Position numbers and translations under genes: made by a program. A model generated the notes under the pieces. The model saw only the letters and a program-made list of their open reading frames with translations. It made no database searches and was not told the origin of the DNA. Below, piece by piece: positions 1 through 48,844 of a DNA stretch of 48,844 bases. The DNA is taken from contig LJXT01000010.1 of assembly GCA_001314815.1 (NCBI GenBank), forward strand, positions 1 through 48,844. Reading direction: 5' to 3'. Each line of letters opens with the position of its first letter. Position 1 is the first letter of the stretch. The DNA is from Algoriphagus marincola HL-49 (GTDB lineage: Bacteria; Bacteroidota; Bacteroidia; Cytophagales; Cyclobacteriaceae).

Positions 1-672
1 CAAGCCGGTGATTTGATCAGTACAGTGGCCTATTCAGAGGTGGAGGTTTTGCCTGAATTGGCAGACTTCCGATGGACAGAATATGGTATTAATGCACGAA
101 TGGACTGGCTGGACGATGCGATTTCTCCACGGAAAGGAGGCTTGATTCAGTTGACTTTTTCGGCAGGAAACAAGGAGATTTTACAAAACACGGGAATTCC
201 ACCGGTGGCATACGAGGGGATAGACCTGAGGACCCCGCAGTATGCCTTATCAGGTTTTGGGGAAAAGCATGTATTTATCACGAAAAATTGGGGCTTGTAT
301 TTCAGGGGTGCTGCTGGTTTGATTCGCAACGAAAACCTTTTTCAAAATGATCTTTATCGACTCGGGGGGTTGCAGAGTATTCGGGGGTTTAATGAAAATT
401 TCTTCTTCGCGAGAGATTATTTTTACCTAAATGCGGAGCCTCGGCTTTTTTTTGGTCTAAATAGTTTCCTTTTTCTCTTTTCCGATTATGGCTTCATCGA
501 AAACCCGTATTTTGCGGCACCGATAATTCATCCATTTTCACTTGGTGCTGGTTTGAATCTTGAGACCGGGAATGGGATATTTAGATTTGTCTACGCGGTG
601 GGCAAAGCCCAAGAACAACCACTTTCCTTGCAATTTTCAAAAATTCACTTCGGTTATATCGTTCAGTTCTAA
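1..672 (+). CDS. BamA/TamA-like outer membrane protein, C-terminal part (5' cut by window)
   Basis: The reading frame is open from the first base, so the start lies outside the window and only the last 224 codons are seen. The visible part looks like the end of a 16-stranded Omp85 barrel. It has alternating hydrophobic/polar strands, a GGLQSIRGF stretch near residues 117-125 of the visible ORF that matches the (V/I)RG(F/Y) motif of the inward L6 loop, and a terminal aromatic (YIVQF) like the outer-membrane beta-signal. Omp85 proteins insert or translocate proteins at the outer membrane. The next gene starts 4 bp after the stop, so they are probably co-transcribed. Whether it is BamA, TamA or a surface-antigen relative depends on the POTRA domains, which are not visible. 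Confidence 0.75.
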   Translation, partial: QAGDLISTVAYSEVEVLPELADFRWTEYGINARMDWLDDAISPRKGGLIQLTFSAGNKEILQNTGIPPVAYEGIDLRTPQYALSGFGEKHVFITKNWGLYFRGAAGLIRNENLFQNDLYRLGGLQSIRGFNENFFFARDYFYLNAEPRLFFGLNSFLFLFSDYGFIENPYFAAPIIHPFSLGAGLNLETGNGIFRFVYAVGKAQEQPLSLQFSKIHFGYIVQF

Positions 673-675
673 AGT

Positions 676-1794
676 ATGCTAAAAAAAGTTCTTATCCTTT
701 TTCTATTGAGTTTGTGTTTTTTGAATACCTCCCGAGGGCAGGTGCTGGAGGATTACAGCAATGACTGGGAAGAAAATCTTGTAAAAAACTGGTTCTCAGC
801 TACAGATCAATTAAGCCAATGGATCGATATCAAGCAGTTTCCGGAGGCTCACCTAGTGATGAAGATTCCGGGTGAGACCATGGTATTTGCAGGAGAAAGG
901 CTTTGGTTTTATGCAGAACAGGATACCATACTTCGGAGAAAGGTCAAGGAATATCAATTGGAATTTGGTGTGGATTCCCTGCACATTCGACTATTGGGAG
1001 ACCAACTAGTGATGGCTCAGGCTCCGGTAGAGAAGCGGTTGGATGCCGCTTTCCATGTGGAGCAAAAGAAAGAAACTTCAGGCCCTGATTTAGTAGAGAG
1101 GGATTTTGAGAGGCAGTCGGTCCGGGATTTCTTCATTATTGCCTTGTTGATTTGTTTGTTTCTACTGGCCGGCTACAGACAAGCCTATCCATACGTATTT
1201 TTCTCAGTTTTGAGCCCCAAGGGATTGGTTACCGCTGAGGATTTTTCTGAAGGAAGCAGTCTTCAGAAGTTCTTTTCCTTTGATGTCCTTTTGTTCGTAT
1301 TGATTGTCAATATTCTTGTGGCTCTATCGGGAGTTTTTGGGTTGATTTTTTTTAGACAAGACCTAATCTTTGCCTGGAGCGACGGGACTGCTTTGGATTT
1401 GCTGTTGATTTGGATGGTAGGGGCTATGCTTATATTTGGTTTGACGGTTTTGAAGTTTGTGGGTATTCGAATCACGGCTTTTGTGTTTGATTTGGGGAGA
1501 ATGGAGTTTTCTCATTTTTTCTATTTGCTGAGGCTCATTGTATGGGTAAATCTGGTTTTTCTACTAGTGATATTCTTTTATTTGATGAATACATTTTCGC
1601 AGGTGGAGACCTTTTTGATGATGTTCTATGAAGTGTTTTTCTGGATGTATTTGGTTGGAATTGCTTTTTTGTTTCTATCCATGATGAATAAACTGTCCTT
1701 TAAGAAATACCATTTATTTACTTACCTTTGCATCGCAGAACTGGTTCCGTTCCTGATTCTTGTAAAGTGGATCATGGATTTCGGTCAATATTAA
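676..1794 (+). CDS. DUF4271 domain membrane protein
   Basis: A 372-residue protein with an N-terminal signal peptide (LILFLLSLCFLNTSRGQ). A soluble periplasmic stretch runs to about residue 145, followed by a C-terminal half with about six or seven hydrophobic helices. The helical half matches my knowledge of DUF4271, a Bacteroidota-specific membrane family of unknown function usually found directly before uroporphyrinogen-III synthase, as here (24 bp gap). No catalytic motif is visible. The neighbourhood of Omp85 barrel, DUF4271, hemD and PorP/SprF suggests a conserved Bacteroidota block, but does not define the role. Confidence 0.75.
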   Translation: MLKKVLILFLLSLCFLNTSRGQVLEDYSNDWEENLVKNWFSATDQLSQWIDIKQFPEAHLVMKIPGETMVFAGERLWFYAEQDTILRRKVKEYQLEFGVDSLHIRLLGDQLVMAQAPVEKRLDAAFHVEQKKETSGPDLVERDFERQSVRDFFIIALLICLFLLAGYRQAYPYVFFSVLSPKGLVTAEDFSEGSSLQKFFSFDVLLFVLIVNILVALSGVFGLIFFRQDLIFAWSDGTALDLLLIWMVGAMLIFGLTVLKFVGIRITAFVFDLGRMEFSHFFYLLRLIVWVNLVFLLVIFFYLMNTFSQVETFLMMFYEVFFWMYLVGIAFLFLSMMNKLSFKKYHLFTYLCIAELVPFLILVKWIMDFGQY

Positions 1795-1818
1795 ACCAAA
1801 ACATAAAGGAAAAGAAGC

Positions 1819-2592
1819 ATGAGTGCAGCTACGAAGGACCGGCTAAGACCCGTGAAAAGTATTCTTGTCTCCCAACCAAAACCTACCAACGATAATTCTC
1901 CCTATTTTCAGCTTGCTGAGAAGTACAATCTCAAGATAGACTTTAGGCAATTTATTGAGGTACAGCCTGTGTCCTCCAAGGATTTCAGAAAGCAAAAAAT
2001 CGATATTTTGAAGCATACAGCGGTGATTTTCACTAGTCGTAATGCCATCGATCATTTCTTTGCGATTTGTAAAGACTTCAAAATTGAGATGCCGGCTGAT
2101 ATGAAATATTTTTGTATCTCCGATCAAACTGCCCATTATCTGCAGAAGTACATTGTGATCCGAAAGCGAAAGCTTTTTGTAGGCACCAAAACAGCTCAGG
2201 ATCTTTTTGATTACTTCAAAAAACACAAAAACGAGAAATATCTATTCCCTTGCTCTGATATCAGAAAGGATGATATTCCCGATTATTTGGCTAAAAATAA
2301 TATTGACTTCACTGAAGCGATTATTTATCATACGGTAGCTGCTGACCTTTCGGACCTGGCTGATGTGAAGTATGATATTTTGGCTTTTTTCAGTCCTTCA
2401 GGAATCAAATCTCTTAAGGTAAACTTCCCTGAATTCGAACAGGGTCCTACTCGAATCGCTGCATTTGGGCCTACAACAGCCGAAGCAGTAAGAGAATTGG
2501 ACTTGATTTTGGACATTGAAGCACCACTCCCAAATGCACCTAGCATGACCGGAGCCTTGGAGCTTTATATTAAAAAAGCGAATAATTTGTAA
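1819..2592 (+). CDS. hemD: uroporphyrinogen-III synthase
   Basis: A 257-residue soluble protein of HemD size. It shows the low-identity two-lobed Rossmann pattern of the family: an N-terminal 'ILVSQPKP' strand, TAVIFTSRNAIDHFF near residues 67-82 (the family's 'vvfTSxnav' element), and ILAFFSPSGIKSL near residues 190-202 with IAAFGPTTAEAVRE about 20 residues later. HemD cyclises hydroxymethylbilane to uroporphyrinogen III in the cytoplasm for haem, sirohaem and related tetrapyrroles. It follows DUF4271 by 24 bp and is probably in its transcript. HemD diverges strongly in sequence, so the call also rests on order and length. Confidence 0.85.
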   Translation: MSAATKDRLRPVKSILVSQPKPTNDNSPYFQLAEKYNLKIDFRQFIEVQPVSSKDFRKQKIDILKHTAVIFTSRNAIDHFFAICKDFKIEMPADMKYFCISDQTAHYLQKYIVIRKRKLFVGTKTAQDLFDYFKKHKNEKYLFPCSDIRKDDIPDYLAKNNIDFTEAIIYHTVAADLSDLADVKYDILAFFSPSGIKSLKVNFPEFEQGPTRIAAFGPTTAEAVRELDLILDIEAPLPNAPSMTGALELYIKKANNL

Positions 2593-2668
2593 TAATCGGA
2601 ATCAAAATCAGTGGTTTTTCAGTTAAAATCCTTACAATAGTCCTTTGATCTGTAAAAACCACATATTG

Positions 2669-3646
2669 ATGACTTTAGGGTTTAGACGGAAATCCATTTT
2701 TACTTCCATATTCTTGCTTTTGTTTCTCCTTTGGGGAAATGCATTTTCGCAGCAGGATGCGCAGTTTACACAATACATGTTTAATGGCATGTATTACAAT
2801 CCGGCATTTGCTGGTAAGGAAGGAGGATATCGATTCTCTGCCCTGCATCGTTCACAATGGGCTAATTATACCACTTCCAGCGGAACAGGAGGTGCTCCAG
2901 TGACTCAACTATTGACGGCACAAGGCCGTCTTGATTCTAAAAATATCGGCTACGGACTTACCGTGGTGAATGATCAAATAGGTGCTACCGGCAACTTGGA
3001 GATTAACCTTCAGGGTAGCTATCACAAGCAAATCAATCGCACTACACTCAGTTTTGGGGCTTATGTTGGAATGTTTTCCAGCGCGATTGATTATGGAGAG
3101 CTAATTGTCGTCAATCCTGAGCCTAACTTGCCTAGTTCAGGTAAGGAAAATTCAATCAATCTCAATTTTGGAGCGGGTCTCTTATTGGATAGAGGGAATT
3201 ATTATCTTGGATTGAGCAGTAGGCATATCAATCGTCCAAGTTTTGATTTCGGAGACGGAGGTTTCGCAAATCCATTAGAAAATCACTCCTATTTATTGGT
3301 TGGGTATCGATTTAGACCTATTGGTCAATTTAGAATTGAGCCAAGTTTCTTGTTGAAATCTGTTTCTTTCAATAATTTTTCTTATGATGTGAGCGTTATT
3401 GCTACCCATCAAAATAAGATTACAGGAGGATTAGCGTTTAGAGGAGAGGAGTCAGTTTCTGTAATTCTAGGATATTCCCTTTTACCTGATAATTCCCTGA
3501 CCTTGGGATATTCCTTCGATTTGGTAATTAGTGGATTGGAAGCTAAGTCACCTACTAGCCATGAGTTGATGTTACGGTACAGATTGACCACAGTGACAAG
3601 GGAGGTAGAACGAGTGATTCAGAGGACACCGAGATTCCGGTTTTGA
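2669..3646 (+). CDS. PorP/SprF family type IX secretion outer membrane protein
   Basis: I chose the ATG at 2669 rather than the upstream in-frame TTG at 2645, because it gives a compact signal peptide (MTLGFRRKSIFTSIFLLLFLLWGNAFSQ) and a 325-residue product. The mature start, QQDAQFTQYMFNGMYYNPAFAGKEG, is the hallmark of the PorP/SprF family ('QFsqYmfnp...yNPAyAG'). Alternating beta-strands follow, consistent with a 14-stranded barrel. Family members anchor or translocate type IX substrates or adhesins at the outer membrane. It lies just before gldK-N, an arrangement seen in many Bacteroidota. Which paralogue it is (PorP or an SprF partner) cannot be settled from sequence alone. Confidence 0.9.
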   Translation: MTLGFRRKSIFTSIFLLLFLLWGNAFSQQDAQFTQYMFNGMYYNPAFAGKEGGYRFSALHRSQWANYTTSSGTGGAPVTQLLTAQGRLDSKNIGYGLTVVNDQIGATGNLEINLQGSYHKQINRTTLSFGAYVGMFSSAIDYGELIVVNPEPNLPSSGKENSINLNFGAGLLLDRGNYYLGLSSRHINRPSFDFGDGGFANPLENHSYLLVGYRFRPIGQFRIEPSFLLKSVSFNNFSYDVSVIATHQNKITGGLAFRGEESVSVILGYSLLPDNSLTLGYSFDLVISGLEAKSPTSHELMLRYRLTTVTREVERVIQRTPRFRF

Positions 3647-3712
3647 TCAAAGGTTGGGTCGAATTAAAAGATAATTTGGCCAAAAAATAATGCTCTGAAA
3701 ATTGGCAGGTTA

Positions 3713-3745
3713 TTTGCATAAATGTGGAAAATTCAGCTAAATTTC
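3713..3745 (+). promoter_or_regulatory. candidate Bacteroidota-type promoter for the gldKLMN operon
   Basis: TTTG at 3713-3716 is followed 21 bp later by TAAATTTC at 3738-3745. The established Bacteroidota consensus is TTTG, about 19-21 bp, then TAnnTTTG, so the -7 box has one mismatch. It lies about 50 bp before the gldK start in the only sizeable gap upstream of the operon. This was found by eye; a 5' end map would decide. Confidence 0.35.
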
Positions 3746-3793
3746 GCCGATTGAGTAGTTTTTAAAATCGAAAATCATTTGATGATATAAAAA

Positions 3794-4897
3794 ATGTCAT
3801 TTATGTATAAAAAAATTAATCTACGATTAGCAAGTGTCACTTTAGGACTTGCTATAGCCACCATCCTACCGGGTTGTGGGCTCTTTAACAAAAAAGGTAC
3901 AGCGAGTGAAAAACTGAACCGGCGAGGTGAAGTGACAGGGGTACCTAAAAGAGCCAATTGGCAACAAAACCTTCCGTACGATATGGTTCCCATAAAGGCT
4001 GGGACTTTTTGGATGGGACAATCTGATGAGGATATTGCTTTTTCGCAGTCTTCCATGAATAAGCAGATTACGATTTCTGAATTTTTTATGGATAAATATG
4101 AAGTATCCAATAATAAGTATCGGCAATTTTTAGAATCAGTGAAAAATGGAGAGCTCACTTTTGGTACTCCGACAACTCTGAAAGAAGAACCACAATTTAA
4201 TTACGAGGAATTGAAGCCTGATACGACTGTATGGTCTTCTAGTTTTACGTATCACTATGGTGATCCTTTAATGGAGTTTTACTTTGACCATCCTGCCTTT
4301 GACAACTACCCCGTGGTAGGTGTCACTTGGGATCAAGCAAAAAAATACTGCGAGTGGAGAACTTACTACATGAATGCCAACGATGAATATGACTTTGACA
4401 TGCCGAGCTTCCGCTTGCCTACTGAGGCAGAATGGGAGTATGCTGCCAAAGGAGGCAAAGATGTGGCAAAGTATCCATGGGGTGGACCTTATCTTAAAAA
4501 CAAGCGCGGCTGTCTAATGGCCAACTTTAAGCCTGGAAGAGGGAATTATATTGATGATGGATTTGCTTACACCGCTCCTGTAGATGTTTTTGCTCCAAAC
4601 GGTTTTGGATTGCACAATATGTCAGGAAATGTAGCAGAGTGGGTTCTTGATGCCTACTCTCCGACATCCCGTACAGTGACATGGGACTTAGACCCTGTTT
4701 ATGATATTGAGACTGAGCCAAGAAAAGTAACGCGTGGTGGTAGCTGGAAAGATATCAATCACTATCTAGAGACTTCTACTCGTACGTACGAATACCAGGA
4801 TGTAGCTCAAGCTCATATTGGATTTCGTACTGCGATGACATTTATCGGAAGATCTGGATCAATGGACGTAAAAACCAACCAAAGAAGAAGAAGATAA
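3794..4897 (+). CDS. gldK: gliding motility / type IX secretion lipoprotein GldK
   Basis: A 367-residue lipoprotein. The signal peptide ends in ILPGC (Cys28), and a sulfatase-modifying-factor (FGE-like) fold covers roughly residues 55-350. Landmarks are 'MVPIKAGTFWMGQSDED', 'FMDKYEVSNNKYRQFL', 'FRLPTEAEWEYAAKGG', 'NMSGNVAEWV' and 'RGGSWKD'. GldK forms, with GldN, the periplasmic ring of the type IX secretion system under the outer membrane. The cysteine pair that makes true FGE catalytic is absent after RGGS (WKDINHYLETSTRTYE), which agrees with a structural role. The next ATG (3803) would give a tidier signal peptide and may be the real start. gldL begins 50 bp downstream. Confidence 0.95.
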   Translation: MSFMYKKINLRLASVTLGLAIATILPGCGLFNKKGTASEKLNRRGEVTGVPKRANWQQNLPYDMVPIKAGTFWMGQSDEDIAFSQSSMNKQITISEFFMDKYEVSNNKYRQFLESVKNGELTFGTPTTLKEEPQFNYEELKPDTTVWSSSFTYHYGDPLMEFYFDHPAFDNYPVVGVTWDQAKKYCEWRTYYMNANDEYDFDMPSFRLPTEAEWEYAAKGGKDVAKYPWGGPYLKNKRGCLMANFKPGRGNYIDDGFAYTAPVDVFAPNGFGLHNMSGNVAEWVLDAYSPTSRTVTWDLDPVYDIETEPRKVTRGGSWKDINHYLETSTRTYEYQDVAQAHIGFRTAMTFIGRSGSMDVKTNQRRRR

Positions 4898-4947
4898 TTC
4901 CTCATCTAAACCTTAAAAAACCATAACCTTAATTCTAACAAACAACA

Positions 4948-5745
4948 ATGGCTAGCAACAGCAACTTCTTTTATTCTAACATCATGCCTAAAATCTATGG
5001 TATTGGTGCAGCAGTCGTAATTCTAGGTGCGATGTTTAAAATTCTTGATTGGCAGTTTGCCAATCTAATGATTGGAGTGGGTCTTTCCACAGAAGCATTG
5101 ATTTTCTTTTTATCTGCTTTTGAACCAAGACCTCAAGAAGTGGATTGGTCTAAAGTCTACCCGGAATTAGCCGAAGAAGGTGCAAGTCCTTCAAACATGG
5201 GAATGAAATCCAAGGCTGCGGCTGGAGATGGTGTTTCTCAAAAATTGGACGAAATGCTTGCGAACGCAAAAGTTGGTCCTGAATTGATCGATAGCCTTGG
5301 TAAGGGCATGAAAAACTTGGCTACTTCAGCTGAGAAAATGGGGAATCTTGCCGATGCGGCAGTAGCCACAAACGAATATGCTACCAACGTAAAAGCAGCT
5401 GCTAAGACATTGGTCGATATGAATTCTTCTTATGGCAAAACTGCTGCTGCTTTGACGGAAATGTCAGCAGCTTCTCAAGATGCCAAAGCGTATCATACGC
5501 AAGTAGTGACCGTTACAAAAAATCTTTCTGCATTGAATGCAGTGTATGAGATGGAGCTACAGGATGCTAACAATCACGTGAAAACGCTTAATAAGTTCTA
5601 CTCCAACATGACCACGGCCATGGAAGGCATCACGGCTGCTGGCAAAGAAACGGAAGCTTTCAAAACTGAGCTTTCCAAATTGAACGCTAATGTCAGCTCT
5701 CTTAATAAAATCTACGGTGGCATGCTATCAGCCATGAAAGGTTAA
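4948..5745 (+). CDS. gldL: type IX secretion motor stator subunit GldL
   Basis: A 265-residue inner membrane protein. Two transmembrane helices lie at about residues 13-33 and 38-58, followed by a long alanine-rich, probably coiled-coil cytoplasmic tail. GldL forms a pentamer around two GldM helices and converts proton flow into rotation. Charged residues inside the membrane part (Lys31, Glu49, with Glu59 at the helix end) match the pattern known for proton-conducting GldL proteins. The motif TEALIFFLSAFEP is typical of the family. It sits between gldK and gldM in the standard order, 33 bp before gldM. Confidence 0.95.
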   Translation: MASNSNFFYSNIMPKIYGIGAAVVILGAMFKILDWQFANLMIGVGLSTEALIFFLSAFEPRPQEVDWSKVYPELAEEGASPSNMGMKSKAAAGDGVSQKLDEMLANAKVGPELIDSLGKGMKNLATSAEKMGNLADAAVATNEYATNVKAAAKTLVDMNSSYGKTAAALTEMSAASQDAKAYHTQVVTVTKNLSALNAVYEMELQDANNHVKTLNKFYSNMTTAMEGITAAGKETEAFKTELSKLNANVSSLNKIYGGMLSAMKG

Positions 5746-5778
5746 TCATTTCTACCATCTAAACTGATAAACCAAAAA

Positions 5779-7389
5779 ATGGCAGGAGTAAAAGAGACAC
5801 CTAGACAACGGATGATCGGGATGATGTACCTGGTACTGACAGCGCTTTTGGCGCTTCAGGTCAGCAATCAGATCCTCCAGAAATTTGTCCTCATCAATGA
5901 TGGACTAGAGCGTACTTCCAAAAATTACATTCTCGATAATCAAAGCTCAGTTGAATCCATTCAATATACAGTGGAGCAGCAGGGTAATAATGAGAAAGAC
6001 GTACCAAAGGTGGCCGCAGCCCAAGAGGTTAGAGCCGCATCTAAGGAAGCGTATGATTACTTGGAAGCCTTGAAAAAGGAACTGATCGAAGTTTCCAATG
6101 CCAAAACAGAAGAAGGTACCTATGTGAATTCAGCGTTGAAAAACACTGAAATTGCAGGTAATCTTTTTATAAACAACGGACGTGGCGAAGAACTGAAGAA
6201 TAGATTAAATGACTATCCTGAAAAAATTAGGGAAATTTTATCGGGTGTCGGTCTTGATATCAATTTTGACAAGATAGCCTTGGATGCTTCGGAAATACCA
6301 TTATTTGCCAATGATCGAGATGCAAGAGGGAAGTCCTTCGAGGCTTTGAACTTTGTGAAGTCACCGGTGGGTGCTGTCATGACATTACTTTCTCAATATC
6401 AAAATGAGGTTTTGAATATTGAAAGTGAAGCTTTAACAAGCATAGCCAATACGATCGGTTCTTTCTACTTCAAAGCAGATATCACAGAAGCAAAAATCTC
6501 TGCGGTTTCTAATATCGTGGCAGCAGGTACTAAATTCGAAGGTACTATGTTTATAGCCTCTTCCTCTTCTTCAGCAGCACCTTCGATGTCCTTGGACGGC
6601 AGATCGGTCGAGGTGGATGAGAAAGGGTTTGGTAAAATTGAATTTACGGCCACACCAGCTTCTGAATATGATGACAGAGGTCTGGCAAGACGAGTCCTCA
6701 AAGGCGAAATCGTAACAAATATCGGAGGAGAAGATCAAGTGCTTCCTGTGGAGTATGAGTACTTCGTAGCTCAGCCGGTGGTGAAAGTTTCTTCTGAAGT
6801 GGTTCAGCAGCTTTATGCAGACTGTGCGAATGAGCTGTTGATCGAGGTTCCTGCATTGGGAAATACCTATGCACCAGAATTTACAGTAAGCAATGGTCAA
6901 TCGATCAAAGGTAGCTCACCTGGACAGGTGACTATTATCCCAGGAGCTTCTGGTTCGGTTACAATTGGAGTAAGCTCTGGAGGTAATAAAATCGATGACG
7001 TTTCGTTTGATATTAAACCAGTTCCTGCACCGACAATTGTTCCGACACTTTCTAATGGTTCAGCCCTTGATCAAACGCAATCACAGGCTATCGGTTCATT
7101 GACTGGATTGAAAGTAATCGCAGAACCTGAGCCTACCTTCGGAAGAACAATGGCAAAAGATGCAAATTTCGAGGTGACGGGCGGTGAAGTTAGATTGTTG
7201 AGAAATGATGTACCAAGACAAACGATTCAAATATCAAATGGAAGTAGTTTGGCAATGCGTCAGCTTCTAGAAAGTGCGAGAGCTGGTGATGATATTGTTA
7301 TCGTCGTCAATCAAGTAACGCGTACAAACTTCCGAGGAAATAAAATACCTTCCTCTTTGAATCAAGTGATTCGTATAGGTGTGAAATAA
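5779..7389 (+). CDS. gldM: type IX secretion motor subunit GldM
   Basis: A 536-residue protein with a single N-terminal transmembrane helix (about residues 12-30, MIGMMYLVLTALLALQVSN) preceded by the conserved 'KETPRQRMI'. A long periplasmic part follows: a helical first domain to about residue 225, then beta-rich domains to the C-terminus. GldM dimers pass through the GldL ring and carry torque across the periplasm to the GldK/N ring. Length and layout fit the family (about 510-540 residues). Confidence 0.95.
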   Translation: MAGVKETPRQRMIGMMYLVLTALLALQVSNQILQKFVLINDGLERTSKNYILDNQSSVESIQYTVEQQGNNEKDVPKVAAAQEVRAASKEAYDYLEALKKELIEVSNAKTEEGTYVNSALKNTEIAGNLFINNGRGEELKNRLNDYPEKIREILSGVGLDINFDKIALDASEIPLFANDRDARGKSFEALNFVKSPVGAVMTLLSQYQNEVLNIESEALTSIANTIGSFYFKADITEAKISAVSNIVAAGTKFEGTMFIASSSSSAAPSMSLDGRSVEVDEKGFGKIEFTATPASEYDDRGLARRVLKGEIVTNIGGEDQVLPVEYEYFVAQPVVKVSSEVVQQLYADCANELLIEVPALGNTYAPEFTVSNGQSIKGSSPGQVTIIPGASGSVTIGVSSGGNKIDDVSFDIKPVPAPTIVPTLSNGSALDQTQSQAIGSLTGLKVIAEPEPTFGRTMAKDANFEVTGGEVRLLRNDVPRQTIQISNGSSLAMRQLLESARAGDDIVIVVNQVTRTNFRGNKIPSSLNQVIRIGVK

Positions 7390-7412
7390 TTTTCCGCCTG
7401 ACTATAGAACAG

Positions 7413-8234
7413 ATGATTATGAAAAAGTTTCTTCAATATTCCTTTATTGCCGTTTTGATGGCAGCCACCTTATGGTCCTTTGAGGGGCATGCTCAAGTGG
7501 CTACAAGTGTCAATCCATCAGGGTATGGCGACCGTCAGTTTAAGATGGATACCATTTTCTCTGCGAAGCGAATTCGGGAGGATGATAAAATGTACCAAAT
7601 TGGAGTTTGGAGAAGAATAGACCTTCGCGAGAAGTACAATCTTTCCTTGTATGGCTCTGGAGATACTAAATCCAACGGTATCATCAATCAGATTTATAAG
7701 GCAGTGGTAGATGAGAATGCGCTAGAAGTCTTTGGTGACGAGGATTTTACCCAGCCTCTTTCTATTGCTGAGTTCCAGGAAAATTTCTGGTTGAATGCGA
7801 TCGGGGATAGCATCTTCGTCAAGCAATTGTATTTCTTGGATTTCAAAGAAGACTTTGTTTTTGATAAGCATCATTCGGATATGGTTTTTGATGTGAAGTA
7901 TATCCATTTGGTGATGCCGTCAGCTACCAATGCCGATGCAGGTCAAAAGACCATTGGGTTTATTCGCTATAAGGACTTCTACAACTATTTCAAGGATCAT
8001 CCTGAGGCGCGTTGGATCAACTTCCAAAACCTTTCAAAAAGCCTAACTTACGATCAAGCGTTTGATACGAGGCTTTTCAGGTCGGTGGTGACAAGGTTTA
8101 CCAATCCTGACGAGGCTTTGGTCGCTGATATGGTCAACCCCGAGCATCCAAATCCTGATATGCAGGCTTATTTAGATGCACTGGCCTTTGAATACAAATT
8201 ACTAGAATTTGAAAATTCCCTCTGGGAATGGTAA
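7413..8234 (+). CDS. gldN: type IX secretion periplasmic ring protein GldN
   Basis: A 273-residue protein with a signal peptide ending near GHAQ (residue 28) and a mature domain typical of GldN/PorN ('REDDKMYQIGVWRRIDLREKYN', 'MPDMQAYLDALAFEYKLLEFENSLWEW'-like C-terminus). GldN binds GldK to form the ring that contacts GldM. It is last in the gldKLMN operon, 24 bp after gldM, and is followed by a strong shared terminator. ATG codons at 7413 and 7419 are both possible starts. Confidence 0.93.
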   Translation: MIMKKFLQYSFIAVLMAATLWSFEGHAQVATSVNPSGYGDRQFKMDTIFSAKRIREDDKMYQIGVWRRIDLREKYNLSLYGSGDTKSNGIINQIYKAVVDENALEVFGDEDFTQPLSIAEFQENFWLNAIGDSIFVKQLYFLDFKEDFVFDKHHSDMVFDVKYIHLVMPSATNADAGQKTIGFIRYKDFYNYFKDHPEARWINFQNLSKSLTYDQAFDTRLFRSVVTRFTNPDEALVADMVNPEHPNPDMQAYLDALAFEYKLLEFENSLWEW

Positions 8235-8241
8235 CATAAAA

Positions 8242-8264
8242 AAAGGGAGCTAATTGCTCCCTTT
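8242..8264. terminator. bidirectional terminator between gldN and uvrC
   Basis: A 9-bp perfect stem, AAAGGGAGC (8242-8250) and GCTCCCTTT (8256-8264), has a 5-nt loop. It is flanked by an A-run on the left and a T-run on the right, so it can terminate both convergent genes. The right arm and T-run cover the last codons and stop of uvrC on the other strand. Confidence 0.9.
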
Positions 8265-10058
8265 ATTTTTTTCCCGCCAACCTACCAGTTCTTTTGCTCT
8301 GCTGACCCCAATTACCTTGGCGATTTCTTCTTCCTTTGCATCCTTAAGCTTTTTCACACTTTTAAAGTGCTTCAGTAATTTATCCGCTGTGGATTGTCCT
8401 ATGCCCGGAATGGCGGTGAGCTGAGTTCCAAAGGCATTTTTACTTCTGACTTTTCTGTGAAATGTGATCGCAAAGCGGTGAGCTTCATCGCGGATTCGTT
8501 GAAGTAATCGAAGACTTTCTGACTTTTTATCAATGTGAATAGGGAAAGAGTCTCCCGGAAAGTAAATTTCCTCCAAGCGTTTGGCGATTCCGATGATGGG
8601 CATTTTCCCATAAATACCCAATTCCTGAAGTGCCTCTACGGCCGATGAAAGCTGGCCTTTTCCACCATCAATTACGATTAATTTGGGAAGGGACTTACCC
8701 TCTTCCATCAGTCGCTTATACCTTCTCCCTACTACCTCCTTCATACTTGCGAAGTCATTGGGCCCTTCCACTGTTTTGATGTGGTAGTGTCTATATTCTT
8801 TGACAGCAGGCTTTCCGTTGAGAAAGCAAACCATGCTTGCCACAGGACTACTGCCTTGGATATTGGAATTGTCAAAGCATTCGATATGGTCAGGAATATC
8901 CGGTAAGCTCAGGTCTTCCTGAAGTTGGCGAATTACTCGGTCTTTTTTGTCTTTGTTGAGACCCTGAAGAAGCGCCTTTTCCTGTTTGTAGAATTTTGCA
9001 TTTTTGAGCGAGAGCTCGATTAGTCTTTTTTTATCACCAATCTTAGGCATGACGAGATTCAAACCTTCGATCGGGTTTTGTATCTCAAAAGGCACCAAAA
9101 CCTCCTCTGCATCACTGTTGAATTGATCTTGCAAGCGAATCAGGGCGGTCAAGAGCAATTCTTCATCCGATTCATCCAGCTTCTTTTTGAGTTCTACATT
9201 TTTGGAGACGATCAAGGATCCGTTTTTGACGCGCATGTAATTGACATAGGCATATTTTTCATCAACCACGAGCGTGCAAACGTCGTGATTGTGGATGCTT
9301 GGATTGGCAACCAAAGACTTGGCCTGATACTTTTCTAGTAGATCCAACTTTTCCTTTGCCCGCTGTGCTTTTTCAAACTCCAGATTTTGTGCAAACTCCT
9401 GCATTTCCAATTTGAAATAGGCTTTGGGCAGTCCAAGATTTCCTTTAAGAATATGTCTTGCCTGCTCTAAGTCTTTGAGGTAGTCCTTTTCAGTTTGCTT
9501 TCCGACACAGGGTCCCTGACAATTCCCGATGTGGTATTCTAAGCAAACTTTATATTTCCCCTCCTGAATTTTATACGTGGATAGGTCAAGCTTACATGTC
9601 CGAATAGTAAATAGCGACCGAATGAGGTCTAGAACATTGTTCATGGCTTTGACGCTTGCGAATGGACCGAAATAGGTGCCTCGCCTTGGAATCATCCGCC
9701 TTGTCTGAAAAATCCTCGGAAATGGTTCATCAGTGATCAATAAGTACGGATAGGTCTTATCATCCCGCAATAAGATATTGTACTTGGGCTGGGACTTTTT
9801 GATCAGGTTGTTTTCAAGCAATAAGGCATCAAACTCCGAATTGACAAGGGTAATCTCAATCTTGTCAATCTCTTTCACCATCCGGCGTGTTTTGAGATTG
9901 ACCCCGGTATTCTTATTGAAATAGCTGCTAACTCGTTTTTTGAGGCTTTTGGCTTTGCCTACATAGATCAAATCCCCGACTTCATTGAAATATTTGTACA
10001 CTCCCGGATGGTCAGGGAGCATGAGATGGTCTTTGGGTTTGAATGAAGAGGATTCCAT
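8250..10058 (-). CDS. uvrC: excinuclease ABC subunit C
   Basis: A 602-residue UvrC of normal length. In order it has a GIY-YIG nuclease domain (residues 16-95, with GVYKYF and LIYVGKAKSLKKR), a Cys-containing linker (CLEYHIGNCQGPC), a UVR/UvrB-binding segment near 205-240 (NLEFEKAQRAKEKL), the RNase H-like second nuclease domain ('IECFDNSNIQGSSPVASMV'...'VIDGGKGQL'), and a tandem helix-hairpin-helix at the end ('LTAIPGIGQSTADKLLKHF'). UvrC makes both incisions in nucleotide excision repair. It stands alone between two terminators, so it is probably transcribed singly or by weak read-through from the PBP gene. Confidence 0.97.
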   Translation of the reverse strand: MESSSFKPKDHLMLPDHPGVYKYFNEVGDLIYVGKAKSLKKRVSSYFNKNTGVNLKTRRMVKEIDKIEITLVNSEFDALLLENNLIKKSQPKYNILLRDDKTYPYLLITDEPFPRIFQTRRMIPRRGTYFGPFASVKAMNNVLDLIRSLFTIRTCKLDLSTYKIQEGKYKVCLEYHIGNCQGPCVGKQTEKDYLKDLEQARHILKGNLGLPKAYFKLEMQEFAQNLEFEKAQRAKEKLDLLEKYQAKSLVANPSIHNHDVCTLVVDEKYAYVNYMRVKNGSLIVSKNVELKKKLDESDEELLLTALIRLQDQFNSDAEEVLVPFEIQNPIEGLNLVMPKIGDKKRLIELSLKNAKFYKQEKALLQGLNKDKKDRVIRQLQEDLSLPDIPDHIECFDNSNIQGSSPVASMVCFLNGKPAVKEYRHYHIKTVEGPNDFASMKEVVGRRYKRLMEEGKSLPKLIVIDGGKGQLSSAVEALQELGIYGKMPIIGIAKRLEEIYFPGDSFPIHIDKKSESLRLLQRIRDEAHRFAITFHRKVRSKNAFGTQLTAIPGIGQSTADKLLKHFKSVKKLKDAKEEEIAKVIGVSRAKELVGWREKNKGSN

Positions 10059-10071
10059 GGGACTAAATTAA

Positions 10072-10100
10072 AAAAACAGCTTTGAATGAAAGCTGTTTTT
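10072..10100 (-). terminator. terminator downstream of the PBP1A gene
   Basis: A 12-bp stem (10072-10083 and 10089-10100, core AACAGCTTT/AAAGCTGTT) has a 5-nt loop. The stem ends in A/T runs on both sides and could also work on the opposite strand. It separates the PBP gene from the uvrC start. Confidence 0.85.
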
Positions 10101-10126
10101 AAGTTTTGGGTTTTTCTTAATTGATT

Positions 10127-12430
10127 TTAGAAATCATTTTTCTTGGCATCGTAGTCAAAATCTACGAAACGCTGACTTTCCTGCTCATAGGCATCACAGT
10201 CAATCTCAATACTCAGTGGTCGCTCGGGTCTCGGGAAAGGACCTTTGGTATAGCCCAAGGTCTCATCGGCATAGACTTTTTCCATGTATTCGACCCAAAT
10301 AGGTCTGGCTGTTCTACCACCTTGTCCCGAAATCCAGCTTCTAAAGTGGATGGCACGATCATCACCGCCAACCCAAACGCCTGACACCAAATCCTTACTC
10401 ATTCCAATATACCATCCGTCTGAGGCGTTTTGAGTCGTACCTGTTTTTCCTCCCAGTTCATTTCCTTCCCGAAGATTGTATGGTACACCTTGGCTAGTTC
10501 CGCCTGCTTCATCAAATCCTCCACGAAGCATGTATGTCATTAAGTAGGCATGTTCCTCACTCATAGCAGGGCGCTTCTTAGGGGTAAACTGCTGGATGAC
10601 ATTTCCATTTTTATCCTCAATTCGATCAATGTAGAATGGAGTCGTGTACTCCCCTTTATTAGCGAAGGTGCCGAAAGCTCCTACCATTTCGAATACAGAT
10701 ACATCATTAACACCCAAAGCCAGAGCAGGAACTTCTTCCAAGTCACTTGTCACACCCAAGCGCTTGGCCGTTTCCACCACGATTTTTGGGCTTAATTTTT
10801 TCATCATATAAGCGGTTACAGAATTAATAGATTGGGCCATGGCCTGCCTGATGGTCATTTTTTCGTAACTGAATTTACCATTTGAATTGGAAGGGCTCCA
10901 AGCAGGCTGACCAGGGATATAGACTTCCACAGGTTGATCTACTACGGAGTAGCAGGGAGAGTATCCATTTTCGATAGCAGCTGCATAGACAAATGGCTTG
11001 AAAGTCGAGCCAGGTTGACGTTTACTTTGCTTCACATGGTCAAACTTGAAATACTTGTGATCGATGCCTCCTACCCAAGCTTTGATATGACCGGTATGCG
11101 GATCCATACTCACAAATCCAGTCTGAAGGAATTTCTTGTAGTATCGGAGAGAGTCCATCGTACTCATCAGCGTGTCAATTTCCCCTTCCCAGGAGAAAAG
11201 CTTCATAGGCTTTTTCTCATTGAGCTTGATATTGATAGAGTCTTCATCGTTTTTGTAGCGAATCTTGAGTAGTCGATAGGCTTCGGTTCGCTTTACAGCA
11301 TTTTCAATAAAATTCGGAATGACTCTGTTTTCGCTATCCACCCAAGGCTCCCGACCGCGCATTTCATCATAAAATTTCTTTTGAAGTACTTCCATATGCT
11401 CTGCTACAGCTTCCTCAGCATAGCGTTGCATACGACTGTCGATAGTGGCGTATATTTTAAGCCCATCCCCAAAGAGATCATAGGAACTTCCATCTGATTT
11501 CAGATTTTCTTTTGTCCATCGGATCAAATCAGCTTTCAGAACCTCCCGGAAGTAAGTCGCCAAACCCTTATTATGGTTGGCCACATTGTAGTCAAGTTCT
11601 ATGGGAAGTGCAGCAAGTGAATCATATTCTGATTCACTCAATACATCGTTTTTCATCATTTGACCGAGAACTGTATTTCTTCTCCTTAATGAGTTTTCAG
11701 GGTTGAAAACAGGGGAATAGTAACTAGGTGCTTTGAAAAGTCCCACAAGTACAGCTGATTCTTGAATAGTTAGCTCAGAAGGTTTTTTATTGAAGAAAGT
11801 TTCTGCGGCTGTTTTGATACCGTAAGCATTGGATCCAAATTCGGAGGTGTTGAGGTAAAGCGTCAAAATTTCCTTTTTTGTATAGGCGCGCTCTAACTGC
11901 ACAGCTACAATCCATTCTTTAGTCTTGATGATGAGCATGCGAAGCCCGGGAACTGAACTCAAAAGCCCTTGATTTGCATCAGTCCGGGTGTTGAAGAGGT
12001 TTTTGGCGGTCTGTTGGCTCAATGTGGATCCACCTCCTGCGCCCTGTCTGAGGAGGATTGATTTGACAAAAACCCGAATCATAGCTTTCAAATCAATCCC
12101 TGAATGCTCCTCGAAGCGCTCGTCTTCGGTGGAGATTAGGGCGTTCACCAAATTTGGAGAAAGCTCATCATAGGTGACAGGGCTGCGATTTTGACGGTAG
12201 TAGGTTCCCAAAAGCACTCCATCAGAAGAGAATAGCTGCGAGGCTACCTCTGTATCCGGGTTTTCGAGCGCTTTGAAGTCCGGTAGTGGCCCAAATAGTC
12301 CCAAAAAATTGACGCTGACCATCCAGATAAATACGATAAAACCTACCACACCCGCCGCAAAGGCTAGCCAAAGGAATCTGATCGTCTTATTAGCCCAATT
12401 GGGCGTTGATGCTTGTTTTGATTTACTCAT
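10127..12430 (-). CDS. class A penicillin-binding protein (PBP1A-type transglycosylase/transpeptidase)
   Basis: A 767-residue inner-membrane enzyme with one transmembrane helix at about residues 18-43. The glycosyltransferase family 51 domain holds Glu102 in TEDERFEEHSGID and GGGSTLSQQTAKNLF (about 132-146). The transpeptidase domain has all three penicillin-binding motifs: S475-TFK, S534-IN and K662-TGT. It polymerises glycan strands and cross-links peptides of peptidoglycan. Its start is 3 bp after the stop of the upstream SprE-like gene, so the two are translated from one mRNA. This links a wall synthase to a type IX accessory lipoprotein. Confidence 0.95.
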   Translation of the reverse strand: MSKSKQASTPNWANKTIRFLWLAFAAGVVGFIVFIWMVSVNFLGLFGPLPDFKALENPDTEVASQLFSSDGVLLGTYYRQNRSPVTYDELSPNLVNALISTEDERFEEHSGIDLKAMIRVFVKSILLRQGAGGGSTLSQQTAKNLFNTRTDANQGLLSSVPGLRMLIIKTKEWIVAVQLERAYTKKEILTLYLNTSEFGSNAYGIKTAAETFFNKKPSELTIQESAVLVGLFKAPSYYSPVFNPENSLRRRNTVLGQMMKNDVLSESEYDSLAALPIELDYNVANHNKGLATYFREVLKADLIRWTKENLKSDGSSYDLFGDGLKIYATIDSRMQRYAEEAVAEHMEVLQKKFYDEMRGREPWVDSENRVIPNFIENAVKRTEAYRLLKIRYKNDEDSINIKLNEKKPMKLFSWEGEIDTLMSTMDSLRYYKKFLQTGFVSMDPHTGHIKAWVGGIDHKYFKFDHVKQSKRQPGSTFKPFVYAAAIENGYSPCYSVVDQPVEVYIPGQPAWSPSNSNGKFSYEKMTIRQAMAQSINSVTAYMMKKLSPKIVVETAKRLGVTSDLEEVPALALGVNDVSVFEMVGAFGTFANKGEYTTPFYIDRIEDKNGNVIQQFTPKKRPAMSEEHAYLMTYMLRGGFDEAGGTSQGVPYNLREGNELGGKTGTTQNASDGWYIGMSKDLVSGVWVGGDDRAIHFRSWISGQGGRTARPIWVEYMEKVYADETLGYTKGPFPRPERPLSIEIDCDAYEQESQRFVDFDYDAKKNDF

Positions 12431-12433
12431 GTT

Positions 12434-15055
12434 TTACTGATAGGTGGCCTTGAAAAAAGCCCGGTATTCTTCAATGTTTTTGGACCGGTTGAGGGTCTGG
12501 AAATTTTCTATGGAAATAAAGAAACTGTTCTCCTTGATTTGCTCGGTCAAATTGTCCGATTCAAATTTTTCCATAAAGATATCATAGTACTCTTTTGCTT
12601 TGTCAGCATTGTTGAACGGACTGATGATAAAGATGGCATTCTCCTGATTCATATTCATATTTCCTGTTCGCAATCTGGAATTTGAGAAGGTTTTTGCATG
12701 GAAGTTTTCCAGATCACCGATTAGGCTTTGGGACTCTTCTGCAAGCTCCGGGCTCATGACCAAGACCATGATATGCGTTTGGGAATCATTGACTTTAAAT
12801 GGGGAATCTGTCAAGTCTGTCTTTACCGCTGTCGAATCCTCCAAGGCCAAAGCTTGTGCCGCGGAATCCAATGCCGTCGAGTCAACTGGATTCAGCGCTG
12901 CCAATTCCTCGGCTGTCAGTAGGGGATTTAGCATATTCCTTGCCAAATTCACCAAGCTTTCATCCTGAGAGTTTTCAATGTACGATTCCAAGCGGGCCCT
13001 AAAGCGATCCTTGCTTTCGATTTTTCCCGTTACCATGATATCCAAGAGCAGCAATCGTTCCGTATTGCGTGTAAGCGGGTATTCCTCTAAAGTCTGCTGA
13101 ATGATAGCTCGTGCTTGTCTCCAATTTCCTGCATAATATAAATTATATGCCTCCTCAAAATTTTTGGAGGACGCGAGATAGGCCAAATTCCCTGAGGCTG
13201 CATTTGGATTATTAACCGAGAAGGTGTATTGGGATTCTGGATATTCCCGGTTTAGACGATTGATATATTGTTGGAAGTTTCCGTTGAGGTCCTTTTGTGC
13301 CAAATAGAGTAGGTAGTAGGCCTCGGGCTTTCGGCTGCTTGAAGGGTATTCACGGACGACGGTTTCTAGATTGTTCACACTTGCCTCTATTTCCCCTAGG
13401 TCAAAATATTGCAGCTTTCCAAGTTCGAAATAAGACTCCTCCAGTTCTTCGTTGAGTTGGGCGATAGCTTCTTCAGTTTTTGGAATTTGTGTCAAGAGAC
13501 TTTCTAGGTCAGGCAGTTGAGCTATCGGATTATTTTCTTCCAAAATAGCAGTAGAGTCTACTTTTTCTTCTGCTAACGTTTCAGAAGTGTTTTGAAAAGT
13601 AGCAGCGCTTCGACGCCAGTTATCCTGTAGGGGACGGGTGCCCCACACTCTTCTGAATTCAATGGCGCCTTGCTGCATGACCACTGCATTGTCGAAGTAA
13701 AAAGATGATCCTGTTCCGCGATCTGCAAAGGCTAGAAGGTTCTCAAAAATCCCACTGTTTTTAGGTTCTTCTTTGGCCATTGCTGCTGCTAGAAGCCGTT
13801 CCTCCTCTCTCCGTATGAATTGCTCGGCGATGAGGCGTTGCTCTTCTTCACTCATCCCACTTAGACGAACCAAGCTATCATTACTCTGAATTCGCTCCAC
13901 ATGAAATACGAATTGATCCAATACTTCCTTTTGGCTGGCAATGGAAGAAGCAGCAGGATCGGTGGCTTTGATAAAGGTCAGGGCCGAATCTAGGTAGTAT
14001 TTAGTAGCACGGTAATCGACATATTCTTCAAGGTGGATTTCCGCAAGTTTTTGATAGATGTATCCTTTCAGTCGAGGATTGCTGCCGGGCTCTTTGGCAG
14101 CCTGATGAAGCAAGTCTACAGTCAGTGGAAGATCTCCCTGTTTCTCTTCAAAAAGTGCTCGCTCATACACGACCACATCTTTGAGTTCCTTGTTTTTCGG
14201 ATCATCGTAAAGTGACTCGTAGTAGTTTCTGACTTTGCGAAGGTCTTTCGATGCATTTAATTCAGCTACTTGTTGGGCAAAAAGCTGGGAATAAAATGCC
14301 CGCTCGTAGGGCGGATTGCCCTCAAGTGCTTTTCTGTAAAAGTCATAGGCCAAATTATCCAAGCCCTCCCGCTGATAGCGCTGGGCTAATATGAAGTAGA
14401 TTCTGGAAGCTTCCTTGTTGTTTTTGGTGTACTCGATAGCCCGGTCTAGGGAGCCAATGACACCATTTTGATCGTTTCGCTTTTCGTAATAGTAAGCTAG
14501 GGTGCGGTAGAGATCGTAGCGATTTTCATCGGAGATTTTTTCTTCTTTGGAAAGGTAGTCTATGGTAAAATTTGCGTTTTCGATTTCGCCTAAGTCGACA
14601 TAGAGGCGCAATAAGGCGATTAGGACTTGGTGACGAAGGTCGGCGTCCTTGCTTTCTACATTGACATACTTGAGTGCGTTTTTAGCATCGTCAAAGTTGG
14701 CCTGCATGTAGTCGATTTTTCCCAAAAGAAAATAACTATCATCCACCCACTTGGAGATACGGTGCCATTCAATGGCCTTGGAAGCCAACTCGCGGGCAGA
14801 TTCGAGTTTTTCTTTGGAGGATTGAATCACTCCCGAATCCAATGGGATAAAAACCGGTAATATTTGGGTGTAGTCTTCCTTGTAATTCTGTTGATTTTCA
14901 TCCAACACCTCCTGAATTTTCACATCTGCGAGGTAATAAGCATTGTAGTGGGAGGTGAGATTATGAAATGTGCGATTGGTAAAGGTGTCCCGTTCGGATG
15001 AGCAGGCCACCAACAGAAAAAGGGATATAGAAAACAGGCGTTTTAAAAAGCGCAT
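12434..15055 (-). CDS. TPR lipoprotein, PorW/SprE family
   Basis: I start it at the ATG at 15055 rather than 15 codons upstream, because this gives a proper lipoprotein signal (MRFLKRLFSISLFLLVAC, lipid Cys at 18) and 873 residues, close to the size of SprE/PorW. After the Cys comes 'RTFHNLTSHYNAYYLADVKIQEV', a recognisable start of this family, then many tetratricopeptide-like helical repeats through about residue 700 and a C-terminal domain. PorW/SprE is needed for type IX secretion and gliding in Bacteroidota and is thought to link the PorKN ring to the outer membrane translocon. It is first in a two-gene operon with a class A PBP. Confidence 0.85.
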   Translation of the reverse strand: MRFLKRLFSISLFLLVACSSERDTFTNRTFHNLTSHYNAYYLADVKIQEVLDENQQNYKEDYTQILPVFIPLDSGVIQSSKEKLESARELASKAIEWHRISKWVDDSYFLLGKIDYMQANFDDAKNALKYVNVESKDADLRHQVLIALLRLYVDLGEIENANFTIDYLSKEEKISDENRYDLYRTLAYYYEKRNDQNGVIGSLDRAIEYTKNNKEASRIYFILAQRYQREGLDNLAYDFYRKALEGNPPYERAFYSQLFAQQVAELNASKDLRKVRNYYESLYDDPKNKELKDVVVYERALFEEKQGDLPLTVDLLHQAAKEPGSNPRLKGYIYQKLAEIHLEEYVDYRATKYYLDSALTFIKATDPAASSIASQKEVLDQFVFHVERIQSNDSLVRLSGMSEEEQRLIAEQFIRREEERLLAAAMAKEEPKNSGIFENLLAFADRGTGSSFYFDNAVVMQQGAIEFRRVWGTRPLQDNWRRSAATFQNTSETLAEEKVDSTAILEENNPIAQLPDLESLLTQIPKTEEAIAQLNEELEESYFELGKLQYFDLGEIEASVNNLETVVREYPSSSRKPEAYYLLYLAQKDLNGNFQQYINRLNREYPESQYTFSVNNPNAASGNLAYLASSKNFEEAYNLYYAGNWRQARAIIQQTLEEYPLTRNTERLLLLDIMVTGKIESKDRFRARLESYIENSQDESLVNLARNMLNPLLTAEELAALNPVDSTALDSAAQALALEDSTAVKTDLTDSPFKVNDSQTHIMVLVMSPELAEESQSLIGDLENFHAKTFSNSRLRTGNMNMNQENAIFIISPFNNADKAKEYYDIFMEKFESDNLTEQIKENSFFISIENFQTLNRSKNIEEYRAFFKATYQ

Positions 15056-15386
15056 GAGGGCAATTGCAATTGAGCTAGCAAAATAGTCTTTATTGTACAA
15101 AGGAAGAACGATTTGGCTTTTCTATTTATTTCAAAAGACAGGCCACTGCTTCCAATGGCCAAAAATATTTACCTATTTTTAACCCGATATATGCATTAGA
15201 CTTCTTACGCCACGGCGCACAGGTATTACGAGTCCAAACCGCTTCAAAATCAATCCGCTTTGCTGCATTTAGCTCAATCACCGTCCCGAGCACTCGGGAT
15301 GCTTCATTCTCCGCCTAAGGCGGATTGATTTTATTGCGGTTTGATCTCTCACTACAGATTCTAATGCATAAACCGGGTTTAAGAAA
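15056..15386. other. intergenic region between divergent SprE and ATP synthase genes
   Basis: This 331-bp gap has no credible ORF. Positions 15056-15178 are the presumed promoter side of the SprE-like gene and contain a small inverted repeat, GGCCA...TGGCC (15141-15160). Positions 15179-15382 are a nested palindromic element, described separately. No full TTTG/TAnnTTTG pair was seen for either direction. Confidence 0.6.
15179..15382. repeat. nested palindromic element (MITE-like) abutting the ATP synthase operon
   Basis: The outer inverted repeats are 15179-15200 and 15360-15382; over the 20 bp AACCCGATATATGCATTAGA and its partner, 18 positions match. The inner inverted repeats are 15235-15258 and 15320-15343, sharing CAAACCGC and AAAATCAATCCGC. 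Two small perfect hairpins lie in the centre: TCCCGAG-CA-CTCGGGA (15284-15299) and CCGCCT-A-AGGCGG (15311-15323). The right end stops 4 bp before the atpZ start codon, so it forms the leader of the operon. No clear target duplication or coding capacity was found. Confidence 0.7.
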
Positions 15387-15632
15387 ATGAATTCAGATCA
15401 AAAGGACTCTAAAGGCAACAAAGGTAAGTACCCTGGGAATTATCCCACTTTTGTCAAATATATCGGTTTGTCTTTTCAGCTGTTTGCCATCATCGGAGGA
15501 GGAACTTGGCTGGGCTGGTGGATTCAGCAGCGATCTGATATGAAATTCCCGGTTTGGATTCTGTTTTTCAGCTTTCTTTCGGGTTTTATTGCCTTTTATC
15601 AATTGTGGCTTTCGATCAAACGGGATGGTTAA
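15387..15632 (+). CDS. AtpZ/AtpI family F-type ATPase accessory protein
   Basis: An 81-residue protein with two hydrophobic helices (about 23-43 and 53-75) and charged ends. This matches the small AtpZ/'ATPase gene 1' family, with GLSFQLFAIIGGGTWLGWWIQQ as the first helix. These proteins lead ATP synthase operons and are implicated in assembly or Mg/Ca uptake, not catalysis. It is the first gene of the operon; its ATG lies 4 bp beyond the palindromic element. Confidence 0.8.
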   Translation: MNSDQKDSKGNKGKYPGNYPTFVKYIGLSFQLFAIIGGGTWLGWWIQQRSDMKFPVWILFFSFLSGFIAFYQLWLSIKRDG

Positions 15633-15673
15633 TTTGGAGATTTGAGGTACCTTTGCCCAAAATTTAATGCCCT

Positions 15674-16057
15674 GTGAAGTTCCTTCAAAACATACATTTC
15701 CGCTTCTTCCTATTATCAGCAATCATTGCCATTTTGATTTTGGGACTGCAAGTGTTTTTCCCTGTAATTATTCACGAACGGATCTGGCACATTTATTTTT
15801 TCTTGCTAATCCTGTCATTTTTGATCGCTTTATTGAATTCAGCCTTATTAAAAGCATTTGCTGAAAATTTCTTTCATATTTCCGTTTTGGCTATGATTCT
15901 GAGGTTAGTTGCCTCATTAGTTTTTGTTGGAGTGGAAGTTTGGCCCGGGATGGAGAATATTATTTTGTTTATAGCTGATTTCTTTGTGATTTTTTTGTTC
16001 TACTTAATATTTGATATCTACGCCTTTCTATCTAACTTGCGCCCGATTTCGAAGTAG
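15674..16057 (+). CDS. AtpI-like small membrane protein of the ATP synthase operon
   Basis: A 127-residue, very hydrophobic protein with about four helices. The first start after the in-frame stop is the GTG at 15674; another ORF over the same bases is a shadow. Its place between AtpZ and subunit a, and its four-helix layout, fit the poorly conserved subunit I/AtpI group found here in Bacteroidota. AtpI helps assemble the c-ring in other bacteria; function here is inferred from position. Confidence 0.65.
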   Translation: MKFLQNIHFRFFLLSAIIAILILGLQVFFPVIIHERIWHIYFFLLILSFLIALLNSALLKAFAENFFHISVLAMILRLVASLVFVGVEVWPGMENIILFIADFFVIFLFYLIFDIYAFLSNLRPISK

Positions 16058-16076
16058 CCCTCAAAAAACAGAGTTG

Positions 16077-17105
16077 ATGACGCGCAAAATCCTGGTTCTA
16101 AGTATTTTATTTTCAGCTTTTTTGCTGTTTAATACAAATTCATCTTTCGCCGCAGGTTCTGAAGAAGACAAAACAAGCTTCATCATGCACCACGTGAAAG
16201 ATTCCCATGAGTGGCACTTTGCGACTTTTGGACATACTCATGTGACACTTCCACTACCGGTTATTGTCTATTCTTCTGACAGAGGTTTGGAGTTTTTCTC
16301 TTCAACAGATTTCCAAAATCATGACACACATGCTTTCGGAAAAGAATACGCACATGAAGGTTACTACATCGATGAGCATGATCATTTGGGTCGTGTAGAT
16401 GGCGCAAGTTTTATCGAGCTTTCCATTACCAAAAATGTCGTGATGATGTTTATCGTCATGTTCGTTTTAGCTTACGTGGCACTATCTGCTGCTAACCACT
16501 ACAAGAAAAACGGGGCCGTCGCACCAAAAGGCGCTGCAGCACTTATTGAGCCGATTGTCATCTTCGTGCGGGATGAAATCGCTGAGAAGTCCATCGGGCC
16601 CAAGTACAAGAAGTTTGTACCCTATTTGATCACGCTATTCTTGTTCATTTGGTTTGGTAACCTACTTGGACTACTTCCAGGTGCGGCCAACTTGACTGGA
16701 AATATTGCAGTGACGATGACCTTGGCGGTTTTGACTTTCATCATCACCAATGTCAATGGAAATAAAGATTACTGGAAGCACGTGTTTGCTACACCGGGGG
16801 TTCCGATTCCAATGCTTTTGATCATTGTTCCCGTAGAAATCATCGGTTTGTTCACTAAGCCATTTGCTCTGATGGTCCGACTCTTTGTCGCGATCACAGC
16901 CGGTCACGTTGTGATCCTAGGTTTCATTGCCTTGGCATTCATCTTCGAATCTTATGCTATTGGGGTAGTTTCTACCGTGATGGTGACATTTATTAATATT
17001 ATCGAATTATTGGTGGCCACTATTCAGGCCTATGTATTTACGCTCTTTACGGCGATGTACATCGGTGGGGCAGTCGCCGAACATGCTCATGATGAGCATC
17101 ATTAA
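16077..17105 (+). CDS. atpB: F0F1 ATP synthase subunit a
   Basis: I use the ATG at 16077 (342 residues), not the longer frame from 16011 that runs into the previous gene. The product has a signal-like segment (MTRKILVLSILFSAFLLFNTNSSFAA), then a His-rich extracytoplasmic extension (residues 27-110) common in Bacteroidota, then the multi-helix a-subunit core. The essential Arg is seen at residue 268 (KPFALMVRLF). Subunit a provides the half-channels through which protons reach the c-ring. It is followed at 37 bp by atpE. Confidence 0.95.
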   Translation: MTRKILVLSILFSAFLLFNTNSSFAAGSEEDKTSFIMHHVKDSHEWHFATFGHTHVTLPLPVIVYSSDRGLEFFSSTDFQNHDTHAFGKEYAHEGYYIDEHDHLGRVDGASFIELSITKNVVMMFIVMFVLAYVALSAANHYKKNGAVAPKGAAALIEPIVIFVRDEIAEKSIGPKYKKFVPYLITLFLFIWFGNLLGLLPGAANLTGNIAVTMTLAVLTFIITNVNGNKDYWKHVFATPGVPIPMLLIIVPVEIIGLFTKPFALMVRLFVAITAGHVVILGFIALAFIFESYAIGVVSTVMVTFINIIELLVATIQAYVFTLFTAMYIGGAVAEHAHDEHH

Positions 17106-17109
17106 TTAG

Positions 17110-17400
<291 letters not shown>

Positions 17401-17473
17401 AAATTGATTGGGGAATGGCGTTAGGCCTTCCCCTTTCTTACTATCTATTGGACAAACAGAAAAATCACACATC

Positions 17474-17968
17474 ATGGATTTGATTACTCCCGGTTCCGGT
17501 CTTATTTTCTGGCAGCTAATTGGCTTCCTGGGATTGCTTTTCATCTTGATCAAATTTGCCTGGAAACCTATGCTGGCAGCTTTGGAAGAGCGTGAAAGCA
17601 CTATTGAAAATGCTCTTAAGCAGGCTGAGATCGCCCGAAATGAAATGGCCAATCTAAAGGCCGAAAATGAGAAGCTATTGGCAGAAGCTCGTCTTGAAAG
17701 AGACAATATCTTGAAGAAAGCTCAAGAAGCTTCCAATAAAATGATCGAAGAGGCAAAGACTGAAGCACAAAAGCAAGGTGCTCAGCTGATCGAGAATGCT
17801 AAAGCTGTCATCGAGACAGAAAAGAAAGCTGCCTTGACTGAAGTAAAAAATCAAGTAGCTGCCTTGACTCTTGAAGTAACAGAGAAATTATTGAAGAAAA
17901 ATTTGGCCGACGATGCTTCTCAGAAAGCATTGGTTGACGAGTTTGTCAAAGACCTGAAGCTAAACTAA
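17474..17968 (+). CDS. atpF: F0F1 ATP synthase subunit b
   Basis: The ATG at 17474 gives MDLITPGSGLIFWQLIGFLGLLFILIKFAWKPML, the usual N-terminus of bacterial subunit b, and 164 residues. An ORF from 17408 only adds an unrelated 22-residue leader. One membrane helix (10-27) is followed by a long charged coiled coil that forms the peripheral stalk. It ends 10 bp before atpH. Confidence 0.95.
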   Translation: MDLITPGSGLIFWQLIGFLGLLFILIKFAWKPMLAALEERESTIENALKQAEIARNEMANLKAENEKLLAEARLERDNILKKAQEASNKMIEEAKTEAQKQGAQLIENAKAVIETEKKAALTEVKNQVAALTLEVTEKLLKKNLADDASQKALVDEFVKDLKLN

Positions 17969-17978
17969 TCCAATCTCC

Positions 17979-18539
17979 ATGTCAAATCACCGAGTAGCTT
18001 CCCGCTATGCCAAGTCTATCTTGGAGTTGGCCCTTGAAAAAGGAGTTTTGGAGGAAGTACATGCAGACTTTCAGAAGCTAAGTGCCATTGCCAAAAGCAA
18101 TAGTGACTTGGGTTTCGCCCTGAAAAATCCAGTTTTATCTTCTGACAAAAAACTGAAAGTTTTAAAGTCCTTGTTTGCGGAAGGTGGTCAAGCTATGACT
18201 CTGACCTTTTTCGAGATCGTTTCCCGAAAAAACCGTGAAGCAGTTCTTTTGGACGTAGCCAAGGAGTTTGAAGCGCAGTACAATCTTCACAAGTCTATTC
18301 AGGTAGCTTATTTGACCACGACTTTCCCTGTTGACGATGCGATGCGTTCGGAATTTGGGAGAATTGTGAAAGAAATATCCGGCTTAAAGACCGTACAGTT
18401 GGTTGAAAAAGTCGATCCTAATCTGATTGGAGGATTTATCCTGAAGGTCAATGACCGTCAGTTGGATGAATCTCTAAGCAGCAAATTGAGAATTCTAAAG
18501 ATGGAATTCCAAGAAAACCATTACGAAAGTAAAATCTAA
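17979..18539 (+). CDS. atpH: F0F1 ATP synthase subunit delta
   Basis: A 186-residue soluble protein with the OSCP/delta layout: an N-terminal helical bundle (HRVASRYAKSILELALEKG, FALKNPVLSSDKKLKVL) and a C-terminal part ending in GGFILKVNDRQLDESLSSKLRILK, a well-known family signature. It joins the b stalk to the top of the alpha/beta hexamer. It lies 10 bp after atpF and 27 bp before atpA. Confidence 0.95.
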   Translation: MSNHRVASRYAKSILELALEKGVLEEVHADFQKLSAIAKSNSDLGFALKNPVLSSDKKLKVLKSLFAEGGQAMTLTFFEIVSRKNREAVLLDVAKEFEAQYNLHKSIQVAYLTTTFPVDDAMRSEFGRIVKEISGLKTVQLVEKVDPNLIGGFILKVNDRQLDESLSSKLRILKMEFQENHYESKI

Positions 18540-18566
18540 TCAAAAAAGCATTAATCAATCGATATC

Positions 18567-20144
18567 ATGGCAGAAGTAAGACCAGATGAAGTTTCGGCAA
18601 TCCTAAGAGAGCAACTTGCAGGAGCCCGAACAGAAGCCGAACTCGAAGAAGTGGGTACAGTCCTCCAAGTAGGGGATGGGGTAGCCCGTATCTATGGACT
18701 TTCTAAGGCGCAGGCCGGTGAATTGCTGGAATTCGACAATGGTCTGAAAGCAATGGTACTTAACCTGGAAGAGGACAATGTCGGTGCAGTACTCTTCGGT
18801 GACTCTAAAGTCATCAAAGAAGGTGATACTGTCAAGCGCACCAAAAAGATTGCCTCCATCCAAGTGGGTGAAGGAATGCTCGGTCGTGTAGTGGATACCT
18901 TAGGTAATCCTATCGACGGTAAAGGTCCGATTGCCGGTGACTTATACGAAATGCCTTTGGAGCGTAAAGCACCGGGTGTAATCTACCGTCAGCCAGTAAC
19001 TGAGCCACTTCAGACAGGTATTAAGTCTATCGATGCGATGATTCCAATCGGAAGAGGACAGCGGGAATTGGTAATTGGTGATCGTCAGACTGGTAAGACA
19101 GCTGTAGTAATCGATACTATCCTTAACCAAAAAGAATTTTACGACAGAGGAGAGCCTGTATTTTGTATTTATGTAGCTATTGGTCAGAAAGCTTCTACCG
19201 TAGCAGGTGTGGTAGCTGCCCTCGAAAAAGGTGGAGCGATGCCTTACACTGTTATTGTTCTGGCAGGTGCATCTGATCCTGCTCCAATGCAGTTCTTCGC
19301 GCCGTTTACGGGTGCATCAATTGGTGAGTTTTTCCGTGATACCGGACGTCCTGCTTTGGTGGTTTATGATGACCTTTCCAAGCAAGCCGTAGCCTACCGT
19401 GAAGTTTCTCTTCTTTTGAGAAGACCTCCGGGACGTGAAGCTTATCCTGGTGATGTATTCTACTTACACTCGAGATTGCTGGAAAGAGCTGCGAAAATCA
19501 ATAAGTCTGACACGATTGCGCAGCAGATGAACGACCTTCCTAAGTCTATCAAGCCTTTGGTGAAAGGTGGAGGTTCTTTGACCGCCCTTCCTATCATCGA
19601 AACGCAAGCAGGTGACGTTTCCGCTTATATCCCAACGAACGTAATTTCCATTACTGACGGACAGATCTTCTTGGAGACTAACCTCTTCAACTCCGGTATC
19701 CGTCCTGCGATCAACGTGGGTATCTCTGTATCCCGTGTAGGTGGTAACGCACAGATCAAATCCATGAAAAAAGTAGCCGGTACTTTGAAGTTGGATCAGG
19801 CACAGTTCCGTGAATTGGAAGCATTTGCCAAGTTCGGTTCTGACCTAGACGCCACTACCAAGCGTACCATCGAAAGAGGTCGTCGTAACCAGGAAATCCT
19901 AAAGCAGCCTCAGTACTCCCCGGTCTCTGTAGCGCATCAGGTAGCCATCATCTATGCTTCTACCCGAGGCTTGATGGATACAGTTCCTGTGGAGAAAGCA
20001 AGAGCTTTTGAGAAAGACTTCTACATTCTATTGGATGCATCTTATCCTGAAGCATTGGAATTGATCCTTGCCGGCAAGATTGATGATGCAGGGGAAATAT
20101 TGAAGAAAGCTGCCGCTGAATTGGCACCTAAATTCGCAAAATAA
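18567..20144 (+). CDS. atpA: F0F1 ATP synthase subunit alpha
   Basis: A 525-residue subunit with the three-domain alpha layout. The Walker A motif is GDRQTGKT (171-178), followed by '[49 protein letters not shown]', which is very typical. Alpha carries the non-catalytic nucleotide sites; the catalytic beta subunit is not in this window. Codon choice here is visibly more selective than in neighbours, as expected for a highly expressed gene. Confidence 0.98.
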
Positions 20145-20156
20145 ATCAGAATCCAT

Positions 20157-20176
20157 CCGGAGGTGAAAGCCTCCGG
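20157..20176 (+). promoter_or_regulatory. hairpin between atpA and atpG
   Basis: CCGGAGG (20157-20163) pairs with CCTCCGG (20170-20176) across a 6-nt loop. No T-run follows, so it is not a full terminator. It may stabilise the 3' end of the atpA segment or tune the atpA:atpG ratio. The gap is 59 bp, the widest among the F1 genes present. Confidence 0.4.
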
Positions 20177-20203
20177 TATTTATACTAGAAGAAACACGCA
20201 CGA

Positions 20204-21079
20204 ATGGCTAACCTGAAGGAAGTAAAGCAGCGGATTACCTCGGTAGTGTCCACACAGCAGATCACCAAAGCCATGAAAATGGTGTCGGCTGCCAAGCTGA
20301 GAAGGGCACAAGACCGGATCGTTCAGATGCGTCCTTATTCGCAGAAGCTGACCGCTATCCTCAACAATGTCTCTGCCTCTTCTGAGGGATCTGCAGATAT
20401 CGTTTATGCGCAAAAGCGGGATGTGAAGAAAGTCCTGATTATTCCGATCACTTCGGATAAGGGACTTTGTGGTGCCTTCAATTCTAATATTATCAAGGCA
20501 ACCAACGCCGCTATTCGGCAGCAATTTGAAGGTAAAGAGATTACTATTCTTCCTTTGGGAAAGAAAGCTTTTGAAGCCTTCAAAAAGACAGATTATACCC
20601 TCGTGGATCAATTCTATGGAGTATTCTTGGACTTGTCTTTCGACGTAGTGCGAGAGGCAGCCGAATTCGCCATGAATGGTTTTGCAGCAGGTGATTACGA
20701 TCAGGTGACATTGGTGTACAACGAGTTCAAAAACGTAGCTACTCAAATCGTCCAAACTGAGCAGTTTTTGCCAATGGCAAAAGAGGAGACCGAAGAGGAA
20801 GAAGCTACCGCTGAGACAGATTATATCTTGGAGCCATCCCGAGCTTATATCATCGAAGAATTGGTGCCTACATCCTTGAAGATTCAGGTTTACAAGGCCG
20901 TCTTGGAAAGCAATGCTTCCGAGCATGGTGCCCGAATGACAGCGATGGATAAAGCGACTGAGAATGCGGGTGAGCTATTGAAGGAGCTTCGCTTGATGTA
21001 CAACCGTACACGTCAGGCAGCGATTACCAACGAAATCCTGGAGATTGTGGCCGGTGCCAACGCCCTCGAAGGCAGCTAA
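20204..21079 (+). CDS. atpG: F0F1 ATP synthase subunit gamma
   Basis: A 291-residue central-shaft subunit. The N-terminus MANLKEVKQRITSVVSTQQITKAMKMVSAAKLRRAQ and the C-terminus ARMTAMDKATENAGELLKELRLMYNRTRQAAITNEILEIVAGANAL are the family's two signature coiled-coil helices. Residues about 188-200 carry an acidic insert (EETEEEEATAETD). It is the last operon gene and is followed by a strong terminator; atpD and atpC must be elsewhere, as is common in Bacteroidota. Confidence 0.97.
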   Translation: MANLKEVKQRITSVVSTQQITKAMKMVSAAKLRRAQDRIVQMRPYSQKLTAILNNVSASSEGSADIVYAQKRDVKKVLIIPITSDKGLCGAFNSNIIKATNAAIRQQFEGKEITILPLGKKAFEAFKKTDYTLVDQFYGVFLDLSFDVVREAAEFAMNGFAAGDYDQVTLVYNEFKNVATQIVQTEQFLPMAKEETEEEEATAETDYILEPSRAYIIEELVPTSLKIQVYKAVLESNASEHGARMTAMDKATENAGELLKELRLMYNRTRQAAITNEILEIVAGANALEGS

Positions 21080-21101
21080 TCCCAATTCCAAAAATAGATT
21101 C

Positions 21102-21133
21102 AAACCACAACTTGAAAAGGTTGTGGTTTTTTT
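21102..21133 (+). terminator. terminator of the ATP synthase operon
   Basis: A 10-bp perfect stem AAACCACAAC/GTTGTGGTTT (21102-21111 and 21120-21129) has an 8-nt loop, followed by a T-run to 21133. It starts 22 bp after the atpG stop. Confidence 0.92.
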
Positions 21134-21184
21134 GTGGGATTTTAATAAATTGAACTAAAGATTTTAAAGTTTAATCTTATCCGA

Positions 21185-22306
21185 ATGTCAATGAATAAAG
21201 AGATTTTTTCAAATATTAGTAAAATCATTGAAAGGGATAGTAAGTCAACAACTTACAAGTTTGCTTTACTAAGGGCTACTATTGATTTGATTCAGGAGAA
21301 TAGTCCATTTATTGAATTTAAAGAAGATCGAGTCCACCTTCCAATGGGATTGTTAATTGAGAAGTGGATGATTTATTACTTTCCAATTTTTGATTCAATT
21401 CGTAGGATTCCTCAAATAAATGGAACTTCAAATCTTGCTTTTGAAGAATTAATGAAAAGTGTGGTTGATTTCTACAAAAAGAGAAATAGTCTTTCCGGTT
21501 TTAACAATGATTTAAAAAGAAATGGAATTCCGGAGGAGTTGACATCGACCATAAGGAGTCTTGGAGACAAATTGTATTCTACCTTAAGAAGAATGCCGAT
21601 GCATTATATTGGGCGCTCAATTTCTTCAGATTATCACTCTATTTATAAACCGGAAATTCCAAAAATCAATCGACAATTTAGGGGTAGAATTGATTCTGAA
21701 TTCTTAGTATCAAGTTACGGCACCTTCTCAATTCCTAAAGATTATTACGACGCGTTTGAAATTTTAGGAAGTTTTATTGGTGGTCAGGATTCTATTTTAT
21801 TTAAATGGGCTGAATTTTCAGTCAAAGCCTCAGGAAACGAGCTTTCCCTTGAAAGAGTATTAGGTAATTTGGCAAAATCCCCCGTTTCAGAAAGAGATGT
21901 AAAAAAGTCAAAGGAGCTATTTCAGTCAATCTTGTTAAAAAGTGGAGATACGAGGTGTGTATGGTCAGGAAAAAAAACCTCTTCAATTCAAGTCGATCAT
22001 GTAATACCCTTTGCGATTTGGAAAAATAATGATCTATGGAATTTACTTCCAGCAGTCCCAAAGATTAATAATTCGAAAAGAGATAAAATTCCTACACCGG
22101 AACTGATAGAACGTCAGAAAGGTGTGATTCTACATTATTGGGAATTGTTGGACCAAACTCACCATTCTAGATTTCAAAAAGAAATTAAGATAAGTCTTTT
22201 GGGGAATGAGAGTGGGGCTAACTGGAAAGAATTGGCAATTAGTCAATTGAAGGAATCTTGTCATTTTTTAATTGAGAAAAGAGGTTTTGATCCGTGGCAT
22301 CTTTAA
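21185..22306 (+). CDS. HNH endonuclease domain protein
   Basis: A 373-residue soluble protein, AT-richer than the atp genes. The first 230 residues are helical and not recognised. An HNH (beta-beta-alpha-metal) nuclease motif lies at about 255-300: 'TRCVWSGKK', then VDHVIPF with Asp271-His272, then NNDLWNLLPAVPKINNSKRDKIP carrying the later Asn/Lys ligands. Only one Cys of the usual CxxC is present. The active-site residues look intact, so DNA or RNA cleavage is plausible. Its stop overlaps the start of the methyltransferase-HIT gene by 13 bp, so the two are translationally coupled. HNH proteins of this 'LWNLLP...N..K' type are common in mobile and defence loci; the exact target is unknown. 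Confidence 0.8.
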   Translation: MSMNKEIFSNISKIIERDSKSTTYKFALLRATIDLIQENSPFIEFKEDRVHLPMGLLIEKWMIYYFPIFDSIRRIPQINGTSNLAFEELMKSVVDFYKKRNSLSGFNNDLKRNGIPEELTSTIRSLGDKLYSTLRRMPMHYIGRSISSDYHSIYKPEIPKINRQFRGRIDSEFLVSSYGTFSIPKDYYDAFEILGSFIGGQDSILFKWAEFSVKASGNELSLERVLGNLAKSPVSERDVKKSKELFQSILLKSGDTRCVWSGKKTSSIQVDHVIPFAIWKNNDLWNLLPAVPKINNSKRDKIPTPELIERQKGVILHYWELLDQTHHSRFQKEIKISLLGNESGANWKELAISQLKESCHFLIEKRGFDPWHL

Positions 22307-23151
22307 ATAAATATAGTCACCTCACCGCTAAGGAGCGTGAATTCCTTTCTTTTCCAGCAAAAAAGGTAAAAGAAATGGGATTGCTATCTGGAGATATTTT
22401 AGATTTTGGTTGTGGCTATGGTAAAGATGTTGAATTGCTCAGCCAGCAAGGTTTTTCTGTAGAGGGATATGATAAGCATTACCAACCTAAATATCCAGAT
22501 AAGCACTATGATACAATCATTTGCTTTTATGTTTTGAATGTCTTGCTACCTGAAGAACAATCCAAGGTTTTAATGGAAATATCAGCTTTGCTAAAAGCTA
22601 CTGGGAAAGCCTATTTTGCTGTTCGCAGGGATTTGGTTTATGAAGGTTATCGAACGCATAAGGTTTACAAAAAAGCCACCTACCAAACAAATGTGATTTT
22701 ACCTTTCAAGTCAATTTTCAGAAATGATTTTTGTGAAATCTACGAGTATCAACATTTCAATCAATTAAAAAAGGAAAACTCAGAATGCCCTTTTTGCAAT
22801 CCTAGCTCAAAAACAGAATTGATTTTAGAATCTGCTCAAGCCTATTCAATATTTGATAAATATCCTGTTAATAAGGGGCATGCTTTAATTATCCCCAAAA
22901 GACATGTTTCGGATTTTTTCGAATTGAGTTTTAAAGAGCAGTCTTCTTGTTTATTTATGCTAAATGAGGTCAAAAAAGAAATCCAAAAAAGATTTAATCC
23001 AGATGGATTTAATATTGGAATTAATATAGGCGAAAAAGCTGGGCAAACAGTATTTCATGTCCACATTCATCTTATTCCAAGATATTCAGGTGATGTGGAT
23101 GATCCAAGGGGAGGGGTTCGAGGGGTGATTCCGGAAAGGAAGAATTATTGA
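22294..23151 (+). CDS. bifunctional SAM-dependent methyltransferase / HIT-family protein
   Basis: A 285-residue fusion starting at a GTG inside the end of the HNH gene; no nearby ATG keeps the conserved N-terminus. Residues 1-155 are a class I methyltransferase with motif I ILDFGCGYGKD (35-45) and a strand 'YDTIICFYVLNVL' in place of motif IV. Residues 160-285 are a histidine-triad domain with a CPFC zinc pair (165-168) and the catalytic H255-V-H257-I-H259. HIT enzymes hydrolyse or transfer nucleoside monophosphates. The substrate of either half is unknown; the pairing with an HNH nuclease suggests nucleic-acid modification or repair of adenylated ends, but that is inference. Confidence 0.85.
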   Translation: MASLNKYSHLTAKEREFLSFPAKKVKEMGLLSGDILDFGCGYGKDVELLSQQGFSVEGYDKHYQPKYPDKHYDTIICFYVLNVLLPEEQSKVLMEISALLKATGKAYFAVRRDLVYEGYRTHKVYKKATYQTNVILPFKSIFRNDFCEIYEYQHFNQLKKENSECPFCNPSSKTELILESAQAYSIFDKYPVNKGHALIIPKRHVSDFFELSFKEQSSCLFMLNEVKKEIQKRFNPDGFNIGINIGEKAGQTVFHVHIHLIPRYSGDVDDPRGGVRGVIPERKNY

Positions 23152-23172
23152 CCTTCAAAAGCTATTTAGCAT

Positions 23173-24309
23173 TTAATAAACCCCCTGTATCCATCGCTCT
23201 AGAAAGACATCATTGACTTCGTAATAGCTTGTTCCTTCTAAGTTGGTCTCCTGATGGATCATTTCTTTTTCCTGTAAGGCTTGAAGTGACTTGATGACAG
23301 TGGCCGAACTCCCCAAGTTGTATTCGCTGAGAAAGGATTTCGATGTGGGTTGAAAGACCTCTCCGGATTTTGCAATCGCCGTCAAAAGCTTCCATTGTTG
23401 TCCACTCAATAGCGTTCGAAAATGCAAAAAGAAGGATTCATTCTCTTCTAGAATCTGTTGGGCACATTTTTGCCAATCTTCCTGCTCGTAGACTTTTTTA
23501 GAAACTTGGAAAAGTCGGTTACTCAGCAGCTGCACATAATAGGTATGGCATTTAGCCCATTCTAGCATTTGATTTGCAAGTTTGGGAGATAGGTTCTTAC
23601 CGTACTTTTTAAAAATCATTACTAAGAAGTTGGCATACACTTCCTGATCTATTTTCTTGAGTTGAAGGGGGCTTGCACTTTTGAAAAAAGGGCGGGAAGG
23701 ATTGGAAAACAACTCGTTTAAAATGGACTGTTGACTTCCTGAAAAAAGGAAAAATACATTTTGAAGTCGCTGAATCACCGAACGTAACCAAGCGTCTGTA
23801 TTCTTTTCCGGATAGGCATGAATTTGCTGAAATTCATCAATCGCGATGATAATGGGCCTTTCCCACTGTTCCAAAAAGCTAATTAAATCTATGACAGGTT
23901 GCTTGGCATCACTTACGTGGAAACTGACCTGTGGTAATCCACTCAGCTGATCAAAGAATATGGAAGGCCTGAGGGTTTTGATAAAAGCCCATACTTTCTT
24001 CCCCAAGCTGTCTTTTTCAGAAAAATGATGCAATAAGGCTGTGCCAAGCGAGTTTAGGAACTGTTTTTCATTTTCTGTTGAAAGGATATCTATGTAAATA
24101 AAATCCCAATCACTCGGTAAGTGGTCTGCGATGTGATGGATTAAGGCAGTTTTCCCAAGTCTCCGTCTTCCATATAAAAGGCAGGATTGTCCATTGGTAA
24201 GGTTTTGGATCAGCTGATCACGTTCTTTTTCTCGATCGCAGAAGTATTCGGGACCATAATAGCCGGTCGTTGGAAAGGGATTGGCGGGAGTCTTATAGCG
24301 TTTTTGCAT
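23173..24309 (-). CDS. AAA-family ATPase with C-terminal winged helix
   Basis: A 378-residue P-loop protein of the prokaryotic 'ATPase_2'/MNS-type clade. Walker A GRRRLGKT is at 47-54, Walker B IIIAIDEF at 153-160, and a sensor-like FLFSGSQQS at 188-195. The C-terminal region (about 310-375) resembles a winged helix (SKSFLSEYNLGSSATVIKSLQALQEKEMIHQE). Such ATPases often accompany mobile or signalling loci and many bind DNA through the winged helix; the role is not established. It converges with the methyltransferase-HIT gene (21 bp apart) and has striking palindromic repeats in front of its start. Upstream DNA is otherwise non-coding for 200 bp. Confidence 0.85.
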   Translation of the reverse strand: MQKRYKTPANPFPTTGYYGPEYFCDREKERDQLIQNLTNGQSCLLYGRRRLGKTALIHHIADHLPSDWDFIYIDILSTENEKQFLNSLGTALLHHFSEKDSLGKKVWAFIKTLRPSIFFDQLSGLPQVSFHVSDAKQPVIDLISFLEQWERPIIIAIDEFQQIHAYPEKNTDAWLRSVIQRLQNVFFLFSGSQQSILNELFSNPSRPFFKSASPLQLKKIDQEVYANFLVMIFKKYGKNLSPKLANQMLEWAKCHTYYVQLLSNRLFQVSKKVYEQEDWQKCAQQILEENESFFLHFRTLLSGQQWKLLTAIAKSGEVFQPTSKSFLSEYNLGSSATVIKSLQALQEKEMIHQETNLEGTSYYEVNDVFLERWIQGVY

Positions 24310-24323
24310 ATAGATCAGCTTAA

Positions 24324-24382
24324 CTTACTATTAATAACTTACCAAAGGTAACTTACCAAAGGCAACTTACCAAAGGTAAGTT
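24324..24382. repeat. tandem 14-bp hyphenated palindromes upstream of the AAA ATPase (operator-like)
   Basis: Three consecutive 14-mers CTTACCAAAGGTAA (24338-24351, 24352-24365 with one change, 24366-24379) follow a degenerate copy at 24324-24337. Each contains the palindrome TTACC-AAA-GGTAA. The last copy extends to a perfect 19-bp palindrome with 8-bp arms (24364-24382). The array covers roughly -15 to -73 relative to the ATPase start codon, where a repressor or self-regulating winged-helix protein would bind. Confidence 0.8.
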
Positions 24383-24509
24383 GACGAAGTTTCTGCTGAA
24401 AGGTCTTTATAAACCTTTTTATCGGTTAAAAAGTCTTTAGTCTCAATGCTATTCTCCCAAAGAGCGAATCTATCTATGATTAAGCCTCTCTTTTTCGATG
24501 ATATCAAGC

Positions 24510-24926
24510 TTAGAGTGCCGGACCCTTGTAGATATTTTTTTTCTTGCCAAATAGTCCATCGATGGAGATATTTCCTCCTCCCTGAATCAAGAGTGCCAAA
24601 AAGCATATCAAGTAAAGCAAGGGGAGTTCTTTTTTGCCAAAAGGATCATCCCAATGGGCATAAAAGGCCGCAGTGAGCATGGTGATGATCAGGGGTATGG
24701 CAGCCAATCGTACCTTAAATCCGATCATCACCAATATCGCACAGCCTACCTCAGCAAATGTGGCCAAAGCCAAGGATACTGTTGGTCCCAAACCAAAGGG
24801 GTCGGCAAACTTGACTTCATCAGCCATTAGGCGGTTGATTTTTGGGATACCGTGTGTGAGCATCATTCCTCCGGCACCCAATCGAATGATCAATAGTGCT
24901 AAGTTCTTTTCAAGGGTTTGTCGCAT
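24510..24926 (-). CDS. DoxX family membrane protein
   Basis: A 138-residue protein with four hydrophobic helices and the family pattern 'LLIIRLGAGGMMLTHGIPKINRLM', 'FAEVGCAILVMIGFKVRLAAIPLIITM' and a C-terminal 'LIQGGGNISIDGLF'. DoxX/SURF4-like proteins are inner-membrane proteins associated with quinone or redox functions; no substrate can be named. It is a single gene, 262 bp from the hydroxyproline operon, and is probably transcribed alone. Confidence 0.85.
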   Translation of the reverse strand: MRQTLEKNLALLIIRLGAGGMMLTHGIPKINRLMADEVKFADPFGLGPTVSLALATFAEVGCAILVMIGFKVRLAAIPLIITMLTAAFYAHWDDPFGKKELPLLYLICFLALLIQGGGNISIDGLFGKKKNIYKGPAL

Positions 24927-25187
24927 TGGATTAAGGGGTTTTAATAGGTTTTGATTTCCTCAAACTATTACGAGATGTGAGAGATGGAAGTTAAATGTTT
25001 TGGATAAGGGGTAAAATGGGATGGTTGGTTGAATCTTTAATCCTTTGATAGGAATTGAATGGAATCATCCGTCGGAGATTGGATATCCAAATCAAATGGC
25101 CAACATGCTTCCAACTCCCATCTTCCTACTTCCAACCCATAAAGATTGGAAACTAGTTTTGGTCTATTATTTCTATAATTCAGGCAC

Positions 25188-26435
25188 TTAATTAAACCTT
25201 CCTACCTCAAATCCGCCTAGTTCCATTGTAGGTTCTTTTTGCTGATGGAGTTCGGCAAGAAGCCTTCCCGTAGCGGGTGCCATGGAGATTCCCATCATGG
25301 AGTGTCCACTGCCTACTAAGACATTGGAATAGCCCGGCGCATAGCCGATGTAGGGTAAGCCATCCGGGGAGCAGGGCCGAAGTCCTTTCCAGATGTCGGT
25401 TTCATTGGGGAATTGTGCTTGAAAGTCCGGATAGTAGCGGTTGATCGACTCGAAAATTCCCTGCACTCGTTTCATGTCGATTTTTTGGTTGGTGCCTGCA
25501 ATCTCCATCGTGCCTCCAAATCGAATCTTGTTGCCATAGGGGCTCACTGCGACTTTCATTTCGGTTAGAATGCTCGCTTGCTTGATTTCAGGCTGGTTTT
25601 TTTGGATAAAAGAGTATCCTTTTCCACCCATCATGGGAAGAGAAAACCCTAGTTTTTTCGCTAACTCACCCGACCAAGAGCCCCCACAAAGCAGGACCTT
25701 CTCAGCTTCTATTTTCCCTTTGTCAGTTAAGACGGCTTCTACTTTTCCACTTGACTTTTCAAATCCTAATACCTGGGTTTCAGTTAGAAATTCGACTCCT
25801 TTTTCTTCCAGATACTTTTTCAGAAAACTGTACAAAGCACCCGGGTCCAGGTGGGCATCACCGGGAAAGAGTACTGCCCCTCGAACTTTTACTTCCAAGT
25901 TGGGTTCGATCTTTTGGATATCGGCAGGGCTGAGGATTTCTGCGGCCAGACCGTGCTTTCTGGCAACATGAGCAAATTCTATTTCTTCTTTTTCGACAGT
26001 CGCTGTCTGATAGACCATCATCAAACCTTTTTCCTGAAAAGCCAAGGCTGCCTCCGGGTGATTTTCCCGAAAAGCCAAATAAAGGGACTTTGAAAGCAGG
26101 GAGATATTCTTGAGATAAGGAATGGCTTTTTCGACCTGTTTTTGGTTGGCAGATTTGAAAAAGAGCAAACTCCACTGTAATAGCTTGTAATCAAAGCGGG
26201 GATGGATGTAGAAGGGGCTTTTGGAGGAAAACATCCAAGAAATCCCCTTGGCAATCATACCGGGTGCGGCGAGCGGAATGATATGACTGGGTACAATCAT
26301 GCCGGCATTCCCTGTGGAGCAATTGTCCTTCAGGTCTGTGCGGTCAATGACCTTGACTTCAATACCTTCCTGCTGCAAGAAATAAGCGGTGAAGAGTCCT
26401 ACTATTCCTCCGCCGATGATAATGGTAGATTTCAT
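25188..26435 (-). CDS. FAD-dependent oxidoreductase, probable cis-4-hydroxy-D-proline dehydrogenase/oxidase
   Basis: A 415-residue DAO-superfamily enzyme related to D-amino-acid dehydrogenase DadA. The FAD-binding GGGIVGLFTAYFLQQEGIEVKVID is at 7-31; GNAGMIVPSHIIPLAAPG (43-60) and WKGLRPCSPDGLPYIG near the C-terminus are also typical of the family. By itself it could oxidise many D-amino acids. Its place behind a 4-hydroxyproline epimerase, a DapA-like deaminase and a semialdehyde dehydrogenase points to oxidation of cis-4-hydroxy-D-proline to pyrroline-4-hydroxy-2-carboxylate. It is a single-subunit type, not the multi-subunit dehydrogenase of some Pseudomonas. It is the last gene of the operon. 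Confidence 0.85.
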   Translation of the reverse strand: MKSTIIIGGGIVGLFTAYFLQQEGIEVKVIDRTDLKDNCSTGNAGMIVPSHIIPLAAPGMIAKGISWMFSSKSPFYIHPRFDYKLLQWSLLFFKSANQKQVEKAIPYLKNISLLSKSLYLAFRENHPEAALAFQEKGLMMVYQTATVEKEEIEFAHVARKHGLAAEILSPADIQKIEPNLEVKVRGAVLFPGDAHLDPGALYSFLKKYLEEKGVEFLTETQVLGFEKSSGKVEAVLTDKGKIEAEKVLLCGGSWSGELAKKLGFSLPMMGGKGYSFIQKNQPEIKQASILTEMKVAVSPYGNKIRFGGTMEIAGTNQKIDMKRVQGIFESINRYYPDFQAQFPNETDIWKGLRPCSPDGLPYIGYAPGYSNVLVGSGHSMMGISMAPATGRLLAELHQQKEPTMELGGFEVGRFN

Positions 26436-26452
26436 TTGGAATCCTTTCCTTT

Positions 26453-26543
26453 GAGGTCTTCAAGACCTCGAAGGTATCTTTTGAAAGATAGACACTGTGA
26501 ATTAAGACCTTCGAGTCCCGATATTTTTCGGGACTCAAAGGTC
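26453..26543. repeat. palindromic repeat in the epimerase-oxidoreductase gap
   Basis: A perfect inverted repeat GAGGTCTT-C-AAGACCTC lies at 26453-26469. A second, longer one has arms 26506-26521 and 26528-26543 (15 of 16 matched; core GAGTCCCGA/TCGGGACTC). The two hairpins also share AAGACCTTCGAG-type sequence in opposite orientation, so the whole gap can fold as one structure. Confidence 0.8.
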
Positions 26544-26553
26544 ACCTCAACGA

Positions 26554-27558
26554 TTAAATTACTTGAAATCCATGCACATAAGGATCGTCTTCATCTAGAA
26601 TAATGGTATTGTATCCGTAAACCTTCGCCCAACCTTCTATGCTTGGAACGATGGCTGCTTTATCCCCAATCTCGGTCACTTCTTCTATCCTTCCGATGAA
26701 CTTGGAACCGATAAAGCTTTCATGGATAAATTCATCTCCTTGCTTCAGCTTCCCTTTGGCAAACCATTGAGCCATACGTGCCGAGGTGCCGGTCCCACAA
26801 GGAGATCGGTCTATGGCCTTATCCCCATAAAATACGGCATTGCGAGCAGTACTGCCCTTGTCCAAGGTTTCACCCGTCCACATGACATGGGAAAGGCCTC
26901 GGATTTTTTCATGCTCCGGGTGTACGAAGTCATAGCGCTCATTCATTTTGGAGCGAAGATTTCTGGCCATACTGATCAGTTGCTCGGCTTTGAAGTGCTC
27001 CAAACCGGGGAAGTTTTCCTGCGGATCGACAATGCAATAGAAGTTTCCTCCGTAAGCCACATCCACTTTCAGCTTGCCAAGTTCTTCGATCTCGATTTCC
27101 AGATTTTCTGCTGCCAAATAGCTTTTGACATTGGTCAGTTTAACTGATTTTACCTTATTGCCTTTCTGTTTGTATTCCACCAAGACTAAGCCTGCAGGAG
27201 CTTCCATCCGCAAGAAACCGGGAGTTTTTGGATAGATCAATCCCTCTTCGATAGCGATCGTAATTGTGCCGATGGTACCATGCCCACACATGGGAAGACA
27301 ACCTGAAGTTTCTATAAAAAGGATGGCAAAATCATTGTCCGGATCATGCGGAGGGAATAGCATGGAGCCCGACATCATATCATGACCCCGTGGCTCAAAC
27401 ATCAGCCCGGTTCGGATCCAATCGTAATTTTCAAGAAAATATTGGCGCTTTTCCAACATAGTTTTCCCTTCTAGAAAAGGAACACCGCCGGAAACTACCC
27501 GCACGGGATTACCGCAGGTATGCGCATCGATGCAACTAAAAGTATGACGGGATGACAT
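26554..27558 (-). CDS. 4-hydroxyproline 2-epimerase (proline racemase family)
   Basis: A 334-residue member of the proline racemase superfamily. Both catalytic cysteines are present: Cys91 in LPMCGHGT and Cys254 in DRSPCGTGTSA. It is therefore an epimerase/racemase and not the trans-3-hydroxyproline dehydratase, where the first Cys is replaced. The N-terminal DAHTCGNPVRV fits 4-hydroxyproline epimerases. It interconverts trans-4-hydroxy-L-proline and cis-4-hydroxy-D-proline, the first step of the pathway. The neighbouring genes supply the remaining three steps. Confidence 0.92.
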   Translation of the reverse strand: MSSRHTFSCIDAHTCGNPVRVVSGGVPFLEGKTMLEKRQYFLENYDWIRTGLMFEPRGHDMMSGSMLFPPHDPDNDFAILFIETSGCLPMCGHGTIGTITIAIEEGLIYPKTPGFLRMEAPAGLVLVEYKQKGNKVKSVKLTNVKSYLAAENLEIEIEELGKLKVDVAYGGNFYCIVDPQENFPGLEHFKAEQLISMARNLRSKMNERYDFVHPEHEKIRGLSHVMWTGETLDKGSTARNAVFYGDKAIDRSPCGTGTSARMAQWFAKGKLKQGDEFIHESFIGSKFIGRIEEVTEIGDKAAIVPSIEGWAKVYGYNTIILDEDDPYVHGFQVI

Positions 27559-27595
27559 TTTAGAAGATTAGATCGTTTTTTAAGATTAAGAGCAA

Positions 27596-27724
27596 GAAAT
27601 ACGATTGAAATATAGTTGAAATAGGCCCCGCAAGCTGGACGAAATACTCAGAGGGCCTACTGTATTTTTAATTATTTCGCCCGACGCAGGAGGGCATATT
27701 TCCACCGTATTTCAATTATGTTTC
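27596..27724. repeat. palindromic repeat in the dehydrogenase-epimerase gap
   Basis: The terminal arms GAAATACGATTGAAATA (27596-27612) and TATTTCAATTATGTTTC (27708-27724) match at 14 of 17 positions when inverted. Inside are TAGGCCC/GGGCCTA arms (about 27622-27659) and a GCCC...GGGC pair. The right arm overlaps the last stop-codon bases of the dehydrogenase gene. It is related to the element in the next gap (29184-29270) through shared AGAAATACnATTGAAATA and TATTTCCACnGTAT sequences. Confidence 0.75.
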
Positions 27725-29168
27725 ATTTTTTATATTCTCCATCCACCATTCTCCAAATCCCCAATGGATTTCCATCCTTTAAGGCTTCCGGGAGTAATTC
27801 TTGTGGCATATCCTGAAAGGCGATCGGTCGGGCAAAGCGATTAATCGCATAGGCGCCGACGGAAGTGCTTCGCGCATCAGTTGTAGAAGGGTAAGGTCCT
27901 CCGTGCTGCATGGCATGACCAACTTCCACTCCGGTTGGTACTCCCCTGAAAAGAAGTCTGCCACACTTCTCTTTCAGTAAGTTGATCAGAAAAAGTTGAT
28001 TCTTCAGCTCCTCAGATTCTGCCCATACCGTGATGGTCAATTGACCATGTAAATGCTTTGCGATTTCCTGTAGCTCAGCCTCACTTTCATATACCACCAT
28101 CATGGCGAAAGCTCCAAAGACTTCCTGTTGGAAAATAGAATCTTTCAACCAGTCACTTGCTTTGATCTCCGCCAAAGCAGTACTACCGTTGATCAGGTGC
28201 TGTGCATCGGCTACTTTGACCCATCGAAGTTCCTCTCGTGATTGTAGAAACTGCAAGGAATTGTAATAAGCCTCCGCTATTCCCGGGTGCAGCATGGGGG
28301 CAGAAGCGATATCATTCATCTCCTCGGCAATGGCTTTTTCAAATGCTGCAGCTTGGTCTTTTGGGACGAAAATCAAACCTGGATTCGTGCAAAATTGCCC
28401 TACACCCAAGGTCAAGGAACCCACGAAAGCTTTTGCAAGTGAGTCGTTTTCATTTTTCAGCTTTTGAGGAAAGCAGAAAATCGGATTAACCGAACCCATC
28501 TCTGCAAAAACCGGAATGGGTTCTTCTCGCTGATTGGCTAGGTCGAATAAGGCTTTTCCCCCGGTATGCGAACCGGTAAAGGCGACGGCTTTTGCCAATG
28601 GATGTTTGACTAAAGCTTGTCCTTCCGCAATTCCACCTTCTACATGCGTAAAGAGCGCTTTCGGAAGATTGCTCTTTGAGATGGCTTGATGGATGCAGTC
28701 AGCTACTTTTTTGGAAGTTTCGGGATGGGCAGGGTGCGCTTTGTAAATCACAGGACAACCTGCTGCCAAAGCAGAAATGGTATCTCCACCTGCGGTGGAA
28801 AATGCCAAAGGAAAATTGCTCGCTCCAAATACGACCACCGGTCCCAAAGGTGTCAACATCCGACGGATATCTGCTCGGGGCAGGGGTGTACGGTCTGGCA
28901 TGGCAGGATCAACGGTGGCTTCTACCCAACTTCCTTCCTTAACCAGATTGGCGAAAAGTCGGATTTGACCTACTGTTCTGCCTAGTTCACCATTGATTCT
29001 TCCATCCGGTAGATTGGATTCCACCACGGCAAGGGATACGATTTCGGATCTATTTGCTTCGAGGATCTCTGATAGGTTCGTCAAAAAATCTGATTTCTCC
29101 TGTCCAGAGATATTTTTATAGAAAAGAAATGCTTCTTGTGCTGCGTTGAAAAGGTTGTCTAGGTTCAT
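27723..29168 (-). CDS. aldehyde dehydrogenase, probable alpha-ketoglutarate semialdehyde dehydrogenase
   Basis: A 481-residue ALDH. Seen are the Asn118 region FGASNFPLAFSTAGGD, the base Glu223 (FAEMGSVNP) and the nucleophile Cys260 (VGQFCTNPG). The sequence style (AGGDTISALAAGCPVIYKAHPAHP, 'TGVEVGHAMQHGGPYPSTTDARSTSVG') is that of the 2,5-dioxovalerate/ketoglutarate semialdehyde dehydrogenases. These oxidise the semialdehyde to 2-oxoglutarate with NAD(P)+, the last step of hydroxyproline (and of uronate or arabinose) breakdown. The operon favours hydroxyproline. Confidence 0.9.
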   Translation of the reverse strand: MNLDNLFNAAQEAFLFYKNISGQEKSDFLTNLSEILEANRSEIVSLAVVESNLPDGRINGELGRTVGQIRLFANLVKEGSWVEATVDPAMPDRTPLPRADIRRMLTPLGPVVVFGASNFPLAFSTAGGDTISALAAGCPVIYKAHPAHPETSKKVADCIHQAISKSNLPKALFTHVEGGIAEGQALVKHPLAKAVAFTGSHTGGKALFDLANQREEPIPVFAEMGSVNPIFCFPQKLKNENDSLAKAFVGSLTLGVGQFCTNPGLIFVPKDQAAAFEKAIAEEMNDIASAPMLHPGIAEAYYNSLQFLQSREELRWVKVADAQHLINGSTALAEIKASDWLKDSIFQQEVFGAFAMMVVYESEAELQEIAKHLHGQLTITVWAESEELKNQLFLINLLKEKCGRLLFRGVPTGVEVGHAMQHGGPYPSTTDARSTSVGAYAINRFARPIAFQDMPQELLPEALKDGNPLGIWRMVDGEYKK

Positions 29169-29183
29169 GGTATTTTAGTTTTA

Positions 29184-29270
29184 GAAATACTATTGAAATA
29201 CATAGAAATACACTTCGCTTCGCTCAGCGAAATATTTTATCCCGCTTGCGGGATTTATTTCCACTGTATA
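29184..29270. repeat. palindromic repeat in the deaminase-dehydrogenase gap
   Basis: GAAATACTATTGAAATA lies at 29184-29200 and the TATTTCCACTGTAT segment at 29256-29269. Between them are two hairpins: TTCGCT/AGCGAA (29214-29219, 29226-29231) and the perfect ATCCCGC-TT-GCGGGAT (29239-29254). It is the same family as the element at 27596-27724 but has a different centre. Confidence 0.75.
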
Positions 29271-29272
29271 AT

Positions 29273-30163
29273 TTATAATAACGGCCGATTTTTGATCCCA
29301 TCCAAAATGATTTTCTCAATTCTTTCCCGCTCTTCACCGATCAGTGTCAATCGAGGGGCACGGACATGCTCAGAACCGATGCCACAGTGTTGTTCGGCTA
29401 GTTTGATATACTGAACCAATTTCGGATGAATATCGAGTTCAAGCAATGGTAAAAACCATCGGTAGAGTTCCCGAGCTTCTTTGATTTTCCCCTCTTGAAC
29501 TAGATTGAAAATAGTCACAGTTTCCTTGGGAAAGGCACAAACCAATCCAGCGACCCATCCTACGGCACCCATCAGTAATTCCTCCATGGCTAAGGTATCT
29601 ACGCCACAGAGAATTTGATAGCGATCTCCAAAGCGATTGATCATTCGGGTGACATTTGAGATATCCCGTGTAGATTCTTTGATGGCTTGGATATTTTCGC
29701 ATTCCGCGAGCTCGGCAAACATATCGATGGTCACCAAGGTCTTGTAGTCCACGGGATTGTTGTAAATCATCATGGGTAATTGGGTGGATTTGGCGACCGT
29801 TTTGAAATAGGTGACGACTTCGCGTGCGTCCGCTGCGTAGCGCATAGGCGGAAGAATCATCAATCCGGAAGCTCCTAGCTCCTCTGCTTTTTTTGCCCAA
29901 AAGAGTGCATCCTGCGTCGCTCCTTCAGCGATGTTGAGGATTACAGGGACTTTTCCCTGAAGATGGTTAACAGTTTCTCGAGTAAGCGTAATTTTCTCCT
30001 CCTGAGATAGTACAGAGCTTTCACCCAAAGTTCCACCCAATATGATTCCGTGTACTCCCGACTCCAATTGGAAGTCAAGATTTTTGAAAAAGAGATCCAT
30101 GTCCAGACTTCCGTCTGCATGGAATTTCGTAGTGACAGCCGGGAATACGCCTTTCCAGTTCAT
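29273..30163 (-). CDS. DapA-family enzyme, probable pyrroline-4-hydroxy-2-carboxylate deaminase
   Basis: A 296-residue class I aldolase-fold protein of the DHDPS/NAL superfamily. Seen are the GGTLGESSVLSQEE loop (43-56), the catalytic Tyr134 (MIYNNP) and the Schiff-base Lys162 (IQAIKESTRD). True DapA is a biosynthesis gene; here the position as first gene of the hydroxyproline operon, next to the epimerase, oxidase and semialdehyde dehydrogenase, indicates the deaminase producing alpha-ketoglutarate semialdehyde. Its promoter faces the AraC gene. Confidence 0.88.
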   Translation of the reverse strand: MNWKGVFPAVTTKFHADGSLDMDLFFKNLDFQLESGVHGIILGGTLGESSVLSQEEKITLTRETVNHLQGKVPVILNIAEGATQDALFWAKKAEELGASGLMILPPMRYAADAREVVTYFKTVAKSTQLPMMIYNNPVDYKTLVTIDMFAELAECENIQAIKESTRDISNVTRMINRFGDRYQILCGVDTLAMEELLMGAVGWVAGLVCAFPKETVTIFNLVQEGKIKEARELYRWFLPLLELDIHPKLVQYIKLAEQHCGIGSEHVRAPRLTLIGEERERIEKIILDGIKNRPLL

Positions 30164-30205
30164 AGTTTTTTAATTTTTACCACTTAGGGCAATGAGATTT
30201 TTATT

Positions 30206-30213
30206 CAAAAGTA
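30206..30213 (-). promoter_or_regulatory. candidate -7 box for the hydroxyproline operon
   Basis: Read on the minus strand this is TACTTTTG, a perfect match to the Bacteroidota TAnnTTTG box. It is 43 bp before the deaminase start codon, in the 159-bp gap shared with the divergent AraC gene. No clear TTTG box sits 19-21 bp upstream, which would fit an activator-dependent promoter. Confidence 0.4.
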
Positions 30214-30322
30214 TAAGATGTGTGGAGGAAAATCTTTCACAGGGTTAGTTCATTCTAATACTATATTGATCATAATTGGGGTGAATCGAATTTTTTTAGT
30301 GAATTTCATATTAATTTGAGAT

Positions 30323-31189
30323 ATGGCAAAGGTAATTTCCTTTCAGGTTCCCAAATCCCAAAAAGAGTTTGTCCGCTATCAGGAGGACAGTGGAAAGACT
30401 TTTTATGACAAGCTCCATCAGCACCCTCTCATACAATTGACCTACATTTTGGATGGAAAAGGACAATTCTTGAGTGGGGACTATGTAGGGAGGTTTTCAG
30501 CTGGAGATTTATTCTTTTTGGGTGAAAATGTTCCGCATGTTTTTCGAAGTGATCCGGAGTATTTCGAGGAAGGTTTTGATTTGCGCTCTGAGGGGAGGAC
30601 TATTTTTTTTGATTTTGATGCATTGGGGCGGGCGATTGGAGATTTGGAAGAGCTTTCGCCACTTCAAAGATTTCGGGAATACGCGGGTTTGTGTTTTCAG
30701 GTGAAAGGGGATACACAGGAAAAAATCATTGGCTTATTAGAAGTTTTCGGAAAGTCGTCGGGGTTGAAACGCTTTCAATGGGCCGTTCAACTGCTCAGTA
30801 TTTTGGAAGAGGCCAAGGATGATTTACAAAAATTAAATCAGGTTGGTCTTTTGCAGGGGCTTTCGGAGAAAGATGGGAGTAGAATGAATCGGGTGATGCA
30901 GTATTTGCTTGATCGTCGTTTTCAGAAGATTAGTTTGGATGAGATGGCTGCCGTTGCCAACCTCTCGAAGGAGGCATTCTGTCGCTATTTTAAGCTACGA
31001 ACTCGAAAGACCTTTACTCAGTATTTGCTGCAACTCCGAATCAATGAAGCACAGAAGCTCCTTCAGGAGACAGATTTGGGAATTTCTGAGATTGCCTATC
31101 AGGTGGGCTTTGAGAATCTGTCTTATTTCAATAGGAGTTTTAAAAATCTGACAGGGATACCGCCCAAAGCTTTCCGAAAATCATTGTAG
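30323..31189 (+). CDS. AraC family transcriptional regulator, probable regulator of hydroxyproline catabolism
   Basis: A 288-residue protein with an N-terminal cupin-like sensing domain ('YDKLHQHPLIQLTYILDGKGQFLSGDYVGRFSAGDLFFLGENVPHVF', 28-75) and a C-terminal double helix-turn-helix ('ISLDEMAAVANLSKEAFCRYFKLRTRKTFTQYLLQLRINEAQKLLQETDLGISEIAYQVGFENLSYFNRSFKNLTGIPPKAFRK'). It is divergent from the catabolic operon across 159 bp, the classic place for its local activator. Its last 9 bp overlap the end of the convergent toxin gene. Confidence 0.9.
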   Translation: MAKVISFQVPKSQKEFVRYQEDSGKTFYDKLHQHPLIQLTYILDGKGQFLSGDYVGRFSAGDLFFLGENVPHVFRSDPEYFEEGFDLRSEGRTIFFDFDALGRAIGDLEELSPLQRFREYAGLCFQVKGDTQEKIIGLLEVFGKSSGLKRFQWAVQLLSILEEAKDDLQKLNQVGLLQGLSEKDGSRMNRVMQYLLDRRFQKISLDEMAAVANLSKEAFCRYFKLRTRKTFTQYLLQLRINEAQKLLQETDLGISEIAYQVGFENLSYFNRSFKNLTGIPPKAFRKSL

Positions 31190-31807
31190 AAATTGGGTGA
31201 CTTTCTTTTGAATAAATTTTTGGATTGAATTCCAGGATTGGCCTTGTAAACTGACCGGATCCTCATCTTCAGCCGCATCTTCGAAATAAAGCATGGCTTG
31301 TGGTACTGAGATCAAAAGGTTTTGGGTGCGATATTTTTCTTGGTGGTTTTTGATAAAATCAGCTACTTCATAATGCTTAAGAAGTTCCGCGATATCCCAA
31401 AAGTCTTTCTTTTTCCCTCGGCCAAGAATGGCTTGGATTTTCATTGCCATGATGTCTTGATCGGAGAAAAACCGAATGCCTTCAATCGTTTCTATTGGAC
31501 CAATTAGAGGGTGAGGATGTTTTACAAGGTCCACTTTGATTTGGTCTATAAAGCAAAAAATTCCTATTAGAGGCGGGCTGGTTCTAATTTCTAGCCTTGG
31601 TCCAAAATGATTTTTCAAATATTCAATTAGTGACTCGTTCTCAAATTTTTTTTGCGAAAATAAATCAAGATCTATTGAAATTCTGTGCCCAAATTTTAAC
31701 GACAAAGCAGTACCTCCAACTAATCCAAAATCCCCTAAGAATGAAAGAGAAGAGAGTTCTTTTAATAAGGATAAAGTTCTGGGTTCGACTGTCTGAGTTT
31801 GTAACAT
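31181..31807 (-). CDS. nucleotidyltransferase AbiEii/AbiGii-type toxin
   Basis: A 208-residue protein with the AbiEii family core: LVGGTALSLKFGHRISIDLDLFS (29-51), containing the GG and DxD metal-binding residues (Asp46, Asp48) of nucleotidyltransferases. In studied AbiE systems the nucleotidyltransferase blocks growth by modifying tRNA or an unknown partner, and a cognate antitoxin represses it. Its 5' end overlaps the upstream small gene by 46 bp. No signs of decay were seen. Confidence 0.85.
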   Translation of the reverse strand: MLQTQTVEPRTLSLLKELSSLSFLGDFGLVGGTALSLKFGHRISIDLDLFSQKKFENESLIEYLKNHFGPRLEIRTSPPLIGIFCFIDQIKVDLVKHPHPLIGPIETIEGIRFFSDQDIMAMKIQAILGRGKKKDFWDIAELLKHYEVADFIKNHQEKYRTQNLLISVPQAMLYFEDAAEDEDPVSLQGQSWNSIQKFIQKKVTQFLQ

Positions 31808-32064
31808 CTGAAATCTTCTATAGGTCTGTCAACCACCGCAGCAGCTAAATAAAGTGTCGTTTTCGATAAAAACTTAGCATTCAATAGCACTTCTCGAATA
31901 AGATCATCTCCGTAGTACCTTCGGCAATTGCGGATATCAGGGACATCACCTCGCTCAAAAACCCGTTCGATGACAAACTTGTACTTTTTGTCATAATCCA
32001 GGTTTTCGAAGTTGACATCCCAAAAGATGCGCTTATCAAAAATCGGTTTCTTCCTTTCCTCCAT
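31762..32064 (-). CDS. DUF6922 protein, probable antitoxin partner of the AbiEii-type toxin
   Basis: A 100-residue protein with 'KRIFWDVNFENLDYDKKYKFVIERVFERGDVPDIRNCRRYYGDDLIREVLL', the pattern of small Bacteroidota proteins (DUF6922) found before AbiEii-like nucleotidyltransferases. It does not look like the winged-helix AbiEi antitoxin. The role as antitoxin rests on gene order and on the 46-bp overlap. An overlapping alternate-frame ORF (31881-32081) is a shadow. Confidence 0.75.
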   Translation of the reverse strand: MEERKKPIFDKRIFWDVNFENLDYDKKYKFVIERVFERGDVPDIRNCRRYYGDDLIREVLLNAKFLSKTTLYLAAAVVDRPIEDFRCYKLRQSNPELYPY

Positions 32065-32093
32065 ACCTTGAAAGTAATCAAAATTAATCAGGC

Positions 32094-33521
32094 TTATTGC
32101 ATTGCCTTAATCAATTGGTAACTAAACTCAATGATCTCCTTGTAGTTATCCTTCCCGATTTTTTCGTCGATTCCGTGGAACCTGGTAAGGCTTGTGGAGT
32201 CCATTCGAAGTGGATAAAAGCGATAGACCTCATCCGAAATCTCATAGAAATAGCGGGCATCCGTACCTCCTCCAATCATGCTGGGAATGACAATTGTCTC
32301 TGGAAACATTCCTCGGATGGTTCTTTCCAGCGTTTTGTATTCCTCTGAGTCAATACCCGATACTGGCGAGGGATTGGTAGCAAAACCTTCAAGCTCCACT
32401 TTGACCAGATCTGATACGGTGTTTTCGATGTGGGCTTTGACGGATTCGATATTTTCACTAGGCAGGATTCGGAAGTTGACCCGTGCCTCAGCTACGGTAG
32501 GGATGACATTGTCTTTGACTCCACCGGAAATGATGGTCGGAGCTGTGGTGGTATGAGCATTGAGTCCTTCGAGAATAGGCCCCTTCAGTAGCCAGGAATT
32601 GGCAAAGGCCATACGCAAGAAAAATGGCAGTTCAGGCCCCAAATACTCAACCTGATAATCAAGCGGAGTGACCATTTTATAAGGCAATTGATTGTTTTCC
32701 AAATCAACGATGGCCTGGGCTAATATCCCGATGGTATTTTCTCGTGGAGGTGCTGAGCTATGTCCACCCTTGGTTTCAACCGTTAATTTGAAGGTAGCAT
32801 ATCCTTTTTCTGAGAGGTTGATGACAGCTACGGGTTTCTCAATGCCTGGAATCAGGCCTTCGGTAATAAATCCACCCTCATCGATGGTCATAGCTGCTTG
32901 GACTCCTTTCGATTTTAGGTATTCAGCCACCTTCGCGGCTCCGTTTGCTCCTCCTATTTCCTCATCATGTCCGGATGCAATATAAAGGGTTCTGGTAGGT
33001 TGAAAAGATTCCCCGAGTAGCATTTCCACCGCTTCCAATACTCCAATTAGGGTTCCCTTATCATCCATAGTTCCTCGACCAATTATATGGGATTCGGTAA
33101 TTTGGCCGGAAAAAGGTGGTGCTTCCCAGTCCGTCAAAGTGGGCTCATCCACAGGGACTACATCCTGATGAGACATAAGAATCAATGGCTTCTTCTCCGG
33201 TTCACTTCCTTCCCACTTGTAAAGCAGGGTGTAATCACTGATTTTCTCCAAACTTAAATTGGCATGAGTCAAAGGGAAGGTCTCTTCCAAAAAGGCATGA
33301 AACCCATGAAACTCCGCTGAGTCGGGCGGTGTATTTTCGTTAAATGAGATGGTCTTGAATTGAATAGCTTTGGAGAGGTTTTCATAAACCTTATCCGAAA
33401 TAGCTACTTTAGACAGTGGGTCTACATCTACTTGTTTGGAAGTCATCCGAAAGGTATTGAACAATAAAATTGACACCAATAGAATTAGTGCAGTCAGTAG
33501 ATAAAGGATTATGTTTTTCAT
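32094..33521 (-). CDS. M20 family metallopeptidase (PM20D1/carboxypeptidase S-like), membrane-anchored
   Basis: A 475-residue enzyme with an N-terminal membrane anchor (4-24). The zinc sites are visible: 'LILMSHQDVVPVDE', 'IIGRGTMDDKGTLIGVLEA' (bridging Asp), 'SGHDEEIGGANGA' (catalytic Glu-Glu) and 'MIGGGTDARYF', with a late His in RFHGIDEKIG. The lid domain contains GGHSSAPP. Family members hydrolyse N-acyl amino acids or dipeptides. The substrate is unknown. The product probably faces the periplasm. Confidence 0.9.
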   Translation of the reverse strand: MKNIILYLLTALILLVSILLFNTFRMTSKQVDVDPLSKVAISDKVYENLSKAIQFKTISFNENTPPDSAEFHGFHAFLEETFPLTHANLSLEKISDYTLLYKWEGSEPEKKPLILMSHQDVVPVDEPTLTDWEAPPFSGQITESHIIGRGTMDDKGTLIGVLEAVEMLLGESFQPTRTLYIASGHDEEIGGANGAAKVAEYLKSKGVQAAMTIDEGGFITEGLIPGIEKPVAVINLSEKGYATFKLTVETKGGHSSAPPRENTIGILAQAIVDLENNQLPYKMVTPLDYQVEYLGPELPFFLRMAFANSWLLKGPILEGLNAHTTTAPTIISGGVKDNVIPTVAEARVNFRILPSENIESVKAHIENTVSDLVKVELEGFATNPSPVSGIDSEEYKTLERTIRGMFPETIVIPSMIGGGTDARYFYEISDEVYRFYPLRMDSTSLTRFHGIDEKIGKDNYKEIIEFSYQLIKAMQ

Positions 33522-33705
33522 AGTGGAGGGGTTTGCTGGGCAGGATCGAAAAAGTGAAAATAGTCAAAAAAGAGTTGGCAAAGGGATTTGGTCCTTTGAA
33601 TTTAAACGGGCATTCCCCTCGAATTCATTTTGGGATCGTGAAAAACCAATGAAAGGGAAATTGAATCAGGTCAATCTGTATGTTTGGTTTTAATTCAGAA
33701 CCTTT

Positions 33706-34443
33706 TCAACGAACTGTGATATGAAAGCAGTTCTGTTTCCTTTCTTTAATCACGTAGATCTTGTTTTCCTTTTGAAAATGGCTCAGCACCTTCTCCAATT
33801 GTTTTAACTTTTTCCAGTCCCAAGACTTTTCTCCATTGAATCGGATATAAGAAATATCGAAGGAGAGTCCATAGGAGTGGGAGCTATTTCCTTTGGTAGC
33901 GTTCCGGTTTCTACGGCCCAGTTTCTTTTGCTGCTCGATAGTTCGTGTACCTGAAGTGACGGTAATAAAACTATCGCCACCGGCAAGGGCTTGATAGGTT
34001 TCACCGATTTGATCTAATACTTTTTTTGTCTCAGGAGTGAGGTAAGGATGACTATGAGTGAGCTTTTCCACTTCATAGCCTTTTCCAGAATTGACTTCTA
34101 CTAAAGCTCCTTCTTCCACCAACTGAAAAAGCCCCTCTTTATCCATGATAAGACCTGATCCGTTTTCCTCCGCAGCAGAAAGGTGATTGGAATAATGGTC
34201 CTTACGCAGTCTCGCTTTGTAGTCCTTTAAATCCGGGACAATAAAAATTTCTTCCGGAATGGGTATCGGTTCAATAATCACAACTTCCTCTAAATCCGTA
34301 TTGCCTCCAGAAAAGGTAAGAAAATTGACATAGGTTTCGGAGAGTTGTTTTTTGAGAGTCGGTCGGTAACTGACCATGGCAAGAGTGCCGAGTGAAAAGA
34401 GCGTTAGAAATGAAAATACGAAGAACAGGGTGGTTTTCTTCAT
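33706..34443 (-). CDS. DUF5715 family, M15-like peptidase-fold protein
   Basis: A 245-residue exported protein with an N-terminal hydrophobic segment. The C-terminal half (about 125-245) resembles VanY/M15 D-Ala-D-Ala carboxypeptidases: 'FITVTSGTRTIEQQKKLGRRNRNATKGNSSHSYGLSFDISY' and a final 'CFHITVR'. The order His (SSHSYG), Asp (FDIS), His (FHITV) reproduces the zinc ligands, so it may be active on peptidoglycan peptides. A distant family (DUF5715) is typical of Bacteroidota. Confidence 0.75.
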   Translation of the reverse strand: MKKTTLFFVFSFLTLFSLGTLAMVSYRPTLKKQLSETYVNFLTFSGGNTDLEEVVIIEPIPIPEEIFIVPDLKDYKARLRKDHYSNHLSAAEENGSGLIMDKEGLFQLVEEGALVEVNSGKGYEVEKLTHSHPYLTPETKKVLDQIGETYQALAGGDSFITVTSGTRTIEQQKKLGRRNRNATKGNSSHSYGLSFDISYIRFNGEKSWDWKKLKQLEKVLSHFQKENKIYVIKERKQNCFHITVR

Positions 34444-34579
34444 GCGAATAAATTTGCACTTATTTAGGGTGAGGTCGGAAGATAAGGAATGAAAAAAACT
34501 CAGCCAAATCTTAATCTATCAACGGTTCAGTGGGTTGAATTATTGCTGGGTCTTTTTTTTCAATTCTCGATTTAAAAGG

Positions 34580-35305
34580 CTAAAACCTTCGAAATGAATA
34601 GCCTCGATTTTTCAGTTCCTGAATCAGGTCGTCCAAATGATGGTAGAGTTTGTCTTTTCTCAGAGGGCTTGTACCCGGGTGAATTAGTAGGTGAAAGCCC
34701 TGAAGTCCGGATTGATCTTCTCGGTCATAAATGCTTTTCAATATCTTTTCGCTGTCTAGATAATTGGGCATATCAGGAGTAGTATAATCAGCATTCGAGC
34801 GGGTGCCGGGGCTGAAGTTTACTGTGATTTGACCCAATTCTCTGGCTATTTTTACCACCTGTTTGTTATACCATTCGTAAGGTGGCATAAAGTAATCGGG
34901 GTATATTTTCAGTGCATTTAATTCATTTAAATTATCCAGAATATCCTGCTTTATTTCTGCTTCAGAATGAAGAAGACTGTCTCGACGATTCCAGTCGCAG
35001 TAGAGTAAATGTTTGTCTGAATGTGCCCCGACGAAATGACCTTGTTGATCTATTTTTTGGGTTAGACTTTGGTGATTTCTGATAAAATCCCCCGTGAGAA
35101 AAAAAGACCCTTGGATGTTATGCTTAGAAAGTACCTCAAGGACTTGCTCAAATCCTTCAAAGTAATCATGACCCGTGAAGCACAGGTAAATCTCCTTCTT
35201 CAAGGTATCGGACCGGATCAATGCCCCTTCTTGATGATAAATGCTTTGAGCAAAGCTGAGTTGGTGAAATGCCAAAACCAGAAAAAGAAGCACGATCTTA
35301 CTCAT
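34580..35305 (-). CDS. polysaccharide deacetylase-like protein with altered metal motif
   Basis: A 241-residue exported protein with the NodB fold: signal peptide to about residue 20, 'QGSFFLTGDFI' (65-75), the zinc histidines H95 and H99 (GAHSDKH), then 'YFMPPYEWYN'. The first catalytic motif, usually TFDDG, is CFTGHD (42-47), so the normal Asp-Asp pair is replaced. Some Bacteroidota homologues show a similar TGHE/D form, as I recall. It may act on N-acetylated glycans or may have a changed reaction. Its start overlaps the GH9 gene stop by 8 bp. Confidence 0.8.
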   Translation of the reverse strand: MSKIVLLFLVLAFHQLSFAQSIYHQEGALIRSDTLKKEIYLCFTGHDYFEGFEQVLEVLSKHNIQGSFFLTGDFIRNHQSLTQKIDQQGHFVGAHSDKHLLYCDWNRRDSLLHSEAEIKQDILDNLNELNALKIYPDYFMPPYEWYNKQVVKIARELGQITVNFSPGTRSNADYTTPDMPNYLDSEKILKSIYDREDQSGLQGFHLLIHPGTSPLRKDKLYHHLDDLIQELKNRGYSFRRF

Positions 35306-37073
35306 TGCTGAGAAATTTGAGAATCAAGAGAAGCTCTGCCGAACCATCCAAAGTCGGTTCATTGGTGCTGTAATCAGCCCAATCATCTAAATATTTGATG
35401 TGCTGAGGTTGCAAATGCGCATACTCATCCGGACTCGAAGGGCTGATTCCTAGCATCTGCTGATGGATAGTAGACCATAGAGGTCCATCGACCAAACTTC
35501 CCTTGACTGATTTATTCAAAATTTTCCAAAAGGGCATGTGTACATCCACCGGGGTGTCAGCATTTTCAGGAATTTCGGTGATCATACTACTCGACCAGGG
35601 GTTTAAACCCAATAGCCAATTGATATGGTTTTGTAGAAGAGGACGATATTTTTTTGATCCGGTCATTTCTTCATAGAGCATCGCTTGTGTCGCCACGGCT
35701 GCTGCCAAATTATTGGAGCACCAGATGAATAAATGACCCACACCGTAAGGATTTTGGTCTGCTCGACTTTGAATTTTCTGCAAATTTTGCTCGTAATAAT
35801 TCACCATTTTATCCTTGTCTTCTTCATTCCCCACCTGCCATAGCGCATAGTGCCCCATATTCACATAGGGGTACATTTCGTAGTGACTGGCAGTGTCCCT
35901 CTCCATCCAAGACCAAGCAGCAATGAGGTCTCCATACCTTCGCGCATCCTCCAAGAATTTAGGTTGTTGGGTCACTTTATACAATTTGGCAGCAGCCCAT
36001 TCCATATCATCGGCCCAGGTATTTTCCTCATAGCGATAGGGTGCACTAAAACTATTGCCTTGCTGATATCCTTCTTGCTTTTTTCCCATTTCATACAGCG
36101 AATGAGCGGATTCGAGACAGGATTGGGCAAAGACTTCATAGCCTTCGATTTGGCTAAAAACTTCATATCCCAAAGCCAACGTAGCAGCCGATCTACCGGC
36201 GAGGTTGGCGATTCCTGTAGCTTGGCTTTGGTACTTGGAAAGACCTTGCGGTTCGCCCGTAGCGAAATAGGCGGGACGGAAGCTGTTTGGTCCCCATCCA
36301 TAATCAGCATTTTCTTCATGGGGAAGTTTGAATCCCCGATGATCCCGGTCATCGGCTACTTGATGGTAGAGCTCATTGGGACTAGGATGCAGCTTTAAGA
36401 TCCACTCCAGACCCCATTTTGCCTCATCAAGAATGTCAGGAAGTTGGTTTGGCCCCGTTAATCCCCTTGCATTGACTTGATCTATATACCCATCAGGATC
36501 CATTTGATAGGCCATCAGTAGCCTAGCCGTGGTATTACTACTTGTGATCAGGTATTTCAATTGATCTCCGGCATCATGCCAGCCTCCGGTAGCATCGATT
36601 CGAGTGGAGTCCTCACGTAGTCCAAAAAAGCTCAATCCGTCTAGTTGATGGCAAAATTCTCCTGTAAATGGATTAAATCCGCATCGTTGGGTACGGATAA
36701 AGCTGACCACATCCTCCTGCCAGTCAGGGTAGGCTCCTATTTGAAATGCTTGACTTTTAATTTTACCATTTTTTGTTTCAAAGTAGTAGCTGCCTTTCTG
36801 GGAGACTTCAGAAAAGTCAAAGGCGTAATAATGGGAAAATGGATGCCAGGAAGATTGACTTTGAGTTCCTTCAAAAACTTTGACTAATTCTCCGGAAGAA
36901 GTTTTTAAAAGTAAAACAGGTTTCTTTATAGCTTGATTGCTTAGCAGCAAAGCTTGTTTGGGCATGTCTGAGGGATAGCCTCCCAGGTTGATTCGAATGG
37001 TGGGGCTTTCCTGTGCAATGCTGCGGGAAAAACATAGAAAAGTTAAGATCCAAAGGATGATGATTCGTTTCAT
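35298..37073 (-). CDS. glycoside hydrolase family 9 enzyme
   Basis: A 591-residue secreted enzyme. A signal peptide (1-20) and an N-terminal Ig-like domain (about 25-115, 'IRINLGGYPSDMPKQALLL') precede the (alpha/alpha)6 catalytic domain. Catalytic Asp residues sit in GGWHDAGD (Asp167, Asp170) and the acid Glu572 in NEPTLDGSAELLLIL. GH9 covers cellulases, beta-glucosidases and exo-beta-glucosaminidases. Coupling with a NodB-type deacetylase raises the chance that the substrate is an amino-sugar glycan, but cellulose-type glucans are as likely on sequence alone. It leads the two-gene unit. Confidence 0.9.
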   Translation of the reverse strand: MKRIIILWILTFLCFSRSIAQESPTIRINLGGYPSDMPKQALLLSNQAIKKPVLLLKTSSGELVKVFEGTQSQSSWHPFSHYYAFDFSEVSQKGSYYFETKNGKIKSQAFQIGAYPDWQEDVVSFIRTQRCGFNPFTGEFCHQLDGLSFFGLREDSTRIDATGGWHDAGDQLKYLITSSNTTARLLMAYQMDPDGYIDQVNARGLTGPNQLPDILDEAKWGLEWILKLHPSPNELYHQVADDRDHRGFKLPHEENADYGWGPNSFRPAYFATGEPQGLSKYQSQATGIANLAGRSAATLALGYEVFSQIEGYEVFAQSCLESAHSLYEMGKKQEGYQQGNSFSAPYRYEENTWADDMEWAAAKLYKVTQQPKFLEDARRYGDLIAAWSWMERDTASHYEMYPYVNMGHYALWQVGNEEDKDKMVNYYEQNLQKIQSRADQNPYGVGHLFIWCSNNLAAAVATQAMLYEEMTGSKKYRPLLQNHINWLLGLNPWSSSMITEIPENADTPVDVHMPFWKILNKSVKGSLVDGPLWSTIHQQMLGISPSSPDEYAHLQPQHIKYLDDWADYSTNEPTLDGSAELLLILKFLSNE

Positions 37074-37207
37074 AGTGAGGGTTTTTGCTTCTTAATGATA
37101 CATAATTTTCACCTTTGAAAATGATAGTTCCTGTTCATTTGGTTGGCTCTATCCATGAGTGGGGTTTGTTTCCTAGAAAACGAACTCAAGCTTTTCCGAA
37201 AAAAATA

Positions 37208-37236
37208 CCCCCGAGAAGTCTCAAACTTTTCGGGGG
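37208..37236 (-). terminator. terminator of the ABC transporter operon
   Basis: Stem CCCCCGAGAAGT (37208-37219) pairs with ACTTTTCGGGGG (37225-37236) with one mismatch, across a 5-nt loop. An A-run (37198-37205) on the + strand gives a U-run after the hairpin for minus-strand transcripts. It lies 27 bp beyond the permease-peptidase stop. Confidence 0.85.
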
Positions 37237-37262
37237 CAAGTGTTCAAGGTTTTAGGATTTTT

Positions 37263-40200
37263 CTATTCAATTTCTACCGTGACAGTATTATCATCAGGAA
37301 TTCGATCGATCAATTTATTGTAAGGATCAATTCCAGCTTTGGCTGGTTCTCCTTTCACCCGTACAGTGATGGTGCTTTGCCCAGGTTTGATCTTATGTTT
37401 TTGAATGTATAGCGGGTTGACTCGGGTTCTTCCATTTTCATCGGTATCATCTTCGGCAAAGATTCCGATATCGATATAATCTGCCTCGTATTCAGCATCT
37501 GATTCTCTTCCTGTCTCATCAGCATAAAGCTTCTGAGAGCGGATGTTTAAAGTGATGTCATATTCACCCTCAGCCACCTTAGTAGCGGTCACTTCCTCGG
37601 CTCGATTATCATAAAGCGTGATTTTATTCCAAGTATCGTCCAGGTAATACATTAGGCTATCTGGAGTGGCTTCCGCCAAATAATTATATAAATCTGAGCT
37701 TCCGGGGAAAGGAGGTTCTTGTCTCAATCCAAAATCTTGATTGAATTTATATAAAGCCGAGTCCATAGCTTCAGGACCTATCAAATCTCTCAATCCGTAA
37801 AGAATCAATGATCCCTTGTAATACCACTGGTAGGCTCGATTGCAATTGATGAAGACATTTTCCTTTTTGCTTTCATTGGATCTTCCTCGGAGGTAATTAT
37901 CCAATTCACTTTTTAGGAACCGCTTCATATTATCCTTTCCATATCTTCTTTCTGTCAAGATCAAAGCTGAAAATTCTGCCAAAGCTTCGGATATCAAATT
38001 GGATCCCCGAGTATAGTTTGGAGTAATCTGATGTCCCCACCACTGATGCGCCAATTCGTGCGCAGTAACGTAGTAGACGTAATCAAAATCATTAGGATCT
38101 GAGAAGTAAGCTACCCATCCAAAATCCTCCGAAAATGGAACCGTATTTGGAAAGGACTGAGCAAATCCTGCATAGCGCGGAAACTCTAAAAGCCTCATTT
38201 GACGGAATTGGAAGTTGCCATAGGTTTCTGAGAAGTAAGTCAATCCATCTTTATAGGATTGCAGAAAGCGATCTAGGTTATATGCGTGTTGCTTGTCATA
38301 GAAGATCTCTATATCGACTTTTTGTCCATCGGGTAATTCTGCCTCATCTCGAAGTACCTCGTATTCGGCTGATACAAATGTGAAAAAGGCCTGAATAGGA
38401 GTGTCTTGAATATAATGAAAGTAACGTCGTCCATTTTCTTCCCATTCTCGCTGTAAGTAACCCGGTGCTACTGCGATTTGAGAAGGGACTGTACTGACCA
38501 CAGCTTCAAATTGGATAAAGTCGGCATCGTCGGCAAATAGCAGAGTAGACCTACCAACAGGGTCATCATGCGGAGGTAAATCTTCTGGTTTTTCTGGCAG
38601 ATCGTATTTTCTTCTATCCTCATCTGAGGAGATCTCTGCCTGTGCATTGTATCCGATCTCAGGCACTCCACCGGAGAAGAATGTGCCATTGTAGATGATT
38701 TCACGTTGATATCCAGAATTCGGGAAGCCACTATATCCAGCCTCACTGACAATGGTGAATTGTAAGGTGTCTCCAGGCATCATTGGCTCGGGTAGTGCAG
38801 TAATTTTATACCATTCCCGCTCCTCCTTTTTTCCAAAAAATTGAAACTTGCTTGGTTCGTACTCTAAAGGAAAACGATGATCAAGCGTGTCACCACCTAG
38901 AATAACCTTGAAATCACTTAAGGAGGTGGAATTGAAGTGGATTGAATCAATCGGGCTGTCTGTTTTATTGACCAGCTCTACTTCGGCCAGGAAATCTGCT
39001 TTGCGTTCCATCGGAAATAGATCAGCCTGAATATTGATTTTCGTGAATTTAGGTTGAGGTATTCCCTCGTACTTTTTCAATTGCTTTTCATAGGCTACAG
39101 ATCGGATTGTGTTTTCATCTGAGGTTCTATAATTGTTTTTGTAGACGACATTGTTGAAAATATATCCGCCAGAAGCTAAGGCAATGAGTAAGAATACAAA
39201 GGATAACCTAGGGGCTGGTTTGGAAAGTCTTGATTTGGCGATTTGCCAACGGCTTTTCCAAGTGTTTTCTGTGCCTCTACTGAAGAAAATGCTGAAGAAT
39301 AACACTAGGAAGATTCCCCACGCTGTCCAATACAGGTTAAACCAAAACAAGGATGTGCCGAAATGGCCCAGTCCATTCATGTCACTCCAAGTGTAGCCCG
39401 GTTTGTAGCTGTAGAAAAAGAGATTGAAGTTATAATCTGCAAAATTCCTCAAGATGAGCATCACCAGCCAAATGCCGATAGCGGCTGCATGTCCAGCAAA
39501 TTTATTGTTCACTACTACATGAACTGCAAAAACCAGTAGTACCATTTGCAGGTAGTCGGGTAGTGAGATCAGGTAGCTGTCGATCAGATATACCTTTAGA
39601 TCATAATTGAAATAGCCTTTGAGTGTCTGAATTAGAATCCCAACAAAGATTGGTACAGTAGTCAGAATAAGACAAATAAACGCCATTCCGAGGAATTTGG
39701 AGGAGATTATCACACTGTCTCGCACCGGAAAGGTATCATTGATGATGGAGTAACCTGTAGATTGGTCTCGATGCAGGGCTTCCCCTGTAAAAAACACAAT
39801 GATGATGAATACAAAGAGATTATAATCAAAGGTTTTAAACTCCATCAGAAAGGAAGTGGAGGGGTAATTTGGTACACTATACAGAGTGATTCCAATCCAA
39901 AAATCCAGAACCAGAAAAATCAATCCGCCCAACAAAATAGATCGGAAGTAGACATCTTTAGTGATGTTTTGGACTTCAATTTTTGTCAAGGTTTTTAGGC
40001 TGTTCCACTGATATTTTTTCGAAAAGTCAGTGATGACATCAAGTTTTTTAAGGAAGTAATTAGATTCCTTTTCTTGCTTTTCCTTGGTTTTCTTTTGGGA
40101 AGTTTGAAAGAAGTAATTAAAGCTAAACCGGGCATAAGCTGCAATAAACAAGACTAACCCAATGCTTACCCAAAGAAGTCGATTGAGTAAAAGATTACCC

Positions 40201-40907
40201 TCCAAGGGAAGGAAAAAGCTGTTTTGCTCGTAAGGGGTTAGGTAGCGAGTTTGAAGATCAAAGGTATTCACTCCAAAGGGATCGATGAGCTGTACAAGAT
40301 CCTTGTTTTCGATATCCTGAGATAGAAAGTTTGCCAGTAGGTAAATGATGAAAACTACGATACCTCCTGAATAGATCGAGCGGATATTTCGGGTAAATAC
40401 GATGAGTGCGAAAAATAAAGATCCCGCAAGCCAGAGGTTTGGCAAAAGAAGTGTGAGCCAAGGATGGAGGTAATTGATCAGGGAGTTTGGACCGTATCGT
40501 TCAGCTTCTGTTCCAAAAAGAGGTCCTAAAATACTGCCCAAATAAACCCCGATGAGTGCGCCGGAAGAAATGAACATTAGGGTCAAAAAGGAACCCCAAA
40601 ATCTACCCATAAAATATCCGGACTTGGTGATCGGATAGCTAAACAGAAAGGTTCCGGTTTTGTGTTCTAAATCTCGGTATAGCGGAACACCCATAACGGC
40701 AGAAGCAATCAGGATTCCGAAAATTGAAATTAGAAGAAGCAGGTTGGCGATGACAATTGGTGCATTGTGAAAGACTTTTTCGGAAGCAGGAGTATTACCC
40801 GAACCAATAAGCAAAGCAGCGACGACCAGCAAGAGGAAGAAGTAAATCCAAGTTGCCGGTCTTCCAAAACGATATTTGAGTTCGAAAAGAAAGATATCCT
40901 TAAACAT
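37263..40907 (-). CDS. ABC transporter permease fused to M1-type aminopeptidase
   Basis: A 1214-residue fusion. Residues 1-570 hold about twelve hydrophobic helices of the ABC-2 permease type. Residues from about 610 form an M1 (gluzincin) peptidase with beta-sandwich and catalytic domain: H950-ELAH-954 followed by Glu974 (ISEALAEF). The spacing from the second His to the Glu is one residue longer than in classical M1 enzymes. The exopeptidase GxMEN motif is replaced by GFAQS at about 913-917. The peptidase half should lie on the outer face of the inner membrane. The ATPase gene ends 9 bp upstream. The transported or cleaved substrate is unknown. Confidence 0.9.
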   Translation of the reverse strand: MFKDIFLFELKYRFGRPATWIYFFLLLVVAALLIGSGNTPASEKVFHNAPIVIANLLLLISIFGILIASAVMGVPLYRDLEHKTGTFLFSYPITKSGYFMGRFWGSFLTLMFISSGALIGVYLGSILGPLFGTEAERYGPNSLINYLHPWLTLLLPNLWLAGSLFFALIVFTRNIRSIYSGGIVVFIIYLLANFLSQDIENKDLVQLIDPFGVNTFDLQTRYLTPYEQNSFFLPLEGNLLLNRLLWVSIGLVLFIAAYARFSFNYFFQTSQKKTKEKQEKESNYFLKKLDVITDFSKKYQWNSLKTLTKIEVQNITKDVYFRSILLGGLIFLVLDFWIGITLYSVPNYPSTSFLMEFKTFDYNLFVFIIIVFFTGEALHRDQSTGYSIINDTFPVRDSVIISSKFLGMAFICLILTTVPIFVGILIQTLKGYFNYDLKVYLIDSYLISLPDYLQMVLLVFAVHVVVNNKFAGHAAAIGIWLVMLILRNFADYNFNLFFYSYKPGYTWSDMNGLGHFGTSLFWFNLYWTAWGIFLVLFFSIFFSRGTENTWKSRWQIAKSRLSKPAPRLSFVFLLIALASGGYIFNNVVYKNNYRTSDENTIRSVAYEKQLKKYEGIPQPKFTKINIQADLFPMERKADFLAEVELVNKTDSPIDSIHFNSTSLSDFKVILGGDTLDHRFPLEYEPSKFQFFGKKEEREWYKITALPEPMMPGDTLQFTIVSEAGYSGFPNSGYQREIIYNGTFFSGGVPEIGYNAQAEISSDEDRRKYDLPEKPEDLPPHDDPVGRSTLLFADDADFIQFEAVVSTVPSQIAVAPGYLQREWEENGRRYFHYIQDTPIQAFFTFVSAEYEVLRDEAELPDGQKVDIEIFYDKQHAYNLDRFLQSYKDGLTYFSETYGNFQFRQMRLLEFPRYAGFAQSFPNTVPFSEDFGWVAYFSDPNDFDYVYYVTAHELAHQWWGHQITPNYTRGSNLISEALAEFSALILTERRYGKDNMKRFLKSELDNYLRGRSNESKKENVFINCNRAYQWYYKGSLILYGLRDLIGPEAMDSALYKFNQDFGLRQEPPFPGSSDLYNYLAEATPDSLMYYLDDTWNKITLYDNRAEEVTATKVAEGEYDITLNIRSQKLYADETGRESDAEYEADYIDIGIFAEDDTDENGRTRVNPLYIQKHKIKPGQSTITVRVKGEPAKAGIDPYNKLIDRIPDDNTVTVEIE

Positions 40908-40916
40908 GGCGATAGA

Positions 40917-41804
40917 TTAAATAGTGATCGGATCTACTTTCTTGGAAATGAAGCTAAAATAAACGTCCTCAAGGTCGGCGGGAGTACTTTCAAAGCCATT
41001 GCCCGGGTCTGTGTCACTTTCCACTCGTAAGCTCAATTTCCCTGCAATTAGCTTTGTGGAGATTACTTGATATTCTTCACGGTAGTATTCCAATTCCGAC
41101 TTATCGATCGATTTTTGGTAGATTTTTCCATTCACCTGAACAAGTCCTTCTTTAGGCGTGCCTTGCATGAGTACCTCTCCAGTACAGATGATGGCCATAT
41201 TGGAGCAAAGTGTATTGACATCTTCTACGATGTGAGTTGAAAGAATTACAATTGTATTTTCACCTAATTCTGAAAGTAAATTGTAGAATCGGTTTCGCTC
41301 GGAAGGATCAAGACCTGCTGTTGGTTCATCGACAATAATGAGACTTGGATTTCCTACTAGTGCTTGGGCAATCCCAAATCGTTGCCTCATTCCACCGGAA
41401 TAGGTGCCGAGACCTTTCTTTCGATGCTTGTACAAGTTGACTCGGTTTAGTAGTGAAGCAACGAGTTCCTTTCGCTCTGCCTTATTTCCTACACCCTTCA
41501 TTTGAGCGATGTGGTCAAGCATCGTCTCTGCATTGATTCTTGGGTATAAACCAAAATCTTGTGGTAGGTAGCCAAGACGCTCTCTTACGGATTGTTTGTC
41601 CTTCAGGACGTCAATTCCATCAAGTGTGACTGTTCCTGAATCGGCTTCCTGTAGGGTTGCAAGGGTACGCATCAAAGTGGATTTTCCTGCACCGTTTGGA
41701 CCAAGGAGACCAAACATTCCTTGTGGTATGGTGAGGGATACATTGTTCAGAGCCTGAACCCCATTGGGGTAGGTTTTAGAGAGGTTCTTGATCGATAGTT
41801 CCAT
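40917..41804 (-). CDS. ABC transporter ATP-binding protein
   Basis: A 295-residue ATPase. Walker A GPNGAGKST is at 35-43, the signature YSGGMRQR at 135-142, Walker B LIIVDEPTAGLD at 155-166, and the H-loop STHIVED follows. The C-terminal 70 residues are an extra domain typical of ABC-2 export ATPases. It energises the permease-peptidase encoded 9 bp downstream, probably as a dimer. The start is 195 bp from the divergent VOC lipoprotein gene. Confidence 0.92.
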   Translation of the reverse strand: MELSIKNLSKTYPNGVQALNNVSLTIPQGMFGLLGPNGAGKSTLMRTLATLQEADSGTVTLDGIDVLKDKQSVRERLGYLPQDFGLYPRINAETMLDHIAQMKGVGNKAERKELVASLLNRVNLYKHRKKGLGTYSGGMRQRFGIAQALVGNPSLIIVDEPTAGLDPSERNRFYNLLSELGENTIVILSTHIVEDVNTLCSNMAIICTGEVLMQGTPKEGLVQVNGKIYQKSIDKSELEYYREEYQVISTKLIAGKLSLRVESDTDPGNGFESTPADLEDVYFSFISKKVDPITI

Positions 41805-41999
41805 GGATTATTCTGTTGAGTTAAAAGTTTTAATGGAAGGAATATTTATTTAAATGCTTTATCAATATAAAGAATTGAATTTTAAGTAGTTTTAAAAATA
41901 CAATTTTGCAGACTTTGAGTTTTAGATGCGGATTTCATAGGGATGGATGCATTGGTTTTCAGATTATTTTTTAACTAGAAGGTCTGAAAAGAAAAAATC

Positions 42000-43235
42000 A
42001 TGATTAATTATAAACTCAGGCCACTTTTCTACTTTCTGATTCTAGATCTAATCCTTTTTTCCTGTCAAAGCAGGTCATTTCAAAAGGAATCCGGTCAGGT
42101 CGAATCATTTGCAGAAATGGTTGCTGCGGGTGTAAAACCCATTGCATTAGGTCCGCCTATGAATTCGGCGGAAATGGATCTTTTTATGCCCGAAATGGAG
42201 CGCTTAGCTGAAAAATACCAAGTTCAGTATTATCGGGAATCAGCGCTTATTCAAACGGATCTTTTCCCCACAGCAGCAAGCGAAGGGAAAGAGGTACTGA
42301 TCATTTATCAGAACCCAATTTTCTTGCAATCCTACCAAAATCTGAAAAGTGATTTGGAATCAAATTCAGTGGAAGACAAGGAGGATTTGAGCAGACGTTT
42401 CGGAAGATTGCTCGGATACCCTGTCTGGAAGATCAATGAACTTTTGGAAGCAAATTCCACCTTTCGGGATTTGGAGGATTTCGGTATTCAAGGGCAGGAA
42501 TTAAGTTTTTACTATCGGGATTTAGACCGGGCAAAGTCATTTTATCAAAATAAATTGGGATTGAATTTGCTTGCTGAGAATGAAGACTCGGCCACTTTTC
42601 AGATAGCAGGAGATTCAAGGCTGGTGTTGAAAAGCGTGTCTGGTTCGACTTACTCTGGTCAGGAAAATAAATCCGTGGCTTTGGCACTTTTGACTGATAA
42701 TTTGGAAGCCTGGTATGCACATGTTCAGGAAGAAAAAATACCTATCAAATATACACTCAAGCAAAATCCGGAAGATGCGCATGATGGATTTGTCGCTATA
42801 GACCCGGAAGGCTATTTATTGGAGTTTGAAATGTTTCGGCAGCATCCTGAGAATGAAGTATTGATGCCGGAATTACAGCGATTGGAACCGAAAGCTACTA
42901 GCCTTGGGGAAGAATTGAATTTTTATGCAACCGTTACTTGGCTGTATTATGAGGACATGCTTCCCATGGAGAACTTTATGATGGAAAACCTGGGCTTGAA
43001 ATTATCTGCAGATCAAGGATGGGCGAAGATTTATCGGGTTTCGGAAAATAGCTATTTGGGATTAGTGGATGAAAAGCGCGGGATGAATTCCTTTTCCGAG
43101 GAAAAGTTGGTGGAGGTAAAATTCGACTTGCAGGATCCGCAGGCTTGGGAAGAATACTTGAAAAATACCTTAGGCGACTCAGTTAGGACGGAGCGGACAT
43201 TTCGGGATTTGGGGAGATATTTATTTCGGTTTTAG
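42000..43235 (+). CDS. lipoprotein with two VOC (glyoxalase-fold) regions
   Basis: A 411-residue protein with a lipobox LILFSC (Cys22), so it is predicted to be a lipoprotein facing the periplasm or outer surface. Residues 40-150 are unassigned. A first VOC-like unit lies at about 165-285 ('LSFYYRDLDRAKSFYQNKLGLNLLAENEDSATFQIAGDSRLVLK', 'AIDPEGYLLEFEMF'). A second, weaker one lies at about 300-405 ('MENFMMENLGLKLSADQGWAKIYRVSENSYLGLVDEK'). VOC proteins bind metals and act on small molecules; an exported double VOC is less usual. The substrate is unknown. Confidence 0.7.
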   Translation: MINYKLRPLFYFLILDLILFSCQSRSFQKESGQVESFAEMVAAGVKPIALGPPMNSAEMDLFMPEMERLAEKYQVQYYRESALIQTDLFPTAASEGKEVLIIYQNPIFLQSYQNLKSDLESNSVEDKEDLSRRFGRLLGYPVWKINELLEANSTFRDLEDFGIQGQELSFYYRDLDRAKSFYQNKLGLNLLAENEDSATFQIAGDSRLVLKSVSGSTYSGQENKSVALALLTDNLEAWYAHVQEEKIPIKYTLKQNPEDAHDGFVAIDPEGYLLEFEMFRQHPENEVLMPELQRLEPKATSLGEELNFYATVTWLYYEDMLPMENFMMENLGLKLSADQGWAKIYRVSENSYLGLVDEKRGMNSFSEEKLVEVKFDLQDPQAWEEYLKNTLGDSVRTERTFRDLGRYLFRF

Positions 43236-43313
43236 CCCATATTTATTGGATTATTGAGGCGGTTTCCCGATTTTTTACCTATAGTTTAAATTGTCTGGTT
43301 TATTTTAGTTTTC

Positions 43314-43724
43314 ATGCGAATCACAAAAAAGGAGTTAGATGATTTGTCTTTCAAGGTAATTGGAGCCGCGATCGAAGTACACAAGCGACTTGGTCCTGGG
43401 CTTTTGGAAAGTGTTTATCAAAAATGCCTAGAAATAGAACTTTCTTCATGTAATCTTAAATACAAGAAGGAAATGGATGTTCCTGTCTATTACAGGGATA
43501 GACTGATTGACATGCAGTTTCGATGTGACTTTTTCGTGGAGGATATTCTAGTAGTTGAGCTCAAGGCCGTTTCTGAAGTATTGCCGATTCATGAAGCACA
43601 AGTTTTAAACTATATAAATCTCCTAGAGGTGCCTAAAGGGATTTTGATAAATTTCAACGTATCTAATATCTTTTATCAAGGCCAAAAAACTTTTGTTAAT
43701 AAGTATTATGAGATGTTGATTTAG
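43314..43724 (+). CDS. GxxExxY protein (PDDEXK-like)
   Basis: A 136-residue protein of the widespread but uncharacterised GxxExxY family. The name motif is seen as G29-LLE-SVY35 in HKRLGPGLLESVYQKCLEIEL. The downstream core resembles a PD-(D/E)XK nuclease: Asp72 (FRCDFFV), then Glu82-Leu-Lys84 (VVELKAV). The catalytic triad is intact, so a nuclease is plausible. It is a single gene. It is followed 75 bp later by an array of palindromic repeat units, described separately. Confidence 0.85.
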   Translation: MRITKKELDDLSFKVIGAAIEVHKRLGPGLLESVYQKCLEIELSSCNLKYKKEMDVPVYYRDRLIDMQFRCDFFVEDILVVELKAVSEVLPIHEAQVLNYINLLEVPKGILINFNVSNIFYQGQKTFVNKYYEMLI

Positions 43725-44335
43725 TGGTTATTTGAAGAAACCCTTTCTTTGTTAATTGAATATCAACAAGTTGTGATTTTATATTAGCTTGAAAAAGAAT
43801 AAACCACATAGCCACATAGGTAAGTTTTCGTAAAGGAGAAAAGGTTAGTTTTCTTTACCGTATTGAAGTGTGATTAACTACAGAGTCCTTTAGAACAATA
43901 TTTTTCAGGCCAGATATGAATTTAAAGGGCCATGTTCGCTATGGTTCTATATGGTTTAAGGAAATAAATAGGTCACATAGCCGAATAGTCTGAAGCGAAT
44001 CAGATTATACTCCATGATTATTTATTTGCCGCTATGTGTTCTATGTTTCTATGTGGTTAATAAAAATAGATAAACCACATAGCCACATAGATAAGTTTTC
44101 GTAAAGGAGAAAAGGTTAGTTTTCTTTACCGTATTGAAGTGTGATTAACTACAGAGTCCTTTAGAACAATATTTCTCACGTCAGATATGAATTTGAAGAG
44201 CTATGTTTCTATGTAGTTAAAAGAAATAGATAGGCCACATAGCTATAATTAAAAAAAGTACTGAGGCTAAATTGATCAATGGTAATCTAAAATTTAGAAT
44301 TCTAAGTAAATTCCCTTTTCTAAAAAGAGCCCTTC
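43725..44335. other. 611-bp intergenic region dominated by a repeat array
   Basis: There is no credible ORF in either direction. Positions 43725-43798 are AT-rich leader, 43799-44248 the repeat array, and 44249-44335 an AT-rich stretch that must contain the promoter of the DUF885 gene. Confidence 0.7.
43799..44248. repeat. array of palindromic CACATAG-bounded repeat units next to the GxxExxY gene
   Basis: Unit 1 is about 43799-43958, unit 2 (short) 43970-44059, unit 3 44071-44220 and a truncated unit 4 starts at about 44232. Units begin with (A)AACCACATAGCCACATAG and end with the inverse, CTATGTTTCTATGTGGTTA. Units 1 and 3 share about 130 bp with only about 8 differences, offset by 271 bp. 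The junctions between consecutive units are equal in length and nearly alike (27 nt from GTTA to ACATAG, core AAATAGAT). The unit body can form a GTAAAG/CTTTAC hairpin. No coding sequence is apparent. Confidence 0.85.
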
Positions 44336-46021
44336 ATGTTTAAAAATCTACTAATCTTCATCCTTTTCCTTATCGCTAGCTTTAATGCACAGGCTACCGA
44401 ACTAGTCCAAATGATCCAAACGTACCAAGCTGATCGAGGAGCTTTGGCGCGGTTTTATGCCAATCCCTTATCGGAAGAGTATTTTGATCGAATGGAGGCA
44501 TTCAATCTGGAATATTTGGAAACTCTGCAAAGCTATGATTATGATTCTTTTTCAGAGGATGGGAAAATCGATTACGTCTTATTTCGCAATTATCTCGAAA
44601 AAGAATTGGCAGAACTGAAGCTTGATCGAAGAGCCTTTGATGAAGTCAAATCCGTGGTTGATTTTGGAGCTCCTCTTCACCAATTTGTAGCTGATCGACG
44701 TAGAGCCAAGCAGCCGGACTCCAAGGCTTTGGCTGCAAACTGGAATCAGATTGCCAATGAGGTAGATGCCCAATTGAAACTATTGGCCAGTACTCCCAAA
44801 TACAATTCTTGGCAAAAAGCAGATCTAGCCGCTTCTGCGGTTGAGCGTCTGGCTCGCTCCTTAGGTGAGGCTTATGAATTTTATTTTGACTTTGATCCCG
44901 AATTCACCTGGTGGATGCCTGAGCCTTGGGGAAAATTAGACAAGAGCCTGAAAACTTATGCATCTGCTTTGCGAGAGCATTATACCAACTCTGTCAAAGA
45001 TGACGGAAGTGGCATCATCGGCAAACCTATCGGAAGAGAGGCTTTGCTCAATCAATTGGCTTTCGAAATGATTGCCTATTCTCCGGAAGAGCTGATCGCC
45101 GAAGCAGAGAAGCAATTTGCTTGGTGTGAAAATGAGATGCTCAAAGCCTCCAATGAACTAGGTTTTGGGGATGATTGGAAGGCAGCCTTGGAGATGGTCA
45201 AAGAAACTTATTTACCTGCAGGAGCATGGCCGGAGGAAGTTGTGAGATTGGCAGAGGAGGCTACTTCAATCATGGAAGAAAACGACTGGATCACGGTGCC
45301 CGAACTGGCGAAGGAAACTTGGCGAACCAGTATGATTTCGGCAGAGCGACAGCGTGTGAGTCCTTTCTTTTTGGGTGGAGAGGTGATTCAGATCGCCTAT
45401 CCAACTTCAGAAATGAGCCATGAAGAGAAGATGATGTCCATGCGAGGGAATAACCCTCATTTTTCTCGAGCTACTGTACAGCACGAATTGATTCCCGGTC
45501 ATCACTTGCAGCAATTTATGAATCAGCGCTACATGACTCACAGACGCTTGCTCCGTACACCATTTTGGACCGAAGGCTGGGCTTTGTATTGGGAGTTTGT
45601 GCTTTGGGACAGGGATTTTCCGAGAGATGCTAAGGATAAAGTAGGTATGTTGTTTTGGAGAATGCACCGCTGTGCACGGATCATTTTTTCTCTTAATTAT
45701 CATTTAGGGAAAATGACACCGCAAGAGTGTATTGATCTTCTGGTGGATCGGGTTGGGCATGAGTATGCCAATGCTGAGGCAGAAGTACGAAGGTCTTTTG
45801 AGGGTAGCTATGGTCCGCTTTATCAGATAGCTTATATGATTGGTGCTTTGGAGTTCTATTCCTTGCGGGAGGAAATGGTTGATTCTGGTAAAATGGAGGA
45901 GAAGGCCTTTCATGATCTGATTATGCAGCAAAACACCATGCCGGTGGAGATCTTGAGGGCAAAAGTTACTGGTCAAAGTTTGGATAAAAATCACCGTGCA
46001 AGCTGGCGCTTCTTGGATTAA
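44336..46021 (+). CDS. DUF885 family metalloprotein, exported
   Basis: A 561-residue protein with a signal peptide (LLIFILFLIASFNAQA, about residues 5-20). The family's metal motif is seen as VQHELIPGHHLQQFM (His383, Glu384, His389/390), followed by FWTEGWALYWE with a further acidic ligand. DUF885 proteins resemble M32-like metallopeptidases and are thought to be peptidases, with unknown substrate. It lies 26 bp before the M20 amidohydrolase gene, so a peptide- or acyl-amino-acid-degrading pair is likely. Confidence 0.85.
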   Translation: MFKNLLIFILFLIASFNAQATELVQMIQTYQADRGALARFYANPLSEEYFDRMEAFNLEYLETLQSYDYDSFSEDGKIDYVLFRNYLEKELAELKLDRRAFDEVKSVVDFGAPLHQFVADRRRAKQPDSKALAANWNQIANEVDAQLKLLASTPKYNSWQKADLAASAVERLARSLGEAYEFYFDFDPEFTWWMPEPWGKLDKSLKTYASALREHYTNSVKDDGSGIIGKPIGREALLNQLAFEMIAYSPEELIAEAEKQFAWCENEMLKASNELGFGDDWKAALEMVKETYLPAGAWPEEVVRLAEEATSIMEENDWITVPELAKETWRTSMISAERQRVSPFFLGGEVIQIAYPTSEMSHEEKMMSMRGNNPHFSRATVQHELIPGHHLQQFMNQRYMTHRRLLRTPFWTEGWALYWEFVLWDRDFPRDAKDKVGMLFWRMHRCARIIFSLNYHLGKMTPQECIDLLVDRVGHEYANAEAEVRRSFEGSYGPLYQIAYMIGALEFYSLREEMVDSGKMEEKAFHDLIMQQNTMPVEILRAKVTGQSLDKNHRASWRFLD

Positions 46022-46047
46022 TCCTGATATTGAAAAAAAATAGAAAG

Positions 46048-47334
46048 ATGAAGAAAATATTGATTCTCCTATGCTTTGTGGGAAGCATAGCCTACGGGCA
46101 GTCTCCTCTGCGAAGCCAAATCGATCAAAAAGCAACAGAAATCGAATCGAAGGTCATCGAATGGCGTCGCGATTTTCATAAATATCCAGAGCTTGGAAAT
46201 CAAGAATTCCGAACTGCTAAAATTGTAGCCGAGCATCTTCGGTCTTTGGGAATGGAAGTGACTGAAGAGGTCGCAGTGACAGGAGTGGTTGGTGTCTTGA
46301 GAGGTGGAAAGCCGGGCCCTATGGTTGCGCTTCGAGCAGATATGGATGCGCTTCCGGTGACTGAGCGAAATGATCTGCCCTTTAAATCTGTAAATACGGC
46401 AGTCTACAATGGACAGGAAACCGGTGTAATGCATGCTTGTGGCCACGACTCGCATGTTGCGATTTTGATGGGCGTAGCTGAGATTATGGCTAGCATGAAG
46501 GATCAGTTGAAAGGCTCGGTGAAGTTTATTTTTCAACCTGCCGAAGAGGGTGTATATGACGTGGACATTGCGGGTGCGGAATTGATGGTGAAAGAAGGAG
46601 TCATGGAAGATGTGGATGCCATATTTGGATTGCATATCTGGGCACAGATCGAAGCAGGTAAAATCGGCTATCGATCCGGGCCTTTTATGGCCGCTGTAGA
46701 TAATCTGGAAGTGACTATTACAGGTACTCAGGCGCATGGGGCCGCTCCTTGGTCCAGTGTGGATCCGATTGTTACCTCAGCGCAGGCCATCATGGGTTTG
46801 CAGACCATCCTTTCTCGAAATGTCAATATTACTGAAAACCCGGCTGTTGTTACAGTAGGGGCGATTCACGGAGGTATTCGGCATAATATCATTCCCGAAA
46901 AAGTGGAGATGATCGGAACCATCCGAACTTTTGGCGATGAGCAACAGACTTTGGTTCATAAGCGCATCACCGAGATCATCACCAATATTGCGGAAAGCGC
47001 AGGAGCAAAGGCAGATGTCAACATCGGGAAACTCTATCCATCAACGGTCAATCCACCTGAGCTAACCGCTCAAATGCTACCTACCATGGATGCGGTGGCT
47101 GGAACGGGAAACGTCATCGCCATGCCACCTGTCACCGGAGCTGAGGATTTTAGTTTCTTTCAAAGGGAAAAGCCTGGTTTCTTTATTTTCTTGGGCGGAA
47201 TGAAAAAAGGAGGTGATCCATTGACGACACCTTCGCATCATACACCGGATTTCTTCATCGAAGAAAGTGGGTTTGAGCTGGGAGTTAGGGCCTTGAGCTA
47301 CTTTGCCGTGGATTACATGGAGAGTGCACAGTAA
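46048..47334 (+). CDS. M20 amidohydrolase (N-acyl-amino acid amidohydrolase type), exported
   Basis: I start at the ATG at 46048 (428 residues); the in-frame TTG at 46030 only adds six residues before a normal signal peptide (MKKILILLCFVGSIAYGQ). It is an amidohydrolase of the IAA-amidohydrolase/hippuricase kind: RRDFHKYPELGNQEF (40-54), 'ALRADMDALPV', Cys131 and His133 in MHACGHDSH, the Glu-Glu pair 166-167 (QPAEEG) and 'THGAAPW'-like AHGAAPW. It should cleave N-acylated amino acids or peptides in the periplasm. It follows the DUF885 gene. Confidence 0.92.
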   Translation: MKKILILLCFVGSIAYGQSPLRSQIDQKATEIESKVIEWRRDFHKYPELGNQEFRTAKIVAEHLRSLGMEVTEEVAVTGVVGVLRGGKPGPMVALRADMDALPVTERNDLPFKSVNTAVYNGQETGVMHACGHDSHVAILMGVAEIMASMKDQLKGSVKFIFQPAEEGVYDVDIAGAELMVKEGVMEDVDAIFGLHIWAQIEAGKIGYRSGPFMAAVDNLEVTITGTQAHGAAPWSSVDPIVTSAQAIMGLQTILSRNVNITENPAVVTVGAIHGGIRHNIIPEKVEMIGTIRTFGDEQQTLVHKRITEIITNIAESAGAKADVNIGKLYPSTVNPPELTAQMLPTMDAVAGTGNVIAMPPVTGAEDFSFFQREKPGFFIFLGGMKKGGDPLTTPSHHTPDFFIEESGFELGVRALSYFAVDYMESAQ

Positions 47335-47356
47335 GAGTTTTGGAAAGGTTTTTTCT

Positions 47357-48091
47357 TCAAAAGCCTACCAAGAAATACAAACCCGCTGCCAAAGCTGCAC
47401 CGATAATAGGCCCTAGTATCGGAACCCAAGCATATCCCCAGTCCGAACTCCCTTTTCCTTTGATGGGTAATATCTGATGCATAATCCGAGGCCCCAAATC
47501 CCGGGCAGGATTGATCGCATAGCCGGTGGTGCCCCCTAGTGCCAAACCGATCACCAATACCAACAGCGCGACGGGAATTGCTCCGATAGACCCCAATCCA
47601 ATAGGGGTGTTGTTTTCATCTGCTATTTGGGCATCAGCAAAGTATAAAATGACGAAAATAAGAGCGAAGGTGCCGATAATCTCCGAAGTCACAGCGGTGG
47701 AGAAATTTCTGATGGCCGGGTCTGTACAGAAGGGGGCTCTTTTCAGGCCAGGGTCATCCGCCAAGTCAAAATGATCCCGATACATCAGCCAGGCTAAGCC
47801 CGAACCGATCATGGCTCCTATGATCTGGGAAAAAACATATCCCGGAACTAAAACCCAATCAAATTTACCTACCAAAGCCAGACCGATACTTACGGCAGGA
47901 TTCAAGTGAGCTCCACTGTAAGGACCTGCCACGACCACGCCGATGAATACTCCCAAAGCCCAGGCAACTGTGATGGCTATCAAACCTCCTCCATTTCCTT
48001 TGGTTCCGGGTAAAACTACGTTGGCTACTACTCCTGATCCCATCAGGAGAAGCAGTGCCGTTCCTATTATTTCTGCGATATATGGATTCAT
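47357..48091 (-). CDS. glpF: aquaglyceroporin (glycerol uptake facilitator)
   Basis: A 244-residue MIP channel with six membrane helices and both NPA boxes: N64-PA (HLNPAVSIG) and N194-PA followed by R-D198 (AINPARDLGPRI). The Asp after the second NPAR is the mark of glycerol-conducting rather than strict water channels. Its ATG follows the stop of glpK directly (TAAATG), so both are one transcription unit for glycerol uptake and phosphorylation. Confidence 0.93.
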   Translation of the reverse strand: MNPYIAEIIGTALLLLMGSGVVANVVLPGTKGNGGGLIAITVAWALGVFIGVVVAGPYSGAHLNPAVSIGLALVGKFDWVLVPGYVFSQIIGAMIGSGLAWLMYRDHFDLADDPGLKRAPFCTDPAIRNFSTAVTSEIIGTFALIFVILYFADAQIADENNTPIGLGSIGAIPVALLVLVIGLALGGTTGYAINPARDLGPRIMHQILPIKGKGSSDWGYAWVPILGPIIGAALAAGLYFLVGF

Positions 48092-48844
48092 TTATTCTAC
48101 CCAGTTTTTAGATCGTCCGACGGCCTTGTGCCAAAAATGAATAAGGTTTTCCCGCTTTTCAGAATCCATTTTCGGTTCAAAACTTTTGTCAGCTTGCCAA
48201 AGCTCCTGTATTTCGCTTCGATCTTTCCAAAAACCCACTGCTAATCCAGCCAAAAATGCAGCACCGATGGCAGTAGTTTCTATAATTTGGGGCCGTTTGA
48301 TTTCGCACTCGAGGAGGTCTGATTGAAATTGCATGAGGAAATTATTGGCCGTAGCGCCACCATCTACTCGGAGTTCTTTGGTCTTTTCACCCGCGTCTTT
48401 TTCCATTGCCTTGAGTACATCGTACACTTGATAGGCGATAGCTTCCAATGCCGCCCGGGTGAAGTGTGCGATGGTCGTTCCTCGGGTAATTCCAAAAAAA
48501 GCTCCCCGGGCATCCTGATCCCAATGTGGAGCGCCTAGTCCAGCAAGAGCCGGTACAAAATATACCCCCTCATTATCTGGCAAACTCATAGCAAGCTGCT
48601 CGGATTCTTTAGCATGACCAAAAAGCTCAATGCCATCTCGGAGCCATTGAATAGCCGCTCCGCCAATGAAGACTGACCCTTCTAGGGCATAATTGATTTC
48701 ATCTCCGATTTTCCAAGCGACGGTGGTCAAAAGTTGGTTCTTGGATCGAACAGCTTCTTTGCCGGTATTCATGACTAGAAAGCATCCCGTGCCATAGGTT
48801 GTTTTGGCCATTCCAGGTTCGGTGCATAGTTGACCGAAAAGCGC
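48092..48844 (-). CDS. glpK: glycerol kinase, C-terminal part (5' cut by window)
   Basis: The frame is open to the window edge: [22 protein letters not shown] precedes the first internal Met, exactly as in GlpK, so about 251 codons of the C-terminal half are present. Family landmarks are [13 protein letters not shown] (nucleotide region), [28 protein letters not shown] and [22 protein letters not shown]. GlpK phosphorylates glycerol to glycerol-3-phosphate after GlpF entry. Nothing suggests truncation other than the window edge. Confidence 0.97.

Follow-up and report, generated by a model that had tools for sequence, protein, structure and literature searches.

Spelling of terminal repeat words that follows the protein tree suggests an unrecognised nuclease-and-repeat system around GxxExxY genes

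Introduction

Do the short palindromic repeats found beside a small bacterial gene belong to that gene, and if they do, what might the pair be doing? This question is raised by a stretch of 48,844 nt from Algoriphagus marincola HL-49 (referred to here as the window), in which an array of repeat units follows a gene of the widespread GxxExxY family. The original prediction, made from the letters of this DNA, held that the nuclease-like gene and the repeats could form one system, and offered as candidates a non-autonomous mobile array, a transposition-like unit handled by the nuclease and a repeat-encoded RNA partner. The open-access literature searched yielded no function for GxxExxY, and a paper that names the family does so incidentally. 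Neither PDDEXK_3 nor six printed word strings occurred in that literature. Among the titles and abstracts listed there, no description of a GxxExxY-repeat association was found either; bioRxiv and most subscription journals were outside its scope, so an earlier description is possible.

Results

The window gene and its array

The features on which the following account depends are listed below by position in the window, with the basis of each in brackets.

42000-43235, + strand: upstream flanking gene with a glyoxalase domain (Pfam, sister loci)
43314-43724, + strand: GxxExxY / PDDEXK_3 gene, 136 aa, CACATAG clade (profile matches, protein tree, AF2 model)
43527-43565, + strand: codons of the catalytic core, D72, E82 and K84 (alignment of relatives; coordinates from the sequence)
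43599-43613, + strand: QxxxY motif, Q96 and Y100 (alignment of relatives)
43792-43936, + strand: unit 1, first copy of a 145-nt repeated segment (93% identical to 44063-44207)
43799-43819, + strand: left end of the array, tandem CACATAG-C-CACATAG with AAC in front (sequence, word search)
43947-43980, no strand: junction J1, 34 nt, degenerate arms, core AAATAAAT (sequence)
43981-44048, no strand: short unit 2, with CTATGTG words in its right part (sequence)
44049-44082, no strand: junction J2, 34 nt, CTATGTGGTT-core-AACCACATAG (sequence, junction pattern search)
44063-44207, + strand: unit 3, second copy of the repeated segment (self-comparison)
44209-44242, no strand: junction J3, 34 nt, degenerate left arm, followed by truncated unit 4 (sequence)
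44336-46021, + strand: downstream flanking gene, DUF885 (Pfam, sister loci)

The window protein matched PF13366 (E 7.2e-39, 133.2 bits, cut-off 22) and TIGR04256 (E 3e-40, 137.2 bits, cut-off 35), and PDDEXK_3 was its only Pfam match above cut-off. As predicted, the gene is intact and the array begins 75 bp past its stop codon. The three junctions have the equal length and near-identity that had been claimed for them, each consisting of inverted CACATAG words as arms around an AAATARAT-like core. Exact copies of AACCACATAG were located at 43802 (+), 44049 (-) and 44073 (+). The description of the units as bounded by inverted AACCACATAG is therefore exact for J2, which alone has two perfect arms, but not for J1 and J3, whose arms are degenerate. 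The stretch common to units 1 and 3, put at about 130 bp, measured 145 nt, with the copies lying 271 bp apart. Since their homology extends, more weakly, across the junction, a tandem segmental duplication of 271 bp is likelier than two independent units, and part of the array probably grew in this way. The window copy is one-sided, with no words to the left of the gene. We also considered the array interiors as remnants of GxxExxY genes and found no convincing similarity to GxxExxY.

A predicted nuclease with a Cas4-like fold

The residues that had been singled out as nuclease-like are correctly placed and are near-invariant. Among 181 aligned relatives, D72 and E82 are present in all 181, K84 in 180, Q96 in 178 and Y100 in 177. 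QxxxY is a hallmark of RecB/Cas4 nucleases. The AlphaFold2 model of the window protein (pLDDT 97.3, pTM 0.90) had as its best solved fold match the entry 4ic1, the Cas4 protein SSO0001. The two superpose with Z 9.3 and 4.5 A over 101 residues, against Z 7.8 for the entry ranked second. The same entry was at the top of the Foldseek results (E 5.3e-3), where nothing reached E<=0.001. PADLOC matched only Cas4 models (five models, all weak, best E 7.7e-4), and the Pfam Cas_Cas4 profile scored 16.7 bits, under its cut-off of 22.7. Searched by sequence, the single protein found no solved structure at E<=1, and a profile gave a best E of 0.28. The active-site D, E and K and the modelled restriction-endonuclease fold, the marks of a PD-(D/E)XK enzyme, are both there, and we regard GxxExxY as a predicted nuclease. 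The fold appears to be Cas4-like: the Z values are only moderate, but the sequence profiles agree.

The likeness to Cas4 and RecB-type PD-(D/E)XK nucleases covers the fold and the active-site D, E and K. Four conserved Fe-S cysteines are the defining feature of Cas4, whereas cysteine is absent from the columns of the GxxExxY alignment that are at least 88% conserved; a conserved Fe-S cluster is thus lacking, and GxxExxY falls outside Cas4 as so defined. Also unlike Cas4, the window gene has glyoxalase-domain and DUF885 genes as its neighbours.

Tandem words beside GxxExxY genes in several phyla

Loci were drawn from four sources: 38 on named genome contigs from several phyla; 26 from 8 family genomes, of which 6 have the gene; 30 from a sample of 118 genomes over the phylum of the window, taken to be Bacteroidota, with GxxExxY genes in 60 of the genomes; and 90 from the genus, where the gene is present in 48 of 59 genomes. 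Nine more were added, namely the window and eight loci at the same site. The gene was recovered in 190 of the 193 loci (missing in L098, L125 and L333), and two were dropped for short flanks, leaving 188 counted loci, which are partly non-independent because many are genus orthologues and a few are duplicates (L139/L140; L164/L292). We scored a locus as having words when at least two tandem copies of C[AG]C[ACGT][AGT]A[GT], 7-11 nt apart and with at least 5 of 7 letters alike, lay within 300 bp. This form was taken from the first three sets of loci, with letter 5 widened to admit CACATAG, and the genus set was fetched only after the basic form had been fixed.

Tandem words were found at 155 of the 188 loci (29/37, 20/25, 26/30 and, in the genus, 75/89), and 33 of 190 GxxExxY loci were without them. 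Shuffled flanks gave 3, 5 and 2 of 188 in three shuffles, ParE genes 0 of 24 usable loci (30 fetched), and S23/IVP genes 1 of 30. Windows were also taken from the L061-L098 loci at distances above 2.5 kb, and 35 of these 386 had words. At 88 of the 188 loci the words are inverted across the gene, pointing inwards from both sides; inversion across the centre occurred in none of the shuffles and in none of the 386 distant windows.

Two tests that assume no word form were also applied. In an end-to-end test, in which one flank was aligned by Smith-Waterman with the reverse complement of the opposite flank against 200 shuffles, p<0.01 was reached by 20 of 30 GxxExxY loci in one set, by 18 of 24 in another (26 had been fetched, of which 24 were usable) and by no ParE locus (0 of 24 usable). 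A triple-word test, requiring at least 18 of 21 letters to be alike, was positive for 53 of 85 GxxExxY, 5 of 30 IVP and 2 of 24 ParE loci and for none of the shuffled sets. Pairing of nuclease and repeats is therefore strongly supported as a general association that reaches several phyla, each lineage with its own words. This is wider than had been proposed, and the outcome named beforehand as telling against it, orthologues mostly without repeats, is not what the loci contain.

The S23/IVP four-helix-bundle genes used as a control (PF05635, L201-L230; family present in 90 of the 118 sampled genomes) have inverted ends too, 15 of 30 at p<0.01 in the end-to-end test. They are spelled otherwise, with CTAAGAT, AGTATT and ATCAAGA types.

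Gene-less units and the history of the sites

In the genome from which the window comes, AACCACATAG occurs 22 times against 9 for a reversed control, and the back-to-back pattern TATGTGGTN{6,32}ACCACATA 9 times against 1 for its control. In this genome one PF13366 gene is intact and a second is a broken relic. Contigs C85 (two places), C126, C99, C139 and C143 hold additional arrays or relics in which these words recur. In the sister genome G143, the pieces on C126 and C99 flank one locus and those on C85 and C139 another, and an array stands where the window genome has the C143 relic. When BLAST matches were taken together and contig pieces were merged by synteny with the sister, five array or relic loci resulted, of which one adjoins the intact gene; the scatter that a BLAST search of the array had been meant to reveal thus counts, in part, against pairing. 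Array loci are few, partly common to sister species and different in content. Parts of neighbouring genes are missing beside two arrays, possibly as an effect of the assembly, which has 190 contigs, breaks at arrays and has three array pieces at contig ends. Indeed, contigs C99, C126 and C139 start or end inside or just beside repeat arrays, so that arrays seem to break the assembly.

The relics L059 (C131:20018-20230) and L058 (C143) mark two sites that are still occupied by a GxxExxY gene in many sister species. A second, GCACCGGCGGTGCGATTT-like repeat family was noticed in or beside arrays, at about 1560-1730 of L055 and about 950-1110 of L058; the two copies are 70% alike over 172 bp.

Of the 16 genomes of the genus that have a CACATAG-clade gene, 7 contain back-to-back junctions, compared with 3 of the 43 others (p=0.0024), the 16 having been identified from fetched loci, with one broken gene included and a few genes possibly missed. 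In 3 of the 10 junction-bearing genus genomes (that of the window, G118 and G139), at least one junction is no more than 500 bp from a listed PF13366 gene. Of the 96 family genomes outside the genus, 7 have junctions (8 of 98 when the window genome and the genus member G082, which has none, are counted in), and 2 of these 7 (G001 and G050) have one within 500 bp of the gene. Two family genomes have junctions and no PF13366 gene: G044 has seven and G012 one. Most junctions thus lie away from a gene, which in part is the scatter that the original prediction had named as speaking against it.

The number of gene-less units varies between sister species, as counted in draft assemblies. Two arrays of G143, at C10:1136132 and C10:1281997, have up to 305 bp in common at about 82%, interiors included, and the former contains nested units with CGCTGAT/CGCAGAT-like and CACCAAG/CACGAAG-like words. 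At L358:1440-2100, also in G143, three word classes are nested in one array, which includes an apparently complete small unit of the CACCAAG/CACGAAG type.

The site of the window gene was followed through the genus, where 57 of 59 genomes have the orthologous downstream gene, and 30 loci were fetched. Nine have a GxxExxY gene between the same neighbours (in L165, beside the downstream one), five in one orientation and four in the other. One has a remnant, and in five the two neighbours are separated by just a short gap; in several sister species the site between the glyoxalase-domain gene and the next gene is empty. The remaining 15 had no GxxExxY match within the 1.5 kb searched, although in three of them (L162, L168 and L170) a contig end truncates the locus and the sequence was read out of register. 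Three-word ends are found at several of these loci, L161 and L163 having a gene-less unit in addition, and in L147 the gene is broken and the words are altered at both ends. Two other sites of the gene in the genus are likewise common to many species. The comparison points to a gene that stays for long at a small number of sites, where it may be lost, replaced or turned round, rather than to rapid transposition. No clean insertion footprint was found in a comparison of the short-gap sites L142, L144, L145, L155 and L158 and of L156, L157 and L169, where the boundaries were not resolvable, and no target-site duplication or clean single-step insertion appeared among the occupied and empty sites compared. 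In tblastn searches, relatives of the window protein were present in 8 of 72,556 plasmid records and in none of 50,697 phage records, which gives no sign of a common mobile carrier.

A gene inherited at fixed sites, with words close by on both sides and phased at about 8-10 nt, could also mean that the words are operators. GxxExxY would then be a DNA-binding autoregulator or a toxin-like nuclease whose inverted words control its own expression, and nothing would be mobilised. We consider this unlikely, given that words also lie past the 3' end of the gene, that units lacking the gene but bearing its ends are present at other places, vary in number between sisters and nest, and that ParE, a toxin family, is without such words in 24 loci. 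We prefer to see GxxExxY as a nuclease that recognises its own terminal repeats.

Words and the protein tree

The changes of each word letter were counted over a tree built from 151 proteins. Letter 7 needed 7 changes (mean of shuffles 45.3, minimum 38), letter 2 needed 18 (45.9, 36), letter 5 needed 19 (55.3, 49) and letter 4 needed 28 (40.2, 35). CACATAG is the word of a single clade, in which it stands in 16 of 17 rows (two rows being the same gene) and which extends into other genera. Because gene and ends are linked and many genus loci are orthologous, descent by itself would make words cluster among close relatives. In the 81 rows from the genus, tree signal is retained at letters 2, 5 and 7 and absent at letter 4 (15 changes, mean of shuffles 15.4). 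Among 36 proteins less than 55% identical to one another, letters 5 and 7 were equalled by none of 500 shuffles and letter 4 did better than all but 5 of 500; letter 2 had no signal (125 of 500 shuffles as good). At such divergence neutral flanks should be scrambled, and the lasting word grammar therefore argues for function. As judged from these alignments, the agreement between word spelling and protein tree suggests an unrecognised nuclease-and-repeat system.

Letter 7 of the words correlates with residue 123 of the protein (141 of 151), and letters 2 and 4 correlate with residues 8-9. Among the results listed, independent residue-base pairs were on average 0.9 to 2.5 concordant and 0 discordant, of 4 to 11; these are too few, and the correlations are a lead only.

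The same tree bears on the idea that GxxExxY is mere cargo of an element whose ends are recognised by another enzyme. Gene-free units, including the junctions of G044 and G012, and S23/IVP genes in similar, differently spelled ends would be natural on such an account. Mere cargo is not expected to dictate the ends, however, and yet the word letters track the GxxExxY tree, and the GxxExxY and S23/IVP families carry different words. The cargo account seems to us distinctly unlikely, and recognition of the ends by GxxExxY itself remains our choice.

Anatomy of the ends

An end holds two to four words, spaced from start to start by 8 (125 cases), 9 (183), 10 (238) or 11 nt (26), and once by 7 nt. 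Comparison of the left and right ends at 88 loci gave an identity of 91% for the words (1236 of 1358 letters) and of 45% for the spacers (93 of 206), with spacers of equal length in 98 of 106 comparisons. Words that would be partners in a hairpin are 90.4% alike (1089 of 1204) and non-partner words 88.9% (1407 of 1582) over 77 distinct loci. There were 41 mismatches that G-U pairing would tolerate and 33 of the A-C type (p=0.42), which is no clear wobble bias. The words thus appear to be conserved as words and not as hairpin pairs. Near-equal likeness of partners and non-partners, together with the mismatching spacers, is more in line with phased words that are recognised separately than with RNA pairing.

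Intervening sequences (IVS) of 23S rRNA have complementary ends, as GxxExxY elements do. This invites an RNA-level reading in which the ends of the transcript pair and are processed by RNase III or the nuclease, and folding is better than in shuffles for the unit (z -2.9) and for gene plus array (z -3.7, 20 shuffles). According to PMC4990558, IVS with S23 proteins are likewise short elements with one small ORF that are maintained vertically, and RNase III excises them. The GxxExxY element differs from them in lying between protein genes rather than in 23S rRNA, in encoding PDDEXK_3 and not PF05635/S23, and in having words that are not conserved as base pairs. Tandem identical words, moreover, are unneeded for a hairpin, and no Rfam match was found. 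We regard an RNA-level element as highly improbable, and for the same reasons the repeat-encoded RNA partner proposed earlier is disfavoured.

Discussion

We think it reasonably probable that a Cas4-like nuclease and its cognate repeat ends form a persistent system resembling REPIN-RAYT, with an unrelated enzyme. GxxExxY would be a small Cas4/RecB-like PD-(D/E)XK nuclease recognising its own terminal repeats. Each repeat end would consist of two to four tandem 7-nt words of the form CRCNDAK, spelled CACATAG in this clade and spaced at 8-11 nt, about one helical turn, and a full element would have the order end, gene, inverted end. Gene-less units with the same ends would be non-autonomous derivatives, comparable to the REPINs of RAYT transposases. 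The data show the linkage of words to gene, the common architecture, the intact active site, the co-divergence of words and protein, copy-number differences in draft assemblies, and the sharing and nesting of gene-less units. We infer that the nuclease attaches to the phased words as an oligomer and cleaves the DNA at them. Units may then be spread or amplified at a low rate, mostly at occupied sites, when a cut unit is repaired or re-inserted. The system would persist by long vertical inheritance, with decay and replacement in place. The window would hold a decayed member whose gene is intact, whose left end is lost and whose right, gene-less array has been enlarged by tandem duplication. Of the candidates first put forward, the non-autonomous mobile array or transposition-like unit thus corresponds to the favoured reading, although the comparisons yielded no clean empty site or target duplication for it.

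The closest parallel is provided by REPIN-RAYT systems, which according to PMC8049555 and PMC3116915 have single, vertically inherited enzyme genes and duplicate their gene-less units at a low rate. By these sources and PMC3733652, the likeness to REPtrons and TIRtrons extends to a single nuclease or transposase gene with repeats or inverted ends on its flanks, to palindromic doublets that lack the gene, to vertical inheritance over long periods and to a repeat class specific to the enzyme. Inverted short-repeat doublets specific to the lineage of the nearby enzyme, by which RAYT-REPIN systems are recognised, are a property of the GxxExxY system as well. The enzyme, however, is PD-(D/E)XK and that of RAYT a HUH tyrosine transposase; the ends are phased tandem words, not GTAG-tagged palindromes; and units are far fewer here (9 junctions in the window genome). 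With PDDEXK_3 as the sole Pfam match above cut-off, the HUH transposase is absent and the GxxExxY system is not a member of REPIN-RAYT. The resemblance to MITEs of insertion sequences lies in gene-less units that keep the ends of the gene-bearing element and in the terminal inverted repeats of many GxxExxY family members, the window copy being one-sided. Unlike in these, the gene matches PDDEXK_3 only, and target-site duplications were not found. A role in defence, with the nuclease attacking invading DNA, the words marking or regulating self and the repeats kept by host selection, would agree with the Cas4-like fold and the long persistence at fixed sites, but it is hardly credible beside weak PADLOC matches to Cas4 models only and nested gene-less units that look selfish.

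A bolder form of the reading we favour is tentative and, in our judgement, rather less than an even prospect. GxxExxY elements may be selfish elements of a class that has so far gone unrecognised and is widespread in bacteria. A minimal Cas4-like nuclease would here mobilise itself and gene-less units through a residue-to-base code for phased tandem 7-nt words, to which the residue correlations given above are leads, and a sister class would be built on S23 four-helix-bundle proteins and other words. If the system is as we propose, the GxxExxY family gains a function, a large class of interspersed tandem-word repeats is explained, and a Cas4-like nuclease joins the HUH and DDE enzymes that work with repeat ends. 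Because words and protein diverge together, binding assays would be a direct test of specificity. A DNA-recognition code might, moreover, emerge from the words that occur in nature, for a nuclease that is mostly 120-140 aa long.

Two further observations concern the neighbours of these elements. In L065, L066, L073, L079 and L081, from Bacteroidota and Lentisphaerae, GxxExxY elements seem, by eye, to lie just 5' of a gene for a polysaccharide-export-type ABC-transporter ATPase, some of them between the permease and ATPase genes. At the window site, a conserved block (GCCATTGAG...GAATATTCTATGTT) precedes the DUF885 orthologues of L157 and also of L156, L161 and L163; it is possibly a leader or regulatory element.
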